From: Chloroflexota bacterium
GTDB taxonomy: Bacteria; Chloroflexota; Anaerolineae; JAAEKA01
Length of the DNA: 61,103 nucleotides
Direction: 5' to 3'
NCBI GenBank assembly: GCA_029558955.1
Contig: JAKQCW010000184.1
Location: 1 to 61,103 of the forward strand
Each line of letters starts with the position of its first letter. Position 1 is the stretch's first letter. A program made the position numbers and the translations under genes. The notes beneath the pieces were generated by a model. The model saw nothing but the letters and a program-made list of their open reading frames with translations. It searched no databases and was not told the DNA's origin. Below, one piece after another: positions 1 to 61,103 of this stretch.

Positions 1-404
1 ATCTCGTTCTCCATCTTCATGGCCTCCAGCAGCAGCACCGGCTGGCCCACCTCCACCTGGTCTCCCTGCTGCACCAGCACCCGCGTGATCAGGCCCGGGA
101 TCGGCGCCTTGATGCGGCCATCGCCGCTGACCGGCCGCACGATGGCCACTGTGCGGTCCTGCACCTCGACGCGATGCATGCCATCAGACGACTTGATCCA
201 GCGCAGGTTGGCATCGACTGCAATCTCGTAGGGCCGGCCGTTGACGATGATCCACTCCATCTGGTCGGGCTGGGTCACCGTCGGCGCCGTCACATCCAGG
301 GTCTCGCCGTCGCAGGTGACTGACAGGGCGCCGGCAACGCCGCTGGCGCCGGAGACATCCACCTCGAACGGCCTGCCGTCGATGAGAACATTGACTTTGA
401 TCAT
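1..404 (-). CDS. Biotin carboxyl carrier protein, 3' end cut off by the window edge
   Basis: This is the biotinyl carrier subunit of the acyl-CoA carboxylase whose other subunits lie just upstream in the operon. The start at 404 follows an AAGGAG ribosome site, 14 nt after the biotin carboxylase stop. The translation begins MIKVNVLIDGRPFEVDVSG. The visible 134 residues have an N-terminal region of unclear fold, then a typical lipoyl/biotinyl domain with IKAPIPGLITRVLVQQGDQV and the biotinylation motif EAMKMEN near residues 127-133, so the biotin Lys is present. The last part of the domain runs past position 1. Biotin on this Lys would shuttle CO2 between the carboxylase and the carboxyltransferase in the cytoplasm. 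Confidence 0.92.
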   Translation of the reverse strand, partial: MIKVNVLIDGRPFEVDVSGASGVAGALSVTCDGETLDVTAPTVTQPDQMEWIIVNGRPYEIAVDANLRWIKSSDGMHRVEVQDRTVAIVRPVSGDGRIKAPIPGLITRVLVQQGDQVEVGQPVLLLEAMKMENE

Positions 405-418
405 AGTTCACTCCTTGC

Positions 419-1906
419 TCAACCTGGCAACTGGCGGCTGGCCCGATGCCATCCCCGCAGGAACTGCGGCGGCGTCACCGACTGGCGGCCCTGCATGCGC
501 ACGGCATAGGCCACCGCCGCGGCCACGGCCAGATCGCGCGCCACCGCGTCGGACAGATTGGCCACGCTGGACAGAATGCTCCGCCGCAGAAACTCCGTGG
601 TGTAGGCGCCGCTCAGGAAATCCGGGTCCTGCATGATGAGCTGGAAGAGCGGCAGATTGGTGTGCACACCGGTGATGACGAAATCCTGCAACGAGCGCTC
701 CATGCGCTTCAGCGCGGCCGCCCGATCCTCGCCCCAGACCACCACCTTGGCCAGAATCGGATCGTAGCGCACCGGCACCGGACAGCCGCTGTGGCCATAG
801 GTGTCGACGCGCACGCGCGGGCCGCCGGGCAGCCGGAAGTGCTGCAACACGCCGGGGCTGGGCAGATAGTGATTCCAGGGATCCTCGGCGTTGATGCGGC
901 ACTGAATCGCCGCGCCGCGCAGCCGCACATCCTCCTGACGCATGGACAGCCGCTTGCCCGCGGCGATTTCGATCTGCTCGCGCACCAGGTCGCGGCGGGT
1001 GACCATCTCTGTCACCGGATGCTCCACGGTGATGCGGCCCTTGATCTCGGTGAAGTAGAAGGTGCCATCCTGGTCCAGCAGGAACTCGATGGTCACCGCG
1101 TTGTTGCAGTTTAGCAACCGGGCGATCTGCACCGCCGTGTCGTGCAGCCGAGCGCGCAGCGCCTGGGTCAGGCCGGGCGCCGGCGATTCGCAGACCAGCT
1201 TTTGATTGTTGCGCTGGATGGAGCCATCCCGCTCCCCCAGGTGGATGATGTTGCCGTAGTGGTCGCCCAGGATCTGCACGTCGATGTAGCTGGCCGGCAG
1301 AATGGCGCGCTCCAGGTAGAGGCTGTCATCGCCGAAGATGAGGCGCGCCTCGCTGCCACACTGCTGCACGGTCTTGTCCAGCGCCTCCGGCTGGCGCACC
1401 AGGCGCGCGGCGCGGCCGCGGCCGCCGCTGCACGCCTTGACCACCACCGGAAAGCCCAGCGCGGCCGCCTCGGCCTGGTACAGCTCCTGCTCATGGGCCC
1501 GGAAGGGGACCGAAGAATGCTCGGTGGTGGCAAAGCCCGCGGCCTTGACCCGCTCCAGCAGCTCGATCTTCATGCGCACGGCGCGCATCACGTCGCTGGA
1601 TGGGCCCACGAAGACGATGCCTGCCTCTTCGCACGCCGCCACAAACTCCCAATGCTCCGCCAAATAGCCGTAGCCGGGATGGATCGCCTCGGCGCCTGTC
1701 TGCTGGGCGATCTTGATGATCTGGGCGCCGTCCATGTAGCCCAGCTCGGAATGCAGCTCGACGCACTCGTCGGCCAGACGCACGTGGAGCGAATCGCGGT
1801 CAGCCGCCTCGTAGAGCACCACCGTCCAGATGCCCATGTCGCGGCATTCCCGCACGATCCGCACCGCAATCTCGCCGCGGTTGGCGATCAGGATTTTCTT
1901 GAACAT
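419..1906 (-). CDS. Biotin carboxylase subunit of acyl-CoA carboxylase, divergent active site
   Basis: It should carboxylate biotin on the carrier protein using ATP and bicarbonate. The 495 residues have the N-terminal domain (MFKKILIANRGEIAVRIVRE), an ATP-grasp domain and the C-terminal domain (RINAEDP). The length is close to that of E. coli AccC. AGGAG lies 8 nt before the ATG. Several usually invariant positions differ. The glycine loop reads KACSGGRGRAARLV (157-170). At the places of E. coli H236, N290 and Q294 there are Asn234, Lys289 and Thr293. Lys157, Gln231, Lys236, Glu287, Arg291 and Glu295 are kept. The gene starts 21 nt after the carboxyltransferase stop. Family membership is certain; whether activity or partner specificity has changed cannot be judged from sequence. 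Confidence 0.93.
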   Translation of the reverse strand: MFKKILIANRGEIAVRIVRECRDMGIWTVVLYEAADRDSLHVRLADECVELHSELGYMDGAQIIKIAQQTGAEAIHPGYGYLAEHWEFVAACEEAGIVFVGPSSDVMRAVRMKIELLERVKAAGFATTEHSSVPFRAHEQELYQAEAAALGFPVVVKACSGGRGRAARLVRQPEALDKTVQQCGSEARLIFGDDSLYLERAILPASYIDVQILGDHYGNIIHLGERDGSIQRNNQKLVCESPAPGLTQALRARLHDTAVQIARLLNCNNAVTIEFLLDQDGTFYFTEIKGRITVEHPVTEMVTRRDLVREQIEIAAGKRLSMRQEDVRLRGAAIQCRINAEDPWNHYLPSPGVLQHFRLPGGPRVRVDTYGHSGCPVPVRYDPILAKVVVWGEDRAAALKRMERSLQDFVITGVHTNLPLFQLIMQDPDFLSGAYTTEFLRRSILSSVANLSDAVARDLAVAAAVAYAVRMQGRQSVTPPQFLRGWHRASRQLPG

Positions 1907-1927
1907 GTTCGCAGCTCCTGTGGCCCG

Positions 1928-3464
<1,537 letters not shown>

Positions 3465-3475
<11 letters not shown>

Positions 3476-4418
3476 AGTAGGGTCCTCCTGTAACATGTAG
3501 AGCAGCCAGTGTCAACACAAAGCGGCCGGCGCGCCGCCACCAGCCGCGAATCTGCCAATCAAGTGCGTCGGTCGGCGGCAGGCGGCCGGCCCGACTCAGC
3601 GCGTCCGACAACAGTTCGGGGTCGAGCAAGACGTGTACTTCGCTCCAGCCAGGCTCAACCTCGGCGTTCAGCTCCAGGCCGGTGGCCGGCAGGCAGATCA
3701 CCCGCCGCGTGTCCACGGTCAGGCCTACTTGCAGCGCCTTGAGCACGGCCTCCTTGGCGCTCCAGGTGACGGTGGTCATCAGCGCCTGCTCGTCGCCCAG
3801 CGCCTGGCCGACCCAACGGATCTCGTCGGCGGCGAAGTAGGCCGCGACGAAGCTATCCGAACGCGGCGCCACACGCTCGATGTCGCCGCCAACCTGCACC
3901 AGGCCATCCGGCGGAAAGCCGGGGCTGATGCCGTAGGTCTGCCGGTCTGGCGACTTCCAGCGGCCGCCCGCGGCGTAGAGGGCGCAGAGCGCCATCTCGC
4001 TGCTGTGGCTGATGGAGAGGCTGATGGGCAGGCGCATGCCGCTGACCCGCGGCACGGGGTAGCCCAGCCGGCGCCCCGGCACAGCCACCAGCGGCGCGCC
4101 GCTGACCCAGCGGGAGCCCAGCGGCAGGTCCATGGGGGTCGCCTGGCTGTCGAAGACCACCACCGGCGCGGCGCTCTCTTCCGAGTCGCGCGCGATCACC
4201 AGGGCATCCAGCGACGGCTGTTGGCCGGTCTCCATGGCCACGTAGCGCTGCGCCAACCGCTTGGCCGCGCAGCGGCCCAGCAGCCATTCGCCGCGGCGCT
4301 TGGCCGTGGCCAACTGCGCCAGGCGTTCCCGTTCCGCCGGGCTCAACAGCCATCCAGGCGCCTCGTCGTGGATGATCTGCGGGCATTCAGCCGCGGGTTG
4401 CAGCAGCCAGTGGATCAT
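3465..4418 (-). CDS. Sfp-type 4'-phosphopantetheinyl transferase
   Basis: It transfers phosphopantetheine from CoA to carrier proteins. In the 317 residues the family motifs are clear: SISHS (135-139), GGDIERV (177-183, with Asp179 and Glu181 as Mg ligands) and WSAKEAVLKAL (219-229). The spacing between the SHS and GDIE motifs is about 40 residues, longer than I would expect. It carries an extra segment, GRWKSPDRQTYGISPGF. The gene lies between the megasynthase and the carboxylase genes on the same strand, so its natural substrate is probably the three ACP domains of that synthase. Its 3' end overlaps the carboxyltransferase 5' end. The start has only a weak ribosome site. Confidence 0.92.
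3484..3489 (-). promoter_or_regulatory. Shine-Dalgarno AGGAGG that decides the carboxyltransferase start
   Basis: A perfect AGGAGG lies inside the last codons of the PPTase gene, 8 nt upstream of the TTG at 3475 and 20 nt upstream of the ATG at 3463. The ATG at 3496 lies upstream of it and has no ribosome site of its own. This favours the TTG start. Confidence 0.6.
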
Positions 4419-4627
4419 GGGGTCACATACAGCTCAACAAGCCATCGGTCACGAAACTCTTGTGTCTTTGTCGCCTGAATAGCCGCTCGGGTCGGTTTAT
4501 GCGCAGCCACCGAGCCCGCCATTTTCATCAACGGTTGTGCGCCCGGCGCACCGATGTCCGATCTGAAGTGACCGGGTGACAAGGCGAGCCGCATGAGCTG
4601 CTGCCGCCTTGTCACCCGGTCGCGCTG
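4419..4627. other. 209-bp gap between megasynthase and PPTase, with a dispersed repeat and a long hairpin
   Basis: The part at 4481-4559 is a diverged copy of a block found at 60696-60768. Both contain GAGCCCGCCATTTTCATCAA. The rest is a 17-bp hairpin listed separately. I see no gene here. Confidence 0.6.
4570..4621 (-). terminator. Long perfect hairpin just after the megasynthase stop
   Basis: GACCGGGTGACAAGGCG (4570-4586) is perfectly complementary to CGCCTTGTCACCCGGTC (4605-4621), with an 18-nt loop. It begins 7 nt after the megasynthase stop. No T-run follows on the minus strand, so it may be an mRNA-stabilising or attenuating structure and not a strong intrinsic terminator. It could lower expression of the PPTase and carboxylase relative to the synthase. 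Confidence 0.5.
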
Positions 4628-13372
<8,745 letters not shown>

Positions 13373-13386
13373 GGTTATTAGCCCTG

Positions 13387-15018
<1,632 letters not shown>

Positions 15019-15051
15019 GGTGTAGTGCCTCCGACAGGTTTTAGAGTCTAG

Positions 15052-15118
15052 CCGGCGGGTGCGAGCACATGGATTGCGTAGGCTGCCGTATCGAAATCCA
15101 CGTGCCCACACCCGCCGG
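15052..15118. repeat. Hairpin repeat family E, copy 1
   Basis: An inverted repeat with 24-nt arms (15052-15075 and 15095-15118, 21 of 24 paired) starts CCGGCGGGTG. Read on the minus strand its loop is TCGATACGGCAGCCTACG, close to the loop of copy 3 at 45769-45787. Confidence 0.75.
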
Positions 15119-15179
15119 CGGGCCAAACGTTGGTTTCGGTACGTCTCAGAAGGCTACTCAACCAACGGGTGCCCGCCGG
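15115..15179. repeat. Hairpin repeat family E, copy 2
   Basis: The arms CCGGCGGGCC...GTTGGTT (15115-15135) and AACCAACGGGTGCCCGCCGG (15160-15179) enclose a 24-nt loop that starts TCGGTACG and ends GGCTACTC. It overlaps copy 1 by four bases and lies in the opposite orientation. Confidence 0.7.
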
Positions 15180-15345
15180 CCGAGTAGCCACGAAGAATGC
15201 CCAAATGTCCGCGCCATTTACGCATGGCGCACTGCGTCAAATGTCCGTTTTAAGCCAAAGGCAGACGCATTTCGGTTCGTCCGTTTGGACTGGCCTACAT
15301 GGTCTGCCTCTGCAACGCAAGCGACACTATTCAACTGACAGGGTC

Positions 15346-15354
15346 AGTATACCA
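15346..15354 (-). promoter_or_regulatory. Possible extended -10 promoter of the megasynthase operon
   Basis: The minus strand reads TGGTATACT, an extended -10 (TGn plus TATACT), in the only AT-rich part of the gap. No good -35 is visible. It would give a leader of roughly 320 nt carrying the two family E hairpins. Confidence 0.3.
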
Positions 15355-15689
15355 CCTCTTTGTGAAATTAGGTATGAGCTAGATCATAAAACAGCACAGA
15401 TTGTGAACTGTTTTGATGAGTATACCCCAGAAATCCCTACGCGCAAACCCATGAAACCAGGCGCAGCGATCCAAACAGGCTGGCTGCCGAGGCGGCGTCG
15501 AGCCTTCGGGCGGGGTCAGCGCGTTCGGCGCACAACGGCCAGACCCGGCTGAAGCCTCGACTCCGGCCGTCATCGGAACCCTGCACAAGATCGACCAGAC
15601 CCGGCTGAAGCCTCGACTCCGGCCGTCTTTGGAACTGCACCGCACGATGCTGAACATGCCCGGCCACGGTTCAGCCCAGCGGCGCGGGC

Positions 15690-16943
15690 TCACTCATAGC
15701 GCAGCGCGTCGATAGGGTTCAGCCCGGCCGCGCGCGTCGCAGGATAGATGCCGAAGAAGAGGCCCACCGCCAGCGAAAAACCGGTGGCCAGCAACACGCT
15801 CTGCGCAGTCACCACCGCGGTCAGATCGTCTTGCAGGTTGGAGATCAGCACCGCGCCGGCCCAGCCCAGGCCGATGCCGATCAGTCCGCCGATCAGCGAC
15901 AGCACCATGGCCTCAATCAGGAACTGCAAGAGGATGTCGCGCCGCCGCGCGCCCACCGCCTTGCGGATGCCGATCTCGCGCGTGCGCTCGGTGACCGAGA
16001 CCAGCATGATGTTCATGATGCCGATGCCCCCTACCAACAGCGAGATGGCCGCGATCGCGCCCAGAAAGAGGGTGATGACGCCGGTGATCTGCCCGAAAAT
16101 GGCCACCAGATCAGCCTGGTTGATCACGGTGAAGTCATCGTCGCCGCGGAACTGGATGTTGTGGCGCTGGCGCAGCAGCTCCTCGATCTGCTGCCGCGCC
16201 TCGTCCATCTGCTCCTCCGCCACCACCTGGGTGTAGATCACCGAGAGCAGCGGCTCGCCGCGCGAGTTGCGCAGGGCTGGCGTCAACCGCTCCTGCATGG
16301 TGGTCAGCGGCACAAAGATCAGGTCGTCCTCGCTGCCGAATGCGCCGCCCCCCTTCTCCTCCATCACTCCGATCACCTCGAAGGGGATGTTGTCGATCTT
16401 GATGGTGCGGCCGATGGGGTACTCGTCGGCGCCGAAAAGCCGCTCCATGGCCCGCACCCCCAACACCGCCACCCGCGTCCGGGCGGCCACATCCTGATCG
16501 GAGATGAAGCTGCCCTCGCCCACGTAGGAGTTGCGCACATCCTGGTAGTCATTGGTGACGCCGGAGATCTGCAAGTTCAGGTTGTTACGCTGATAGGTCA
16601 CGTTGGCCGCGGTGTTCACCTCCGCCGCGGCGCGGACCACCAGGGGCGCGTTGAAGGGGTCGCTGATGGCCGCGTAGTCGCTCTGAGTCAGCGATGGCTC
16701 GAAGCTGCGCATGCCCGGCGGGCCGGCGCTGCTCTCGTTGACGTTGACCGGAACCACGAACAACAGGTTGGTGCCTGCACCCTGCAACTGCTCACGGATC
16801 AGGTTCTCCACCCCCTGGCCGACGGAGAGCAGCGTGATCACCGCGCCCACGCCGATGATGATGCCCAACATGGTGAGCACCGCCCGCAGCTTGTTGGCTG
16901 ACAGGCCGCGCATGGCCACACGCAAGGACTCTACAAGGTTCAT
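15690..16943 (-). CDS. MacB/FtsX-type ABC transporter permease
   Basis: This is the membrane subunit of an ABC exporter. Its 417 residues have one N-terminal membrane helix ([20 protein letters not shown]), a large extracytoplasmic MacB-type domain (about 45-280) and three C-terminal helices with the family signature [19 protein letters not shown]. The start overlaps the stop of the ATPase gene by 4 bp (ATGA). The adaptor protein lies upstream in the same operon, so the three genes form a MacA-MacB-like export pump split into separate ATPase and permease. The substrate is unknown; macrolide, peptide or lipoprotein export are the family precedents. Confidence 0.93.
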
Positions 16944-17716
16944 ATCGACGGATCCTCGCCCTGGGCGACCAGATCACGCACCCGCTTGTCGTAGGCCCGC
17001 TCGCCGGCCCGCCGCTGGTGCAAGACGGGGGCATCCTCCACGATCTGGCCATCCATCAGGCGGACGATGCGCCGCGTGTGTTCGGCGATATCAGGCTCGT
17101 GGGTCACGAAGACCACGGTGATGCCCTGGCGCTCGTTCAGATCCTGGAAGATGGCCATGATCTCGGCGCCGGACTTGGAATCCAGATTGCCCGTGGGCTC
17201 GTCGGCCAGGATGATGGCCGGATCGTTGATCAGGGCGCGGGCGATGGCCACCCGCTGCTGCTGGCCGCCGGACAGTTCGTTGGGCCGATGGTGCAGCCGT
17301 TCGCCCAGGCCGACGCGCTGCAAGGCTGCCACGGCCCGCTCGCGCCGGTTCTTGCCCCCCGCGTAGACCAGCGGCAGCTCCACGTTCTGCAAGGCGGTGG
17401 TGCGGGGCAAGAGGTTGAAGCTCTGGAAGACGAAGCCGATCTTGCGGCTGCGCACCCCAGCCAACTGATCGTCGCTCAGGCTGTTGACGTCGATCCCGTC
17501 CAGCAGATATTGTCCGCTGGTCGCCTGATCGAGGCAGCCGATGATGTTCATCAGGGTGGATTTGCCCGAGCCGGAAGGCCCCATGATGGAGACCATCTCG
17601 CCCGGCTGGACTTGCAGCGAGGCCCCGCTCAGCGCGTGCACCTCCACGTCGCCCATGCGGTAGACCTTGGTGACGTTGCGAATCTCGATGACTGGTTGCG
17701 GCGTTGCGGCGCTCAT
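16940..17716 (-). CDS. MacB/LolD-type ABC transporter ATP-binding protein
   Basis: This 258-residue ATPase drives the adjacent FtsX-type permease. It shows Walker A ([12 protein letters not shown]), the ABC signature ([15 protein letters not shown]) and Walker B with the family-specific [12 protein letters not shown]. It starts 3 nt after the adaptor stop and overlaps the permease start by 4 bp, so the three are translationally linked. The C-terminal 25 residues are a charged tail. Confidence 0.95.
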
Positions 17717-17719
17717 GGC

Positions 17720-19183
17720 TCATCCACCGAACATGCTGCTGCGCAGGCGGTCCAGGCCGGTGCCGGAGCGGATGGCCAACACGTCGCCCTGGCTCAGGCC
17801 GCTGAGCACCTCGCTGTATTGCTCGTTGCGTGCGCCCAACTGCACCTCGGTGCGGGTTGGCAGGCCATCCACCAGCTTCTCCACATAGGCCCGACCGGTG
17901 GAACGGTCGATCTGAATGCTGCGGTTGGGGATCAGGAGCACGTCGTTCAATTCCTGGGTGATGATGCTGGCCGTGGCGCTCAGCCCGCTGCGCAGCGCGG
18001 CGTCGGTCTCATCGATCACCACCGTCACATCGTAGGAAACGGTGCCGCCGGAGCTGGTGGGCGTGGCCGCGATGGAGGAAATGTGGCCGGTCAGTTGGGC
18101 GTCCGGCGCGGAGTCCAGCGTCACACGCACCATCTGCCCCTGGCTCAGCTTGCCGATGTCGATCTCATCCACGCCGATGTTGATATGGAAGCCTGAGAGG
18201 TCGGTGATCACTGCGGCCGGCTGGGCCGCGCTGGGCAGCTCCCCCACGGCCACGTTCAGCGCCGTCACGATGCCGTCGCTGGGGCTGACCAGCTCGCTGT
18301 TTCTGCGCGTCAACTGCGCCTGCTCCACCGACAACTGCCCCTGGGTCACCTGAGCCTCGGCGATGGTCAGGTCGCTGGCGCTGGGCCCGGCGTGCAGCTT
18401 GGCCAGGTTCGCCTCGGCCTGGGCCAGCGAGGCCTGAGCCTGGGCCACGGCCGCCTTGGCCTGGGCGATCTGGGCCCGACCGGAGGCCAACTGGGCAGCC
18501 GTGGCCGGCGCGGTGCTGATGCGGTAGTTGGCGGCCGCGGTCTCGTAGTCGATGGTGGCCTGCTGCAACTGCAAGGCCTGCGGCATCATGCCGACGTTGG
18601 GCTGCCCCGCGATCTGGTCGTAGGCCGCCTGAGCCTGGTCGCGCACCACACGGGCGCGCTCCAGGCTGGCCGCGGCGGCCTGCTTCTGATCCTCTGTCGC
18701 GCCGGTCTGCAAGGCGGTGTAAGCCGCCTCGGCGCTGGCCAGCGCGGCCTGGGCGCTTTCGACCGAAGCCTCGGCGCTGGCGACTGCGGTCTGGGCCGCG
18801 GCCAGATCGACCTCCTCCGGGGGGGTCTTGAGACGTTCCAACTGCGCTTGGCTGATGATCAGGGCGGTCTCGGCCTGCGCCAACGCCAGGTCCAGATCTT
18901 CGGTCTCCAGCCGGGCCAGCACCTGGCCCGCCGTCACCTGGTCCCCCTTGGCCACCAGCACCTCGCCGACGCGGCCGGCGCCGCGGAAGATCAAGGCGCG
19001 TTGGCCCTCAGGCTCGATGGCGCCGGTGGCGCTGACGGTGGAGATCAACGCGCCGCGCTCCACCGTCAGCGTCTCGTAGTCGGGCGCCGGCGCCTCCTTG
19101 GCCTGGCCGGTGAAACGGTAGAGCAGAAGGCTGCCTGCCACCACCAGGGCAATGATCGCAACAATTGTCAACGGTCGTCGCAT
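17720..19183 (-). CDS. MacA/HlyD-like efflux adaptor protein
   Basis: This 487-residue adaptor is anchored by an N-terminal signal helix (MRRPLTIVAIIALVVAGSLL). It then has a barrel-sandwich (lipoyl-like) half near GAGRVGEVLVAKGDQVTAGQ, a long Ala/Gln/Glu-rich coiled-coil hairpin (about 95-270) and beta-barrel domains. It would couple the ABC pump to the outside. I chose the ATG at 19183; a longer reading that enters the neighbouring gene in another frame is not credible. The coiled coil has internal repeats such as ASAEASVESAQAALASAEAA. The gene lies 20 nt after the Yip1-like gene and 3 nt before the ATPase. Confidence 0.92.
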   Translation of the reverse strand: MRRPLTIVAIIALVVAGSLLLYRFTGQAKEAPAPDYETLTVERGALISTVSATGAIEPEGQRALIFRGAGRVGEVLVAKGDQVTAGQVLARLETEDLDLALAQAETALIISQAQLERLKTPPEEVDLAAAQTAVASAEASVESAQAALASAEAAYTALQTGATEDQKQAAAASLERARVVRDQAQAAYDQIAGQPNVGMMPQALQLQQATIDYETAAANYRISTAPATAAQLASGRAQIAQAKAAVAQAQASLAQAEANLAKLHAGPSASDLTIAEAQVTQGQLSVEQAQLTRRNSELVSPSDGIVTALNVAVGELPSAAQPAAVITDLSGFHINIGVDEIDIGKLSQGQMVRVTLDSAPDAQLTGHISSIAATPTSSGGTVSYDVTVVIDETDAALRSGLSATASIITQELNDVLLIPNRSIQIDRSTGRAYVEKLVDGLPTRTEVQLGARNEQYSEVLSGLSQGDVLAIRSGTGLDRLRSSMFGG

Positions 19184-19203
19184 GTTCGTTCTCGTTTCGT
19201 GGG

Positions 19204-19962
19204 CTACAGGCCAAAGGAGAGCCGGGCGGCCAAGAGGCTGGGCGCGACGCGCACCGCCAGATAGACCATGGCGTAGACGATGGTCAGAGCCCAGGCGCCG
19301 CCGCGCGGCCGCGCCGCCTTGATCAGCGCATAGATCAGCGCCAGATGCCACAGCCAGAAGAGATCCACCTGGCCGGCCAGCAGCCAGAGTAGGTTGCCGG
19401 CGTCGGCCACCAGGTCGCCGGTGGAGAAGAAGTAGCTCAGGCCGGGGTTGACCCGCACCGCGCCGGTGGCCAGCACCCAACCGGCATCCACCAGGGAGCG
19501 CAGCGCGAAAGGCAGCCAGGTCCAGCTCACGGCCGCAACCAACGGGGCGTATTTGAGCTCCCCGCCGCCGATCGCCAGGCCGATGAACAGCAGACCTGCT
19601 GCGAACAGCCAGCCGACCACCAGCCCCAGCGCGCCGGTGACAAAGGTCGTGGCGGCCAGGAACTGCGGGCTGGAGAAGCGGGCCATCTGCTGGCGCATCT
19701 GCTCCTGCTGGGCCGCGGTCATGGTCTGCATCTGGTCGCCCAACGCCTGCATCGCGGCGGCCTGCTGCTGGGCGGCCTGCCGGCTCAGCTCCTCGGCGCT
19801 GACCATCAGCAACAGCGCTGTGGCAGCCAGACAGAGCAGCCCGGGCAGCAGCCACTTCCAGCGGGGATGGGCCAGCACGTAGGCCAGGGCGGCGCGCGGC
19901 CGGTCGATGATCCCGATCAGAAGTGCTGAGCTACGCATGGGTTTGCCTGTGGTATCCTCCAT
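19204..19962 (-). CDS. Yip1-domain membrane protein
   Basis: The protein has 252 residues and about five hydrophobic segments. A short N-terminal cytoplasmic part is followed by a helix near 34-55, a Gln/Met-rich stretch (QQAAAMQALGDQMQTMTAAQ, about 62-95) and helices in the second half (GALGLVVGWLFAAGLLFIGL). The pattern fits the bacterial Yip1 family. It is the first gene of the exporter operon. An AAAGGA site precedes the ATG at 19962; the ATG at 19941 is an alternative. Its job in the export pump is not known. Confidence 0.75.
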   Translation of the reverse strand: MEDTTGKPMRSSALLIGIIDRPRAALAYVLAHPRWKWLLPGLLCLAATALLLMVSAEELSRQAAQQQAAAMQALGDQMQTMTAAQQEQMRQQMARFSSPQFLAATTFVTGALGLVVGWLFAAGLLFIGLAIGGGELKYAPLVAAVSWTWLPFALRSLVDAGWVLATGAVRVNPGLSYFFSTGDLVADAGNLLWLLAGQVDLFWLWHLALIYALIKAARPRGGAWALTIVYAMVYLAVRVAPSLLAARLSFGL

Positions 19963-20072
19963 AGCAGTTATTCCTTTGGTCAGTCAACTGGACAGCCAAT
20001 GTTCCATACGTCACACGAAAAGTCAAGTCCTGCATAATGCCCGTCATGACCTGCACGGCGCTTTGTCGAAAG

Positions 20073-20101
20073 TTGCACAATCATAGCAAACGTGATATTA
20101 T
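20073..20101 (+). promoter_or_regulatory. Sigma70-type promoter of rex
   Basis: TTGCAC (20073-20078) and TATTAT (20096-20101) are separated by exactly 17 nt. The rex start codon lies about 75 nt downstream. Confidence 0.7.
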
Positions 20102-20175
20102 GCGCGTTGGTTACTTCACAAGTCCCGGACAAGCCGGTGGACTGAATAACTCGCAAAACAAGGAGGCAGACCACA

Positions 20176-20799
20176 ATGGGTGACAGACAGGTTCCGGACA
20201 TCGTCGTTGGCCGGTTGCCCATCTACCTGAGAGCGCTTACCTTTCTCAAGGCGGACAACCGCGAGATCACGTCGTCGCAAGAACTTGGCGACCGCCTTGG
20301 TATCAGCTCTGCACAGATCCGCAAAGACCTATCGCATTTCGGCGAGTTTGGCAAGCAGGGCACCGGCTACGAAATTCGCTATCTGGAGGACAATCTCCGG
20401 GAGATCCTGCATGTCGATCGCATGTGGGACGTGGTGCTGGTCGGCGCGGGCGACCTGGGCAATGCCTTGGCCAGCTACAAAGGCTTTGCCGACCGCGGCT
20501 TCCGCGTCGCGGCCGTTTTCGACGCTGCCCCGGAAAAGGTCGGCCAAAAACTGCCGGGCGGGCTGGTGATCGAAGACGTGAACACCCTGGAAACGCGCGT
20601 GCGTGAGGCTGGCTGGAAGATCGGCATCATCGCGGTGCCGGCCGACGCGGCCCAGAAGGTGGCCAGCACACTGATCGGCGCCGGCGTCGTTGCGCTGCTC
20701 AACTATGCGCCCATCTCGCTGATCGCGCCCTCCACCGTGCGCGTGGAGCAGATCGATCCCACCGTTCACCTGCAACACCTGACCTATTATCTGGGTTGA
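20176..20799 (+). CDS. rex: Redox-sensing transcriptional repressor Rex
   Basis: Rex represses fermentation and respiration genes and leaves DNA when NADH binds. The 207 residues fit the family length: a winged-helix DNA-binding domain (residues 12-80, with [22 protein letters not shown]) and a Rossmann domain with GAGDLG at 90-95. A strong AAGGAGG site precedes the ATG. A terminator follows, so the gene is probably transcribed alone from its own promoter. The genes that follow encode a ferredoxin-linked oxidoreductase, a plausible though untested part of the Rex redox context. Confidence 0.96.
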
Positions 20800-20825
20800 C
20801 GATCCCGCCACCCCTGGCGGTGTTC

Positions 20826-20871
20826 CAGACAAATCAGCCCTGAGGTGTGTACCTCAGGGCTGATTTGTCTG
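20826..20871 (+). terminator. Rex terminator hairpin
   Basis: A perfect 21-bp stem (20826-20846 with 20851-20871) with the loop GTGT lies 26 nt after the rex stop. The 3' arm ends in TGATTTGTCTG. Confidence 0.85.
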
Positions 20872-20982
20872 CCCGGCCGCCGGCCCCGTGAAGTGGCATG
20901 GTTGCGGGTGGGCTGAGGCCAAATTCGTGGCAAATCGGCCCAAAGTATGATGCTCGTCATGTACCAACCGCCCAGAATAAGG

Positions 20983-20988
20983 TATAAT
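20983..20988 (+). promoter_or_regulatory. Perfect -10 box TATAAT ahead of the CBS-domain gene
   Basis: TATAAT stands about 95 nt upstream of the CBS gene start. The -35 region is weak, so the promoter may need an activator. Confidence 0.5.
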
Positions 20989-21080
20989 GGGCTCACAGAC
21001 AGACGCTCAACGTCTGAACGCGGCCCATCGCCACAGGCTGATCACACCGCCCAGACGCGTTGCTTTCAAGGATAACCCAC

Positions 21081-21524
21081 ATGTTGATTGGCAAGATCAT
21101 GACCCCCGAGGTCATCAGCGTCGCCCCCACCAGCTCCATCGGTGCAGCCATCGAGTTGATGCGCCAACATGGCATTCGCCGCCTGCCCGTGGTCGAAGAT
21201 GAGCGGCTGGTGGGCATCGTCACCGATCGCGACCTGCGCCAGGCGACCAACTCGCCGCTGGTGTTGCGCGAGCGTTGGTACAGCGAGTTCCTGCTGGAGG
21301 CGATCAAGGTCAGGTCATGCATGACGCCCGACCCGATCACTGTAACGCCAGCTACCCCGGTGGCGCAGGCGGCGCAGGCCTTGCGCAGCCACAAGATCGG
21401 CGGCCTGCCGGTGGTGGATGTGGCGCAGGCTGACCGGCTGGTTGGCATGGTCACCATCACCGATATGCTGGACTGCCTGATAAAACTGTTGACCCTGACA
21501 GAAGAGAACGACCCGGCGCGCTGA
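21081..21524 (+). CDS. Two-CBS-domain protein
   Basis: The 147-residue protein is a Bateman module: CBS 1 (GKIMTPEVISVAPTSSIGAA, about 4-60) and CBS 2 (VRSCMTPDPITVTPATPVAQ, about 75-130). Such modules bind adenine nucleotides and regulate partners. The ATG at 21081 has AAGGAT 7 nt before it; an upstream in-frame TTG at 21060 has no ribosome site. No effector domain is attached. It lies 88 nt ahead of the ferredoxin gene, so it may sense energy state for the oxidoreductase, but that is only context. Confidence 0.85.
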   Translation: MLIGKIMTPEVISVAPTSSIGAAIELMRQHGIRRLPVVEDERLVGIVTDRDLRQATNSPLVLRERWYSEFLLEAIKVRSCMTPDPITVTPATPVAQAAQALRSHKIGGLPVVDVAQADRLVGMVTITDMLDCLIKLLTLTEENDPAR

Positions 21525-21612
21525 TACGTCGAAGTCTGGCGCGCCAACCTGTTCCGTAACAATCGATGCGGCCATGGCGGCCGCAATACCACAATGGATG
21601 TGGAGGTAAGCA

Positions 21613-21879
21613 ATGGCACGAGGCACTATTGTCGTCGACACCAACCGGTGCAAAGGGTGTGAGCTCTGCACCACCGTCTGTCCCCAGCAGGTGCTGGAGA
21701 TGGCCAATTCCTACAACACACGCGGCTATCGGCCGGTGCTGTTGGTTGACCCAGAGGGGAAATGCACCGGCTGCACGATCTGTGCAGTCATCTGCCCCGA
21801 CGCTGTGTTGACCGTCTACCGCCTGCCTGCGATCGCCAAGGCGCAGCGTGCGCCGGCGGCCATGGCTCTGGCGGCCTAG
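21613..21879 (+). CDS. 2Fe4S-type ferredoxin (delta) subunit of 2-oxoacid:ferredoxin oxidoreductase
   Basis: This 88-residue protein has two CxxCxxCxxxCP motifs: C13-C16-C19-C23 in RCKGCELCTTVCP, and KCTGCTICAVICP. It therefore carries two [4Fe-4S] clusters. It is the electron-transfer subunit for the following alpha, beta and gamma genes. GGAGG stands 5 nt before the ATG. The C-terminal tail is Ala-rich and unlikely to bind a cofactor. It is the first gene of the korDABC-like operon. Confidence 0.92.
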   Translation: MARGTIVVDTNRCKGCELCTTVCPQQVLEMANSYNTRGYRPVLLVDPEGKCTGCTICAVICPDAVLTVYRLPAIAKAQRAPAAMALAA

Positions 21880-21894
21880 GGGAGGAAACTCATC

Positions 21895-23037
21895 ATGGCA
21901 AAAGAACTTTGGAAAGGGAACGAGGCCATCGCTGAGGCCGCGCTGCGCGCCGGCGTGGAGGCCTATTTCGGCTATCCCATCACCCCGCAGACGGAACTTC
22001 TGGAATACATGGCGCGGGAGATGCCCAAATATCCGGGGCGCGTCTTCCTGCAGGCCGAAAGCGAGCTGGCCGCGGTCAACATGGTCTACGGCGCAGCCTG
22101 CGGCGGCGTGCGCACCATGAGCTCCTCCTCCAGCCCGGGCATCAGCCTGATGAGCGAGGGGCTGAGCTACATCGCCGGCACCGAGCTGCCGGCCGTGCTG
22201 GTGGACATCATGCGCGGCGGGCCGGGCCTGGGCAACATCCAGCCCAGCCAAAGCGACTATTTCCAGATGACCAAATCGCTGGGCCACGGCGACTACCACG
22301 CCCTGGTGCTGGCCCCCTCCACCGTGCAGGAAGCGGTGGATCTGACCTACGAATCGTTCGAGCTGGCCGAGAAATACCGCACCGTGGTGGTGATCCTGGC
22401 CGACGGCGCCATCGGTCAGATGATGGAGCCGGTGGAGCTGCCCCCCTGGCGCGAGACGTTGACCGAGGCGCAACGTCCCGATTGGGCGCTGCGCGGGGCC
22501 AAGGGCCGCCCACACCGCACCCTGACCTCCTTGAACCTGACGCCGGAAGGGCTGGAGCAGACCAATCTGCGCCTGCAGGCCCGTCTGGCCACGGTGCAGC
22601 GCAACGAGGTGCGCTGGGAAGAGGAGATGACCGAGGACGCCGAGCTGTTGCTGGTGGCCTTTGGCACGATGGGGCGCATCTGCAAGACGGCGCTGCGGGC
22701 GGCGCGGCGCAAGGGGCAAAAGGTCGGCCTGTTGCGACCCATCAGCCTCTGGCCCTTCCCCGAACAGCGACTGTACGAGCTGGCCGGCAAGACGCAGCAC
22801 ATCCTGGTGGTGGAGATGAACGCCGGCCAGATGTTGCTGGATGTGCAGGCGGCCGTGCAGGGCCGCGCGCCCATCGATTTCTACGGCCGGATGGGCGGCA
22901 TGATTCCACTGCCCGACGAGATCAACGAGCAGATCGACCGCTTGATGGCGCCGCCCATCAGCCAGCCTGAGCTCAATCAGTCGGGCAACGGCTATCACCG
23001 CCACGCGGCCGCGGCCGCGGTGGCCAGCCGCGCCTGA
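21895..23037 (+). CDS. 2-oxoacid:ferredoxin oxidoreductase alpha subunit (VorB/KorA type)
   Basis: It forms the catalytic core with the beta subunit and makes acyl-CoA, CO2 and reduced ferredoxin from a 2-oxoacid. The 380 residues show [26 protein letters not shown] at the N-terminus (given here only as its start and end: [16 protein letters not shown]), [16 protein letters not shown], and [20 protein letters not shown]. These resemble the branched-chain 2-oxoacid (Vor) group more than pyruvate enzymes. The C-terminal third has the transketolase-like [12 protein letters not shown] segment. The gene follows the ferredoxin gene by 15 nt. Substrate choice between 2-oxoglutarate and branched-chain acids cannot be settled here. 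Confidence 0.92.
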
Positions 23038-23058
23038 AGGTGATGGAGGAGACAAGCA

Positions 23059-23859
23059 ATGACTTCTATTGAATTGGCTGGGTACGATGTGGTATACCGA
23101 CGACCTGAGGCGCTGGTCAACACGACCACGCATTATTGCCCCGGCTGCACCCACGGCCTGATCCACCGGCTGATCGCCGAGGTGATCGACGAGCTGGGGA
23201 TCGGCGACCGCAGCATCCTGGTGGCGCCGGTGGGCTGCGCAGTCTTCGCCTACAACTATTTCAACGTCGACGGCTGCGAGGCCCCTCATGGCCGCGCCCC
23301 GGCCATGGCCACCGGCCTGAAGCGCAGCCAGCCCGACAAGATCGTCTTCACCTACCAGGGCGACGGCGACCTGGCCGCCATCGGCACCAATGAGATCATC
23401 CACGCGGCCGGCCGCGGCGAGAATCTGACCGTGATCTTCGTCAACAACGCCACCTACGGCATGACCGGCGGCCAGATGGCCCCCACGACCCTGTCCGGCC
23501 AGGTAACCACCTCCAGCCCCTATGGCCGCGATGTGGAGCTGGTCGGCGCGCCGATGCGGGTATCGGAGCTGATCAGCACCATCCCCGGCGCGACCTACGT
23601 GGTGCGGCGCTCGGTGCACAACGTGGCCAACATCAACAAGACCAAGGCGGCCATCAAGACCGCGTTTCAGGTGCAGATGCAGGGGCTGGGGCTGAGCCTG
23701 GTCGAGGTGCTCTCCACCTGCCCCACCAACTGGCACATGACCCCGGCCAACGCGCTGCAATGGATCGAAGACGCGATGATCCCGGTCTTTCCCCTGGGCG
23801 ACTACCGCATTGCTGACGCGGTGGTACCCCTGACGAAAAGGACGCGCGGCGGCCAGTGA
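23059..23859 (+). CDS. 2-oxoacid:ferredoxin oxidoreductase beta subunit (thiamine diphosphate-binding)
   Basis: The 266 residues carry the thiamine diphosphate motif [12 protein letters not shown] and, further on, [16 protein letters not shown]. The N-terminal HYCPGCTHG and a later CEAPHG provide the conserved Cys/His of this family. GGAG lies 8-9 nt before the ATG. The 21-nt spacing after the alpha gene and the shared strand show a single operon. Confidence 0.93.
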
Positions 23860-23974
23860 GCGGCGAAGGACGCCAGGATGCGACGATGCAAGGATGATGG
23901 GTGTACCGCAGCTTGACGCCGACACCCTGCACCTCCTCGCCCACCACTGAACCCGTGAAACTCAGGAGCATCTC

Positions 23975-24550
23975 ATGCACGAAGAAATCATCATCTCCGG
24001 CTTTGGCGGCCAGGGCGCGCTGTTTGCGGGCCAATTGCTGGCCTATGCCGGCATGGATAGCGGCAAACACGTCACCTGGATTCCCTCCTATGGCCCAGAA
24101 ATGCGCGGCGGCACCGCCCATTGCACGGTGGTCATCTCCGACGAGCCCATCGGCTCCCCCATGGTGCGCAACCCGTCGGCCGTGATTGCGCTCAACCTGC
24201 CGTCGCTGGACAAATACGAGGGGCTGGTCAAGCCAGGCGGCGTGCTGGTCTACAACAGTTCACTGATCGAGCGCACCGTTGCGCGCGACGACATCCGTGT
24301 GACGCCAGCGCCGGCCAATGCCATCTCCATGGAGGAGACCGCGCCCCTGCTGGAGGGCAAGCCGGGCGACGCGCGGCTGGCCAACGTGGTGATGCTGGGC
24401 GCGCTGGTGCAGGCCACCGGCATGCTCCCGCTGGAGGCCATCGAAGCCGCGCTGGCCGCGCACCTGCCGCAGCGCCATCGACGCTGGCTGGGGCCCAACG
24501 GCCACGCCCTGCGCCGCGGCGCCAGCATCGCCGAAGCGGTCGCGCTCTAG
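23975..24550 (+). CDS. 2-oxoacid:ferredoxin oxidoreductase gamma subunit
   Basis: The 191-residue protein opens with [19 protein letters not shown], the gamma-domain signature, followed by [16 protein letters not shown] and the central [20 protein letters not shown]. It completes the four-subunit enzyme. AGGAG precedes the ATG. A 115-bp gap separates it from the beta gene; that gap holds short direct repeats (GACG/GATGC types) but no visible gene or terminator. Confidence 0.93.
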
Positions 24551-24570
24551 TTCATCAAGGAGACAATGTT

Positions 24571-25848
24571 ATGGCAACTCCGTGGCACAACCGCTACGCG
24601 CTGCGCACCGAAGGTATGGGCAGCTCAGTTATCCGCGAGCTGCTGAAGCTGACCGAACAGCCCGATGTGATCTCCTTTGCCGGCGGGCTGCCCGCGCCAG
24701 AGATGTTCCCGGTGGCGGAGTTCAAACAGGCAGCGGACAAGGTGCTGACCGAGTTCGGCGCCAGGGCGCTGCAATACGGCGCGACCGAGGGCTATCTGCC
24801 GCTGCGCAGCTTGATCGTGCAGCAGATGGCCCGCTATGGCATCCAGGCCAAAGAGGACAACGTGTTGCTGACCAGCGGCTCGCAACAGGCGCTGGACATG
24901 ATCGGCCGGCTGTTGATCAACCCGGGCGACAAGGTGTTGACCGAGCGCCCCACCTACCTGGGCGCGCTGCAGGCATGGTCGGCCTACCAGGCGCGCTATG
25001 TCACCGTGCCGGTGGACCAGGATGGGCTGCGCACCGAGCTGCTGGAGGAGGCGCTGCGCTCCGGGCCCAAATTCATGTACATCCTGCCCAACTTCCAGAA
25101 CCCGGGCGGCGTGACCCTGTCGCTGGAGCGGCGCATGAAGCTGGTGCAGATGGCCGATCACTACGGCATCCCCCTGGTCGAGGATGACCCCTACGGCCAG
25201 TTGCGCTATTCGGGCGACCACCTGCCGCCGCTGGTGGTGCTGGACTGCGATCATCTGGAGAGCCGGGCGTGTGAGGCGCATGGCTACTTCGAAGGCAACG
25301 TAATCTACACCAGCACCTTCAGCAAGACGCTGGCGCCTGGTCTGCGCCTGGGCTGGATCGTGGCGCCGGTGGATGTGATCAAGCGCTGCGTGCAGGCCAA
25401 GCAGGGCATGGACCTGCACACCAGCAGCTTCGTCCAGATGGTGGCCTACGAGGTGGCCAAGGATGGCTTCCTGGAACAGCACGTGCGCCGCATTCGCCAG
25501 GTCTATTCGCACCGGCGCGATGTGATGCTGGCCGCGCTGGAGCGCCATTTCCCGGCCGAGGTGCAGTGGACGCGGCCGGACGGCGGGCTCTTCCTCTGGG
25601 CCTGGCTGCCCGAGGGAATGGATGCGGCCGAGCTGCTCAAGATCGCGGTGGACACCCAGCGCGTCGCCTTCGTGCCCGGCCACGCCTTCTATCCTGACGG
25701 CCAGGGCAAGAACACCATGCGCCTGAACTTCTCCAACGCCTCGCCGGAGATGATCGAAGAGGGCATCCGCCGGCTGGGCCTGGTGCTCAAGGGGCAGATG
25801 GCGGGCGTGCGCCGGGCCGAGCAGGTCATCGAACGCGTCTTGGCGTGA
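24571..25848 (+). CDS. PLP-dependent class I/II aminotransferase (LysN/aminoadipate-like)
   Basis: It transfers amino groups between amino acids and 2-oxoacids. The 425 residues show ISFAGGLPAPEMFPV, LQYGATEGYLPLR, ILPNFQNPGGVTLS and the PLP Lys252 in TFSKTLAPGLRLGW. These features are close to the 2-aminoadipate/aromatic aminotransferase subgroup. AAGGAG is 9 nt before the ATG, and the gene starts 20 nt after the gamma subunit. In one operon with the oxidoreductase it could deaminate branched-chain or other amino acids to the 2-oxoacids that the enzyme oxidises, or work the other way in synthesis. Confidence 0.9.
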   Translation: MATPWHNRYALRTEGMGSSVIRELLKLTEQPDVISFAGGLPAPEMFPVAEFKQAADKVLTEFGARALQYGATEGYLPLRSLIVQQMARYGIQAKEDNVLLTSGSQQALDMIGRLLINPGDKVLTERPTYLGALQAWSAYQARYVTVPVDQDGLRTELLEEALRSGPKFMYILPNFQNPGGVTLSLERRMKLVQMADHYGIPLVEDDPYGQLRYSGDHLPPLVVLDCDHLESRACEAHGYFEGNVIYTSTFSKTLAPGLRLGWIVAPVDVIKRCVQAKQGMDLHTSSFVQMVAYEVAKDGFLEQHVRRIRQVYSHRRDVMLAALERHFPAEVQWTRPDGGLFLWAWLPEGMDAAELLKIAVDTQRVAFVPGHAFYPDGQGKNTMRLNFSNASPEMIEEGIRRLGLVLKGQMAGVRRAEQVIERVLA

Positions 25849-25850
25849 CG

Positions 25851-26257
25851 AGTATTGCGTAATCGGAGAGCTCTTCGGTGATGCGGAATCGGTTCTGATT
25901 ATGCGTAACGAGTAACGAGTATTGCGTAATCGGAGAGATCTTTGGTGATGCGGAATCGGTTCTGGTTATGCGTAACGAGTAACGAGTATTGCGTAATCGG
26001 AGAGACCTTCGGTGATGCGGAATCGGTTCTGATTATGCGTAACGAGTAACGAGTATTGCGTAATCGGAGAGCTCTTCGGTGATGCGTAACGAGTAACGAG
26101 TATTGCGTAATCGGAGAGCTCTTCGGTGATGCGTAACGAGTAACGAGTATTGCGTAATCGGAGAGACCTTCGGTGATGCGGAATCGGTTCTGATCATGCG
26201 TAACGAGTAACGAGTATTGCGTAATCGGAGAGACCTTTGACATTGCGGAGATCGGTT
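25851..26257 (+). repeat. Minisatellite D: seven 67/47-bp units
   Basis: The start AGTATTGCGTAATCGGAGAG recurs at 25851, 25918, 25985, 26052, 26099, 26146 and 26213. The spacing is 67 bp four times, then 47, 47 and 67. The short units lack 20 bp around GGAATCGGTTCTGAT. A related tract occurs at about 47814-47850. Confidence 0.9.
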
Positions 26258-26261
26258 CCGG

Positions 26262-26331
26262 TTACTCGTTACGCATTACTCGTTACGCATTACTCGTTAC
26301 GCATTACTCGTTACGCATTACTCGTTACGCC
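26262..26331 (+). repeat. Array of five 14-bp TTACTCGTTACGCA units
   Basis: Five copies of TTACTCGTTACGCA, the last ending in C, follow the minisatellite. They are the reverse complement of the TGCGTAACGAGTAA part of its unit, so the arrays can pair into long hairpins. Confidence 0.9.
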
Positions 26332-26363
26332 ACAACCCCTTCTGCCGGGAGAAACCGCTCGCT

Positions 26364-27374
26364 ATGCCAACAGCCACCCTGTACCCCCTGCTCTTCCGCC
26401 CCGTGCTCAAAGATTACCTTTGGGGCGGGCGCAACCTGGCGACGAAGCTGGGGCGCGCGCTGCCGGCCGAGGGGGTCATCGCCGAAAGCTGGGAGATCGC
26501 CGGCCACGAGGACGGCACAGCGACGGTGGAGAATGGCGTCTACGCCGGCTGGCCGCTGACCCAGGTTCACGCCGCGCTGGGCATCGACCTGATCGGGACC
26601 CACAACGCCTGGGCGCAGGCGCGCGGCAAGTTCCCCCTGCTGATCAAGCTGCTGGACGCGGCCGCGCCGCTGTCGGTGCAGGTCCACCCCGACGACGCCT
26701 ACGCTCAGGCGCATGAGGGCAACGAGCTGGGCAAGACCGAGATGTGGGTGGTGCTGCACGCCGAGCCGGGCGCCGAGCTGATCGTGGGCGTGGCCGCGGG
26801 CACGACGCCGGAGGCCTTTCGCCAGGCCATCGCGCAGAACCGGCTGGAGCCTTTCCTGCACCGCCTGCCGGTGCGGGCCGGCGATCACGTCTGCGTGCCG
26901 GCCGGCACGCTGCACGCCATCCTGGGCGGCCTGCTGATCGCCGAGATCCAGCAGAACTCCAACACCACCTACCGGGTCTACGACTGGGGCCGGGTCGGCG
27001 CGGACGGCAAGGGACGCCCCCTGCACGTGGATCAGGCGCTGGCTGTGATCGACTTCAGCCGCGTCGAGCCGCGGATCGTTCCCCCCACACTGTTGGTCGA
27101 GGAGGCGGGCCTGCGCCGCGAGCTGCTCTGCCGCAACCGTTACTTCACCACCGAGCGGGTCACACTGGCCGCGGGGAGCCAGTTCCGCGGCGCCTGCACC
27201 GGCGAGAGCCTGGAGATCTGGGGTGCGATCGAAGGAGAGGCGACGGTTAACGAACTGACGCTGGCCGCGGTGCGCTTCTGCCTGCTGCCGGCCGCGCTGG
27301 GCGAGTTCACAGTCACAGCAAAGACAGAGACAACGCTGTTGCGGACCTATGTAGAACAGGCCGGCGGGAACTGA
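26364..27374 (+). CDS. manA: Mannose-6-phosphate isomerase, class I
   Basis: This zinc enzyme interconverts mannose-6-P and fructose-6-P. In the 336 residues the zinc ligands are visible: Gln106 and His108 in VQVHPDD, Glu126 in GKTEMW and His184 in PAGTLHA. The N-terminus (LLFRPVLKDYLWGGRNLATK) is typical of the short bacterial ManA form. The ribosome site is a GGGAGAAA sequence. It stands alone after the repeat arrays and before a promoter-bearing gap, so it is probably transcribed separately from both neighbours or with the aminotransferase operon. Confidence 0.94.
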   Translation: MPTATLYPLLFRPVLKDYLWGGRNLATKLGRALPAEGVIAESWEIAGHEDGTATVENGVYAGWPLTQVHAALGIDLIGTHNAWAQARGKFPLLIKLLDAAAPLSVQVHPDDAYAQAHEGNELGKTEMWVVLHAEPGAELIVGVAAGTTPEAFRQAIAQNRLEPFLHRLPVRAGDHVCVPAGTLHAILGGLLIAEIQQNSNTTYRVYDWGRVGADGKGRPLHVDQALAVIDFSRVEPRIVPPTLLVEEAGLRRELLCRNRYFTTERVTLAAGSQFRGACTGESLEIWGAIEGEATVNELTLAAVRFCLLPAALGEFTVTAKTETTLLRTYVEQAGGN

Positions 27375-27715
27375 AAACCAGCGGGGGAAACGAATCAATC
27401 AGTCGGGAGCAAGAACCGGCCCACCAGCGACTCCAAATTCGGGGGTGGAGTCGAGGCTTCAGACGGGTCTGGCCCATGCGACTCAAACGCGCCGACTCGC
27501 CTAAAGGTTCGACTCCGTGTCCCAGGTCTGCCAGAACCGGCATGGCTGGAGGTGAAAAATTGCCTATTGACATCCTGCAAAAAACCGTGTACAATACAAA
27601 TTAATACTCATAGTCTTATTTACGACATATTTGTTTAATATTAGACTTGTTGTATAAATTCAGTTCGCCTCCCTATTGCTCCCTCATCGAACCACTTACC
27701 CCACGGCCCTGTCCC
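27375..27715. other. 341-bp gap: family C repeat, then AT-rich promoter region
   Basis: The part at 27445-27517 is a diverged family C unit (GTCGAGGCTTCAGACGGG...CGCCTAAAGGTTCGACTCC). From 27565 the sequence turns AT-rich and carries the promoter listed separately. No gene is seen. Confidence 0.65.
27567..27595 (+). promoter_or_regulatory. Consensus sigma70 promoter of the TetR gene
   Basis: TTGACA (27567-27572) and TACAAT (27590-27595) are 17 nt apart. The following AT-rich leader (27600-27660) holds an imperfect inverted repeat, GTCTTAT...ATTAGAC, which may be an operator. Confidence 0.8.
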
Positions 27716-28372
27716 ATGACCACACGCATCTACGCCAACCACCGCGAAAACCAAAGAGAATGGATCCTTGAGGTCGCCGAGAATCTGTTCATTCAGCAAG
27801 GCATCGAGAAGGTCACCATTGCCGACATCGCCAAGGCGGCGCGATTGACGCGCGCCACGCTCTACCGCTATTTCGCCACCAAGGAACAGATGGCCGAAGA
27901 GATCTTCAAAATCGTTATCCGCGGCTGGTGGGAGCGCGACGAGCGCGCGGTGTGGGGGCTGACCGGAACCGGCTACCAACAGGTGGAACAGTTTGTGACC
28001 ACGCACTTCGACCACCTGCTCAACAACAGCCGCGAGGCCCGCTTTGTGGCCGAGTTCAACTATCTGTACGCCAAGGAATGGTCGGTTGCGACCGTGCGAC
28101 AACTCTTGACCGAAAACCTGGAGGAGGAGCGGCAACTCCTGCTGAACTCCATTCGTCAGGGCCAGCAGGATGGCTCCATACGCACCGACATCGACCCCGA
28201 ATTGCTCCTGGCGGCCATCTTCAACTTCAACTCCGGCATGCTGAGCCGTCTGGGCGAGATGGGCGACAAGATCGAAGACGAGTATGGCCTGAGCATGCAC
28301 GCGATCTTCTCGCAGATCTGCCGGATGTTTCTCGATGGCCTCAAAGCCCACCCTGGCCGGGCAGGAGGATGA
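27716..28372 (+). CDS. TetR-family transcriptional regulator
   Basis: The 218-residue protein has an N-terminal TetR helix-turn-helix domain (KVTIADIAKAARLTRATLYR, then YFATKEQMAEEIF, about 35-70) and a helical ligand domain with no recognised specificity. I chose the ATG at 27716, although it has no Shine-Dalgarno. A TTG at 27647 would add 23 residues that do not fit the family. It has its own consensus promoter and stands 84 nt before the transporter/glycosidase genes, so it is the likely local regulator of the glycoside locus. Confidence 0.85.
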   Translation: MTTRIYANHRENQREWILEVAENLFIQQGIEKVTIADIAKAARLTRATLYRYFATKEQMAEEIFKIVIRGWWERDERAVWGLTGTGYQQVEQFVTTHFDHLLNNSREARFVAEFNYLYAKEWSVATVRQLLTENLEEERQLLLNSIRQGQQDGSIRTDIDPELLLAAIFNFNSGMLSRLGEMGDKIEDEYGLSMHAIFSQICRMFLDGLKAHPGRAGG

Positions 28373-28456
28373 GTTCGACGAAGAAAGCCACCTGACCATC
28401 CACGCAACACGTACGCCAACCCCCGCTCACTGAACGCATCCCTGAAGGAGATCACC

Positions 28457-30235
28457 ATGTTGTCGAGAAAATTCCATCTGGTCTTCGCGCTTGTGCTGGT
28501 CGTTTCCGTTCTGCTGTCGGCTTGCGGCGGATCGACCGATGCCCCCACCCAGGCTGCCTCCACCGAGGCCGCGCCCACCCAGGCTGCCTCCACCGAGGCC
28601 GCCCAGACACAAACTGACGCCACTCAAGCTCCAGTCCAGGCCGCCAACCCCGACGCCGTGCTGACCATGGGCGAGCAGAATCTGCCCACGTTCACGCGCA
28701 ATTTCAACCCCTTCGTCTCCGCCTCGCTGCCGGGCACCCTCAACGTCATCCACGAGCCGCTGATGATCTACAGCAGCGCCTCAGGCGAGCTGACGCCCTG
28801 GCTGGCCACCGGCTACGAATGGAGCGACGACCTGACCACGCTCACCTTCACCCTGCGCGATGACGTGCTCTGGTCAGACGGGGAACCGTTCACCGCCTCC
28901 GACGTGGCCTTCACCTACAACTTGCTGAAGACAGCGCCAGGAGTCAACAGCACGGTGCTGCCCGCGCTGGTCGGCGGCACGGCCTATGTGGACAGCATCA
29001 CGGCTGTTGACGACGCCACCGTCGAGTTCAAATTCAACCGGCCCTACACGCCTGGCCTATACGAGTTGATCGCACAGAACATCGTGCCCGAACACATCTG
29101 GAAGGATGTGACCGATGTGGTTGCCTTCACCAATGACAACCCCGTAGGCACTGGCCCCTTCACCCAGATCACATCCTTCGCCAGCCAGGCCTACGAGTTG
29201 GGCAAGAACCCGAACTACTGGCAGCCCGGCAAGCCGGCCTTCAAGGGCATCGTCTGGAAGGCCTTCGCCGACGCCAACGCCATGTCACTGGCCATGGCCG
29301 ACGGCGCGATCGATTGGTCCAACCTGGCCATCGGCGATCCGCAGCGCAACTTCGTGGATCGGGATCCGGCCAACCGCTACTTCATCTTGGAGGAAGGCCC
29401 CAACATGGGCATCCTGGCCATGATGACCGAGCACGAGCCCTTCGACGATCCCAATGTCCGCAAGGCGATCAGCATGGCTATCAACCGGGACCAGGTCTCC
29501 CTGATCGGCGAAGCCGGCGTCGTGTCGCCGGCCGACGTCACCGGTCTGACCGAGTTCTACCAGTCGTGGAAGGTGGACGATCCCGCTGCGCTGAGTGATT
29601 GGGCCACCTACAACGTGGACAAAGCCAACGAACTGCTGGACGCGGCCGGCCTGACGCGCGGCGCTGACGGCATCCGCGTGGCCAACGGCCAGCCGATGAA
29701 GTACTCCGTCATGGTATTGCCGGCTCCAAACTGGATGGCCGACATGCAGATTGTCGCCGAGAACCTGAAGGAAGTCGGCATCGAGCTCGCCGTTCAGCCC
29801 AACCCGAACTTCCCCGAATGGCAACAGACCCAGAAGACCGGCGCCTTCGACATGATCTTCGGCATCATCGATGGCAACGCCACGCCCTATCGCTTCTACC
29901 GCCAAACCATGTCCAGCGACCTACTGGCGCCCGAAGGCACGCCTGCTGAGGGCAACTACACCCGCTACGCCGGCGGCAAGGCCGACGAACTGTTGAGCCG
30001 GTTTGCATCCAGCGTCGATCCGGCTGAGCAGAAGCAGATTGCCTTTGAGCTGCAGACGCTCTTCGCCGAGGAGGTTCCCGCGGTGCCGCTGACGCCGCTG
30101 GGCGGCATGGGCCTGATCAACACGACCCATTTCACCGGGTTCCCGACCGCGGATAACTACTATGCCTCTGCCCAGCCCAACCCATCCTTCTTCGCCGACA
30201 TCCTGTTGGTGCTGAACCAATTGGCGCCGAAATAA
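28457..30235 (+). CDS. Family-5 ABC substrate-binding lipoprotein (peptide/oligosaccharide)
   Basis: This is an extracellular solute receptor. Its 592 residues start with a lipoprotein signal peptide ending LLSAC (Cys23), then a Thr/Gln/Ala linker with the repeated unit PTQAASTEAA, then a full SBP_bac_5 domain (LTFTLRDDVLWSDGEPFTAS, about 130). The mature domain matches DppA/OppA proteins, a family that also binds plant and beta-linked oligosaccharides. AAGGAG precedes the ATG. A terminator-like hairpin separates it from the permeases, as is common when the binding protein is made in excess. The downstream glycosidases suggest a glycoside ligand. Confidence 0.93.
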   Translation: MLSRKFHLVFALVLVVSVLLSACGGSTDAPTQAASTEAAPTQAASTEAAQTQTDATQAPVQAANPDAVLTMGEQNLPTFTRNFNPFVSASLPGTLNVIHEPLMIYSSASGELTPWLATGYEWSDDLTTLTFTLRDDVLWSDGEPFTASDVAFTYNLLKTAPGVNSTVLPALVGGTAYVDSITAVDDATVEFKFNRPYTPGLYELIAQNIVPEHIWKDVTDVVAFTNDNPVGTGPFTQITSFASQAYELGKNPNYWQPGKPAFKGIVWKAFADANAMSLAMADGAIDWSNLAIGDPQRNFVDRDPANRYFILEEGPNMGILAMMTEHEPFDDPNVRKAISMAINRDQVSLIGEAGVVSPADVTGLTEFYQSWKVDDPAALSDWATYNVDKANELLDAAGLTRGADGIRVANGQPMKYSVMVLPAPNWMADMQIVAENLKEVGIELAVQPNPNFPEWQQTQKTGAFDMIFGIIDGNATPYRFYRQTMSSDLLAPEGTPAEGNYTRYAGGKADELLSRFASSVDPAEQKQIAFELQTLFAEEVPAVPLTPLGGMGLINTTHFTGFPTADNYYASAQPNPSFFADILLVLNQLAPK

Positions 30236-30247
30236 GTTGCTGCCGGC

Positions 30248-30284
30248 AAAGGGCCGTCCAAACCATGTGCTTGGACGGCCCTTT
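30248..30284 (+). terminator. Hairpin between binding protein and permeases
   Basis: AAAGGGCCGTCCAA (30248-30261) pairs with TTGGACGGCCCTTT (30271-30284) around a 9-nt loop and is followed by one more T. It probably attenuates transcription into the permease genes. Confidence 0.75.
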
Positions 30285-30360
30285 TGCTAAACTGAACCGT
30301 TGGCGACAACCGCACCCAGCGCCCACTGCCAGCCACGATCTCGCAACAAGGAGCACCACC

Positions 30361-31338
30361 ATGCGTTTCATCCTGCGCCGTCTGGGCTTCTATCTGATAG
30401 CGTTCTTCGTAGCGCTGACCATCAACTTCTTCCTGCCCCGCCTGATCCCTGGCGACCCGGCGACAGCCATCATTGGGCGGCCTGGCGTCTCCTTGACGCC
30501 GGAACAGCTCAACGCAGTGCGGACAGCGCTGGGACTGAGCGATGCGCCGTTGTTCCAGCAATACCTGAACTATCTCGGCCAGTTGACGCGCGGCGACCTG
30601 GGCATCTCGTACACCCGCTTCCCCGCCTCGGTGATCTCGGTGATTCGCACAGGCTTCATCTGGACCCTGCTGTTGGTCCTGACCTCGCTCATCATCAGCT
30701 TCACCCTTGGCCATCTGCTGGGCATTTACAGCGCCTGGCGCCGCGGGGCCTTTCTGGCCAAAGCCCTGCCGCCTGGCATGATCCTGTTCGGCGCCTTTCC
30801 CGCCTTCTTCATTGCCATCAGCGCCGTCTATTATCTGGGCTATCAGCTCAAATGGTTCCCGACCATGCACGCCTACGATGTGGCGTTGACGCCGGGCTTG
30901 AACCTGCCCTTCCTGCTCAGCGTGGGGAAGCACATGACGCTGCCAGTGCTGGTGCTGGTGCTCACCACCATGGGCGGCTGGGCGTTGGGCATGCGCAACG
31001 TGATGGTCTCGGTGCTGGGCGAGGACTACATCACCCTGGCCGAGGCCAAAGGGCTGTCCTCGCGGCGGGTCATGTATCGCTACGCGGCCCGCAACGCCAT
31101 GCTGCCCAGCATCACCTCTTTCGGCATCGTCCTGGGTGCATCTATCAGCGGCCTGCTGTTGATCGAGCAGGTCTTCTCCTATCCGGGATTAGGCTTCCTG
31201 ATGGTCAACGCGGTCCGGAACAGCGATTACCCCCTGATGCAGGGGCTGTTCCTGCTGATCACTGTCTTCGTGTTGGTTGCCAACTTCGCTGTCGACATCC
31301 TGTACACCCGCCTGGATCCGCGCGTGCGGGCCGAATAG
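30361..31338 (+). CDS. DppB-type ABC transporter permease
   Basis: The 325-residue membrane subunit has six hydrophobic segments and the binding-protein-dependent loop LAEAKGLSSRRVMYRYAARN. It opens with the family's MRFILRRLGFYLIAFFVALT and PGDPA. AAGGAG lies 6-8 nt before the ATG at 30361. It pairs with the next permease and two ATPases to form a family-5 importer. Confidence 0.94.
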   Translation: MRFILRRLGFYLIAFFVALTINFFLPRLIPGDPATAIIGRPGVSLTPEQLNAVRTALGLSDAPLFQQYLNYLGQLTRGDLGISYTRFPASVISVIRTGFIWTLLLVLTSLIISFTLGHLLGIYSAWRRGAFLAKALPPGMILFGAFPAFFIAISAVYYLGYQLKWFPTMHAYDVALTPGLNLPFLLSVGKHMTLPVLVLVLTTMGGWALGMRNVMVSVLGEDYITLAEAKGLSSRRVMYRYAARNAMLPSITSFGIVLGASISGLLLIEQVFSYPGLGFLMVNAVRNSDYPLMQGLFLLITVFVLVANFAVDILYTRLDPRVRAE

Positions 31339-31348
31339 GAGACTCCAG

Positions 31349-32305
31349 ATGACCACCGCTACTCAACCTTCGCTGGCCTCGAAACCAAAAAAGCGCGGCG
31401 GCCTGCTGCGCCAGGTCATGGGCAACCGCATGGCCCTCTTCGGCGTTGGCCTGCTGCTCTTCTTCCTGCTGATCGCTTTACTGGCGCCGATCATCGCCCC
31501 CGGCTCGCCCGACAAATTCGCCGGCCCGCCCAACCAACCCCCGTCGTCTGAGTTTCTCCTGGGCACGACACACCTGGGCAAGGACGTGTTCAAGCAGACG
31601 GTGTGGGGCGCGCGCAGCTCGCTGTTGGTCGGCTTTGGCACAGCTTTCTTCACCACCCTGATCGCCATCGTTGTTGGCATGAGCGCCGCCTACTTCCGCG
31701 GCCTGACCGACGACTTGCTCACCCTGGTGATGAACCTCTTCCTGGTCATTCCTGGCCTGCCGCTGCTGATTATCCTGTCGGGCTACCTGCGCCCCGCCAC
31801 CAGCACAGTGATCTTCGTGCTGACGCTGACCGGCTGGGCCTTTGCCGCCCGCATCGTGCGCTCCCAGACGCTGATGCTGCGTGAAAAGGATTTCGTGGCC
31901 GCGGCCAAGGTCAGCGGCGACAGCAATTCCCGCATCATCTTTCGCGAGATCCTGCCCAACATGACCTCCATCATCGTGGGTCTCGCCATCAGCGGCGTGG
32001 CCTATGGCATCAGCGCGGCCACAGCGCTGAGTTTTCTCGGCCTGACCGATATCAGCGAAGTCACCTGGGGCACCAATCTGTACTGGGCGCAAAACGGCAA
32101 TGCGCTGCTTTCCGGCGCCTGGTGGACGTTCGTCCCCTCGGGCATTGCTGTGGCCCTGGTCATCTTTGCACTGTCGCTGATCAACTACGCCATGGACGAA
32201 GTCACCAACCCTCGCCTGCGTGCGGAAAAGGATCTAAAGGATGTCTTCAAACAACAATCCGCGCAAACTGTCCGAGCCACGCCCGTCATCCGGCGCGCCC
32301 ACTGA
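31349..32305 (+). CDS. DppC-type ABC transporter permease
   Basis: This 318-residue second membrane subunit has an N-terminal helix (MALFGVGLLLFFLLIALLAP), the OppC-type loop (HLGKDVFKQTVWGARSSLLV) and the EAA-like coupling segment FVAAAKVSGDSNSRIIFREI. The start at 31349 has GGAG before it. Its 3' end overlaps the next ATPase gene by 65 bp, a longer overlap than usual in such operons. Confidence 0.94.
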   Translation: MTTATQPSLASKPKKRGGLLRQVMGNRMALFGVGLLLFFLLIALLAPIIAPGSPDKFAGPPNQPPSSEFLLGTTHLGKDVFKQTVWGARSSLLVGFGTAFFTTLIAIVVGMSAAYFRGLTDDLLTLVMNLFLVIPGLPLLIILSGYLRPATSTVIFVLTLTGWAFAARIVRSQTLMLREKDFVAAAKVSGDSNSRIIFREILPNMTSIIVGLAISGVAYGISAATALSFLGLTDISEVTWGTNLYWAQNGNALLSGAWWTFVPSGIAVALVIFALSLINYAMDEVTNPRLRAEKDLKDVFKQQSAQTVRATPVIRRAH

Positions 32306-33269
32306 GCCTCTGCTGAACATCCGCGACCTGTACGTTGAATACCTCACCCCGCGCGGCGCAGTCGGGGCGGTCGATGGCGTCTCCTTCGCCATCGCGCCAG
32401 GCGAGGTATTCGGCCTGGCCGGCGAGTCCGGCTGCGGCAAGTCGACGATTGCTCACTCGATCCTGCGCGTGCTGCGTCCGCCAGCGGTGATCACCGGCGG
32501 CGAGATCCTCTTCAAGGGCCAGGACGTGCTGGACATGGACTCGGCCGCCTTGCAGGCCTTCCGCTGGCGTGACGTCTCCATGGTCTTCCAGAGCGCCCTG
32601 AACGCCCTGAACCCGGTGATGCGCATCAAGGACCAGATCGCCGACGTGATCGTGCGCCACGAGCAGATCTCGAAGGAGGCGGCTTACGAACGGGCGGCCG
32701 ATCTGCTGGAGACGGTCGGCATCGAACGCAGCCGGCTGGACTCCTATCCGCGCGAGCTGTCCGGCGGCATGCGTCAGCGCGTGGTGATTGCCATTGCCCT
32801 GGCCCTGCGGCCGCCGCTGATGATCATGGACGAGCCGACGACGGCGCTGGATGTGGTGGTGCAGAAGGACATCCTGCAGCAGATCGAACATCTCAAGCAG
32901 GAGATGGGCTTTTCCATCCTCTTCATCACCCACGACCTGTCGCTGATGGTCGAATTCTCGGATCGCATCGGCATCATGTACGCCGGCAAGCTGGTCGAGC
33001 TGGCCCCCGCCAAGGAAATCCTCGACCAACCGCTCAACCCGTATACCCAGGGGCTGCTGGGATCCTTCCCGCCCCTGGTCGGCGAGAAGATACGGCTGAC
33101 CGGCATCCCAGGCTCCCCGCCCGACCTGGCCGCTCCGCCAGCCGGCTGCCGCTTCCATCCCCGCTGTCCGCTGGCCGAGGCGCGCTGCCGTGACCTTGAG
33201 CCAGCGCTGCGCCAGGTGCGCCCGGCCCATTGGGTGGCCTGCCACCTGGTCGAAGGAGTCCACGAATGA
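32241..33269 (+). CDS. DppD-type ABC transporter ATPase
   Basis: The 342-residue ATPase has Walker A (GESGCGKSTIAH), the signature ELSGGMRQRVVIAIAL and Walker B with MDEPTTALDVV. The C-terminal oligopeptide-transporter extension has the CRFHPRCPLAEARC cysteine pattern, which in this family can bind an iron-sulfur cluster. It starts inside the permease gene and overlaps the next gene by 4 bp (ATGA). Confidence 0.95.
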   Translation: MSSNNNPRKLSEPRPSSGAPTEPLLNIRDLYVEYLTPRGAVGAVDGVSFAIAPGEVFGLAGESGCGKSTIAHSILRVLRPPAVITGGEILFKGQDVLDMDSAALQAFRWRDVSMVFQSALNALNPVMRIKDQIADVIVRHEQISKEAAYERAADLLETVGIERSRLDSYPRELSGGMRQRVVIAIALALRPPLMIMDEPTTALDVVVQKDILQQIEHLKQEMGFSILFITHDLSLMVEFSDRIGIMYAGKLVELAPAKEILDQPLNPYTQGLLGSFPPLVGEKIRLTGIPGSPPDLAAPPAGCRFHPRCPLAEARCRDLEPALRQVRPAHWVACHLVEGVHE

Positions 33270-34294
33270 TCACGCAAGCCGCAAACCAACCGCTGCTCGA
33301 CGTGCGCGGGCTGACCAAGCATTTCCCCGTGGGTGGGCTCATGCGTCGCCGTCACGTCCACGCCCTGAACCAGGCGTCCTTCACGCTGGATCGCGGCCAG
33401 GTGGTGGCATTGGTCGGCGAGTCCGGCTCTGGCAAGTCCACCACGGCCCGCCTGCTCACCCGGCTGATGCCGCCCACGGCTGGCGAGATCATCTTCGACG
33501 GCCAGGATATCCTCAAGACCGAACCGCGCAAGGCGTCGGCAGCCTATCGCCGCCAGGTGCAGATGATCTTCCAGGACCCCTTCGGCTCGCTCAACCCGGT
33601 GCACACCATCGGTCACCATCTGGAACGGCCGCTCCACATCCATCGCGCAGAAGCGGGCAACATCCGGGAGCAGGTTCTGGAGCTGCTGGCGACCGTGGGC
33701 CTCAACCCGCCGGCCGACTTCGCCGATCGCTATCCCTACGAGCTTTCAGGTGGGCAGCGGCAGCGCGTGTCCATCGCCCGCGCCCTGGCCGTCAACCCGC
33801 GCATCATCCTGGCCGACGAGCCGATCTCGATGCTGGATGTCTCGATTCGCATGGGCGTGCTCAACCTGATCGAAAGGCTCAAGGAAGAGCGCGGCATCGG
33901 CTTTCTCTACATCACCCATGACCTGGCCAGCGCGCGCTACATCGGCGACCGCACCATCGTGATGTATGCCGGGCACATGGTGGAAAGCGCCGAGAGCGCC
34001 GAGCTGATGCAGGCGCCGGCCCATCCCTACACCCAACTGTTGCTGTCGGCCGTGCCAAACCCACAGGCCGGCTTTGCCCAGCGCACCGTGCAAGCGCGCG
34101 GCGAAGTGCCGTCGCTGGTCGATCCGCCGCCTGGCTGTCCCTTTGCCGCGCGCTGCCCCAAGGTAATGGACATCTGCCGCCAGGCTATGCCCGCCCGCAC
34201 CGCCGTCTCCGCTGGCCATTGGGTGCATTGCCACCTCTATCAGGATGCACCCGCAGGAGAAACCCATGACCGCTCACCCATCGCCGTCCATTGA
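33266..34294 (+). CDS. DppF-type ABC transporter ATPase
   Basis: This is the second ATPase of the importer, 342 residues from the ATG at 33266, with GAAGGAG before it. Walker A is GESGSGKSTTAR, the signature is YELSGGQRQRVSIARAL and Walker B is LADEPISMLDVS. The C-terminal GCPFAARCPKVMDIC repeats the cysteine pattern of its partner. The stop overlaps the start of the rhamnosidase gene, joining transport and glycosidase genes in one transcript. Confidence 0.95.
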   Translation: MITQAANQPLLDVRGLTKHFPVGGLMRRRHVHALNQASFTLDRGQVVALVGESGSGKSTTARLLTRLMPPTAGEIIFDGQDILKTEPRKASAAYRRQVQMIFQDPFGSLNPVHTIGHHLERPLHIHRAEAGNIREQVLELLATVGLNPPADFADRYPYELSGGQRQRVSIARALAVNPRIILADEPISMLDVSIRMGVLNLIERLKEERGIGFLYITHDLASARYIGDRTIVMYAGHMVESAESAELMQAPAHPYTQLLLSAVPNPQAGFAQRTVQARGEVPSLVDPPPGCPFAARCPKVMDICRQAMPARTAVSAGHWVHCHLYQDAPAGETHDRSPIAVH

Positions 34295-37094
34295 CCTCAG
34301 CCTGCGCATCGAACACCTGCGTGAGACCATGGGCGTCGGCATGAGCCGCCCGCGCCTGTCGTGGCAAATCGAGACCAGCGCCCCGAACTGGCACCAGGCC
34401 GCCTACGCCATCGAATGCCTCAGCGCCGATGGCCAGGTGCTGGGCGAGACCGGCCGCGTCGAGTCCGGTCAATCGCTGCTGGCGGCGTGGCCGTTCGAGC
34501 CGTTGCGCTCTCGCCAACGGGTCAATCTGCGGGTGCGCGTCTGGGGGCAGGACGGCAGCGCATCGGACTGGAGCGCCCCCCTGCCGCTGGAAGCGGGCTT
34601 GCTGGAGGCTGCCGATTGGAGCGCTCGTTTCATCTCCCCCGCCTGGGAGGAGGAGACGGCCCGCTCGAACCCGGCCCCCTACCTGCGCCGTGAGTTCGAC
34701 GTGCGCCCTGGCGTGCAGACCGCCCGGCTGTACATCACCGCCCTCGGCCTGTACGAGGCGCAGATCAACGGCGTCGTGGTCGGCGACCATGTGCTGGCGC
34801 CCGGCTGGACGGCCTACGACCAACGCCTGTGCGTCCAAACCTTCGACGTGACGGCGATGCTCCAGCCAGGCCGCAACGCGATGGGAGCGATCCTGGGCGA
34901 CGGCTGGTTTCGCGGGCGCATCGGCTTCGAGGGCGGCCGGCGCAACATCTGGGGCGACCGGCTGGCGCTGCTGGCGCAGCTCGAGATCCAATACGCTGAC
35001 GGCTCCACCGACTGCGTCATCACGGAGGAATCGACGGCGTGGCGCGCCGCCGCCGGGCCGCTGCTGCTGAACAGCCTCTACGACGGCGAGACTTACGACG
35101 CCCGGCTGGAGCAGGCTGGCTGGTCATCGCCCGATTTCGACGCCAACGGCTGGAGCGCGGTGCAGGAGCTGCCCCGGGACCTGGCCACCTTAACTGCGCC
35201 GGTCGGCCCGCCCATGCGCCGCACCGAACGGCTCAAACCGGCGTCGATCTGGCAGTCCCCTTCCGGCCGCACGCTGCTCGACTTCGGCCAGAACCTGGTG
35301 GGCTGGCTGGCGATCACGGTGCAGGGCCCAGCCGGTCAAACCGTGACCCTACGCCACGCCGAGGTGCTGGAAGATGGCGAGCTGTGTACCCGTCCGTTGC
35401 GCCTGGCCGAGGCCACCGACCGCTACACCCTGGCTGGCGCCGGCGTCGAGACCTGGGAACCTCGCTTCACCTTTCATGGCTTCCGCTATGCCGAGGTCGA
35501 TGGCTGGCCTGGCGACCTGACGCCCGACGCCATCCAGGCCGTGGCGATTCACTCCGACATGGAGCGCACGGGCTGGTTCGAGTGCTCCGACCCGCTGCTC
35601 AACCGGCTGCACGAAAATGTGGTCTGGGGCATGCGCGGCAATTTCGTCGGCGTCCCCACCGACTGCCCGCAGCGCGATGAGCGCCTGGGCTGGACCGGCG
35701 ACCTGCAGATCTTTTCCCCCACCGCCAGTTACCTTTACGACGTCAGCGGTTTTCTTCAGTCATGGCTGACCGATCTGGCCATCGAGCAGCGCAAAAGCGG
35801 CGGCATCGTGCCTCAGGTCGTGCCCAACGCCCTGGGCGAGGCGATGGGCGCGGCGGCCTGGGCCGATGCCGCAACCATCGTGCCCTGGGTGCTGTACCAA
35901 CGCTTCGGCGACGCCGGCATCCTGGCCGATCAGTTCGAAAGCATGGCTGCCTGGGTGGATCACGTCGCTGCCGTGGCGGGTGAGCAGCGCCTTTGGACGC
36001 GCGGCTTCCAGTTCGGCGACTGGCTCGATCCGACAGCGCCGCCCGACAAACCCTGGCAGGCGCGCACCGACAAGCGCATTGTCGCCAGCGCCTACTTCGC
36101 ACGCTCGGCCGAGATCGTCGGCCGCGCCGCTGAGGTGCTGGGGCGCGACGCGGAAGCGCGGCGCTACCTGGCCCTGGCCGCGGAAGCACGCGCGGCCTTT
36201 GCCCACGAATACGTCACGCCGGCCGGCCGTTTGATCGGCGACGCCGAGACAGCCTACGCGCTGGCGCTGATCTTCGATCTGTTGCCGGCGGCTGAGCAAC
36301 GCCAACGCGCCGGCGCGCGCCTGGCTGAACTGGTGATGGAGGGTGGGTATCACATCCGCACCGGTTTCGTGGGCACGCCGCTGCTCTGCGACGCGCTCTG
36401 CCAGACCGGCCATCTCAAGGCCGCGTATCGCCTGCTCATGCAGCAGGAATGCCCCTCCTGGCTCTATTCCGTCACCCTGGGCGCGACCACCGTTTGGGAG
36501 CGCTGGGACAGTCTGCTGCCTGACGGCTCGGTCAACCCCGGCGAGATGACCTCCTTCAACCACTACGCGCTGGGCGCGGTGGCCGACTGGATACACCGCG
36601 TCGTCGGTGGATTGGCGCCCGCTGAGCCTGGCTACCGTTGTATCGAGATTCGTCCCCAGCCCGGCGGCGGCCTGACCCATGCCCGCGCCCGCCATTGCAC
36701 CCCCTACGGGTTGGCCGAATCCAGCTGGCGGATCGAAGGCGAACAGCTCGAGCTGGCCGTCGTCGTGCCGCCCAACACAACGGCGCGCGTGACGCTGCCC
36801 GGCAGCGCCGACGCCCCGATCGAGGTCGGCTCAGGCTCCTGGCGCTGGCGCGTTCCCTGCCAGGACCCGACTGACGGCCAGCGCTACACGCTCGATAACC
36901 TGGTGGGCGAAATCATGGCCGACAAAGCCGCGCGCGCGGCCGTTGTGACGACGTTTGCCGAGAAGAACGTTCCTGGCTTTCTGCTGGGCATTCTGGAAGG
37001 CGAAAAGACGCTGCCGTTCAGCCAGGTGCTCGCCATGTTCCCCGGCTCCGGCGATCTGCCCGCCGCACTTGCCCATGCACTGGCGAACCTCTGA
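34266..37094 (+). CDS. Alpha-L-rhamnosidase, GH78
   Basis: It removes terminal alpha-L-rhamnose from glycosides. The 942 residues start at the ATG at 34266 (GGAG before it; the start at 34245 adds seven residues). The order is an N-terminal beta domain (LRIEHLRETMGVGMSRPRLS), the carbohydrate-binding-like domain (AILGDGWFRGRIGFEGGRRN), the catalytic barrel with the hallmark PTDCPQRDERLGWTGD (about 462-477), and VWERWDS further on (about 744). About 80 extra C-terminal helical residues follow the usual end. No signal peptide is present, so the substrate is taken up first, presumably by the ABC importer encoded just upstream. Confidence 0.95.
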   Translation: MTAHPSPSIDLSLRIEHLRETMGVGMSRPRLSWQIETSAPNWHQAAYAIECLSADGQVLGETGRVESGQSLLAAWPFEPLRSRQRVNLRVRVWGQDGSASDWSAPLPLEAGLLEAADWSARFISPAWEEETARSNPAPYLRREFDVRPGVQTARLYITALGLYEAQINGVVVGDHVLAPGWTAYDQRLCVQTFDVTAMLQPGRNAMGAILGDGWFRGRIGFEGGRRNIWGDRLALLAQLEIQYADGSTDCVITEESTAWRAAAGPLLLNSLYDGETYDARLEQAGWSSPDFDANGWSAVQELPRDLATLTAPVGPPMRRTERLKPASIWQSPSGRTLLDFGQNLVGWLAITVQGPAGQTVTLRHAEVLEDGELCTRPLRLAEATDRYTLAGAGVETWEPRFTFHGFRYAEVDGWPGDLTPDAIQAVAIHSDMERTGWFECSDPLLNRLHENVVWGMRGNFVGVPTDCPQRDERLGWTGDLQIFSPTASYLYDVSGFLQSWLTDLAIEQRKSGGIVPQVVPNALGEAMGAAAWADAATIVPWVLYQRFGDAGILADQFESMAAWVDHVAAVAGEQRLWTRGFQFGDWLDPTAPPDKPWQARTDKRIVASAYFARSAEIVGRAAEVLGRDAEARRYLALAAEARAAFAHEYVTPAGRLIGDAETAYALALIFDLLPAAEQRQRAGARLAELVMEGGYHIRTGFVGTPLLCDALCQTGHLKAAYRLLMQQECPSWLYSVTLGATTVWERWDSLLPDGSVNPGEMTSFNHYALGAVADWIHRVVGGLAPAEPGYRCIEIRPQPGGGLTHARARHCTPYGLAESSWRIEGEQLELAVVVPPNTTARVTLPGSADAPIEVGSGSWRWRVPCQDPTDGQRYTLDNLVGEIMADKAARAAVVTTFAEKNVPGFLLGILEGEKTLPFSQVLAMFPGSGDLPAALAHALANL

Positions 37095-37123
37095 ACCGAC
37101 ATCCGACACAAGGAAACTATCCG

Positions 37124-38074
37124 ATGATCACACGCACTATCCCGCTTTACGAAGACCGACAAGATGTGACCCTCACCGCCTACATCCTGGCCGATTCAGC
37201 CGAACTGCTGAACGGCCGGAAACGGCCGGCGGTGCTGATCTGTCCCGGCGGCGCCTATCTGAGCTGCTCCGACCGGGAGGGCGAGCCGGTGGCGCTGCGC
37301 TTTGCCGCGATGGGCTATCATGCCTTCGTGCTGCGCTATTCCACCTACTATCGCGGCAAGCCGGCGCAATTCCCGCCCCCGGCGAATCTGGAGGTTAACC
37401 CGAATTCCGTCCATCCGGGGCCGATCCGGGACATTGGCAAGGCATTTCTCACCATTCACGCCCATGCCGATGAATGGCTGTTGGACACGGACAGGATCGC
37501 CATCTGCGGCTTCTCGGCCGGCGCACACAACTGCGCCAATTATGCGGTCCACTGGCACAGCCCGGTGATCTGTGAGTTCTTTGGCGCAGCGCCGGCTATG
37601 TTCAAGCCCGCGGCCGTTGTGCTGGGCTACGGCATCAGCAACTATCATCTGATGTTCGGCGAAACCACCGACCCGCTGGCCCAGTCCCTGGCAGACGCGG
37701 CCCGCGTCGCCTTTCTGGGGACGAAGACTCCGACGAAGGAACTGCTGGACGCGGTCAGCCCTGCACTGCACGTCAGCGAAAACACACCGCCGACCTTCCT
37801 GTGGGCGACTGCGGCCGATCAGTTGGTGCCGGTGGAGAACACCACCCGCATGGCCAACGCGCTGGCGCAGGCTGGCATCCCCTTCGAGGCGCACATTTTC
37901 GAGCGGGGCCCCCATGGCCTGAGCCTGGCCGACCAAGCATCGGCAGGTTCGTTGTTCGAGATCGATGCCGACGCCGCGCAGTGGATTGGTCTGGCCGACG
38001 CCTGGCTCAAGAAACATTTGGCTCTGACGCTGCCAGAAAGGCCGGCCTGGCAGATGGCTCTGCTTGCCCAATGA
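37124..38074 (+). CDS. Alpha/beta hydrolase, sugar-ester esterase-like
   Basis: The 316-residue cytoplasmic hydrolase has an oxyanion motif PGGAYLSCSDREGE, the nucleophile Ser131 in GFSAGAH, and the acid and base in TAADQLVP and GPHGLSLAD. It resembles the acetyl-esterase/xylan-esterase-like group. In a locus for rhamnosylated sugars it may remove acetyl or aromatic acyl groups. It follows the rhamnosidase by 29 nt with AAGGA before the ATG. Confidence 0.88.
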   Translation: MITRTIPLYEDRQDVTLTAYILADSAELLNGRKRPAVLICPGGAYLSCSDREGEPVALRFAAMGYHAFVLRYSTYYRGKPAQFPPPANLEVNPNSVHPGPIRDIGKAFLTIHAHADEWLLDTDRIAICGFSAGAHNCANYAVHWHSPVICEFFGAAPAMFKPAAVVLGYGISNYHLMFGETTDPLAQSLADAARVAFLGTKTPTKELLDAVSPALHVSENTPPTFLWATAADQLVPVENTTRMANALAQAGIPFEAHIFERGPHGLSLADQASAGSLFEIDADAAQWIGLADAWLKKHLALTLPERPAWQMALLAQ

Positions 38075-38158
38075 CGCGGGCAGGGCGCAAGCGGCGAATG
38101 GGCATGTCACCTGTCTGAAAGCACGCGGCGCCTTTTCCCAAAAGGAAGGAGACGTCCT

Positions 38159-39394
38159 TTGAAACACTATACCTTCCCGAGCAACTTCCTCTGGGGCGCG
38201 GCCACCGCAGCGCACCAGGTCGAGGGCAACAACTCCAACAGCGATCTGTGGCTGCTGGAGCATCTGCCTAACACGGTCTTTGCCGAGCCATCCGGCGACG
38301 CCTGCGATCACTATCACCGCTACCCGGCTGACATCGCGCTGCTGGCCTCGCTGGGCCTCAACGCCTACCGCTTCTCGCTCGAATGGGCGCGTATCGAGCC
38401 GGAAGAGGGCGAGTTCTCCTATGCCATGCTGGAGCATTACCGCCGCATGCTGGCCACGTGTCACGAAAATGGCCTCGCGCCGGCGGTGACCTTCCACCAC
38501 TTCGCCTCGCCGCGCTGGCTGATCCGTCGCGGCGGCTGGCTGGACGAAAAGACGCCTGACCGCTTCGCCCGCTACTGTGAACGTGTGACCAAGCATCTGG
38601 GCGACCTGATCCGCGTCGGCGGCACACTGAACGAGGCGAACATCGCCCGGGTGCTGTCCGCGGTGCTGCCATTCGACGTGCAGGGCGGGCCGTGGTGGGG
38701 CGAGGCCGCTCAGGCTTTCGGCGTGCCGGCCGACCGCTTGGGCCTCTACCAGTTCGTCTCCAACGAGCGGGCGCGCACCATCATCCTGGCTGCCCATCGC
38801 CGTGGAGCCGAGGCGATCAAGGCCGCGGGCGGAAGTTTCCCCGTCGGGCTGACCCTGGCCATGTTGGATGTGCAGGCTGGCGCGGGCGGTGAAGAGCACG
38901 CGGCGGAATATCAGCGCAACCTGAACGACATCTACCTGGAGCAATTGCGTGGCGACGATTTCGTGGGCGTGCAAACCTACTCCCGCCTGGTGGTTGGGCA
39001 TGAGGGCGTGCTGCGGCCCGGCGATGGCGTGGAGCAGAATCAGATGGGCGAGGAATTCTACCCAGAGGCGCTGGGCGGCACCATCCGCCGCGCTGCTCAG
39101 GTGGCCGGCGTCCCCATCATCGTGACCGAGAACGGCCTGGCCAGCGAGGACGACACCCGCCGCCTGGAATACCTGCAACGCGCGCTGCGCTGTGTCGTAG
39201 ACAGCCTGGAGGCCGGCATCGACGTGCGCGGCTACTTCTGCTGGTCGGCCATGGACAACTTCGAGTGGGTCAGCGGCTACACCCCCAAGTTCGGCCTGAT
39301 CGCCGTGGATCGCGCCACCCAGCAGCGCACGGTCAAACCAAGCGGCTACTGGCTGGGGTCGGTGGCCCGCGCCAATCGCCTGACTTTCGACTGA
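38159..39394 (+). CDS. GH1 beta-glucosidase-like glycosidase
   Basis: It hydrolyses beta-linked glucosides or galactosides. The 411 residues carry FLWGAATAAHQVEGNN, YRFSLEWARIEPEEG, the acid/base Glu159 in TLNEAN (usually TxNEP) and the nucleophile Glu324 in VTENG. The start is a TTG with AAGGAAGGAG 8 nt upstream, and no ATG fits. The length is a little short for GH1 (about 440-480). With the rhamnosidase it would split rutinose- or neohesperidose-like glycosides into rhamnose and glucose. Confidence 0.9.
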   Translation: MKHYTFPSNFLWGAATAAHQVEGNNSNSDLWLLEHLPNTVFAEPSGDACDHYHRYPADIALLASLGLNAYRFSLEWARIEPEEGEFSYAMLEHYRRMLATCHENGLAPAVTFHHFASPRWLIRRGGWLDEKTPDRFARYCERVTKHLGDLIRVGGTLNEANIARVLSAVLPFDVQGGPWWGEAAQAFGVPADRLGLYQFVSNERARTIILAAHRRGAEAIKAAGGSFPVGLTLAMLDVQAGAGGEEHAAEYQRNLNDIYLEQLRGDDFVGVQTYSRLVVGHEGVLRPGDGVEQNQMGEEFYPEALGGTIRRAAQVAGVPIIVTENGLASEDDTRRLEYLQRALRCVVDSLEAGIDVRGYFCWSAMDNFEWVSGYTPKFGLIAVDRATQQRTVKPSGYWLGSVARANRLTFD

Positions 39395-39413
39395 GGCCCT
39401 CAGGAAACACCTC

Positions 39414-40058
39414 ATGACCATTCACGCAGTCATCTTCGACCTGGACGGCGTCATCGTCTCCACCGACGAATATCACTACCAGGCCTGGCAGCAGATTGCC
39501 GATGAAGAAGGCATTTCTTTCGACCGGCGGATCAACGAGCGTCTGCGCGGCGTCAGCCGGATGGAGAGCCTGGAGATCATCCTGCGGCAGGCGCCGCGTT
39601 CCTACAGCGAGACTGAAAAGCTCGGGCTGGCGCACCGCAAGAACGAATACTATCGTCAGTTGCTGAACAGACTGACTCCTGGCGACATCCTGCCAGGCGT
39701 CATGGCAATGCTGGCGGCGATCAAGAGGCGGCAGGTTAAGACGGCCATCGGTTCTTCCAGCAGAAACACCCCCACAATCCTCGAGAAGATCGGGCTGGCG
39801 GACGCGTTCGATGCCATCGCCGACGGCAATCAGATCGCGCGCAGCAAGCCTGATCCGGAGGTCTTTTTGCTGGCTGCCGACAAACTGGGCATCTCCCCTG
39901 AAAACTGCGCTGTCGTCGAGGACGCAGAGGCCGGCATCGAGGCGGCTCTGCGGGCGGGGATGCGCGCTGTCGGTGTGGGATCGGCCGCGCATTGCCCTCA
40001 AGCGCACATCCGGGCCAGCGCTATTGCCGACCTGGATGTGGACGAGCTGCTGGCCTAG
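39414..40058 (+). CDS. pgmB: Beta-phosphoglucomutase-like HAD protein
   Basis: It converts beta-glucose-1-P to glucose-6-P, or is a close sugar-phosphate mutase/phosphatase. The 214 residues contain the HAD nucleophile and acid Asp9/Asp11 in VIFDLDGVI, the beta-PGM marker ERLRGVSRMESLEIIL, IGSSSRN and the metal-site KPDPEVFLLA and EDAEAGIEAA. It starts 20 nt after the GH1 gene with CAGGAA before the ATG. A phosphorolytic step would be needed to feed it; no inverting phosphorylase gene is visible in the window. Confidence 0.9.
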   Translation: MTIHAVIFDLDGVIVSTDEYHYQAWQQIADEEGISFDRRINERLRGVSRMESLEIILRQAPRSYSETEKLGLAHRKNEYYRQLLNRLTPGDILPGVMAMLAAIKRRQVKTAIGSSSRNTPTILEKIGLADAFDAIADGNQIARSKPDPEVFLLAADKLGISPENCAVVEDAEAGIEAALRAGMRAVGVGSAAHCPQAHIRASAIADLDVDELLA

Positions 40059-40111
40059 ACCTGCACATTCGCAACGGACTACCGTGCATTCATCGCACCC
40101 CTGGAGCCCTT

Positions 40112-41818
40112 ATGGTTGACCTGAAAGCAAAACCCTTCTACCTCACCGACGACGATATCGCCTGGGTGCAGACGACTCTGGCTGGCATGACCGAAGACGA
40201 GAAAATCGGCCAGTTGTTCTGTCTCGTGGCCTATGGCAGCGACGAGGGCTATCTGAAGCACCTGGCGCTGGACGTGAAACCTGGCGGCCTGATGTGCCGG
40301 GCCATGCCGGCGCAGGAGGTGGTCGAGACGACGCGGGTGCTGCAAGAAAACTCGCGCATCCCCATGCTGATCGCGGCCAACTTCGAGAAAGGCGGCGACG
40401 GCATTGCGTTCGAGGGCACGACGCTGGGGTCGCCCATGCAGGTGGCGGCCACGGACGACGACTCGATGGCCTACCGCCTGGGCGTGGTCTGCGGGCGGGA
40501 AGGGGCCGCTGTCGGCGCGAACTGGGCCTTCGCCCCCATCGTCGATATCGACCTCAACTGGCGCAATCCCATCACCAACACGCGCACCTTCGGCGCCGAC
40601 CCGGAGCGCGTCCGCCGTATGGGCGTGCAGTACGTGCGCGGCGTCCAGGAGCAAGGCATGGCCGCGGCCGTCAAGCACTTCCCCGGCGACGGCGTGGACG
40701 AGCGCGACCAACACCTGGTGACCAGCGTCAACAGCCTGTCATGCGACCAGTGGGACGCCACTTTCGGATCGGTGTATCAGGCCTGCATCGACGCGGGCGC
40801 GTTGACCATCATGGCGGGACACATCATGCAGCCGGCCTGGTCACGCCGGCTGAACCCGGCCCTTGCCGACAAAGACCTCCTGCCTGCTTCGCTCTCCCCT
40901 GAATTGATCATGGGACTGCTCAGGGAACGGCTAGGTTTCAACGGGCTGGTGGTGACCGACGCCACTGCCATGGCCGGCATGGCGATCCCCATGCCGCGCG
41001 CCCAGGCCGTGCCGCAGGCCATCGCCGCCGGCTGCGACATGTTCCTGTTCACCCGCAACCTGGACGAGGACTTCGCCTACATGAAACAGGGCGTCGCGGA
41101 CGGGGTGATCAGCGCGGCGCGCCTGGACGAGGCGCTGACCCGCATTCTGGGCCTGAAGGCGGCGCTGAGGCTGCATCGAAAGCAAGCCGAAGGCAGTCTG
41201 ACGCCCTCCCTCGACCGGGCATTGCAGACGCTGGGCAACGCCGAACACCAGGCTTGGGCGGCTGAATGCGCAGATCGGTCGGTGACGCTGGTCAAGAACA
41301 ACGACGCCATCCTGCCGATCTCACCCGACCGGCAGAAGCGGGTGCTGTTCTATGACCTGCGCGGCAGCGAAAGCTTCTTCGACGGCGGCAAGACGCCGCC
41401 CCACGAGATCTTCATGCACCTGCTGGCGCAGGAGGGTTTCCAGGTCCAGCGTTTCGATCCCAGCCGCGGCCTGGAGGGGCTGATGCAACCCTCCACGGCG
41501 GTCACAGAGCAGTACGACCTCATCATCTACCTGGCCAGTCTGGCCACCAAGAGCAACCAGACCGTGGTGCGCATCGAGTGGGCCATGCCCATGGGCGCCA
41601 ACGCGCCGATCTACATGACCTCCGTGCCGACCCTCTTCATCTCGGTTGAGAATCCCTACCACCTGATCGATGTGCCCCGGGTGCAAACCTACATCAACAC
41701 CTACAGCGCCAGCGAAACCACCCTGAAAGCCCTGGTCGACAAGCTGCTCGGCCGTTCATCCTTCCAGGGAATCAGCCCGGTGGATGCCTTCTGCGGTCTG
41801 TGGGACACGCGGCTTTAG
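40112..41818 (+). CDS. GH3 glycosidase with NagZ-like Asp-x-His loop
   Basis: The 568 residues form a GH3 barrel plus a C-terminal alpha/beta domain. The nucleophile is Asp283 in VVTDATAM. The loop KHFPGDG followed by RDQH (Asp199/His201) matches the position of the Asp-His dyad that serves as acid/base in NagZ-type GH3 enzymes. This suggests an amino-sugar substrate or phosphorolysis and not an ordinary beta-glucosidase. The start at 40112 has GGAG 6 nt before it. It is the last gene of the glycoside locus and precedes a terminator. Confidence 0.88.
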   Translation: MVDLKAKPFYLTDDDIAWVQTTLAGMTEDEKIGQLFCLVAYGSDEGYLKHLALDVKPGGLMCRAMPAQEVVETTRVLQENSRIPMLIAANFEKGGDGIAFEGTTLGSPMQVAATDDDSMAYRLGVVCGREGAAVGANWAFAPIVDIDLNWRNPITNTRTFGADPERVRRMGVQYVRGVQEQGMAAAVKHFPGDGVDERDQHLVTSVNSLSCDQWDATFGSVYQACIDAGALTIMAGHIMQPAWSRRLNPALADKDLLPASLSPELIMGLLRERLGFNGLVVTDATAMAGMAIPMPRAQAVPQAIAAGCDMFLFTRNLDEDFAYMKQGVADGVISAARLDEALTRILGLKAALRLHRKQAEGSLTPSLDRALQTLGNAEHQAWAAECADRSVTLVKNNDAILPISPDRQKRVLFYDLRGSESFFDGGKTPPHEIFMHLLAQEGFQVQRFDPSRGLEGLMQPSTAVTEQYDLIIYLASLATKSNQTVVRIEWAMPMGANAPIYMTSVPTLFISVENPYHLIDVPRVQTYINTYSASETTLKALVDKLLGRSSFQGISPVDAFCGLWDTRL

Positions 41819-41893
41819 AAGATCTTGCGGTCAAGGCCGCCCCAGCTTCAGTCCAGCGTCAACCAGGTTTTCTGGACCAGGCGCCCGGCACTT

Positions 41894-41927
41894 GCAATCA
41901 GGCGCCGGGCGCCTGATTGCTTTCTTT
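41894..41927 (+). terminator. Intrinsic terminator of the glycoside operon
   Basis: GCAATCAGGCG (41894-41904) and CGCCTGATTGC (41910-41920) form an 11-bp stem with a 5-nt loop, followed by TTTCTTT. It separates the glycoside operon from the GntR-controlled locus. Confidence 0.9.
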
Positions 41928-41948
41928 GGCTGCTGCCCAAATTCATCC

Positions 41949-41977
41949 TTGACAAGGACTCGGGGAAGTGTTAGACT
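41949..41977 (+). promoter_or_regulatory. Sigma70 promoter of the amino-sugar locus
   Basis: TTGACA (41949-41954) is perfect and TAGACT (41972-41977) is 17 nt downstream. The expected transcription start is near 41984, just before the operator. Confidence 0.8.
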
Positions 41978-41985
41978 AAGCAAAG

Positions 41986-42007
41986 TGGTCTAGACCGATC
42001 TATACCA
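41986..42007 (+). promoter_or_regulatory. Two abutting dre-like operators forming a 22-bp near-palindrome
   Basis: The stretch holds TGGTCTAGACC directly joined to GATCTATACCA, whose reverse complement is TGGTATAGATC. Each closely matches the dre consensus TGGTCTAGACCA/TGGTATAGACCA bound by DasR/NagR (GntR-UTRA) regulators. Together they are palindromic except for two base pairs. The position between the -10 box and the ribosome site would let a bound protein block transcription. Confidence 0.75.
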
Positions 42008-42021
42008 GCTCAGGAGAGGCA

Positions 42022-42795
42022 ATGACGCCGCTGCAACGCGAAGCCCCCAACCCGCTCTATATGCAGGTCAAAGAAGCGCTGCTGGAAGAACTCCACTCCG
42101 GCCGTTACCGTCCCCACGACCGCTTGCCCTCCGAGCGGGAACTCACCCAGCAGTTCGATGTCAGCCGCATGACCGTTCGCCAGGCGCTGTTGGATCTGGC
42201 GCGCGACGGCGTCATCTACGCCCGCGTGGGCAAAGGCACCTTCGTCGCCGCGCCGAAGTTCGACCAGCAACTGCGCACCCTCACCAGCTTCAGCCAGGAA
42301 GTGCGCAGCCGCGGAGGCCAGTCCGCCAGCCGGGTTCTGGAGGCGCGCGAGATGGCAGCCTCGGCGGAGGTGGCCGCCGCCTTGCAGGTGGCTGTCGGCT
42401 CGCCCGTGTGGATGCTTTCCCGCCTGCGCATGGCCGACGGCGTGCCCATGGCCATCGAGACCACCAACCTGCCCCTGGCGCTCTGTCCCGGCCTCTTGCA
42501 GCACGACTTCAGCGTCGAATCCCTCTACCAGGTATTGCGCAGCGACTACGACATCCAGCCCGCCCAGGCCGATCAGGTCATCGAGGCCGCCCTGGCCGCG
42601 CCGCGCGAGGCCGAGCTGCTGGAGCTGACCCTGCCCGCGGCCGTCCTGCGCATGCAACGACTGACCCGCGACAGCCTGGGCCAGCCCATCGAGTACGTCC
42701 ACTCCACCTACCGCAGCGACCGCTACAAGTTTCGCTCGCTGCTGACCGTTGCCGCCCCCTCGCTGATGACAGGAAACGCCAGAAACGGCCCATGA
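42022..42795 (+). CDS. GntR/UTRA (HutC-type) regulator, probable DasR/NagR homologue
   Basis: The 257 residues have a winged-helix GntR domain (about 10-75, RLPSERELTQQFDVSRMTVR) and a UTRA effector domain (about 90-240, WMLSRLRMADGVPMAIETTN). Relatives DasR and NagR sense glucosamine-6-P or GlcNAc-6-P. The dre-like operator in its own promoter supports the assignment and predicts autoregulation and control of the following genes. GGAGAGG precedes the ATG. The stop overlaps the start of namZ by 4 bp (ATGA). Confidence 0.93.
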   Translation: MTPLQREAPNPLYMQVKEALLEELHSGRYRPHDRLPSERELTQQFDVSRMTVRQALLDLARDGVIYARVGKGTFVAAPKFDQQLRTLTSFSQEVRSRGGQSASRVLEAREMAASAEVAAALQVAVGSPVWMLSRLRMADGVPMAIETTNLPLALCPGLLQHDFSVESLYQVLRSDYDIQPAQADQVIEAALAAPREAELLELTLPAAVLRMQRLTRDSLGQPIEYVHSTYRSDRYKFRSLLTVAAPSLMTGNARNGP

Positions 42796-43952
42796 ACGTC
42801 AAAACCGGTCTTCAGATTCTGTTGCAAGAGAAGCTGCACCTGGTGCAGAACCGGCGCGTCGGGCTGGCGACGCAGCCCGCGGCCGTGCTGCCCGATCTGA
42901 CCTCCTGCGTCGATGCTTTGCTGCGCGCCGGCGTTCGTCTGACCGCCCTGTTTGGCCCGGAACATGGCTTCGGCGGGGCCGCGGCCGACGGCCTGGCCGT
43001 GGCCGACGCGCTGGACCCCCGCACCGGCCTGCCGGTCTTCAGTCTCTACGGCCCCGTCAAGGAGCCGACAGCCGCCATGCTGGCCGATGTGGACCTCCTG
43101 GTCTTCGACATGCAGGATGTCGGCGTGCGCTTCTACACCTATCTCAGCACGCTTTTCCACCTGCTGCGCGGCGCAGCCCGGGCTGGCTGTCCCGTCATCC
43201 TGCTGGACCGACCCAACCCCATCGACGGCCTGACCCTGGAAGGGCCGCTGGTGCAGCCGGGCTACGAATCCTTCATCGGCGTGGCGCCGATCCCCATCCG
43301 CCACGCCATGACCCTGGGCGAGCTGGCCCGCGCCTTCTGCGCCGAGCACGCCATCGACGTCGAGCTGACGGTGGTGGCCATGCAGGGCTGGCGGCGTGAG
43401 CAGTGGTTCGACGAGACGGGGCTGCCGTGGGCGCCCACCTCGCCGGCCATGCCCCACCTCAGCACTGCGACCGTCTATCCCGGCCAGTGCTTCCTCGAGG
43501 GCTGCAACCTGAGCGAGGGCCGCGGCACGGCCTTGCCCTTCGAGGTCTGCGGCGCGCCCTGGCTGGATGGCTACCGGCTGGCGCGGGCGTTGAACGGCCT
43601 GGAGCTGCCCGGCGTGCGCTTCCGCCCGGTTTACTTCGAGCCTTCGGCCAGCAAGCAGGCCGGCCGGCTCTGCCAGGGGGTCCAACTGCACGTCACCGAC
43701 CGGCGACGGCTGCGCGCGGTGGAGACCGGCTTGGCCGTCATCGAACACTGCCGCGCCCAGGCCCCCGACCAGTTCCACTTCCTGCCCACCAGTTGGGAAG
43801 GCCACCCCCCGCATTTCGACCTGCTGGCCGGCGGCCCGACGTTGCGCGAGGGCCTGAGCGCCGGCCAATCCGCGGCGGCGCTGGCAGCGGATTGGGCCGC
43901 GGAGCTGGCCAGCTTCGCCGAGATGCGCCAACGGTATCTGCTCTATGGCTGA
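42792..43952 (+). CDS. namZ: Exo-beta-N-acetylmuramidase NamZ-like (GH171, DUF1343)
   Basis: By family (NamZ/YbbC of Bacillus subtilis) it cuts terminal N-acetylmuramic acid from peptidoglycan fragments. The 386 residues show ALFGPEHGFGGAA, LVFDMQDVGVRFYTYLST, ILLDRPNPIDGLTLEGP, FIGVAPIPIRHAMTLGELA and LEGCNLSEGRGTALPFE, all typical of the family. There is no signal peptide, so it should act inside the cell on imported disaccharide, unlike the secreted Bacillus enzyme. It overlaps the regulator and the next gene. Confidence 0.9.
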   Translation: MNVKTGLQILLQEKLHLVQNRRVGLATQPAAVLPDLTSCVDALLRAGVRLTALFGPEHGFGGAAADGLAVADALDPRTGLPVFSLYGPVKEPTAAMLADVDLLVFDMQDVGVRFYTYLSTLFHLLRGAARAGCPVILLDRPNPIDGLTLEGPLVQPGYESFIGVAPIPIRHAMTLGELARAFCAEHAIDVELTVVAMQGWRREQWFDETGLPWAPTSPAMPHLSTATVYPGQCFLEGCNLSEGRGTALPFEVCGAPWLDGYRLARALNGLELPGVRFRPVYFEPSASKQAGRLCQGVQLHVTDRRRLRAVETGLAVIEHCRAQAPDQFHFLPTSWEGHPPHFDLLAGGPTLREGLSAGQSAAALAADWAAELASFAEMRQRYLLYG

Positions 43953-44895
43953 GCACGTCACGATTCGCCCCTACCGCGGCGCCGACGAGGCCGCGCTGCT
44001 GGCGCTGTGGAACGCAACGCTGATCCACGACCGCATCGACGCGGCGCGCTTTCGCTGCCAGGTGCTGCTGGACGCCAACTTCGACCCGGCGGGCCTGCTG
44101 CTGGCCGAGGTCGGGGGCCGGTTGGCCGGCTTCCTGCTCTCCATCGCCCGCCAGGTTCCGCAGTTCCGGCAAGGGCTGGAGCCGGAGCTGGCGTGGATCA
44201 CAGCCTTTGGCGTGGACAGCCAGCGGCGCCGGCAGGGCGTCGGCCGGCGCCTGTTCGATGCCGCGCTGGAGCGATTCGCTGGCCAGGGCCGGCGCCGCGT
44301 GTTGATCTCGCCCTACACGCCCAACTATTTCACGCCGGGCGTCGACGTCGATGCCTACCCGGCCGCGCTGGCCTTTCTGCAAGGCAGCGGCTGGCAGGTG
44401 ATTTCGCAGCCGATTTCGATGCAGGCCGACCTGACCGGCTTTCAGGTTCCGGCTGAGGTAGCTGCACTGGAAGCGGCGCTGGCGCAGCAAGGGATCGTCG
44501 TCCGGCCGGTGCAGGCGGCCGACCTGCCGGCCCTGATGCCGTTCATCGTCCAGCATTTCGGCTGGGACTGGTTCCGCTTCGCCCAGGACTACCTACTGCA
44601 ATGCTTCGGCCCCGGCTCCGACGAGATCTGCTTTCTGGTCGCGACGCGTGGCCAGGAGATCGTGGGCTATTGCCAGCAGCGGCGCGAGCGCTTCGGCCCC
44701 TTCGGCGTCGACCCGGCCCAGCGCGGCCAGGGCATCGGCCGGCTGCTCCTTTTTCGCTGCCTGGACGCCATGCTGGCCAAGGGCTTCCACTGCGCCTGGT
44801 TCCTGTGGACCGGCAGCAACGCCGCCCGCGTCTATCGCCAGGCCGGCTTCCGCCAGGTGCGCCAGTTCGCCATCCTGGAGCGCACCATCGCCTGA
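43945..44895 (+). CDS. Tandem GNAT acetyltransferase, first of two in the locus
   Basis: The 316 residues hold two GNAT folds. The N-terminal one has the acetyl-CoA loop QRRRQGVGRRLFDAALE (about 92-108) and the C-terminal one has QRGQGIGRLLLFRCL. The 5' end overlaps namZ by 8 bp. Two-domain GNATs in similar clusters include the glucosamine/glucosaminide N-acetyltransferase GlmA of Clostridium, so re-acetylation of deacetylated amino sugars is a plausible role. Confidence 0.85.
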   Translation: MAEHVTIRPYRGADEAALLALWNATLIHDRIDAARFRCQVLLDANFDPAGLLLAEVGGRLAGFLLSIARQVPQFRQGLEPELAWITAFGVDSQRRRQGVGRRLFDAALERFAGQGRRRVLISPYTPNYFTPGVDVDAYPAALAFLQGSGWQVISQPISMQADLTGFQVPAEVAALEAALAQQGIVVRPVQAADLPALMPFIVQHFGWDWFRFAQDYLLQCFGPGSDEICFLVATRGQEIVGYCQQRRERFGPFGVDPAQRGQGIGRLLLFRCLDAMLAKGFHCAWFLWTGSNAARVYRQAGFRQVRQFAILERTIA

Positions 44896-44912
44896 GTTCC
44901 TCCGAGCTCATC

Positions 44913-44975
44913 GCTCGGGCCGGTCTCCGACCGTGCCCGCCGCCGCCCACCGCTCGGGCCGGTCTCCGACCGAGC
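44913..44975 (+). repeat. Two copies of repeat family A (inverted orientation)
   Basis: GCTCGGGCCGGTCTCCGACC occurs at 44913 and again at 44952. Each 24-bp unit is the reverse complement of the core in the 47361-47689 array, with one or two changes. Confidence 0.8.
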
Positions 44976-44990
44976 CCGCCCAGAAGCCTT

Positions 44991-45725
44991 ATGTCAAACC
45001 CAACCCCTCCCCCCGGCCACCTGATGGTCATCGGCGCCCACGCCGGCGACGCCGAAAACATGGCCGGCGCGGTCGTGCTGAAGCACACGCGCGCCGGCCA
45101 CCGCGCCACCATCGTCCACATGACCCTGGGCGAGGCGGGCCACCCGACGCTGCCGCCGGCGGTCTACGCCCAACAGCGCCAGCAGGAGGTGCAGGAATCG
45201 GCGCGTCTGATGGGCGCGGCCGCGGTCTGGCTGCCCTATCAGGACGGCGACCTGCCTGTCGATCAGGCCGTCAAGCTGGCAGTGTGCGACCTGATCCGCC
45301 AACACCGGCCCACCACCATCCTGACCCACTGGAAGGGCAGCATCCACAAGGATCACGTCGCGACCCACGACATCGTGCGCGAGGCCATCTTCTACGCCGT
45401 CCTGCCCTCGGTGCAGCGCGCCTGGCCAGCCCACCCTGTGCGCCAAATCTACTTCCCGGAGAACTGGGAGGACATGGACGGCTGGCGGGCAGACATCTTC
45501 CTCGACGTCAGCGCGGTCTGGGAGGATTACCTGGCCGTGCTGCGCAGCCACGCGCTGATGCGCGGCGGCGTGTCCACCTTCCGCTACCTGGACTACTACG
45601 ACGCCCTGGGCACCGTGCGCGGCTGTTTGGGCGGCTTCGCCAAGGCGACGGCCCTCATGTTGCCGCCCGGCGGCTGGGTGCGGCGGCTGGATTATCTGCC
45701 CGGGTTGGAGCCGGTCGCCGCATGA
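44991..45725 (+). CDS. PIG-L/LmbE-like protein lacking the catalytic Asp
   Basis: The family removes acetyl groups from GlcNAc derivatives with a zinc ion. The 244 residues keep the second metal motif HKDHVATHD (His119, Asp121, His122). The first motif, normally AHPDDxE, reads AHAGDAE (His17, Gly19, Asp20). The zinc Asp is kept but the preceding Asp, the general base in MshB-type enzymes, is Gly. It may be inactive, use another base or have another reaction. It stands between a GNAT and the sugar importer, suggesting an amino-sugar substrate. The ribosome site is weak. Confidence 0.87.
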   Translation: MSNPTPPPGHLMVIGAHAGDAENMAGAVVLKHTRAGHRATIVHMTLGEAGHPTLPPAVYAQQRQQEVQESARLMGAAAVWLPYQDGDLPVDQAVKLAVCDLIRQHRPTTILTHWKGSIHKDHVATHDIVREAIFYAVLPSVQRAWPAHPVRQIYFPENWEDMDGWRADIFLDVSAVWEDYLAVLRSHALMRGGVSTFRYLDYYDALGTVRGCLGGFAKATALMLPPGGWVRRLDYLPGLEPVAA

Positions 45726-45743
45726 CGCGGTCGATTTTGGCCC

Positions 45744-45812
45744 GCCGGCGGGTGCGAACACGTTGATTTCGATACGGCGGCCTACTCAATCAACGTGTTC
45801 GCACCCGCTGGC
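45744..45812 (+). repeat. Hairpin repeat family E, copy 3
   Basis: Arms of 25 nt (45744-45768 and 45788-45812, 24 of 25 paired) beginning GCCGGCGGGTGCGAACACG enclose the loop TCGATACGGCGGCCTACTC. It is the best-conserved copy and lies between the PIG-L-like gene and the binding-protein gene. Confidence 0.85.
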
Positions 45813-45955
45813 TGAACAGTTACCCGACCTGTCTCTACCCATGTGAAAGGAGGCCTATTGCACGAAGACCGAAGGTGCGGCTGCGCCGCACAGAAGCACT
45901 GTCAACCGATGTCCGTTCAACCGTTTTCACGATCGCCACAGGAGGAGATCAAACG

Positions 45956-47347
45956 ATGAAACGCCTTTCTGTCCTGCTGAGCCTTGTGCTCATCGCCAGC
46001 TTTCTGGTAAGCGCCTGCGCCGCGCCGGCCGCGCCGGCCCCAACTCAGGCCCCGGCCGCCGAAGCTCCCGCCGCCGAAGCGCCAGCCACTGAGGCCCCAG
46101 CCGCCGAAGCGCCCGCCACCGAGGCGCCGGCCGCGCCAGCCGAGCAGACCTCCATCATCTTCTACCAGCGCGGCTACGTCGAAGGGGGCACCGACGCCGG
46201 TTCCATCAACACCGACGCCGCCGTGGCCAAGTTCGAGGCCGACAACCCCGACATCGACGTGCAGATCGTCGGCATTCCCTGGACCGCGGAAGGGGACACC
46301 AAGCTGGAGGCCGCGCTGGCAGCCGGCACCGACATCAACGTCTTCCGCGTCACCAGCCCCAACCTGCCGCGCTACGCCAAGCAGGGCATTCTCTCCGAGA
46401 TCACGCCCTATCTGAGCGACGAGGCCAAAAGCGACTTCTACGAGAGCGCCTTCCAGGTGGCCACCGTGGACGGCAAGGTGTGGGCCTGGCCGCTGTGGGT
46501 CACCGCCATCTCGCTCTTCGTCAACACCGATATCCTGGCCGAGCGCGGCGTGGAACCGCCCACCATGGATGATCCGTGGACCTGGGACGAGTTCGTCGAG
46601 GCCGCCAAGCAGCTCACCTTCACCCGCGATGACGGCACGCAGGTCTACGGCTTCTCCTCCTCCTCCAAGTGGGGCGCGGTGGAGTACTACCCGCTGATGT
46701 ACATCGACGGCGGGCGGATCCTCAGCGCCGACGGCACGCAGTTCGTGCAGAACCAACCGGAAGGGGTGTCGGCGCTGGACAAGCTGGCCAGCCTGGCGCT
46801 GGAGCACAAGGTGACGCCGCCTGACTTCGGCACCGTCGATCAGGCCGGCGTGCGCGCCCAGTTCAAGGATCGCCAGACCGTCGCCATGCTGATGAGCACC
46901 CCCGGCTTCATCCCTGACCTGGAAGGCTCCAGCTTCCCCTTCCAGGTGGTTCCGCCGCCCATGGGCGACGCCGGCACCCTGGTGACCAACGGCGCCTTCG
47001 GCCTGTTCGCGGTGGTGGATGTGGAGGACGACGCCAAGGAAGCGGCCGCGCACAAGCTGGCCGACTACCTGACCGGCAGCCAGGTGGCCGTCGACGTCGA
47101 GGGCTGGCAGTTGGCCCCCGGCCTGCGCCGCAGCAACACCAGCTATGCCACCACACCCAACCGCGAGGTGGTCGCCAAGCTGGTGGAGTTCGGCGTCTAC
47201 GAGGCGCCTGTGGCCACGTCGGCCGAGCTGGGCCAGCAGTACGGCGCGGCCCTGCAGGCCATCATCCTGGGCGCGGAGACGGCTCAGGAGGCGCTGGACG
47301 CCATCGCGCCGGCCTATCAGGCTGAGCTGGACGCGCTGAGCCAGTAA
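45956..47347 (+). CDS. Family-1 sugar-binding lipoprotein of a CUT1 ABC importer
   Basis: This is an extracellular sugar receptor of 463 residues. The signal peptide ends LVSAC (Cys21). A linker of repeated APAAEAPATE follows, then an SBP_bac_1 domain from about 60. GGAGGAG lies before the ATG at 45956; the in-frame start at 45875 would not give a signal peptide. The two permeases follow after a minisatellite. Its position between MurNAc/GlcNAc genes predicts MurNAc, GlcNAc or a muropeptide disaccharide as ligand. Confidence 0.93.
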   Translation: MKRLSVLLSLVLIASFLVSACAAPAAPAPTQAPAAEAPAAEAPATEAPAAEAPATEAPAAPAEQTSIIFYQRGYVEGGTDAGSINTDAAVAKFEADNPDIDVQIVGIPWTAEGDTKLEAALAAGTDINVFRVTSPNLPRYAKQGILSEITPYLSDEAKSDFYESAFQVATVDGKVWAWPLWVTAISLFVNTDILAERGVEPPTMDDPWTWDEFVEAAKQLTFTRDDGTQVYGFSSSSKWGAVEYYPLMYIDGGRILSADGTQFVQNQPEGVSALDKLASLALEHKVTPPDFGTVDQAGVRAQFKDRQTVAMLMSTPGFIPDLEGSSFPFQVVPPPMGDAGTLVTNGAFGLFAVVDVEDDAKEAAAHKLADYLTGSQVAVDVEGWQLAPGLRRSNTSYATTPNREVVAKLVEFGVYEAPVATSAELGQQYGAALQAIILGAETAQEALDAIAPAYQAELDALSQ

Positions 47348-47360
47348 GCACTCGCGGCTG

Positions 47361-47689
47361 GCTCGGTCGGAGACCGGCCAGAGCAGCGAAGTGGCTCGGT
47401 CAGAGACCGGCCAGAGCAGCGAAGTGGCTCGGTCAGAGACCGGCCAGAGAGCGAAGTGGCTCGGTCAGAGACCAGCCAGAGCAGCGAAGCGGCTCGGTCG
47501 GAGACCGGCCAGAGCAGCGAAGCGGCTCGGTCGGAGACCGGCCAGAGCGGCGAAGTGGCTCGGTCGGAGACCGGCCAGAGCGTCGAAGCGGCTCGGTCGG
47601 AGACCGGCCAGAGCAGCGAAGTGGCTCGGTCGGAGACCGGCCAGAGCGGCGAAGTGGCTCGGTCGGAGACCGGCCAGAGCGTCAGACAG
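47361..47689 (+). repeat. Minisatellite of repeat family A: ten 33-bp units
   Basis: GCTCGGTCGGAGACCGGCCA starts units at 47361, 47394, 47427, 47459, 47492, 47525, 47558, 47591, 47624 and 47657. All spacings are 33 bp except one of 32. Each unit contains the palindrome CGGTCGGAGACCG-type core. Single copies of the core occur at 5321, 44913, 44952, 53842, 53976, 54110 and 60699. Confidence 0.92.
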
Positions 47690-47692
47690 TCA

Positions 47693-47733
47693 GGCGCCCG
47701 GCGGCTGGACATCGTGGTCCAGCGCCGGGCGCC
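47693..47733 (+). terminator. Strong hairpin between binding protein and permeases
   Basis: GGCGCCCGGC (47693-47702) and GCTGGAC (47704-47710) pair with GTCCAGC (47717-47723) and GCCGGGCGCC (47724-47733). It has no T-run, so it is more likely an mRNA processing or attenuation structure that favours binding-protein expression. Confidence 0.6.
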
Positions 47734-47884
47734 GATGCCCGCCAGCCGGGATGCAACGACTGTCCCTCACAACCCTGCGCAACTCAGAGAAAACTCCCAT
47801 CCTCACACACTCCGGGTTACGCATCACGCATTACGCATCACGCATTACACCGCGTTTCACCCCCGCCGAACCAAGGAGCATCCC

Positions 47885-48790
47885 ATGAGTGCAACCACCC
47901 TACCCCTCGGCACGCGCATCGCCAAGGCCTGGCATCGCCACAAGTGGAGCTACTTTTTCATCGCGCCCAGCATGATCCTCTTCGGCATCTTCATCGGCTA
48001 CCCGGTGCTGCGGGCGGTGGTGATGGCTTTCCAGAAGGTGACTCTGCGCGGCAGCACCTGGATCGGACTGCAAAACTTTCGCGACGTGTTCGCCAGCCAG
48101 CTCTTCATCGACTCCATGTGGCACACCTTCATCTACGCCTTCTTCGTCGTCGCCGCCTGGATCACCAGCTCGCTGATCGTGGCCGCGCTGCTGCAGCCGC
48201 TGGCCAACCGCTTTCAGTCGCTCTTCCGCGGCGCCTTCTATCTGCCCTACGTCATCAGCATCATCGTCATTTCCCTGGTCTGGATCTGGATCTTCGAGCC
48301 TGACTACGGCTTCTTCAACTTCCTGCTGCGCTCGCTGGGCCTGCCGCGGGTGCTCTGGCTGCAAAACCCCGACATGGCCCTCTGGAGCATCATCATCAGC
48401 ACCGTGCTGGTGGTGCCGGGCACCGGCGTGGTGCTCTACTCCGCCTCCATCGGCTCCATCCCGCGTGAGCTCTACGAGGCGGCCGAGGTCGAGGGGGCCA
48501 ACGGCATCCAGAAATGGATGCGCATCACCGTCCCCCTGCTCAAGCCCACCACCCTCTACCTGATGGTCATCTACACCATCGCCGGCTTCCAGATCTTCGA
48601 ACGGGTCTACATCATGACCGGCGGCGGCCCCATCAACCGCACCACCACCATCGTGCAGTTGATCTACATGACCGCCTTCAGCGATTTCAACTTCGGTCGG
48701 GCCAGCGCGCAGGCGCTGATCCTCTTTGCCATCATCGCCATCTTCTCATTTTTCCAGTTCAAGGTCCTCAGCACCGACGTGGAGTATTGA
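47885..48790 (+). CDS. CUT1 ABC sugar transporter permease (MalF/UgpA type)
   Basis: The 301-residue membrane subunit has about six helices (HKWSYFFIAPSMILFGIFIG at the start) and the EAA loop ELYEAAEVEGANGIQKWMRI. AAGGAG lies 5-7 nt before the ATG at 47885. An upstream in-frame start at 47456 is open only because the minisatellite unit is a multiple of three. Confidence 0.94.
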   Translation: MSATTLPLGTRIAKAWHRHKWSYFFIAPSMILFGIFIGYPVLRAVVMAFQKVTLRGSTWIGLQNFRDVFASQLFIDSMWHTFIYAFFVVAAWITSSLIVAALLQPLANRFQSLFRGAFYLPYVISIIVISLVWIWIFEPDYGFFNFLLRSLGLPRVLWLQNPDMALWSIIISTVLVVPGTGVVLYSASIGSIPRELYEAAEVEGANGIQKWMRITVPLLKPTTLYLMVIYTIAGFQIFERVYIMTGGGPINRTTTIVQLIYMTAFSDFNFGRASAQALILFAIIAIFSFFQFKVLSTDVEY

Positions 48791-48792
48791 TC

Positions 48793-49719
48793 ATGAGCGA
48801 AACCACTGGCGCTGACGTGAAAAGGCCGGCCCGCTGGTCACGGCGCAGACTGCGGCGGCGATTGCCCAACATTCTGATCCTGCTGCTGCTGACCCTGGTA
48901 GCCATCGTCAGCCTCTTTCCCCTCTACTGGCTCTTCGCCACCGCGCTCACGCCGGCCTCGGCCACGATCAAGCTGCCGCCGGAGCTGATCCCCAGCGAGC
49001 CGACCCTGGAGAATTTCCGCAACATCATCAAGCTCAGCGGTCAGGGCAAGCTCAAGCTTCCGGGGCAGGTCATCGCCATGCCGCGCATGTTGCTCTGGTT
49101 CGTCAACACCCTGGCGCTGGCGCTGATCAGCACCGGCATCCATGTCCTCTTCGACACCATGGCCGGCTATGCTTTCGCCAAGCGCAAGTTTCCCGGCTCC
49201 AACCTCTTCTTCTGGATGATCCTGGCCGCGCTGATGATCCCCGGCCAGGTGACGCTGGTTCCCCTCTACCTGATGATCTCCGAGTTCAAGCTGGTGGACA
49301 CCTTCCTGGGCGTGCTGATGCCGGGGCTGGCCGACGTGATCGGCATCTTCCTGCTCAAGCAGTACATCCAGACGCTGCCCAGCGAGCTGGAGGAGGCCGC
49401 GCGCATCGACGGCGCCTCGGAATGGCAGGCGTTCACCCGCATCATCATCCCGCTGGCCGCGCCGGCCATGGCGGTGACGGCCATCTTCGCCTTCCAGCGC
49501 TACTGGAACGCCTTCCTCTGGCCGTTGGTGATCCTGCAGTCGCCCGACAAATTCACCTTGCAGGTCGGCCTCTCCTACATCTACAACAGCGAGTTCGGCA
49601 CCAACTACGGCCTGCTGATGTCGGGCGCGGCGCTGGCATCCATCCCCATGATCCTCTTCTTCTTCGCCTTCCAGCGCTACTTCATGCAGGGCCTGCGCGT
49701 CGGCGCGGTGAAAGGGTGA
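48793..49719 (+). CDS. CUT1 ABC sugar transporter permease (MalG/UgpE type)
   Basis: This 308-residue second membrane subunit starts 2 nt after the first permease stop. It shows NTLALALISTGIHVLFDTMA and the EAA loop ELEEAARIDGASEWQAFTRI. No ATPase gene accompanies the pair, which is usual for importers that borrow a shared MsiK-like ATPase. Confidence 0.94.
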   Translation: MSETTGADVKRPARWSRRRLRRRLPNILILLLLTLVAIVSLFPLYWLFATALTPASATIKLPPELIPSEPTLENFRNIIKLSGQGKLKLPGQVIAMPRMLLWFVNTLALALISTGIHVLFDTMAGYAFAKRKFPGSNLFFWMILAALMIPGQVTLVPLYLMISEFKLVDTFLGVLMPGLADVIGIFLLKQYIQTLPSELEEAARIDGASEWQAFTRIIIPLAAPAMAVTAIFAFQRYWNAFLWPLVILQSPDKFTLQVGLSYIYNSEFGTNYGLLMSGAALASIPMILFFFAFQRYFMQGLRVGAVKG

Positions 49720-49726
49720 CGCGGCC

Positions 49727-50782
49727 ATGTCCACCACCTCGCCCCGCGACCCGGCCCAGGCGCTGGCCGCCATGTCGTTGGAACAGAAGGCCGGCCAGGT
49801 GCTGTGCGCCGGCTTCCACGGCGTCGAGCTGACGCCTCCCCTGCGCGCGGCGCTGGAAGCGCTGCATCTGGGCGGCCTGGTTGTCTTCGAGCGCAACGTC
49901 GCCTCGCGGCCGGGGCTGGCGCGCCTGTGCGCCGCCATTCAGGATCACGCCCGCGCGCATGGCCAGCCCGGCCTGCTGATGGCCATCGACCAGGAGGGGG
50001 GCCGGGTGACCCGCCTGCGCGCGGCCAAAGGCTTCAGCGAATTTCCCAGCCCGCTGGAAGTGGCCGGCGCGGGCGGGCCGGAGGCTGTCCGCCAGGTGGC
50101 CGCGGCAATGGCCGCCGAGCTGCTGGATGTGGGGATCAACATGAACCTGGCGCCGGTGCTGGACACCTGCGGCCACAACCCCGCCAACCCGGTGATCAAC
50201 AGCCGCTCCTTCGGCAGCGATCCGGACCTGGTCGCGGCCTGCGGCGTGGCCATGATCGAGGGGCTGCAAGGCGCGGGCATCATGGCGGTGGGCAAGCATT
50301 TCCCCGGCCACGGCGACACCACCGTCGATTCCCACATCGCGCTGCCGCTGGTGGCCCATGACCGGGCGCGGCTGGAGGGGGTGGAGTTCGTCCCCTTCCG
50401 CGCCGCCATGGCCGCGGGCGTGACCGGGATCATGTCGGCCCACGTCCATTTTCCCGCGCTGGAGCCGCGCCTGCCGGCCACCCTCTCCCGCCGCGTGATG
50501 ACCGGGCTGCTGCGCCAGGAGCTGGGCTTCACCGGCCTGGCGCTGACCGACTCGCTGGAGATGGGCGCGCTGGCCACCAGCGGCTATCCGGCGCCGCTGG
50601 CGGCTGCCCACGCCCTGGCCGCCGGCGCCGACCTGCTGCTCTTCAACACCGATTACGACGTGCTGCACGAGGCCCACGCCGCGCTTCTCGGCTGGGTCGC
50701 CGATGGGCGGATCGGGCAGGCGCGCCTGGACGAGGCCGTGCTGCGCATCCTGAGCGCCAAAGCGCGCTACGGCCTCCTCTAG
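49727..50782 (+). CDS. nagZ: Beta-N-acetylhexosaminidase NagZ (GH3)
   Basis: It removes terminal GlcNAc from muropeptides. In 351 residues the NagZ markers are complete: IDQEGGRVTRL, KHFPGHGDTTVDSH (190-203, with the catalytic dyad Asp201/His203) and the nucleophile Asp275 in LALTDSLEMG. It is a single-domain form with no signal peptide, so it acts in the cytoplasm. It starts 7 nt after the permease stop. Together with NamZ it can break GlcNAc-MurNAc disaccharides from either end. Confidence 0.96.
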   Translation: MSTTSPRDPAQALAAMSLEQKAGQVLCAGFHGVELTPPLRAALEALHLGGLVVFERNVASRPGLARLCAAIQDHARAHGQPGLLMAIDQEGGRVTRLRAAKGFSEFPSPLEVAGAGGPEAVRQVAAAMAAELLDVGINMNLAPVLDTCGHNPANPVINSRSFGSDPDLVAACGVAMIEGLQGAGIMAVGKHFPGHGDTTVDSHIALPLVAHDRARLEGVEFVPFRAAMAAGVTGIMSAHVHFPALEPRLPATLSRRVMTGLLRQELGFTGLALTDSLEMGALATSGYPAPLAAAHALAAGADLLLFNTDYDVLHEAHAALLGWVADGRIGQARLDEAVLRILSAKARYGLL

Positions 50783-50792
50783 CTGCCGTCCC

Positions 50793-51794
50793 ATGCGCCT
50801 CCAGCCCTTCGATCCCCGCCAGCCGCGCCACCTCGAGGCCGCGGCCGCGACCTGGAACCAGGCCTGCGGTCCAGAGCTGGCCATTTCCAGCCACTTCGTC
50901 CGGTTCAACAGCCAGCCGGCCACCGGCAGCAGGCAGGCTGGCCGGCTGGCCTTGGTGGACGACGCGGTGGCCGGCTTCATCCTGGCCAGCGCGCTGCCCG
51001 ACGATGTCGCCACATCCCCGCCGGAGGTGGGCTGGATCGACGCCCTGGCCGTGGCCCCGGCATGGCAGCGGAGCGGCGTTGGTTCCGCACTGCTGGGCTG
51101 GGCTGAGGGCTGGCTGGCTGAACAGGGCTGCACCGCGGCCCGGCTGGGCGGCAGTCTGCGCCCCTTTGCGCCCGGACTGCCGGCCGCGCTGGCCAGCGCG
51201 GCCTTCTTTCAGGCCAGAGGCTACCGCCCGCGGGCCAGCGAGGGCACGGTCTGGGACCTGGCCCGCGACCTGGCCGCGTATGCCAGCCCGGCGCAGGTCG
51301 CGTCCCCCTCGGCCGGGCTGCCGGTGCGCCTTGCAATCGGGCGCTCAGCCGACGCGGCCCCCTTGCTGGCCTTCTTGCAGCGGGAATTCCCCGGCCGCTG
51401 GCGCTTCGAGTTCGAGGAGTTTCGGCGCATGGGCGGCAAGCTGTCGGAATTCTGCCTGCTTTGGCGGCGCGCGGCGGGGCGAGCGGCCCGCGTCGAGGGC
51501 TTCTGCCGCATCCGCCGGCGCTGGCGCTATGCCGTCGATCCGCTCGACCGCTATTTCATGCAAGGCCTGCCGCGGCCGTGGGGCCAGCTTGGCCCCATCG
51601 GCGTCGGCGCCGGCAGCCGCGGGCTGGGCCTGGGCGCGGCGTTGCTGGATTTCGGCCTGCGCCGCCTGCAAGCCTGCGGCGTGCGCGGCTGCGTCATCGA
51701 CTGGACCACGGCGCTGGATTTCTACGCCCCGTTTGGCTTCCAGCCCCGGCGCGAGTATCGCGTGCTGGTGAAGCAGCTAACGCCGCAGGACTGA
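50793..51794 (+). CDS. Tandem GNAT acetyltransferase, second of two in the locus
   Basis: The 333 residues again hold two GNAT folds, with acetyl-CoA loops [19 protein letters not shown] (about 89-107) and [19 protein letters not shown]. It is only distantly similar to the protein at 43945. It starts 10 nt after nagZ. The stop codon lies inside the left arm of a 16-bp inverted repeat. The substrate is unknown; an amino sugar is suggested by the neighbours. Confidence 0.83.
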
Positions 51795-51867
51795 CAGTGC
51801 TGGTCTCGCCCAGATCATCGTCCCGCGCGGTGAGCTTCTCGTGCCGTCGATCAGCACTGTCAGTCCT
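51787..51867 (+). repeat. 16-bp perfect inverted repeat around the GNAT-murQ junction
   Basis: AGGACTGACAGTGCTG (51787-51802) is complementary to CAGCACTGTCAGTCCT (51852-51867), with a 49-nt loop. The left arm includes the GNAT stop codon and the right arm ends 31 nt before the murQ start. It may control murQ translation or mRNA stability. Confidence 0.6.
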
Positions 51868-51897
51868 TGGCCTTATTCCCACAGAAGGAACGCCCCC

Positions 51898-52803
51898 ATG
51901 AACGCAGACGCCCGAACGTTGCCCGTCACCGAGACGCGTAACCCGGCCACGGTGAACATCGACACGGTTTCGACGCTGGAGATGGTGCACCTGATCAACG
52001 CCGAGGACAGCAAGGTTCCGGCGATCGTGGCGCTGGAGATGGATCACATCGCGGCCGCCATCGACGCCATCGCCGCGCGCATGGCGCAGGGCGGGCGGCT
52101 GATCTACATCGGCGCCGGCACCTCGGGACGCCTGGCCGTGCTGGACGCGTCGGAGTGCCCGCCGACCTTCGGCGCTTCGCCTGAGCAGGTGATGGCGCTG
52201 ATCGCCGGCGGCGAGCGCGCCATCCGCTATTCGGTGGAGGGCGCCGAGGATGACCACGCCGCCGGCGGCCGCGATCTGGCGGCGCAGGGGGCCGCGGCGC
52301 TGGACAGCGTGGTCGGCGTCGCCGCCAGCGGCCGCACCCCCTACGTCCTGGGCGGCATGGCCGAGGCCAGGCGGCGCGGCGCACTGGTGATCAGCCTGGC
52401 CTGCCACCATCCATCGCCCATGGCCGACCTGGCCGACATCTGGATCGCCCCGGTGACCGGGCCGGAGGCGCTGACCGGCTCGACGCGGCTCAAGGCTGGC
52501 ACGGCCCAGAAGCTGGTGCTCAACATGCTCTCCACCGGCGTCATGATTCGCCTGGGCAAGACCTTCGGCAACCTGATGGTGGACTTGCAGACCAGCAATG
52601 CCAAGCTGCGCGACCGGGCGCGGCGCATCGTGGCGCAGGCCTGCAACCTTGCGCCAGACGCCGCCGCGGACGCGCTGGCCGCCTGCGACTACGAGGTCAA
52701 GACCGCCATCGTGATGCAACTGGGCAATCTGTCGCCCGTCGAGGCGCGCCAGCGCCTGCAGCGCGCTGGCGGCGTGGTGCGCACCGCGCTGGAGCTGACG
52801 TGA
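51898..52803 (+). CDS. murQ: N-acetylmuramic acid 6-phosphate etherase MurQ
   Basis: It cleaves the lactyl ether of MurNAc-6P to give GlcNAc-6P and D-lactate. The 301 residues contain [13 protein letters not shown], the SIS-domain [20 protein letters not shown] (catalytic Glu86), VEGAEDD and [19 protein letters not shown], all diagnostic. AAGGAA stands before the ATG at 51898. It is the committed step of MurNAc catabolism and the best evidence for the role of this locus. Confidence 0.97.
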
Positions 52804-52867
52804 AAGGGCTCAGTCCTGATGCTCAGAGGAACTCAGGGGAGCTCGAAGGAACTCGTGGACAGTTGAC

Positions 52868-53827
52868 ATGAAGAAACCCCGTTACCTGATGGGCATCGAC
52901 GGCGGCGGCAGCAAGACCGTGGCGCTGGCGGCGGACGAGACCGGCCGCGTGCTGGGCCGGGGCGCGGCCGGCGCGTCCAATTTCCAGGTTGTCGGTCGCC
53001 AGGCGGCGCAGACCGCCATTCTGACCGCCATGGCCGCGGCCGCGGCCGAAGCGGGCATCGCGCCCCAGCCGGCCTTGAGCGCGCTCTGCCTCGGCCTCTC
53101 CGGCGTCGATCGCCCCGGGGAACGGGCCGTGTTTCAGCAGTGGGCGGCGGAGCTGCATCCGGCGTGCCCACACGTGCTGATCGCCAACGACGCCGAGCTG
53201 GTGCTGGCGGCAGGCACGCCGGCCGGCTGGGGGCTGGCGCTGATCTGCGGCACCGGCGCCATCGTCTATGGGCGCAGCCCGGCCGGCCGGCTGGCCCGCG
53301 CCGACGGCTGGGGCCACCTGCTGGGCGACGAGGGCAGCGGCTACGCCATCGGCCTGGCGGCTCTGCGCGCGGTCATGCGCGCCTACGACGGCCGCGGCCC
53401 GACCACGGCGCTCAGCGAGGCGCTGCTGGCCCGCTGGGCGCTGGCGACCGTTCCCGACCTGGTGGCGCGCGTCTATCGGGAGCTGTCGGGCAAGCATGAG
53501 ATCGCCGCGCTGGCCCGCACGGTGGACGCAACGGCCGCGGCCGGCGACCCCGTGGCGCAGCAGATCCTGGCCGACGCGGGGCGGGAGCTGGCGCAGAGCG
53601 CGCAGGCCGTGGTGCAGCGCCTGGAGCTGACCGGTCAGATTCCCTGCGCGCTGGCCGGCGGCGTGGCCGTGGGCAGCCGGCTGGTGCGGGATGAATTTCT
53701 TGCCGCGGCTGAGAGTCTGGGCCTGACGCTGGCGCCCGTCGCCCCGGTGGACGAGCCGGCGCTGGGCGCGATTGCCCTGGCCCGGTCGGCGACGCAGGGG
53801 CAAGCAACGGCCAGCGCGATGGTGTGA
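52868..53827 (+). CDS. BadF/BadG/BcrA-type N-acetylhexosamine kinase, MurK-like
   Basis: The 319 residues form an actin-like ATPase fold: phosphate 1 GIDGGGSKTVALA, then LGLSGVDRPGE, NDAELVLAAG, phosphate 2 ICGTGAIVYG and WGHLLGDEGSGYAIG, and the adenosine segment ALAGGVAVGS. The family includes GlcNAc kinase and the MurNAc/GlcNAc kinase MurK of Clostridium. No PTS genes are present, so this kinase would supply MurNAc-6P to MurQ after ABC import. It starts 64 nt after murQ and is the last gene of the locus. Confidence 0.9.
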   Translation: MKKPRYLMGIDGGGSKTVALAADETGRVLGRGAAGASNFQVVGRQAAQTAILTAMAAAAAEAGIAPQPALSALCLGLSGVDRPGERAVFQQWAAELHPACPHVLIANDAELVLAAGTPAGWGLALICGTGAIVYGRSPAGRLARADGWGHLLGDEGSGYAIGLAALRAVMRAYDGRGPTTALSEALLARWALATVPDLVARVYRELSGKHEIAALARTVDATAAAGDPVAQQILADAGRELAQSAQAVVQRLELTGQIPCALAGGVAVGSRLVRDEFLAAAESLGLTLAPVAPVDEPALGAIALARSATQGQATASAMV

Positions 53828-54225
53828 GTGCGGCTGAGCTGGCTCGGTCGGAGACCGGCCAGAGCGACCGGAGTCGAGGCTTTAGTCAGGAGTCGAGGCT
53901 TTAGCCGGATTCTGTGCGAGACCCGGCTGAAGCCTCGACTCCATACTGTTGAAAGGTTTGCGCCGGCGTGAGCTGGCTCGGTCGGGGACCGGCCAGAGCG
54001 ACCGGAGTCGAGGCTTTAGTCAGGAGTCGAGGCTTCAGCCGGATTCTGTGCGAGACCCGGCTGAAGCCTCGACTCCATACTGTTGAAAGGTTTGCGCCGG
54101 CGTGAGCTGGCTCGGTCGGAGACCGGCCAGAGCGATGGTTCGAGTGCGACCAGAGCGATGGTGAAGACCGGCCAGAGCGGAAGGCTGGCGGCCATGTGTG
54201 CGATGGATTTAGGAGCAATCACCTC
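53828..54225. other. 398-bp gap built of 134-bp repeats
   Basis: No gene is seen. The space holds two complete and one partial copy of a 134-bp unit, then degenerate pieces of family A up to the HAD gene. Confidence 0.75.
53837..54133 (+). repeat. Direct repeat, 134-bp unit, two copies and a partial third
   Basis: AGCTGGCTCGGTCGG starts at 53837, 53971 and 54105. Each unit combines one family A core, then family C elements (GGAGTCGAGGCTTTAG and the complementary GAAGCCTCGACTCC), then ATACTGTTGAAAGGTTTGCG. The family C parts can fold into a hairpin. Confidence 0.85.
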
Positions 54226-54978
54226 ATGAAGAACCGGTGGCGCAGCGTCATCTTCATCGACCTGGACAACACGCTTTTGCACGGGCCTTTTGAGTCCGCC
54301 GTTTTTCCGGTCGCCTTTCGTGAGCTTGCAGCGAAGTCCGGGCTGGACGAGGCTGAGATACGCCGGCGCGTTCTGGAGGAAAACCTGCGCCGCCAGCAAA
54401 CGCCGGGCATCGCCGCCGTCCAGGCCATGGACTGGGGCGACATTCTGCAAACGGTGGCCCAAGACCTCGGCGCAGAGCTGGAGGCCGACGTGCAAGGGAT
54501 TGTCAACACCCACGCCGCCCCTCCCTACGCGGTTCTGCTGGACGACGCCGGCGCGGTCCTCCGCCGGCTGGCGCGGGAAGATCGCGCCCTGGTAGTGGCA
54601 ACCAACGGGCTGAGAAAGTACCAGGGACCGGTGCTGGACGCCCTGGGCCTGACCCCGCTGTTCACGGAGATTCTGACCCCTGACAGCCACAACGCGCTGA
54701 AGCAGGCTGTGGCCTTCTACGGCGACTGGCCGCGCAAGACGCAGGTGCAGATCTCGGTGGGGGACCGCTACGACGACGACGTGAGCGCCCCGAAATCCTT
54801 CGGCTTCAGGTCTATCTGGAAGCCAGGCGTGCCCCTGGGGCCAGCGTCAACCCTGGCGCCGCGCCTTCGGCCCGACGCCTTCCAGTATCAGGCCGGTCAA
54901 ACCATCCGCCCCGACGCCATCATCGCCTCCCTGGCCGAGCTGGCCGCCGTCATCGAACAGCTCGAGCAGCAAGGCTGA
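54226..54978 (+). CDS. HAD-superfamily hydrolase (YjjG-like)
   Basis: This 250-residue phosphatase-like protein has the nucleophile Asp12 and Asp14 in FIDLDNTLLHG, motif II VVATNGLRKYQG and motif IV VGDRYDDDVSAPK. The cap is helical, as in the YjjG/pyrimidine-nucleotidase and haloacid-dehalogenase-like groups. AGGAG lies before the ATG at 54226. It stands alone between repeat regions and its substrate cannot be told from context. Confidence 0.85.
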   Translation: MKNRWRSVIFIDLDNTLLHGPFESAVFPVAFRELAAKSGLDEAEIRRRVLEENLRRQQTPGIAAVQAMDWGDILQTVAQDLGAELEADVQGIVNTHAAPPYAVLLDDAGAVLRRLAREDRALVVATNGLRKYQGPVLDALGLTPLFTEILTPDSHNALKQAVAFYGDWPRKTQVQISVGDRYDDDVSAPKSFGFRSIWKPGVPLGPASTLAPRLRPDAFQYQAGQTIRPDAIIASLAELAAVIEQLEQQG

Positions 54979-55495
54979 TACCGATCAACATCGAGGCTTC
55001 CACCGGGTCACCGGGCAGGAGTCGAGGCTTCAGCCGGTCGGAGTCAAGGCTTCAGCCGGTCGGGGTCGAGGCTTCAGCCGGATCATGCGACTCGAGCGCG
55101 CCGCCCCGCCTAAAGGCTCGACTCCGGGCTGTCAACCGCCATAGCTGAAACCACTGCACCCCGCCAATCTGCCTCCGATCCCCTCCGATCTGCGTCCATC
55201 CGCGTTCATCCGCGTCCCGCCCAAAAATTCCCAGCACGCGCGGAGTCGAGGCTTCAGCCGGGTCATGCGACTCGAGCGCGCCGACCCGCCTAAAGGCTCG
55301 ACTCCGGGCTGACAACCGTCATAGCCGAAACCACTGCACCCCGCCAATCTGCCTCCGATCCCCTCCGATCTGCGTCCATCCGCGTTCATCCGCGTCCCGC
55401 CCAAAGATTCCCATCACGCGCGGAGGCGAGGCTTCAGCCGGCTAAAGCCTCGCCTCCTACGCCCCAGCCAACTGCCGCCGGGCGGCGCTACAATC
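54979..55495. other. 517-bp gap of family C repeats
   Basis: No gene is seen. GAGTCGAGGCTTCAGCCGG-like elements recur from about 55019, followed by two 180-bp units. Confidence 0.75.
55066..55425 (+). repeat. 180-bp direct repeat, two copies (family C)
   Basis: TCATGCGACTCGAGCGCGCC recurs 180 bp apart (55083 and 55263). The units also share CTGCACCCCGCCAATCTGCC and CGTCCATCCGCGTTCATCCG. A diverged third copy lies at 57000-57180, and a shorter one at 27445-27517. Confidence 0.88.
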
Positions 55496-56947
<1,452 letters not shown>

Positions 56948-56992
56948 GGTGCAAAGAGAATCCTCATACATATCACAGTCCAGATCTCGCAA

Positions 56993-57231
56993 CAGTCGGA
57001 GTCGAGGCTTCAGCCGGTCGGAGTCGAGGCTTCAGCCGGTTCGGAGTCGAGGCTTTAGCCGGTCGGCCCATGTGATCAAGCGCGCCGACCCGCCTATAGG
57101 CTCGACTCCGGCATCCAAAACCGCTACCCCCCATCATCTCCAATCCGCCTCCGCTCCGCGTTCATCCGCGTCCAATCCAAAGGCCAACGAGGCGCGGTCC
57201 TGGCATCCTACCGACCCACCGCCGCGTCAGG
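56993..57231. other. 239-bp gap: diverged family C repeat
   Basis: From 57000 there are three GAGTCGAGGCTT(C/T)AGCCGGT elements, then a degenerate copy of the 180-bp unit ending near 57180. No gene is seen. Confidence 0.65.
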
Positions 57232-58554
57232 CTACGGTCGCGCGCCCAGCGTCAGGGGGAAGGTCAATTCCTCGCCGTTGCGCAGCACAGTCAACTCGAT
57301 GGTCTGACCAGGCGTGGAGTAGAACACCAGATAGCTATTCAGCTCGTCGAAGTTGCGCACCGGGTTGCCATCGACTGCGATCACCAGATCGCCGCCGCGG
57401 CCGGTGTTAGGATCGGCCGCCCGCAGGCCCGCCTGATCGGCCGGGCTGCCGCTGGTCATGCTCAGAATATAGGCGCCCTGGCTCTGGGAGAGGCCAAAAC
57501 TGGCCTGATCGCTCAGGCTGAGCTCGCTGGCAAAGCTGAGGCCCATATAGGAGTAGACGTGTTTGCCCTGCTCGATCAAGTCGGGCACGATGCGATGCAC
57601 CGCAACCACCGGGATGGAGAAGCCCACGCCGGAATTGACGCCGGTGATGCTGGCGATGGCCGAATTGATCCCCACCACCTCGCCGGCCAGGTTGAGCAGC
57701 GGGCCGCCGGAGTTGCCAGGGTTGATGGGCGCGTCAGTCTGGATCACGCCCGGCAGTGAGTAGCTGAAGCTGGAGCCCTGAGTGCGCTGCGAGCGCAGGC
57801 TGCGCCCCAGCCCGCTGACAATGCCCACCGACATGGAGCCTTGTTCGCCGAAGGGGTTGCCGATGGCCACCACGAACTCGCCTACCTGCAAACTATCTGG
57901 CTCAGCCAGCGGCAGCGGCTCGACGCCCTCAGGCAACGCCGCAACCTGGAGCACCGCCAGGTCGCTGTCGGCATCTGCGCCGACCAGCCGGGCGGACAGG
58001 CGGTCGCCGTTGGAGAAAACCACCTCAACGCCGCGCGCGCCGCTGATCACGTGGTTGTTGGTGACGATGTGGCCGGCTGCGTCATAGACAAAGCCGCTGC
58101 CGCCGCCGGTGGAGGTGACGATGTAGACCACCGATGGGTTGGCCTGCTGATAGAGCGCCACCAGCGTTGATTGCAGGTCGCTTTCGCCTGCGTCGCTGGC
58201 CGCGGCTGGCTGGCTGACGACCGTGCGTTGCTCCAACTGCGCCAGGCGATTGGTGATGGCCTCATCGACCAGTTGGGTCAGCGCTGCCGCGTCCATGGAG
58301 GGCAGCGTCTCCGCCAGCACTGCATCGATCGTCGCGCGCAGCGCCTGGGGATCGATCTCGCCCGAGGACGCGGGCAGTTGCACCTGCACGCGCGCGGTGA
58401 CCGCATCGGCCAGCGCGTCCAGGTCCACGGTCGGGGCCGGCGCGGCTGCCTGAGGGGGCGTCTGGAGGCCAAAGCAGGCCGAAGAGGCAAGGATTACCAG
58501 CAACAGAATCGATAGGGTCGCAAACAGTCTGACATTCGTATTCATCTGCTTCAT
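57232..58554 (-). CDS. HtrA/DegP-like trypsin-fold protease lipoprotein with PDZ domain
   Basis: This surface protein quality-control protease has 440 residues: a lipoprotein signal (ILASSAC, Cys27), a helical region (about 40-115), the protease domain with His168 (TNNHVIS), Asp198 (ADSDLAVL) and Ser282 (NPGNSGGPLL), and one PDZ domain (SGSPADQAGLRAADP onward). AGGA precedes the ATG. It follows the two-component genes by 28 nt on the same strand, so it is likely co-transcribed and could be an output or sensor-linked effector of an envelope-stress response. Confidence 0.94.
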   Translation of the reverse strand: MKQMNTNVRLFATLSILLLVILASSACFGLQTPPQAAAPAPTVDLDALADAVTARVQVQLPASSGEIDPQALRATIDAVLAETLPSMDAAALTQLVDEAITNRLAQLEQRTVVSQPAAASDAGESDLQSTLVALYQQANPSVVYIVTSTGGGSGFVYDAAGHIVTNNHVISGARGVEVVFSNGDRLSARLVGADADSDLAVLQVAALPEGVEPLPLAEPDSLQVGEFVVAIGNPFGEQGSMSVGIVSGLGRSLRSQRTQGSSFSYSLPGVIQTDAPINPGNSGGPLLNLAGEVVGINSAIASITGVNSGVGFSIPVVAVHRIVPDLIEQGKHVYSYMGLSFASELSLSDQASFGLSQSQGAYILSMTSGSPADQAGLRAADPNTGRGGDLVIAVDGNPVRNFDELNSYLVFYSTPGQTIELTVLRNGEELTFPLTLGARP

Positions 58555-58582
58555 ACTCTGGTCCTTTCATCAGCTCAGAAGT

Positions 58583-59971
58583 TCACGCATCATGAGACGC
58601 CTCGCCGCGTGCCGCCGGCAGCGCCACGGTGAAGGTCGTGCCCTGTCCGAGCACGCTCTGCACCTCGATCGTTCCACCTTGCGCCTCGACCAACGACTTG
58701 GCGATGGCCAAGCCCAGGCCAGACTCGCCGGTGTCGGGCCGCGAAGGGTCCGCCCGGTAGAAACGCCGGAAGACATGCGGCGTGTGCTCCGGATCGATGC
58801 CCTGCCCGGTGTCGCTGACGCGCAGCAACACGCGATGGTCCACGGCCTCGCCGGAGAGGGTAATCACCCCGCCGTCAGGTGTGTAACGCAGGGCATTGCT
58901 GACCAGGTTTGCCAGCACCTGCGCCAGCCGCTCGCGGTCGGCCTCCACCCAAGGCAGGTCAGGCGCAATCTGCACCTCCAGGCGGATGCCACGCTGCGCG
59001 GCCAGCTCGGCGTTGGCGGCCGCGACCCGTTCCAGGCTCTCGGCCGGCGCCAGCATGACCCGGTTGAGGGCCAGCTCGCCGGCGTCGGCCAGCGACAGCG
59101 TGCGCAGGTCGTCGACCAGGTGGCTGAGCAGGCGCGCTTCGCCGTACATCGCATCGTAGATGGCCGGCTTGCCATGCAGCTTGCCATCGGACAGCGCCTC
59201 GGTGTAGCCCAGGATGATGCTCAGCGGCGTGCGCAGCTCATGGGCGATGTCGGCGGTCATCTGGCGTCGCAGGTGGTTGGAGGTGGCCAGGTCGGCGCTC
59301 ATGCGGTTGAACGAAACGGCCAGCTCGCCGATCTCGTCCTGGGTGCGCACCGGCACCTGAAGGCCCAGCTCGCCGCTGGCCACCCGTTGGGTCGCCTCAG
59401 TGAGTTCCCCGATCGGTTGCGAGATGGCGCGCGCCAACAAAACGCCCAGCACCAGCGCGATCACCGCGGCGCCCAAGGCGCCAAAGACGATGGCCCGGTT
59501 GACCTTGGCTATGAAGGCAACCTCCGGCGAACGCGGATCGCGCCGCGGGACATCGCCAGGCAGATCAAACAGCACCGCGCCAACAACCTGGCCATCGACC
59601 TCCACTGGCAGCGAAACGCGTATGTCAGCCTTACCGATCTGCTGGCCGACCTGAAAATTGCGACTGCCCAACACCACAGTCCGGTCGTTGTCGATCAACG
59701 CCACCGGCGCGCGCACAAAGGCCGGTTGCCCCTGGCCATCGTCCAAGCGCAGATTGATGGCCGACAGACCCTCCCAACTGCCGTGCTCCTGATAGAAGTT
59801 GGCCAACTTGTCCACCAGTTCTTGCTGGTTGCGGTCGGAGATGAACTGGTTGAACTCGCGCTGCGTGCGCAGACCGACGAAGACCGCCACCAGCAGCGCG
59901 CCGATCAAGCCCACGAAGAGAAAGGCCAGGGTAAGTTTGAGGACCAGGGAACGCATAGCGGTTTCGATCAC
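58583..59971 (-). CDS. Membrane sensor histidine kinase
   Basis: The 462 residues include a transmembrane helix (LTLAFLFVGLIGALLVAVFV, about 12-32), an extracytoplasmic domain, a second helix (IVFGALGAAVIALVLGVLLA), HAMP, HisKA with His244 in DIAHELRTPLS, and an ATPase domain with DTGQGIDPEHTPHVF and GLGLAIAKSLVE. It starts with GTG overlapping the response-regulator stop (GTGA); the ATG at 59956 is an alternative. It would phosphorylate the adjacent regulator. Confidence 0.94.
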   Translation of the reverse strand: MIETAMRSLVLKLTLAFLFVGLIGALLVAVFVGLRTQREFNQFISDRNQQELVDKLANFYQEHGSWEGLSAINLRLDDGQGQPAFVRAPVALIDNDRTVVLGSRNFQVGQQIGKADIRVSLPVEVDGQVVGAVLFDLPGDVPRRDPRSPEVAFIAKVNRAIVFGALGAAVIALVLGVLLARAISQPIGELTEATQRVASGELGLQVPVRTQDEIGELAVSFNRMSADLATSNHLRRQMTADIAHELRTPLSIILGYTEALSDGKLHGKPAIYDAMYGEARLLSHLVDDLRTLSLADAGELALNRVMLAPAESLERVAAANAELAAQRGIRLEVQIAPDLPWVEADRERLAQVLANLVSNALRYTPDGGVITLSGEAVDHRVLLRVSDTGQGIDPEHTPHVFRRFYRADPSRPDTGESGLGLAIAKSLVEAQGGTIEVQSVLGQGTTFTVALPAARGEASHDA

Positions 59972-60654
59972 GCTTCAGCGGCAAACCGGTAGCCCACGCC
60001 GTAGACCGTCTCGACGTAGCGCGGCTTGCTGGGGTCAGGCTCGATCTTGGTGCGCAGGTTGCGGATGTGGACGTCGATGGTGCGCTCGTAGCCGTCATAG
60101 GCGCCGCCTTGCAGGCGGTCCAACAGCTCGGCGCGGGTGAAGACGCGGCCGGGCGTGGTCAGGAAAACCGCCAACAGGTCGAACTCAGAGGGGGTCAGAT
60201 CCACCGAGCGCTGATCGACTGTCACCTGACGGCGGCGGCGATCCAGGGCAACGTCGCCCGCCCGCAGCAAGGCGACGTCGGCCTGGTCACGATCCATTCG
60301 GCGCAACACTGCCCGCACACGGGCGACCAGCTCGCGCATGCTGAAGGGCTTGGTGACGAAATCATCGGCGCCCAGCTCCAGGCCCAGCACCTTGTCGCCC
60401 TCCTCCAGCTTGGCGGTCAGGATGATGATGGGCGTGTCGGCCTCACGGCGATAGGTGCGCAGGAAGTCGTAGCCGCCCATGTTCGGCATCATCAGGTCCA
60501 GGATGATCAGATCGGGCTTTTCATGGCGGGCGACGTAGAGCGCCTCCTGGCCGTCGGCGGCCAATACCACGCGAAAGCCTTCCTCGTCCAGGTAGGACTT
60601 GACCATCACGCGCAGTTCTTTTTTGTCGTCAACTACCAGAATCGTCTTGCTCAT
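59968..60654 (-). CDS. OmpR-family response regulator
   Basis: The 228 residues hold a receiver domain (Asp9, Asp10, phosphoacceptor Asp53 in ILDLMMP, Lys in VTKPFS) and a winged-helix DNA-binding domain (DLTPSEFDLLAVFL, YERTIDVHIRNLRTKIE). It is the first gene of a three-gene unit with the kinase and the HtrA-like protease, which suggests control of envelope stress genes. Confidence 0.96.
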   Translation of the reverse strand: MSKTILVVDDKKELRVMVKSYLDEEGFRVVLAADGQEALYVARHEKPDLIILDLMMPNMGGYDFLRTYRREADTPIIILTAKLEEGDKVLGLELGADDFVTKPFSMRELVARVRAVLRRMDRDQADVALLRAGDVALDRRRRQVTVDQRSVDLTPSEFDLLAVFLTTPGRVFTRAELLDRLQGGAYDGYERTIDVHIRNLRTKIEPDPSKPRYVETVYGVGYRFAAEA

Positions 60655-60881
60655 GGTTTTGTGTGCCCTAATGACGCCTCTGCCTGATCAAAATTAGCCG
60701 CTCGGGCCGGTCTCCTGACCGAGCCCGCCATTTTCATCAACGATTGCACGCCCAGCGCATGGATGTCTGTCACCCTGAGGCCCGGCGAAGGGTCTCGCCG
60801 TGGCCTCAGGGGAGGGCTTCGGCGCCGCCGCCCGCAAGACGCCTCTGCCCTGTCACCCTGAGGCCCGGCGAAGGGTCTCGG
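60655..60881. other. 227-bp gap with repeat copies
   Basis: The block at 60696-60768 matches 4481-4559 and contains a family A core at 60699-60723. The 29-bp sequence starting GTCACCCTGAGGCCCGGCGA occurs at 60769 and at 60852. No gene is seen. Confidence 0.7.
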
Positions 60882-61103
60882 CTACTGCGCCTCTGCCACG
60901 AATTCAAGCTCCAGCGTCACATCGTCAGCCACCGTGTCCACCGAAGGCGAATCAGGAATGCTCAGGCCGAAATCGCGGTAGGGGAAGGTCGTGGTGGCCA
61001 GCCCCTCGATGCGCGTCTCGCTGACCGGCGTCACCGTCACATCGAAAGTCACCGGCTTCGTCACATCGCGGATCGTCAGGTCGCCCACGATCTGGAAGGT
61101 GAA
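60882..61103 (-). CDS. YceI-family protein, 5' end cut off by the window edge
   Basis: The visible 74 C-terminal residues (FTFQIVGDLTIRDVTKPVTF, then FPYRDFGLSIPDSPSVDTVA and LELEFVAEAQ) match the YceI lipocalin-like domain, which in other bacteria binds isoprenoid or lipid ligands in or outside the envelope. The N-terminus, including any signal peptide, lies beyond position 61103. Confidence 0.88.
   Translation of the reverse strand, partial: FTFQIVGDLTIRDVTKPVTFDVTVTPVSETRIEGLATTTFPYRDFGLSIPDSPSVDTVADDVTLELEFVAEAQ

Follow-up and report, generated by a model that had tools for sequence, protein, structure and literature searches.

The window analysed here, a stretch of 61,103 nucleotides that opens contig C242 in a Chloroflexota bacterium (host genome of 4.59 Mb in 350 contigs), carries a biotin carboxylase (BC) paralogue whose product departs from E. 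coli AccC at several active-site residues, and this raises the question of whether the protein is a working enzyme of a specialised kind, a BC that no longer carboxylates biotin, or the result of decay or of an assembly error. The gene (419-1906, minus strand) starts with ATG and has 495 codons with no internal stop, in agreement with the initial annotation, which had described the rest of the protein as intact. The Pfam domains Biotin_carb_N, CPSase_L_D2 and Biotin_carb_C follow each other in this order, and all three were matched by 35/35 members of a 35-member clade set.

Residues were numbered by aligning the window protein to E. coli AccC from NC_000913.3, to which it is about 42% identical over residues 1-444. 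Like AccC and the ordinary BCs (TIGR00514, NF006367), it has the three-domain ATP-grasp BC fold and most of the active-site residues. The alignment reproduced the five substitutions read earlier from the sequence, all encoded on the minus strand: Lys289 (codon 1040-1042) at Asn290, a metal-site residue; Arg163 (1418-1420) at Gly165 in the glycine-rich loop; Ala166 (1409-1411) at Gly168; Thr293 (1028-1030) at Gln294; and Asn234 (1205-1207) at His236. To these it added two further changes in the glycine loop (G162S and M169A) as well as H209Y, E211D and E241C, while K116, K159, E201, Q233, K238, E276, E288, R292, E296 and R338 were kept. Two standard AccC-type features are thus missing from the window BC, namely the metal-site Asn (N290) and G165 of the GGGGGRGM-like loop, and the protein scored below the cut-offs of both the AccC equivalog TIGR00514 (499.8, cut-off 626.5) and the subfamily model NF006367 (511.7, cut-off 597).

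In order to see which of these changes recur, residues were counted in 44 full-length clade members, all distinct, and in 66 BCs from outside the clade, leaving out 25 rows that were duplicate, short or X-bearing; L039/L007 (K116S with a changed loop) was dropped for N bases in its sequence and the fragment L043/L010 (E at the K238 position) for being too short. Position 290 was Lys in 44/44 clade members and Asn in 66/66 other BCs, the two sets having been split by residue 290 itself and the tree separating the same groups. Position 165 was Arg in 43/44 and His in 1/44 clade members versus Gly in 66/66 other BCs. The sites listed in the initial annotation were all confirmed, with unequal weight: N290K and G165R are the clade signature. 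Q294T, stressed there for its bicarbonate contact, occurred in 3/44 members (the window, L033 and L030) and in the short fragment L043/L010. Only a single row outside the window's genus has it, and it was rejected as a key change because it is nearly genus-limited. H236N, found in 28/44 members, turned out not to be unusual, since His is present in just 55/66 ordinary BCs (6/44 in the clade). Gly168 is conserved in the majority of clade members.

An assembly error could be imagined in a window taken from an assembly of so many contigs. However, the same changes were found in Anaerolinea sp. CH3 (93%), in several Roseiflexus MAGs, in a Chloroflexaceae bacterium and in others, and K290 is also present in the single-contig genome G444, whose residue 165 is the one His. 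Recurrence in other genomes refutes assembly error for N290K and G165R; standard residues throughout the neighbouring homologues, which had been named as the sign of such an error, were not found. Decay was rejected because dN/dS in six close pairs (0.05-0.15) was well below 1, as expected from the earlier view that this was not a decaying gene. The chance that the locus reflects an assembly error, or gene decay in a single MAG, is, in our judgement, negligible.

A tree of 74 rows, built by a quick method, separated the 39 clade rows from the rest by a branch of length 0.67 and support 100. N290K and G165R mark a monophyletic paralogue clade of BC, which corroborates the suggestion of a specialised clade, and its members hold the same position between the genes for a carboxyltransferase (CT) and a biotin carboxyl carrier protein (BCCP), in a CT-BC-BCCP cassette, in 41 sources except where a locus or contig ends. 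In the class of the window, 222/298 genomes had a BC match with an E value of 1e-100 or lower and 31/298 had a probable clade orthologue (47-100% identity), the remaining matches scoring lower; residues were checked in all 31 orthologue genomes (G108 being a fragment that lacks the loop and G030 holding N bases) and, among the lower-scoring matches, solely in those fetched later. A DNA pattern encoding E-x-K-x-R-[ILV]-Q-[VIM]-E-H-P matched 11/400 genomes of the phylum, a lower bound because the pattern is stringent and misses the window itself; all 11 belong to two families outside the class and all are clade members. Outside Chloroflexota, clade members were found in 2/247 genomes (G839 and G808) of the phylum to which the Bryobacteraceae MAG L056 (Acidobacteriota) belongs. 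At E 1e-185 none was found among 247 genomes of the phylum of L049 or 145 genomes of the phylum of L047, both searched without a positive control there. Two genomes of the Bryobacteraceae MAG phylum carry the cassette (BC at L159 5378-6859 and L160 3412-4878), and their BCs have further changed sites (K238Q, E296D and R338H; K116R and E296P) with K290 and R165 kept.

The BC gene belongs to a run of minus-strand genes encoding, in this order, an acyl-CoA dehydrogenase-like protein (13387-15126), a PfaA-like synthase of 2914 aa (4628-13372), a 4'-phosphopantetheinyl transferase (PPTase; ACPS domain, 3465-4418), the CT subunit that is the partner of BC (Carboxyl_trans domain, 1928-3496), BC itself and a BCCP (1-404) that is cut by the contig edge and contains the AMKM biotinylation motif. 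The acyl-CoA dehydrogenase-like gene is the upstream neighbour on the same strand and only a putative member of the cassette. The domain order of the synthase is KS-AT-second KS (CLF-like)-three ACP-KR-DH, the second KS being called CLF from its position only. Pfam matched two ketoacyl-synt domains, Acyl_transf_1, PP-binding and KR, and the three ACP motifs were read in the sequence; the score against TIGR02813 was 949.7 bits, under the cut-off of 1010.1.

This arrangement resembles the Type R secondary lipid synthase, a pfaA homologue with KS-MAT-CLF-ACP(3-6)-KR followed by a PPTase, which is reported from Roseiflexus, Koribacter and Solibacter (Acidobacteria) and Elusimicrobium, with products listed as uncharacterised in 2011 (Shulse and Allen 2011, PMC3098273). 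The window has the same pfaA homologue with KS-MAT-CLF-ACP-KR and the same adjacent PPTase, but its synthase ends in an extra DH domain. The passages of PMC3098273 available to us note part of an acetyl-CoA carboxylase in one Type R cluster, and those passages describe neither a linked CT-BC-BCCP cassette in Roseiflexus nor any active-site change.

The cassette was surveyed in 41 sources, that is, the window and 40 loci, some of them from one genome. CT was upstream of BC in 38/41 and BCCP downstream in 40/41, the missing cases being locus edges, and the AMKM biotin motif of BCCP was intact in 13/13. The PPTase and/or the synthase were seen in 26/41 sources, nine being too short to show them; six (L085, L086, L090, L091, L093 and L096) had at least 2 kb upstream of CT with neither gene. 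The CT-BC-BCCP cassettes of L085, L086, L093 and L096 are preceded by several kb that lack synthase and PPTase. Among four additional loci, L159, L161 and L162 had the full set and L160 had CT-BC-BCCP.

Several repeats were observed in the window. In the ACP region of the synthase (7220-8400), the first and second of the three ACPs are nearly identical and the linkers consist of short repeated motifs (GGTGAACCGTCAACGGTGAGC..., ACCGATCACCGTTCACCGG...). A 24-base dispersed repeat is present in 16 copies at two or fewer mismatches, a tandem block at 47360-47680 included, and was found in none of the other loci examined. One copy (5321-5346) lies in frame in the DH domain, where it adds about 13 residues (the ARSETGQS region); no such insert occurs in the corresponding DH segments of the other loci aligned with it, among which L034, L162 and L103 showed shifted or shorter gaps there and the match to L102 stopped before the insert. 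An intergenic tandem array at 25850-26330 is made of 47- or 67-base units in which GCGTAACGAGTAACGAGTATTGCGTAATCGG is abundant, and a further dispersed repeat around CGGCTGAAGCCTCGACTCC occurs in about 10 copies (15545, 15601, 53923-54061, 55018-55246 and 57001-57024).

Evolutionary rates were compared in 13 genomes, giving 78 pairs. Mean pairwise identity was 52.5% in the clade BC, and 80.9% and 47.0% in its CT and BCCP, respectively; the ordinary BCs of these 13 genomes gave 68.5%. In 78/78 pairs the clade BC had a lower identity than the ordinary BC, and in 78/78 a lower one than its own CT. In the six close pairs, dN/dS was 0.047-0.148 for the clade BC and 0.015-0.042 for CT, the former being about 3-5 times the latter; in the window's genus the ordinary BC gave 0.050 versus 0.148 for the clade BC. 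Selection on the clade BC is purifying, and weaker than on CT or on the ordinary BC.

The host also has an ordinary BC, with the standard residues, adjoining its own CT (1065-2483 and 3139-4665 of contig C335 in genome G000). It is 46% identical to the window BC, and the two form paralogous BC-CT pairs. Given this second pair, the clade BC is probably not needed for ordinary malonyl-CoA in the host. A host lacking any other BC was sought in 42 clade-bearing genomes (15 + 27) and none was found, the second BC of G289 being a partial match. In addition, the open-licence literature searched (biotin carboxylase with Roseiflexus and polyketide synthase; N290K; E296A) contained no description of the clade, and a search there for a biotin carboxylase pseudoenzyme returned, as its sole match, a paper on a tubulin ligase.

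The AlphaFold2 model built on the 35-member alignment had a mean pLDDT of 88.7, with residues 473-495 under 50, and VIA-align superposed it on E. coli BC 3rv3 with a Z of 55.0 and an rmsd of 1.6 over 441 residues; many other BCs give a similar Z to the model. The predicted fold of the clade BC is the ordinary BC fold, and it is from the alignment that we infer the placement of Lys289 in the metal site.

Ten sites taken as essential to the chemistry, chosen from structural work on AccC, were followed across the clade. K159, E201, E276 and R292 were retained in 44/44 members, K238 and R338 in 43/44, K116 in 42/44 and Q294 in 41/44, while E288 was kept in 39/44 (plus five D) and E296 in 38/44 (plus three D, and A, V and P once each). 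Mean retention at the ten sites was 0.959, compared with 0.800 at 60 further positions that do not vary among ordinary BCs, a modest difference (permutation p 0.038), and 32/44 members showed no departure at any of the ten. None of the 66 other BCs departed at these sites or at 165, 209, 233 and 290. H209 (kept in 7/44) and H236 have drifted in the clade, at positions that we take to be ribose contacts, as has Q233 (kept in 28/44). The changes thus affect a single metal ligand, the loop that covers the phosphates and the nucleotide-contact positions, and the kept set comprises residues for phosphate, the remaining metal ligands, bicarbonate and biotin. Among the chemistry sites, Glu295, Glu275, Glu287, Glu200, Gln232 and Arg337 are named in PMC11077971, where Glu200 (E201 here) and Gln232 (Q233 here) are ADP contacts, and N290, R292 and R338 in PMC8667948. 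Four members with K290 and R165 have lost ordinary catalytic residues, namely L021 (E296A), L020 (E296V), L150 (E296P) and L149 (K238Q, E296D and R338H); under ordinary BC chemistry, judging from their residues, these should be dead.

What does such a protein do? The reading that we tentatively prefer, with a probability of roughly 0.48 for the whole of it, is that the clade is an ancient BC paralogue reserved for the CT-BC-BCCP cassette supplying a Type R lipid synthase, and that its members are BCs with a rebuilt metal/nucleotide site which are probably still active. Lys290 would partly stand in for the charge of a Mg2+ ion, perhaps with Arg165 acting on the phosphates as well, and the mode of nucleoside binding would differ. 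The enzyme would still carboxylate the biotin of its own BCCP, probably at a low rate or with an altered nucleotide dependence, and CT would use the carboxybiotin to form the malonyl-type extender of the neighbouring synthase. Those few members without E296, K238 or R338 would have lost activity and would rely on the genome's ordinary BC. This reading draws on the fixation of N290K and G165R in the clade against 0/66 elsewhere, the retention of the chemistry sites above the background, the branch support, the CT-BC-BCCP linkage, the intact BCCP motif, the low dN/dS and the intact predicted fold.

Against it stand the cost of losing N290 in E. coli, where activity of N290A is reported as 250-fold lower (PMC8667948), so that the protein could be inactive with N290K fixed, and also the drift at 209, 233 and 236, the scattered losses of E296, K238 and R338 with K290 and R165 retained, the lower conservation in all 78 pairs and the presence of another BC in 42/42 host genomes. 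Apart from the drift, these observations, with the permanent loss of the metal-site Asn, the remodelled glycine loop and an evolution faster than that of CT and of the ordinary BC, favour a close rival, a pseudo-BC, somewhat better than a one-in-three prospect, in which the protein would no longer carboxylate biotin but would keep the fold and a ligand pocket (for biotin or carboxybiotin, bicarbonate or nucleotide) and serve CT and BCCP in a scaffolding or regulatory role. Salt bridges from K290 to E276 and E288 would then replace the metal, and carboxybiotin would come from the cell's ordinary BC. The retention of the chemistry sites above the invariant background argues against a pure scaffold, which should have lost more than is seen in a clade with 32/44 members intact at all ten sites.

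Changed chemistry is a further alternative. The cassette might work without ATP-driven carboxylation, for instance as a transcarboxylase or decarboxylase made up of CT and BCCP in which the BC-like subunit handles carboxybiotin, or the BC might use another phosphoryl donor. The kept phosphate, bicarbonate and biotin residues, the drift of the nucleotide contacts and the two added positive charges are compatible with this, and the best NCBIfam model for CT is mmdA (decarboxylase alpha), although below the cut-off, and CTs of ordinary carboxylases may match likewise. E201, an ADP contact according to PMC11077971, is nevertheless present in 44/44 members and argues that a nucleotide is still bound. 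We consider this alternative quite improbable. The related proposal that the Asn to Lys and Gly to Arg swap itself changed the phosphoryl donor or ended ATP-driven carboxylation, CT and BCCP then running as a transcarboxylase or decarboxylase coupled to the making of lipid, we regard as unlikely; if true, it would be a biotin-dependent system of an undescribed kind.

The active-enzyme reading or its rivals apart, the window BC stands apart in that it falls below the AccC cut-offs and has replaced two residues invariant in the ordinary BCs compared, and it keeps the fold and the operon partners. The closest comparison within the phylum is with BC1 and BC2 of Chloroflexus aurantiacus (PDB 8HZ4 and 8HZ5), which have the same BC fold, 8HZ4 being 42% identical to the window BC in the structural alignment, and for which PMC11077971 reports biotin carboxylase activity and calls the residues strictly conserved. 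The clade, in contrast to E. coli AccC and the ordinary BCs, has fixed Lys at 290, a metal-site position that is Asn in every ordinary BC counted and is costly to lose in E. coli, and nearly always Arg at 165, and it occurs across Chloroflexota and, in another phylum, in two genomes or more. It makes two questions testable, namely whether ATP-grasp carboxylation can proceed with a lysine in the metal position and whether there are pseudo-BC subunits among the biotin-dependent carboxylases, and it attaches a dedicated carboxylase cassette to a type of lipid synthase whose products were still uncharacterised in 2011.
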